Source: Prevotellaceae bacterium UBA7028
GTDB taxonomy: Bacteria > Bacteroidota > Bacteroidia > Bacteroidales > Bacteroidaceae
Assembly (NCBI GenBank): GCA_002494215.1
Contig: DLBF01000009.1
Coordinates: 1-7,915 of the forward strand
Length of the DNA stretch: 7,915 bases
Direction of reading: 5' to 3'
Both the position numbers and the translations under genes were made by a program. Of the stretch, positions 1 through 7,915 are shown in pieces. Each line of letters starts with the position of its first letter. Position 1 is the stretch's first letter. The notes below the pieces were generated by a model. It did no database searches, had not been told where the DNA came from, and worked only from the letters and a program-made list of their open reading frames with translations.

Positions 1-254
1 TCGCGGTCCTCATCGGATGCCAGCCATACGGTCTTAGCCTCCTTTGACAACTTCTTCAGATTCTCGACAACACTTTTCTTGTCGCTTGGTACTTCATATT
101 GTGGGGCGAACGTGTTAACGTCCACGCTGAAAGTCCTTTTCTTCAAGTCTCGAATATGACCATAACTCGAAACTACCTTATAGTCCTCTCCCAGGAATTT
201 TTCAATAGTTTTTGCCTTTGCCGGGCTCTCCACTATTACCAGATTATCCTTCAT
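1..254 (-). CDS. topA: DNA topoisomerase I, N-terminal fragment (cut by window edge)
   Basis: This is the first 84 codons of type IA topoisomerase I, which relaxes negative supercoils by transient cleavage of one DNA strand. The ATG at 254 opens with MKDNLVIVESPAKAKTIEKF, the conserved start of the TOPRIM domain, followed by a GHIRDL motif near residue 33 and the SDEDR stretch at the window edge. SDEDR is the acidic metal-binding motif of TOPRIM. The catalytic tyrosine domain and the zinc or basic tail lie outside the window. The gene follows the Nudix gene on the same strand after about 60 bases, but a TACCTTTG element in that gap suggests it has its own promoter. Family assignment is near certain; the state of the rest of the gene cannot be seen. 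Confidence 0.96.
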   Translation of the reverse strand, partial: MKDNLVIVESPAKAKTIEKFLGEDYKVVSSYGHIRDLKKRTFSVDVNTFAPQYEVPSDKKSVVENLKKLSKEAKTVWLASDEDR

Positions 255-284
255 CTTTCGTTCGTTTTTTTATAATTGCGGCGG

Positions 285-292
285 CAAAGGTA
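285..292 (-). promoter_or_regulatory. Bacteroidetes -7 element upstream of topA
   Basis: On the minus strand the sequence TACCTTTG matches the Bacteroidetes -7 consensus TAnnTTTG and lies about 30 bases before the topA ATG. No TTG is seen at the expected -33 position, so this is a one-box match. The identical octamer precedes the tRNA at 7877-7884. Confidence 0.55.
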
Positions 293-314
293 CTGCATTT
301 TTTTGTTCTACACC

Positions 315-851
315 TTATATATTAGGGATTTTTTTTGCTAAAATATGTTGCACACCTTTTCGAATCGAGGTTAAACCAAAGGTTTCCGGTCGGACCTCAT
401 TCCATGGTATCCACATAATTTCAGCGGCATCATCTGCAGCAATAGCGTTTTTTGTGCTGTTAACATGGCACAGATAGAACATATCTATGGTGTGTATGTC
501 CAACCCGCCATACGGATAGATATTGGGGATGGAGAACAGAAACTGAATCTTCTCAACTGTGAGCCCTGTTTCCTCTTTCACCTCACGCACCACGCCCTCC
601 TCGCTGGTCTCGTAGCAGTCGCTGAATCCGCCAGGCAGATCCAGTGTTCCTTTGGCTGGTTCCTTGGCCCTGCGTACCACCAACAGTTCATTCTTCTCGT
701 TCACTATCACAGCTACTGTCGAAGCACTGGGATTGAAGTAATACACAAAGCCACAAGCCTCGCAACGTTTGCTTTTATTGTTATTCTCAACAAATCTGTC
801 TGAGCCGCACAGGGGGCAGAATCTGAATTTTTCCAAAGGATGACGGGCCAT
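315..851 (-). CDS. Zinc-ribbon Nudix hydrolase
   Basis: A 178-residue cytoplasmic protein of the Nudix superfamily, which hydrolyses nucleoside diphosphates linked to another moiety using a divalent metal. The N-terminus has a zinc ribbon with two CxxC knuckles (C12/C15 and C30/C33). The Nudix box is complete: G75, five residues, E81, seven residues, then R89-E90, E93-E94 and G96, exactly GX5EX7REUXEEXGU. The ribbon plus Nudix order recalls NudC (NADH/NAD-cap pyrophosphatase), but the protein is shorter than NudC and I do not see the SQPWPFP motif that marks NudC after the box, so NADH specificity is not supported. ADP-ribose or a nucleotide-sugar substrate is equally possible. It is transcribed towards topA. 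The start at 851 is supported by the ribbon lying immediately downstream and by a promoter about 30 bases upstream. Confidence 0.93.
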   Translation of the reverse strand: MARHPLEKFRFCPLCGSDRFVENNNKSKRCEACGFVYYFNPSASTVAVIVNEKNELLVVRRAKEPAKGTLDLPGGFSDCYETSEEGVVREVKEETGLTVEKIQFLFSIPNIYPYGGLDIHTIDMFYLCHVNSTKNAIAADDAAEIMWIPWNEVRPETFGLTSIRKGVQHILAKKIPNI

Positions 852-880
852 ATATGTCTATTTTTGTCATTTTTGAGTTG

Positions 881-911
881 CAAACATATAAAAAAGTGAT
901 AGAATTTACAA
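881..911 (-). promoter_or_regulatory. Promoter of the Nudix gene
   Basis: On the minus strand a TTG at 909-911 is followed after 20 bases by TATGTTTG (881-888), fitting the Bacteroidetes -33/-7 pattern. It would give a leader of about 20-25 bases before the ATG at 851. Confidence 0.6.
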
Positions 912-951
912 CATTCAGTCGCGTTTTCTGACACCATAACTAAAAAAAGAG

Positions 952-959
952 TATATTTG
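952..959 (+). promoter_or_regulatory. Likely -7 element for the NfeD-S23-flotillin block
   Basis: TATATTTG matches TAnnTTTG and lies 49 bases before the ATG at 1009. The upstream TTTTCTG (924-930, 21 bases away) is only a weak -33 candidate. No other TAnnTTTG site is visible in the 1600-1734 or 2110-2211 gaps, so this may drive all three genes. Confidence 0.5.
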
Positions 960-1008
960 TATCTTGGAAACGAAAAAAATACACGTCTAACCAAAAACAT
1001 TACAGACT

Positions 1009-1599
1009 ATGAGTATTCTTTCTGATTGGTTCAACCAACTCGACCCTGCCCTACGCATCTATTGGGGCATCGCTATCTTTGCATCCATTGTAGTAATTAT
1101 CCAGACTACTATGTCATTTGCCGGAATGGGTGATATTGATTCGGGCAGTGCCGATGTGGATTTCAGTACCGATACCGACAGCTTGGATGATGCCGGCAGT
1201 ATGCACCTGCTCTCCATCCGCAACATATTCTACTTTTTGTTAGGTTTTGGTTGGGCTGGTGTCAGCCTGTGGGATACCATCCCCAGCGCCATCGTCCTCT
1301 GTGCCGTAGCCGTCCTGACAGGCTGCCTCTTCGTAGCAATCTTTGTCTTCCTGTTCCGTCAGATGATGAAGTTGCAGAGCAATGGCGCCTACAGTATCAA
1401 CGATGCCGTGGGAAAGGTATGCGATGTGTATATGCGTATCCCCGGAGAAAACCAAGGCATGGGAAAAGTTCAAATTAGCTTCAACGGCTCCGTTCAGGAA
1501 CTGGATGCCCGCACCATAGGCGCGCCCATCCCCTCAGGCACCAAAGTGCGCGTGCTACGCGTAATAGAAAAAAAGGTATTGGAAGTGGAGACAGCTTAA
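1009..1599 (+). CDS. NfeD-like membrane protein with C-terminal OB fold (flotillin partner)
   Basis: A 196-residue integral membrane protein. A first hydrophobic helix spans about residues 17-38. An acidic, Asp/Ser-rich loop follows (41-63, with repeated DxD). Two more helices lie at about 72-88 and 92-117. The soluble C-terminal domain (about 126-194) looks like the small beta-barrel OB fold of NfeD proteins, with the pattern 'DAVGKVCDV...GKVQISFNG...VRVLRVIEKKVLEVE'. This matches short NfeD1b-type proteins such as YuaF of B. subtilis, which lack the ClpP-like protease domain and are encoded beside a flotillin. No protease residues are seen here. The flotillin gene lies two genes downstream. 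The role, helping organise flotillin-containing membrane domains, is inferred from family and context. Confidence 0.82.
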   Translation: MSILSDWFNQLDPALRIYWGIAIFASIVVIIQTTMSFAGMGDIDSGSADVDFSTDTDSLDDAGSMHLLSIRNIFYFLLGFGWAGVSLWDTIPSAIVLCAVAVLTGCLFVAIFVFLFRQMMKLQSNGAYSINDAVGKVCDVYMRIPGENQGMGKVQISFNGSVQELDARTIGAPIPSGTKVRVLRVIEKKVLEVETA

Positions 1600-1602
1600 G
1601 CT

Positions 1603-1630
1603 GGTTTACGGTTTACGGTTTACAGTTTAC
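1603..1630 (+). repeat. Inverted heptad arm, four GTTTAC units after the nfeD-like gene
   Basis: Three copies of GGTTTAC and one AGTTTAC in tandem start three bases after the nfeD-like stop. They are the reverse complement, in their GTTTAC core, of the GTAAAC heptads at 1664-1691. The two arms can pair as four 6-bp blocks separated by single purine-purine mismatches, around a loop of about 34 bases. Confidence 0.9.
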
Positions 1631-1663
1631 GGCGTTCAAATATAAACAAATAAACATCTAAAC

Positions 1664-1733
1664 GGTAAACGGTAAACAGTAAACGGTAAACAATAAACGG
1701 TAAACGGTAAACAGTAAACGGTAAACAATAAAA
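1664..1733 (+). repeat. Tandem heptads (GTAAAC core), 35-bp higher-order unit x2
   Basis: Ten consecutive 7-mers run directly up to the S23 start codon. They form a five-heptad pattern used twice: GGTAAAC, GGTAAAC, AGTAAAC, GGTAAAC, AATAAAC. The first 35-bp copy is 1664-1698 and the second 1699-1733; they differ only in the last base. The heptad was therefore expanded first singly and later as a 35-bp block. Confidence 0.95.
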
Positions 1734-1734
1734 C

Positions 1735-2109
1735 ATGGAATACTCATTTGAGAAATTAAACGTTTGGAAAGAGGCAAGAAAGCTAGTGGTTGCTGTTTAT
1801 CAGCTGCTCGACAATTTTCCCAAGTTTGAGAATTATGCTCTTTGCGACCAAATAAGACGTTCTATTATCTCAGTACCATCAAACGTGGCAGAAGGAACAG
1901 GGCGTATGTCACCCAAAGAAAAACTGCACTTCATTGAAATATCATATGGGTCTTTGATGGAAGCTTATAATCAACTGATTATTGCTTCAGACCTTAAATA
2001 TATAACAGAAGAAAGTCTAAAAGAATTAAAACCATCAATAGATACGGTAGCCCGTTTGCTAAACGGACTTCGTTCTCAGATAATTAAAGATTTAAACCAT
2101 AAACAGTAA
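1735..2109 (+). CDS. Four-helix-bundle protein, S23 / 23S rRNA intervening-sequence family
   Basis: A 124-residue, all-helical protein with the hallmarks of the S23 family: 'FEKLNVWKEARKL' (5-17), FP (28-29), 'QIRRSIISVPSNVAEGTGR' (39-57), 'HFIEISYGSL' (65-74) and the QL following. Family members form pentameric four-helix bundles related to the Avd accessory protein of diversity-generating retroelements. Some are encoded inside 23S rRNA intervening sequences. The molecular role of free-standing copies is not established. This one is not in an rRNA gene and no reverse transcriptase is nearby. It sits between NfeD-like and flotillin genes, wrapped in heptad repeats. Its base composition is lower in G+C than its neighbours (21, 25 and 15 G+C per 60 bases at 1741, 1801 and 1981, against 38 at 1261 and 32 at 2221). 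The last five codons and the stop lie inside the downstream repeat. This suggests an inserted unit. Confidence 0.9.
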   Translation: MEYSFEKLNVWKEARKLVVAVYQLLDNFPKFENYALCDQIRRSIISVPSNVAEGTGRMSPKEKLHFIEISYGSLMEAYNQLIIASDLKYITEESLKELKPSIDTVARLLNGLRSQIIKDLNHKQ

Positions 2110-2197
2110 ACAGTAAACCATAAACAGTAAACAGTAAACCATAAACAGTAAACAGTAAACCATAAACAGTAAACAATAAACCGTAAACAGTAAACCC
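2093..2197 (+). repeat. Tandem heptads (TAAAC core), 21-bp higher-order unit x5
   Basis: Fifteen contiguous 7-mers form five 21-bp units of the type TAAACCA, TAAACAG, TAAACAG. The first three are exact, and the last two carry substitutions (TAAACAA, TAAACCG, TAAACCC). The array begins inside the S23 coding region, supplies its TAA stop (2107-2109) and ends 14 bases before the flotillin ATG. Because seven is not a multiple of three, TAA falls in all three forward frames. Confidence 0.95.
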
Positions 2198-2211
2198 CAA
2201 ATACAATAAAC

Positions 2212-3651
2212 ATGTTACAAGATCCATTAACCCTAATTGTAGTATGCGCCATCCTGGTGGTGGCCATCGTGGCCTTCCTGGCCAATCGTTACAGAAAGTG
2301 TCCTGCCGACAAGATCCTGGTTATCTATGGTAGTGGCAATGGTGCTAAGAAATCCGCCAACTGTGTACACGGTGGTGGTGCCTTTGTATGGCCTGTCATT
2401 CAGGACTATGCCTACATGAGTCTGACTCCCATCGGTATCGATGCCAACCTTACCAATGCCTTGTCTCGTCAGAACATCCGTGTGGACGTACCCTGCCGCT
2501 TTACCGTAGGTATCAGCACCGACCCCGAGTACATGAATGCTGCTGCCGAACGTCTGTTGGGTCAGACAGCCAACCAGATTCAGGAAATGGCACGCGACAT
2601 CCTCTTCGGTCAGTTGCGTCTGGTTATCGCCACCATGAGTATCGAGGAGTTGAACTCCGACCGTGACAAGTTCCTGGAAGCTATCACCGCTAATGTCGAG
2701 GTCGAGTTGAAGAAAATCGGTTTGAAGCTTATCAACGTAAACGTTACCGATATCAAGGACGAGAGTGGTTATATCGAGGCACTCGGTCAGGAGGCTGCTG
2801 CCAAGGCTATCAACGAGGCCAAGGTTCGCGTTGCTGAGCAGGAGAAGATTGGTGAGATTGGTAAGGCTGAGGCTATCCGTGAGACCCGTATCCGTACCGC
2901 TGCTGCCAATGCAGAGGCTGTGAAGGGTGAAAACGAAGCCAAGATAAACATCGCCAACTCTGATGCCGACCGTCGCGAGAACGAGGCAGAGGCCCTGCGC
3001 CGTGCCACAGCTGCCGAGAATGTGGCACAGGCTCATGCCTTGGAGGAGTCTTATGCTGCCGAGCAGAAAGCCGAGGATGCCCGTGCTTCCCGTGAGCGTG
3101 CCACCCAGAATGCCAATATCATCGTTAAGCAGGAGATTGAGAAGAAACGACTCGTCATCGAGGCTGAGGCTGCTGCCGAACAGAAGCGCGTCAATGCCAA
3201 GGGTGAGGCAGATGCCATCTATGCCAAGATGGAGGCAGAGGCTAAGGGTCTCTATCAGATTCTGACCAAGCAAGCCGAGGGTTACGACAAGATGATTCAG
3301 GCTGCCGGTGGTGATGCTACCAAGGCATACACCCTCCTCCTTCTGGAGAAGCTGCCCGAACTCGTCAAGACTCAGGTCGAGGCTATCAAGGGCATCAATA
3401 TCGACAAGGTTACCGTTTGGGACAATGGTGGCAATGCCGATGGCAAGGGCTCTACTGCCAACTTCCTTTCAGGTCTCATGAAGAGTGTTCCTCCTTTGAA
3501 CGAGCTTTTCGAGCAGGCCGGCATGTCTCTCCCCGAGTATTTGGGCAAGAAAAGCCTCACCCCCGACCCCTCTCCCGTGGGCGAGGGGAACCCCGAAGGG
3601 GAGAGGAACGAGAACCAGACCCATGGTAACACTGGCGGAGGTCAGAACTGA
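2212..3651 (+). CDS. Flotillin-family (SPFH domain) membrane-microdomain protein
   Basis: A 479-residue flotillin. A single N-terminal hydrophobic helix (about 7-25) anchors it. The SPFH/band-7 domain follows (about 28-190, including 'GGGAFVWPV' at 54-62 and a conserved 'MSIEEL...RDKF' at 142-154). A long Ala/Glu-rich coiled coil runs from about 190 to 365. The flotillin C-terminal region (about 366-447) contains 'LLLEKLPELVKTQ' and 'INIDKVTVWDNGG', which parallels the end of B. subtilis FloT. Flotillins oligomerise at the inner face of the cytoplasmic membrane and mark ordered lipid domains; partner NfeD proteins join them. Residues 448-465 (SLTPDPSPVGEGNPEGER) are encoded by an interspersed palindromic element and are not family sequence. 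The following NENQTHGNTGGGQN is probably the native tail. No separate promoter is visible, so co-transcription with the genes upstream is likely. Confidence 0.94.
   Translation: MLQDPLTLIVVCAILVVAIVAFLANRYRKCPADKILVIYGSGNGAKKSANCVHGGGAFVWPVIQDYAYMSLTPIGIDANLTNALSRQNIRVDVPCRFTVGISTDPEYMNAAAERLLGQTANQIQEMARDILFGQLRLVIATMSIEELNSDRDKFLEAITANVEVELKKIGLKLINVNVTDIKDESGYIEALGQEAAAKAINEAKVRVAEQEKIGEIGKAEAIRETRIRTAAANAEAVKGENEAKINIANSDADRRENEAEALRRATAAENVAQAHALEESYAAEQKAEDARASRERATQNANIIVKQEIEKKRLVIEAEAAAEQKRVNAKGEADAIYAKMEAEAKGLYQILTKQAEGYDKMIQAAGGDATKAYTLLLLEKLPELVKTQVEAIKGINIDKVTVWDNGGNADGKGSTANFLSGLMKSVPPLNELFEQAGMSLPEYLGKKSLTPDPSPVGEGNPEGERNENQTHGNTGGGQN
3553..3606 (+). repeat. Palindromic GC-rich element inserted in frame in the flotillin gene
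   Basis: A 54-base GC-rich block carries the CTCACCCCCGACCCCTCTCC-type sequence typical of short interspersed elements in Bacteroidetes genomes. CCCCTC (3567-3572) pairs with GAGGGG (3583-3588), extended by CCC/GGG inside. CCCC-GAA-GGGG (3591-3601) makes a second hairpin. As an alternative fold, CCTCTCCC (3569-3576) pairs with GGGAGAGG (3599-3606). The block is exactly 18 codons long, so the flotillin frame is kept. Element limits are inferred from where the family-like sequence stops. Confidence 0.75.
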
Positions 3652-3662
3652 TTTCGGAGAAG

Positions 3663-3698
3663 GTTAAAGAAGTTAGAGAAGTCAAAGTAGTTAAAGCC
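3663..3698 (+). repeat. Nonamer tandem repeat, left arm (GTTAAAGAA type)
   Basis: Four consecutive 9-mers follow the flotillin stop: GTTAAAGAA, GTTAGAGAA, GTCAAAGTA, GTTAAAGCC. The first 21 bases (3663-3683) are an inverted match to 3772-3793, with about 20 of 22 positions complementary. Confidence 0.8.
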
Positions 3699-3722
3699 GA
3701 TAGTTATACCCATGTTATCAAG

Positions 3723-3741
3723 AAGCCGTAAGTAACGGCTT
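3723..3741 (+). terminator. Hairpin after the flotillin gene, possible terminator
   Basis: AAGCCGT (3723-3729) and ACGGCTT (3735-3741) form a perfect 7-bp stem with a 5-base loop. It lies in the centre of the larger nonamer inverted repeat. No clear U-tract follows, so a terminator role is possible but not shown. Confidence 0.4.
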
Positions 3742-3771
3742 AACTTCTGTCTGAAGGACGAGCGAAACGAA

Positions 3772-3796
3772 GACTTCTTTTAACTTCTTTAACTTC
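3772..3796 (+). repeat. Nonamer tandem repeat, right arm (inverted, TTTAACTTC type)
   Basis: GACTTC is followed by two TTTAACTTC units (with one extra T). This is the inverted partner of 3663-3683. The arms enclose 88 bases including the 3723-3741 hairpin. Short AT-rich near-repeats continue to 3870: TATAAAC/TTTAAAC words (3812-3838), then TTTTAACA-type 8-mers (3848-3870). Confidence 0.75.
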
Positions 3797-3871
3797 CAAA
3801 ACTCATAAACTATACACTATAAACTTTAAACTATAAACTCTTTAACCTTTTAACATTTTAACATTTTAACC

Positions 3872-3885
3872 GGCGCTTGAGCGCC
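3872..3885 (+). promoter_or_regulatory. Hairpin in the aquaporin leader
   Basis: GGCGC-TTGA-GCGCC is a perfect 5-bp GC stem with a tetraloop in an otherwise AT-rich leader, ending 16 bases before the aquaporin ATG. It is followed by A-rich sequence, so it is not an intrinsic terminator on either strand. A role in mRNA stability or translation is inference. No TAnnTTTG promoter is visible between 3652 and 3901. Confidence 0.4.
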
Positions 3886-3901
3886 ATTGAACTAAAAAAA
3901 C

Positions 3902-4567
3902 ATGAAAAAGTACATTGCTGAATGTATCGGTACATTTGTACTGACATTCCTCGGTTGCGGTGCAGCCGTCAGTCTGAGTTGTGGAACAGATGCAGCATCT
4001 GTAGTTGGAACAGCCATTGCCTTTGGTCTCGCTGTAGTAGCTATGGCCTACACCATCGGCGGTATCTCTGGTTGCCACATCAATCCCGCCATTACACTGG
4101 GTTGCCTTATCACAGGCCGTATCAGCTGTAAGGACAGTGCAGGTTACATCTGCGGTCAGGTTGTAGGTGCTATTATTGCAGGTGCCTGTCTGGCTTTCAT
4201 CTACGGAGCAGAAACAGGCATTGGCAGCAACGGCATTGGAGCTGGTTGTAATGGCAGTGCCGTAACGGCTCTCATTGTCGAGGCTATCCTTACTGCCCTC
4301 TTTGTGTTGGTGGTATTAGGTGCAACTCACAAGACCAATGGTGATACAGGAAAATTTGCAGGTCTGGCCATTGGCCTCTCACTGATCCTCATTCACTTGG
4401 TAGGCATTCACTTCACAGGCACCAGTGTGAATCCCGCACGTTCCATTGGTCCCGCTATCTTCGCTGGTGGTGAAGCCCTGACCAACGTATGGATTTTCAT
4501 TGTCGGCCCTTTCATCGGTTCATTCATCGCTGCCGGCCTCTGGAAGCTGGTAGAGCCAAAGGAGTAA
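3902..4567 (+). CDS. aqpZ: Aquaporin Z-type water channel (MIP family)
   Basis: A 221-residue inner-membrane channel with the six-helix, two-half-helix MIP layout. Both signature motifs are intact: NPA at 61-63 ('GCHINPAITLG') and NPA at 177-179 ('TSVNPARS'). The four residues of the aromatic/arginine selectivity filter of E. coli AqpZ (F43, H174, T183, R189) appear at equivalent places as F41, H165, T174 and R180. This predicts a water-selective pore, not a glycerol facilitator, which would have a wider filter and lack the His. The length is close to AqpZ (231). The start at 3902 gives the usual 'AEC.GTF' first-helix pattern. It lies 250 bases after flotillin, without a recognisable promoter, and ends at a strong bidirectional terminator. 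Transcription may come from upstream or from a promoter of another type. Confidence 0.95.
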   Translation: MKKYIAECIGTFVLTFLGCGAAVSLSCGTDAASVVGTAIAFGLAVVAMAYTIGGISGCHINPAITLGCLITGRISCKDSAGYICGQVVGAIIAGACLAFIYGAETGIGSNGIGAGCNGSAVTALIVEAILTALFVLVVLGATHKTNGDTGKFAGLAIGLSLILIHLVGIHFTGTSVNPARSIGPAIFAGGEALTNVWIFIVGPFIGSFIAAGLWKLVEPKE

Positions 4568-4587
4568 TCTCGTATTGGCATAGATAT

Positions 4588-4621
4588 AAAAAAAATAGGG
4601 CCGAAGTTGCCCTATTTTTTT
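4588..4621. terminator. Bidirectional intrinsic terminator between convergent genes
   Basis: An A8 run leads into TAGGGC (4596-4601), a 7-base loop and GCCCTA (4609-4614), followed by T7. The A and T runs make it work on both strands, stopping the aquaporin transcript from the left and the 179-residue gene from the right. The stop codon of the minus-strand gene (4620-4622) overlaps its last T. Confidence 0.9.
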
Positions 4622-5159
4622 ATTCCTTTGCCGAAACAAGGTCCATAATCAACGACTTTACCGATTGAGAATTGGCAGTCACGTAATGTGATCGCGTAAC
4701 CTTGGGGGTATATTTCCAGACCTTCTGCCCCAGATCCTTGCTGGGCATAATTCTCTTTAATACAGCCATCAGGTCCGAGGCACGTTTCACCTTCTCACCG
4801 ACATGTACAAACATTACCTCATTTCTCTTATACTTCATGTCTATTCTGCCATCCGTTCCCAACAGAATGGTCCCTATAGGCACAAACTCCATTTTTTCAG
4901 AGCCCATTGTCAGCTTGCACTTCTCTGTATTATACGAGCCTAGCGCATCCTCGCAGATAGATATCTGCTCACGCTCTATTGTCATCAGTCCTTTTGCTAC
5001 GCTATCTCCGAACCAATCAGTCTCCATTTCATTGAAGAAATCAGAGACAAGAGTCTGAAAGCGAAAGATTCTTTCTTCCGGGTCAAACTGTCTCCTTTTC
5101 TCTCTCTTTGCTTTTTCTTTATCTTGCAAAGCCTTCAGGAATGCATTAAAGTCTTTCAT
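4620..5159 (-). CDS. Hypothetical protein, 179 residues
   Basis: I do not recognise this protein. It has no signal peptide or membrane helix, so it is probably cytoplasmic. Residues 1-30 are a highly charged helix (KEKAKREKRRQ, basic in the middle). Residues 30-60 look helical with aromatics. Residues about 62-122 alternate hydrophobic and polar residues as in a beta-rich domain ('MEFVPIGTILLGTDGRIDMKY'). The C-terminal 50 residues are basic with further short helices. It is convincing as a gene: it has a well-formed promoter upstream, a terminator at its stop, and no overlap with neighbours. It follows the metallophosphoesterase on the same strand but with its own promoter. No catalytic motif is visible and no function is proposed. 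Confidence 0.8.
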   Translation of the reverse strand: MKDFNAFLKALQDKEKAKREKRRQFDPEERIFRFQTLVSDFFNEMETDWFGDSVAKGLMTIEREQISICEDALGSYNTEKCKLTMGSEKMEFVPIGTILLGTDGRIDMKYKRNEVMFVHVGEKVKRASDLMAVLKRIMPSKDLGQKVWKYTPKVTRSHYVTANSQSVKSLIMDLVSAKE

Positions 5160-5232
5160 TTCTCAAAAAAATCTTTTTACCTATTACTTGCACATTTCTA
5201 ACCAATCGTAGCAATTTGAAGTTTTCTGGGCG

Positions 5233-5263
5233 CAAAGATATACACATTCCTGTAAAAAACAAA
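5233..5263 (-). promoter_or_regulatory. Promoter of the 179-residue gene
   Basis: On the minus strand, TTTG (5260-5263), 19 bases, then TATCTTTG (5233-5240) is an ideal Bacteroidetes -33/-7 arrangement. It predicts a leader of roughly 65 bases before the ATG at 5159. Confidence 0.72.
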
Positions 5264-5284
5264 GAAAATTATACATTTTGATAC

Positions 5285-7711
5285 TTACTTCAGCATCTTT
5301 TTCCCGTTTTGGATAAAAAAGCCCTGTCGGGCAGGCTTTTTCCAGGCACGACCTGAAAGGTCATAGATGCCTGCACCTATGGTGGCAGCCGGGATTGCGG
5401 CATTGGCGGTCTCGCTGTCTTCCCTGACACTCAAGGTGAGCGTCTGGGAAATGGGAGTTTCCTCTACACAGACGGCATACTTATGTGTTCCGGGCTGTAG
5501 CGTTCCCAGTTCTATGGTACCGCTGGCTTCCGAGAGCTCCTGCACAGGAGTCCATGCGGTTTCTCCCTCTGCCTGACGACAGAGCTGGCAACTGAAGCGG
5601 GTGGGCAGGGAACTATACGAGAGAGCGACGGCATCCGTTTCCGTGTATTCCGTTTTGCTACTCCGCAGGGAGGCTGGCTTACCTACCACTACATACTGAC
5701 GGCCAAAAGGTTCCGAGTAACCATCGGCCATAAAATATCCTATGAAGTACACACCGGTGCCGAGGGCACCCGTCCAGTTGTTGTTACCGCTGACGTTCAG
5801 CGTGACGTTTCCCGACGTTCTGCTGTTGTACAAGTAGCAGGGACACTTGGCATCTTTGGGTACAATACCATCCTCATAGATTCCTATCCAGTCTTTGCTC
5901 ATTGCAGGGGCACTGGCAAGGGTAACGCGAATGGGATTACCTACGTTATAAACCGTTTTATCTGTAGTCATCCGAAAGGCCGCTGGGTCATAATCCTTTG
6001 ACAGTACAAAGAAAGGTATGCGCTCCGAGCACTCACTGTAGCCACCATCCTTGAAGAGAACAGCAAAATACTCACCCGCAGCAGCCACCTTCACACTAAC
6101 GGAGCCATCCTTGGCATCTGTGTATAGATAGGTATAAGCCTTGTCACTGCTACCGGGCGTTTTTCCTGCCTGGTAAATACCTATCCAGGCCTCGGTGCCT
6201 ACGGGAGCGTTCCTGAACGCTATGGCTATGTCGGTATTTGTCTTATAGAACTGCTTGTCCATTGTCAGTGTGGCTGTCAGGCTGCTGGGAATCTTCCCAC
6301 CCTTAATCCAGTCGGTATAGATAGGCTCTCCCTTGCCACTGTAGCAGTTGCAGGGACGGACAATGAAGCGGTAGTCACGATCCTTGGGCAACTCACTGAC
6401 GGCAAACACGCAGGTCACCTCGCCTTCATCCTGTGCTTCGCCAAAGAGACTCATGGGCGAGAACACACGCTTGGTGGCAGAGATGAAGTGGCAGTCCAGC
6501 CATTCCCATTCCACCTGCACCTCGAAGTCGAAGGCCCTTACGCCCGAACGCTTCTTTAACACATTGGGGAAGTGAACCGTCACCTGTTCTGTTTCCTCCC
6601 CATTACGGTTCTTACCCTTAGCCTGGGTAACGGTGGCTACGGCACCTGCCTCAAATTGGGGAATGGCTGCCGTCTTACTGCGGTTCTCGAAGCTGAGCGG
6701 CTCAGTCTGAGAGATGGGCCAAGGCAACAACCAGTTCTCATCCAACTGCTGGTCATAGACAAACTCGCGACGCTCCAGGGTAATAGCGCTGTCATAAACA
6801 CGCATAATCATACCCTGACGCCCCTTGGAGCAGTCCATGTTGGGCATCTGATAAACGGGACGCAGGTTGCTGTCGTCCTGATAGGTGTTCTCACGCGCAG
6901 GCATGGGATATAGATATTGTAATGAAGCCGTACCGATGCTGGTGAAAGCCCCCTGCCACAGGTCACGGTCATCCGTCAGAGGTGAATGCGAGTGCCCCGA
7001 AAAAGCCACGGCATTGGGATAACGGCTCATCAGTTTCGTTACCGTTCCGTCATCCTGCCCCCATGCCCAAGGCCCGTTACAGGTATTCTTCAGGTGCGGG
7101 TGCTGAATATAGAAGAAGGGCTGCTCTGTTGCCAGTTCCCCAGCATGTTGCTGCATCAGCTCTTCCAGACCCGGGATATTATTGGTGTGCCAATGGGCAC
7201 CTATGAAGTGATACCCCTTGATGGTCTTAAACCAGATGGGGGTATAATCCTCTCCGAAGTATTTCTTCCACACTTCGGCAGGACGCTTTCCTATACCCTG
7301 CGCCTGTGCCGTCTCACTCCCCACGGCATTGATAACACTACTCCACGAGTAGCCTTCCATGTCGTGATTGCCATAGATGAAGAGTCGCTCCGTATGTTTT
7401 CCGTCCAGCCCCTCGTCATTGGGGAACACGCTGTACCAGGTATCAGCCACCACTTTCAACTGGGGTTCCAACCCCTGGTCTGCCATATCACCTGCTATGA
7501 TAACACCATCCACCTTCAGGCTGCGGAAGTATTCAAGGGTATGCTTAAAGGTAACGGCTGTCTCTGTGCCACGGATATGGATATCACTTACAATACCAAT
7601 TACCAGATTGGGATCCCCCAAGGTGCGAAGTACCTCGGCAAAAGCCGGGACATTCAGGTAAGCTGCTCCGGCTAATACCGAAGAACGTTGTAGAAATTCT
7701 CGTCGGTTCAT
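5285..7711 (-). CDS. Tat-exported metallophosphoesterase with Ig-like repeats and C-terminal sorting-type tail
   Basis: An 808-residue exported calcineurin-type phosphoesterase. The N-terminus 'MNRREFLQRSSVLAGAAYL' is a twin-arginine signal (R3-R4, F6, L7) with a probable cleavage site after AFA (23-25). The metal-binding motifs are complete: D43/H45 in SDIH, GD at 74-75, GNHD at 114-117, H204/H206 in 'QHPH', and GHSH at 239-242. The catalytic domain covers about 35-320. Beyond it lies a beta-rich region, then two related Ig-like modules with a shared WIGIY (509-513 and 608-612) and a later GYSE motif (557-560 and 664-667). A third beta domain follows (about 679-763). The tail 'GIYDLSGR...GFFIQNGKKMLK' (781-808) resembles the C-terminal sorting domain of type IX secretion. 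The substrate cannot be told. The protein likely acts outside the cytoplasm on phosphomono- or diesters. Confidence 0.9.
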   Translation of the reverse strand: MNRREFLQRSSVLAGAAYLNVPAFAEVLRTLGDPNLVIGIVSDIHIRGTETAVTFKHTLEYFRSLKVDGVIIAGDMADQGLEPQLKVVADTWYSVFPNDEGLDGKHTERLFIYGNHDMEGYSWSSVINAVGSETAQAQGIGKRPAEVWKKYFGEDYTPIWFKTIKGYHFIGAHWHTNNIPGLEELMQQHAGELATEQPFFYIQHPHLKNTCNGPWAWGQDDGTVTKLMSRYPNAVAFSGHSHSPLTDDRDLWQGAFTSIGTASLQYLYPMPARENTYQDDSNLRPVYQMPNMDCSKGRQGMIMRVYDSAITLERREFVYDQQLDENWLLPWPISQTEPLSFENRSKTAAIPQFEAGAVATVTQAKGKNRNGEETEQVTVHFPNVLKKRSGVRAFDFEVQVEWEWLDCHFISATKRVFSPMSLFGEAQDEGEVTCVFAVSELPKDRDYRFIVRPCNCYSGKGEPIYTDWIKGGKIPSSLTATLTMDKQFYKTNTDIAIAFRNAPVGTEAWIGIYQAGKTPGSSDKAYTYLYTDAKDGSVSVKVAAAGEYFAVLFKDGGYSECSERIPFFVLSKDYDPAAFRMTTDKTVYNVGNPIRVTLASAPAMSKDWIGIYEDGIVPKDAKCPCYLYNSRTSGNVTLNVSGNNNWTGALGTGVYFIGYFMADGYSEPFGRQYVVVGKPASLRSSKTEYTETDAVALSYSSLPTRFSCQLCRQAEGETAWTPVQELSEASGTIELGTLQPGTHKYAVCVEETPISQTLTLSVREDSETANAAIPAATIGAGIYDLSGRAWKKPARQGFFIQNGKKMLK

Positions 7712-7740
7712 TATTCAATTGATTTGTTACAAAACTGACA

Positions 7741-7773
7741 CAAAGATAGCAAACATTCATAATAAAATGCAAA
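7741..7773 (-). promoter_or_regulatory. Promoter of the metallophosphoesterase gene
   Basis: On the minus strand, TTTG (7770-7773), 21 bases, then TATCTTTG (7741-7748), about 30 bases before the ATG at 7711. The -7 box is identical to that of the 179-residue gene; the spacer is slightly long. Confidence 0.6.
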
Positions 7774-7852
7774 TTTTATGTAAACAAAGTATCAGAATTG
7801 AGCGAAAAAAGATGCTCCAATTCAGGCACATTAATAAAAAATAAGCCAAATG

Positions 7853-7884
7853 TTTTGCAGTTTCGCAGAAATGACGTACCTTTG
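7853..7884 (+). promoter_or_regulatory. Promoter of tRNA-Leu
   Basis: TTTTG (7853-7857), 19 bases, TACCTTTG (7877-7884) is a consensus Bacteroidetes promoter. The mature tRNA starts 12 bases after the -7 box, leaving only a few bases of 5' leader. Confidence 0.78.
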
Positions 7885-7896
7885 CACCTGTCAAAA

Positions 7897-7915
7897 GCCC
7901 AGATGGCGGAATCGG
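7897..7915 (+). tRNA. tRNA-Leu, 5' end only (cut by window edge)
   Basis: The last 19 bases, GCCCAGATGGCGGAATCGG, are the 5' end of a tRNA. They comprise the acceptor strand GCCCAGA, the T8-G9 linker, a D stem starting GCG, and a D loop with the conserved GG. This form is typical of bacterial tRNA-Leu. The anticodon lies outside the window, so the isoacceptor is unknown, and the amino-acid identity rests on resemblance of the first 19 bases only. Confidence 0.75.

Follow-up and report, generated by a model that had tools for sequence, protein, structure and literature searches.

S23-family genes between inverted tandem-repeat arrays: a candidate mobile element of bacterial operon spacers

Introduction

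To our knowledge, S23 genes are tiny genes of unknown purpose that are known mainly from inserts in ribosomal RNA genes, and we know of no function for the S23 proteins, whose structure has been solved. The stretch of DNA analysed here (the window; 7,915 nucleotides of Prevotellaceae bacterium UBA7028, contig DLBF01000009.1) carries such a gene between two protein genes and within arrays of a 7-bp repeat. The heptads of Cyanobacteria, Xanthomonas, Beggiatoaceae, and Bacteroidetes have had no known cause, and a link between S23 and heptads makes both questions, that of the gene and that of the repeats, testable.

Results

The S23 gene of the window and its arrays

The window ORF belongs to the S23 / 23S_rRNA_IVP family, as it scores above both curated cut-offs (PF05635, E 9e-37, 126 bits, cut-off 33.8; TIGR02436, E 2.6e-33, 114.5 bits, cut-off 24). 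The only PDB relative of its protein is 2gsc (E 1.3e-18), which is XCC0516 of Xanthomonas campestris. The protein retains the motif RxxxSxxxNxxE; Q39, R42, S46, and N50 are invariant across 14 aligned S23 members, and E53 is nearly so. The gene, its arrays, and its neighbours are listed in Table 1.

Table 1. Positions of the S23 gene, the repeat arrays, and the adjoining host genes in the window
Feature	Position	Strand	Basis or remark
Upstream host gene ("NfeD" of the preliminary description)	1009..1599	+	Homologue adjoins flotillin in 78/80 loci
Left outer arm, GGTTTAC x4.3	1603..1632	.	Tandem Repeats Finder; inverted relative to the right array
Inner left array, TAAACGG x9.7	1659..1726	.	Tandem Repeats Finder; orientation as in the right array
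S23-family protein gene (PF05635 / TIGR02436), four-helix-bundle, 124 aa	1735..2109	+	Profile matches
Right arm, TAAACAG type, 21-bp higher-order unit from 2093	2093..2195	.	Tandem Repeats Finder (TAAACAG x13.7 at 2100-2195)
Downstream host gene, flotillin / SPFH protein	2212..3651	+	PF01145, E 1.8e-28
Probable ORF-less inverted array pair, 9-bp unit	3657..3796	.	Tandem Repeats Finder; inversion by reading the sequence, unscored

A preliminary description of this DNA held that the gene is wrapped in 7-bp arrays and is poorer in G+C than both neighbours, and both observations hold (G+C of 0.357 for S23, 0.503 for the upstream gene, and 0.542 for flotillin). It counted two heptad arrays that share a TAAAC core; there are three, and the outermost on the left consists of GGTTTAC, which is the TAAAC type in reverse complement. 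Only 3 bp separate the host stop codon from this left outer array and 16 bp separate the end of the right array from the flotillin start codon, and the final codons of the S23 ORF fall inside the right array. The arrays are far above chance expectation: the lag-7 score is 42 in the upstream spacer and 51 in the downstream spacer, with maxima of 12.5 and 14.5, respectively, in 500 dinucleotide shuffles.

In the predicted RNA fold of the S23 spacer (-117.5 kcal/mol; z -2.6, from 20 shuffles only), 1603-1630 pairs with 2169-2196 over 25 pairs, and S23 lies in the loop. Pairing of the left outer arm is predicted to be nearly as strong with the inner left array (-30.6 kcal/mol) as with the right array (-32.7 kcal/mol).

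Other repeats are present in the window. The probable ORF-less pair consists of a GAAGTTAA-type array at 3657-3696 and its complement at 3773-3796, between the flotillin and aquaporin genes; it begins an S23-less cluster in that spacer (3657-3870), which continues with AAACTAT x5.7 and then TTTAACAT x3.8. The C-terminal residues of flotillin, LTPDPSPVGEGNPEGE, are encoded over an imperfect, G+C-rich palindrome at 3558-3606, and similar CCCTCCCC/GGGGGAG hairpins occur in spacers of L001, L003, L008, and L289; these are perhaps another repeat family. The final bases of the window (7897-7915) resemble the start of a tRNA, which we take to be a tRNA-Leu truncated where the window stops; no tRNA was reported in the window by ARAGORN.

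Empty sites at the flotillin locus

A scan with the flotillin protein yielded 80 loci. A homologue of the upstream gene adjoins flotillin in 78 of these, and none was found in L010 and L026, where the available sequence begins only 9 and 122 bp, respectively, from flotillin. The usual adjacency of the two host genes, on which the preliminary description relied, is therefore real, but its label of NfeD for the upstream gene is not borne out, as no Pfam or NCBIfam family matched 1009-1599 at E 0.001. That description had also proposed a search for empty sites in relatives, and these are the rule: 77 of 78 readable syntenic spacers (18-255 bp) are free of any S23 ORF. The sole other filled flotillin spacer, in L002, holds an S23 gene of 118 aa, 13% identical to that of the window, with CATTGAA arrays on one flank and the reverse complement on the other. 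Since both the gene and the arrays of L002 differ from those of the window, one spacer appears to have taken in S23 genes from two different subfamilies, and each of these genes is accompanied by arrays of its own.

Inverted, locus-specific arms around S23 genes

PF05635 was found in 15 of 15 related genomes, with 1-17 matches each. Most of these places were fetched (weak matches below about 38 bits only partly), and an iterated profile gave 98 S23 ORFs including duplicates. Removal of duplicates and of domain scores below 85 bits left 79, and the 78 with at least 100 bp on each side form the S23 set, drawn from the 15 related genomes and the window. The 150-bp flanks of each gene were compared, upstream against reverse-complemented downstream, and a Smith-Waterman (SW) score of at least 14 was counted as complementary. 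Complementary flanks surround 64 of 78 S23 genes. The figure is 8 of 250 for control genes, drawn at random from those of the 449 controls that have 100 bp or more on each side, and 25 of 386 for swapped flanks. An S23 ORF between stem-forming complementary ends, as in an intervening sequence (IVS), is thus seen in 64/78 relatives and, as a predicted stem, in the window. Orthologous copies are non-independent, and complementarity was therefore also counted by site class: arms are complementary in 30/40 classes and in none of the remaining 10/40.

Direct flank similarity reaches SW>=14 in 5/78 S23 genes, which rules out direct arrays as the general anatomy. The flanks of the window are more similar in direct (47) than in inverted (20.5) orientation, and the window is therefore a less typical, unusual copy of the S23 element. 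L001 and L007 fail the complementarity score because the downstream array starts within the end of the S23 ORF. Complementary arms are absent from one S23 branch (L127, L167:2019, and L167:6911). The members of this branch (L127:1690-2124, L167:2019-2504, and L167:6911-7342) sit in long spacers, and their context is possibly another one, e.g. a larger mobile element. A repeat period of 7 is the commonest, and a strict 7-bp rule is ruled out by periods of 8, 9, and 12 bp with the same architecture.

Comparison with all 449 controls used a slightly different set of 78 S23 genes (both neighbours called, ORFs of at least 85 aa). Flanking arrays are present on either side of 71/78 S23 genes and 198/449 controls, an excess that the preliminary description had suggested looking for. 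Additionally, 66/78 S23 genes are codirectional with both neighbours, compared to 257/449 controls. Eight of the 12 non-codirectional S23 genes have a codirectional ortholog at their site, and miscalled ORFs therefore probably lower the 66/78. Evidence of compensatory change between the arms of orthologous sites is weak: among 36 pairs, own exceeds crossed complementarity in 19 and the reverse holds in 10 (p 0.005), and the signal is limited to few sites, being driven by sites 0, 1, and 7.

Many of the related genomes also encode proteins of about 210-290 aa (L143, L149, L150, and other weak matches) that score low and match only in the N-terminal PF05635 part. A longer S23-like family is possible.

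Joint movement of gene and arms

The S23 genes sort into 41 site classes, and arrays are shared (SW>=14) by 14/15 cross-site pairs with at least 75% protein identity, by 17/24 at 60-75% identity, and by 51/1910 below 30% identity; array similarity and protein identity across sites give a Spearman coefficient of 0.24 (0/500 permutations). There are exceptions. L127 and L167 are 85% identical without shared arrays, and L086, which within the set comes closest to the S23 gene of the window (68% by BLAST), differs from it in its unit (SW 6).

DNA homology was inspected in seven S23 pairs from different sites. In five of these it spans both arms and ends at, or within about 20 bp of, host stop and start codons; for instance, L138 and L139, in different operons, share 485 bp at 85.6% identity. 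The homology of L002/L113 and of L094/L117 covers the gene and 25-40 bp upstream. By sequence, gene and arms occur together in unrelated operons, and the suggestion of the preliminary description that heptads and S23 spread together is supported by the shared units across sites and by the homology ending near the ends of host genes.

The dN/dS of S23 is 0.03-0.22 in the 12 computable of 14 pairs, which indicates that the protein is under purifying selection. In nine of the 12, dS exceeds 0.9, and the arms are therefore still recognisable near synonymous saturation.

ORF-less hairpins and cognate units

Copies of the arms without the gene were found at sites where relatives carry S23. The L139 site was read in the seven genomes that have the downstream gene. 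The full element is present in G015; ORF-less hairpins are present in G013, with the same unit, and in G012, with the GGGGCAA-type unit found at that genome's S23 gene L158; G009 has an unrelated hairpin, and G001, G003, and G004 have a spacer of 12-22 bp. Similarly, the L169 spacer (14 genomes), between genes that we take to encode V-type ATPase subunits, holds a full CATAATT element in G013 and ORF-less CATAATT hairpins in G011 and G015, both of which carry a same-lineage S23 gene some 2 kb upstream. In G001, G002, G003, and G007 the spacer is occupied by hairpins of the GTTGACAAGT type, a type that also accompanies the S23 genes L083 and L084; it measures 5-16 bp in G006, G010, and G014, and other short or unrelated spacers are found in G004, G008, G009, and G012. 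As in MITEs, ORF-less copies in the relatives have the ends of an ORF-bearing copy, as seen for L281 compared with L278 and for L287 and L288 compared with L285. By eye, target-site duplications were not readable, the spacers being too diverged between species.

When 249 S23-less arrays were compared with S23 arms, they matched in 93/1460 pairs within their own genome and in 408/14974 pairs with other genomes (0/2000 label permutations), an excess that may be inflated by some arrays lying within kilobases of S23 and by a few places present in two loci. Presence of cognate units was scored with 21-base patterns, for which overlapping hits and not arrays were counted. The CATTGAA pattern fits: G002, where two S23 genes have this unit, gives 173 hits, and the other 14 genomes give 0-74. 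For TTTAGAG, 55 hits came from G008, in which no S23 of this unit was found, as compared to 7 from G005 and 3 from G006; these counts rule out that TTTAGAG arrays follow a cognate S23.

S23 copy number and heptad arrays

S23 was searched for in 61 of the 80 flotillin-scan genomes, and L001, L002, and L007, which have S23 genes in their flotillin loci, were left out of the correlations (n=58). The number of S23 genes per Mb rises with the density of heptad arrays (per 10 kb) at the flotillin locus (rho 0.61, p 3e-7). With independent contrasts taken on the flotillin tree, r is 0.45 (sign-flip p 0.002), and among the largest S23 contrasts the sign agrees with that of the array contrast in only 12/20. 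Control correlations with heptad density are -0.09 for Y1_Tnp, -0.24 for RVT_1, 0.10 for genome size, and 0.07 for G+C. Among the 61 species, the five without S23 have zero heptad arrays in 100 kb, and S23-bearing species have 0.49, 1.14, and 2.14 arrays per 10 kb with rising S23 density.

For a second sample, 60 Bacteroidota genomes each contributed one stretch near a contig start. Arrays with a period of 7 or 8 bp were found in 0/24 S23-free genomes (410 kb), 2/12 with one or two S23, and 7/24 with five or more (461 kb); the first and last groups differ with p 0.009. In this sample the graded correlation is weak, with a rho of 0.23 (p 0.09), or of 0.31 (p 0.025) for lag 7 alone (n=52).

Occurrence across Bacteroidota, plasmids, and phages

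PF05635 is present in 75 of 99 Bacteroidota genomes. In a phylum-wide set of 29 loci (the single best match in each of 29 genomes, 99 searched), flanks are complementary at SW>=14 in 11/29 as compared to 3/277 swapped, and at a score of 10 in 22/29 as compared to 43/279; the arms are thus weaker phylum-wide than in the related genomes.

Among 72,556 plasmid records, 27 match PF05635, mostly cyanobacterial, and 18 of the matching records were fetched, including two (L273 and L275) that are unannotated and whose ORF ends were guessed. Plasmid flanks are complementary at 14 in 10/18, compared to 6/170 swapped; L263 and L266 are near-identical loci. The arms read GGGAGTA / TCCCTAC in Nostoc (L260), GGTGTAG / CTACACC in Calothrix (L268), and are GACAGAG-type in Azospirillum (L275). 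In 13 of 16 annotated plasmid loci the gene is codirectional with both neighbours, and in L260, L265, and L276 it is antisense. The architecture of an S23 gene in inverted arrays recurs in cyanobacterial and Azospirillum plasmids. Three cyanobacterial plasmid copies lie between cas genes: L261 (cas10 / cmr3-family) and both L262 and L267 (cas6 / cas4). The arms are complementary in L261 and L262, and L267 has direct arrays. In a phage collection, four of 50,697 records match, all at E 5e-4, three of them annotated as Avd and the fourth unannotated.

Discussion

A proposed mobile element of operon spacers

In our judgement, the window probably holds one copy of an IVS-like mobile element of operon spacers, made up of an S23 gene and its cognate, usually inverted, tandem arrays. 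The paired arms, the joint movement, the purifying selection, the ORF-less copies, and the copy-number link all point this way as far as they can be read from DNA. The main idea of the preliminary description stands, and the phenomenon is larger than it proposed, since it overlooked the usual inversion of the arrays, the existence of ORF-less versions and of periods of 8, 9, and 12 bp, and the involvement of other phyla.

In such an element, arrays of a short tandem repeat, usually of 7 bp and usually inverted, would form the two arms of a hairpin, and the S23 gene would occupy its loop. An S23 oligomer may bind the hairpin that its cognate repeat forms as DNA or RNA, and may promote the copying or insertion of that hairpin into intergenic spacers, mostly in sense orientation, thereby serving its own autonomous element and, in trans, the ORF-less non-autonomous arrays. 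Once transcribed, the element would take up a fold resembling that of a 23S rRNA intervening sequence, with the S23 ORF in the loop, and RNase III could cut this RNA; the enzyme making new DNA would presumably be a host function. That S23 recognises its own heptad unit is our leading idea because unit and lineage are co-inherited and because copy numbers correlate. The sense bias is compatible with an RNA-level step as well as with selection against antisense insertions. S23 has no known catalytic domain and no insertion event was seen, which counts against the mobile-element reading. So do the more direct than inverted flanks of the window, the different unit of L086, the weaker phylum-wide arms, the ten site classes lacking complementarity, the TTTAGAG counts, the sign agreement in only 12/20 of the largest contrasts, the weak graded correlation, and the few sites with compensatory change.

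A wider proposal is offered tentatively and with less confidence: S23 might be the driver of bacterial heptameric intergenic repeats, a non-catalytic oligomer that recognises its own hairpins and multiplies them via host enzymes, which would make it a transposase- and reverse-transcriptase-free class of mobile element with the rRNA intervening sequences as its rRNA-resident branch. S23 with mirror-image arrays may then explain the seven-letter repeats of several bacterial groups.

Other explanations

The arrays could have come first. Host replication or template-switch errors would make the hairpins, and S23 would spread passively by arm recombination into hairpins of the same unit. Shared units would thereby be accounted for without any S23 activity, and S23-less arrays do far outnumber S23 (173 CATTGAA hits and two S23 genes of the unit in G002), with ORF-less same-unit hairpins at the exact sites where relatives have S23. 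However, this order of events predicts neither the copy-number correlation at an unlinked locus, nor the lack of 7-bp arrays in the sampled S23-free genomes, nor the strong purifying selection on S23, and we consider it unlikely.

Alternatively, the S23 hairpin could be a host device for operon mRNA processing (RNase III, differential stability) that is kept for regulation, a reading in keeping with the sense orientation between codirectional genes (66/78) and with the predicted closing stem in the window (z -2.6, 20 shuffles). A device kept for regulation is improbable, however, at sites that are empty in most relatives (77/78 at flotillin), and the same element stands in unrelated operons and is antisense in 3/16 annotated plasmid copies.

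More doubtful still is that another enzyme, a reverse transcriptase or an IS200/RAYT-type transposase, drives the arrays with S23 as an accessory, as Avd is. The distant relation of S23 to Avd (29 bits, sub-cut-off) speaks for it. Against it, among the 32 genomes with at least five S23 matches RVT_1 was not found in 26 and Y1_Tnp in 17, with neither found in 14, although many of these genomes are metagenome-assembled or incomplete and divergent enzymes could go unrecognised by the two models. There is no positive correlation of heptads with either count, and a RAYT or reverse transcriptase as hidden driver is thus unsupported.

Coincidence, whereby heptad-rich genomes make any small spacer gene look bracketed, is hardly credible: arrays do stand on at least one side of 198/449 control genes, but complementary flanks surround 64/78 S23 genes and 8/250 controls, swapped flanks fail, and the rule recurs in other phyla with other units.

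Relation to known systems

Among known systems, the 23S rRNA intervening sequence is one of the closest to the mobile element proposed here. In Coxiella, the sections of PMC4990558 on this subject describe an S23 ORF in a 23S rRNA stem-loop with a 28-bp stem that is cut by RNase III, cite ideas of a mobile origin, and describe the ORF as decaying. The S23 ORF in the loop, the terminal complementary stem, and the length of about 0.4-0.5 kb are shared, as far as those sections go (PMC4990558). In contrast to their plain 28-bp stem inside 23S rRNA, the elements described here lie between protein genes and have tandem-array arms with a unit specific to the S23 lineage, and the decaying ORF contrasts with purifying selection and ORF-less same-unit copies (PMC4990558, same sections). 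Rfam found no rRNA in the window, where S23 stands between two protein genes and not inside a 23S rRNA gene. Because of this location, the window-type element is not classed as a 23S rRNA IVS; it would work like an intervening sequence.

The published heptameric intergenic repeats, by their descriptions, are also many-copy 7-bp arrays in spacers (PMC4679880 and PMC4692102, in the parts concerned). TAACTGA heptads are described from Beggiatoaceae, Cyanobacteria, and Bacteroidetes with no mechanism evident, and a repeat-binding protein was suggested as their mobile part; S23 is not mentioned in the searched text of that paper (PMC4679880). GGGNATC heptads are reported from Nostoc and from Xanthomonas, which has 70-75 inverted pairs and in which the heptads are mostly between aligned ORFs; they are generally unassociated with mobile elements; the searched text of this paper likewise has no mention of S23 (PMC4692102). 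The frequent inverted pairs of the Xanthomonas repeats are, by description, a further likeness (PMC4692102, in part). The portions of both papers concerned assign no cause or protein to the heptads, whereas here an S23 gene lies inside the inverted pair (PMC4679880, PMC4692102).

Among open-licence PubMed Central papers, none was found that links S23 genes to tandem arrays. REP sequences with RAYT (TnpA_REP, a Y1 transposase) provide a gene bracketed by the repeats that it is thought to serve, together with many gene-less copies. S23 is similarly bracketed and has gene-less copies elsewhere, but it is no Y1 enzyme: the window ORF matches PF05635 and not Y1_Tnp, and Y1_Tnp was not found in 17/32 S23-rich genomes and does not track the arrays. 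Avd is an accessory in diversity-generating retroelements. The helical bundle of S23 is distantly related to it in sequence, judging from the relevant part of PMC10053308, but the window S23 is below the Avd cut-offs (Avd equivalog model 29 bits, cut-off 80; bAvd 32.7, cut-off 40) and no reverse transcriptase was found among the seven window proteins scanned with Pfam and NCBIfam, so that it does not class as part of such a retroelement.

S23-family genes in cas loci have been reported before. The passages concerned report the family, with the motif RxxxSxxxNxxE, in cas loci (PMC3936711), S23/IVP genes also in cas loci (PMC10910872), and a Flavobacterium four-helix-bundle gene between the guanylate kinase and nicotinate adenylyltransferase genes (PMC5524665). 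The same family stands between cas genes in the plasmids above, in line with those passages (PMC3936711, PMC10910872), but we read these copies as spacer elements inserted in cas operons and not as CRISPR components. Overall, the link between S23 and its arrays suggests that the S23 genes of cas and other operons entered by insertion and do not belong to the systems in which they stand.
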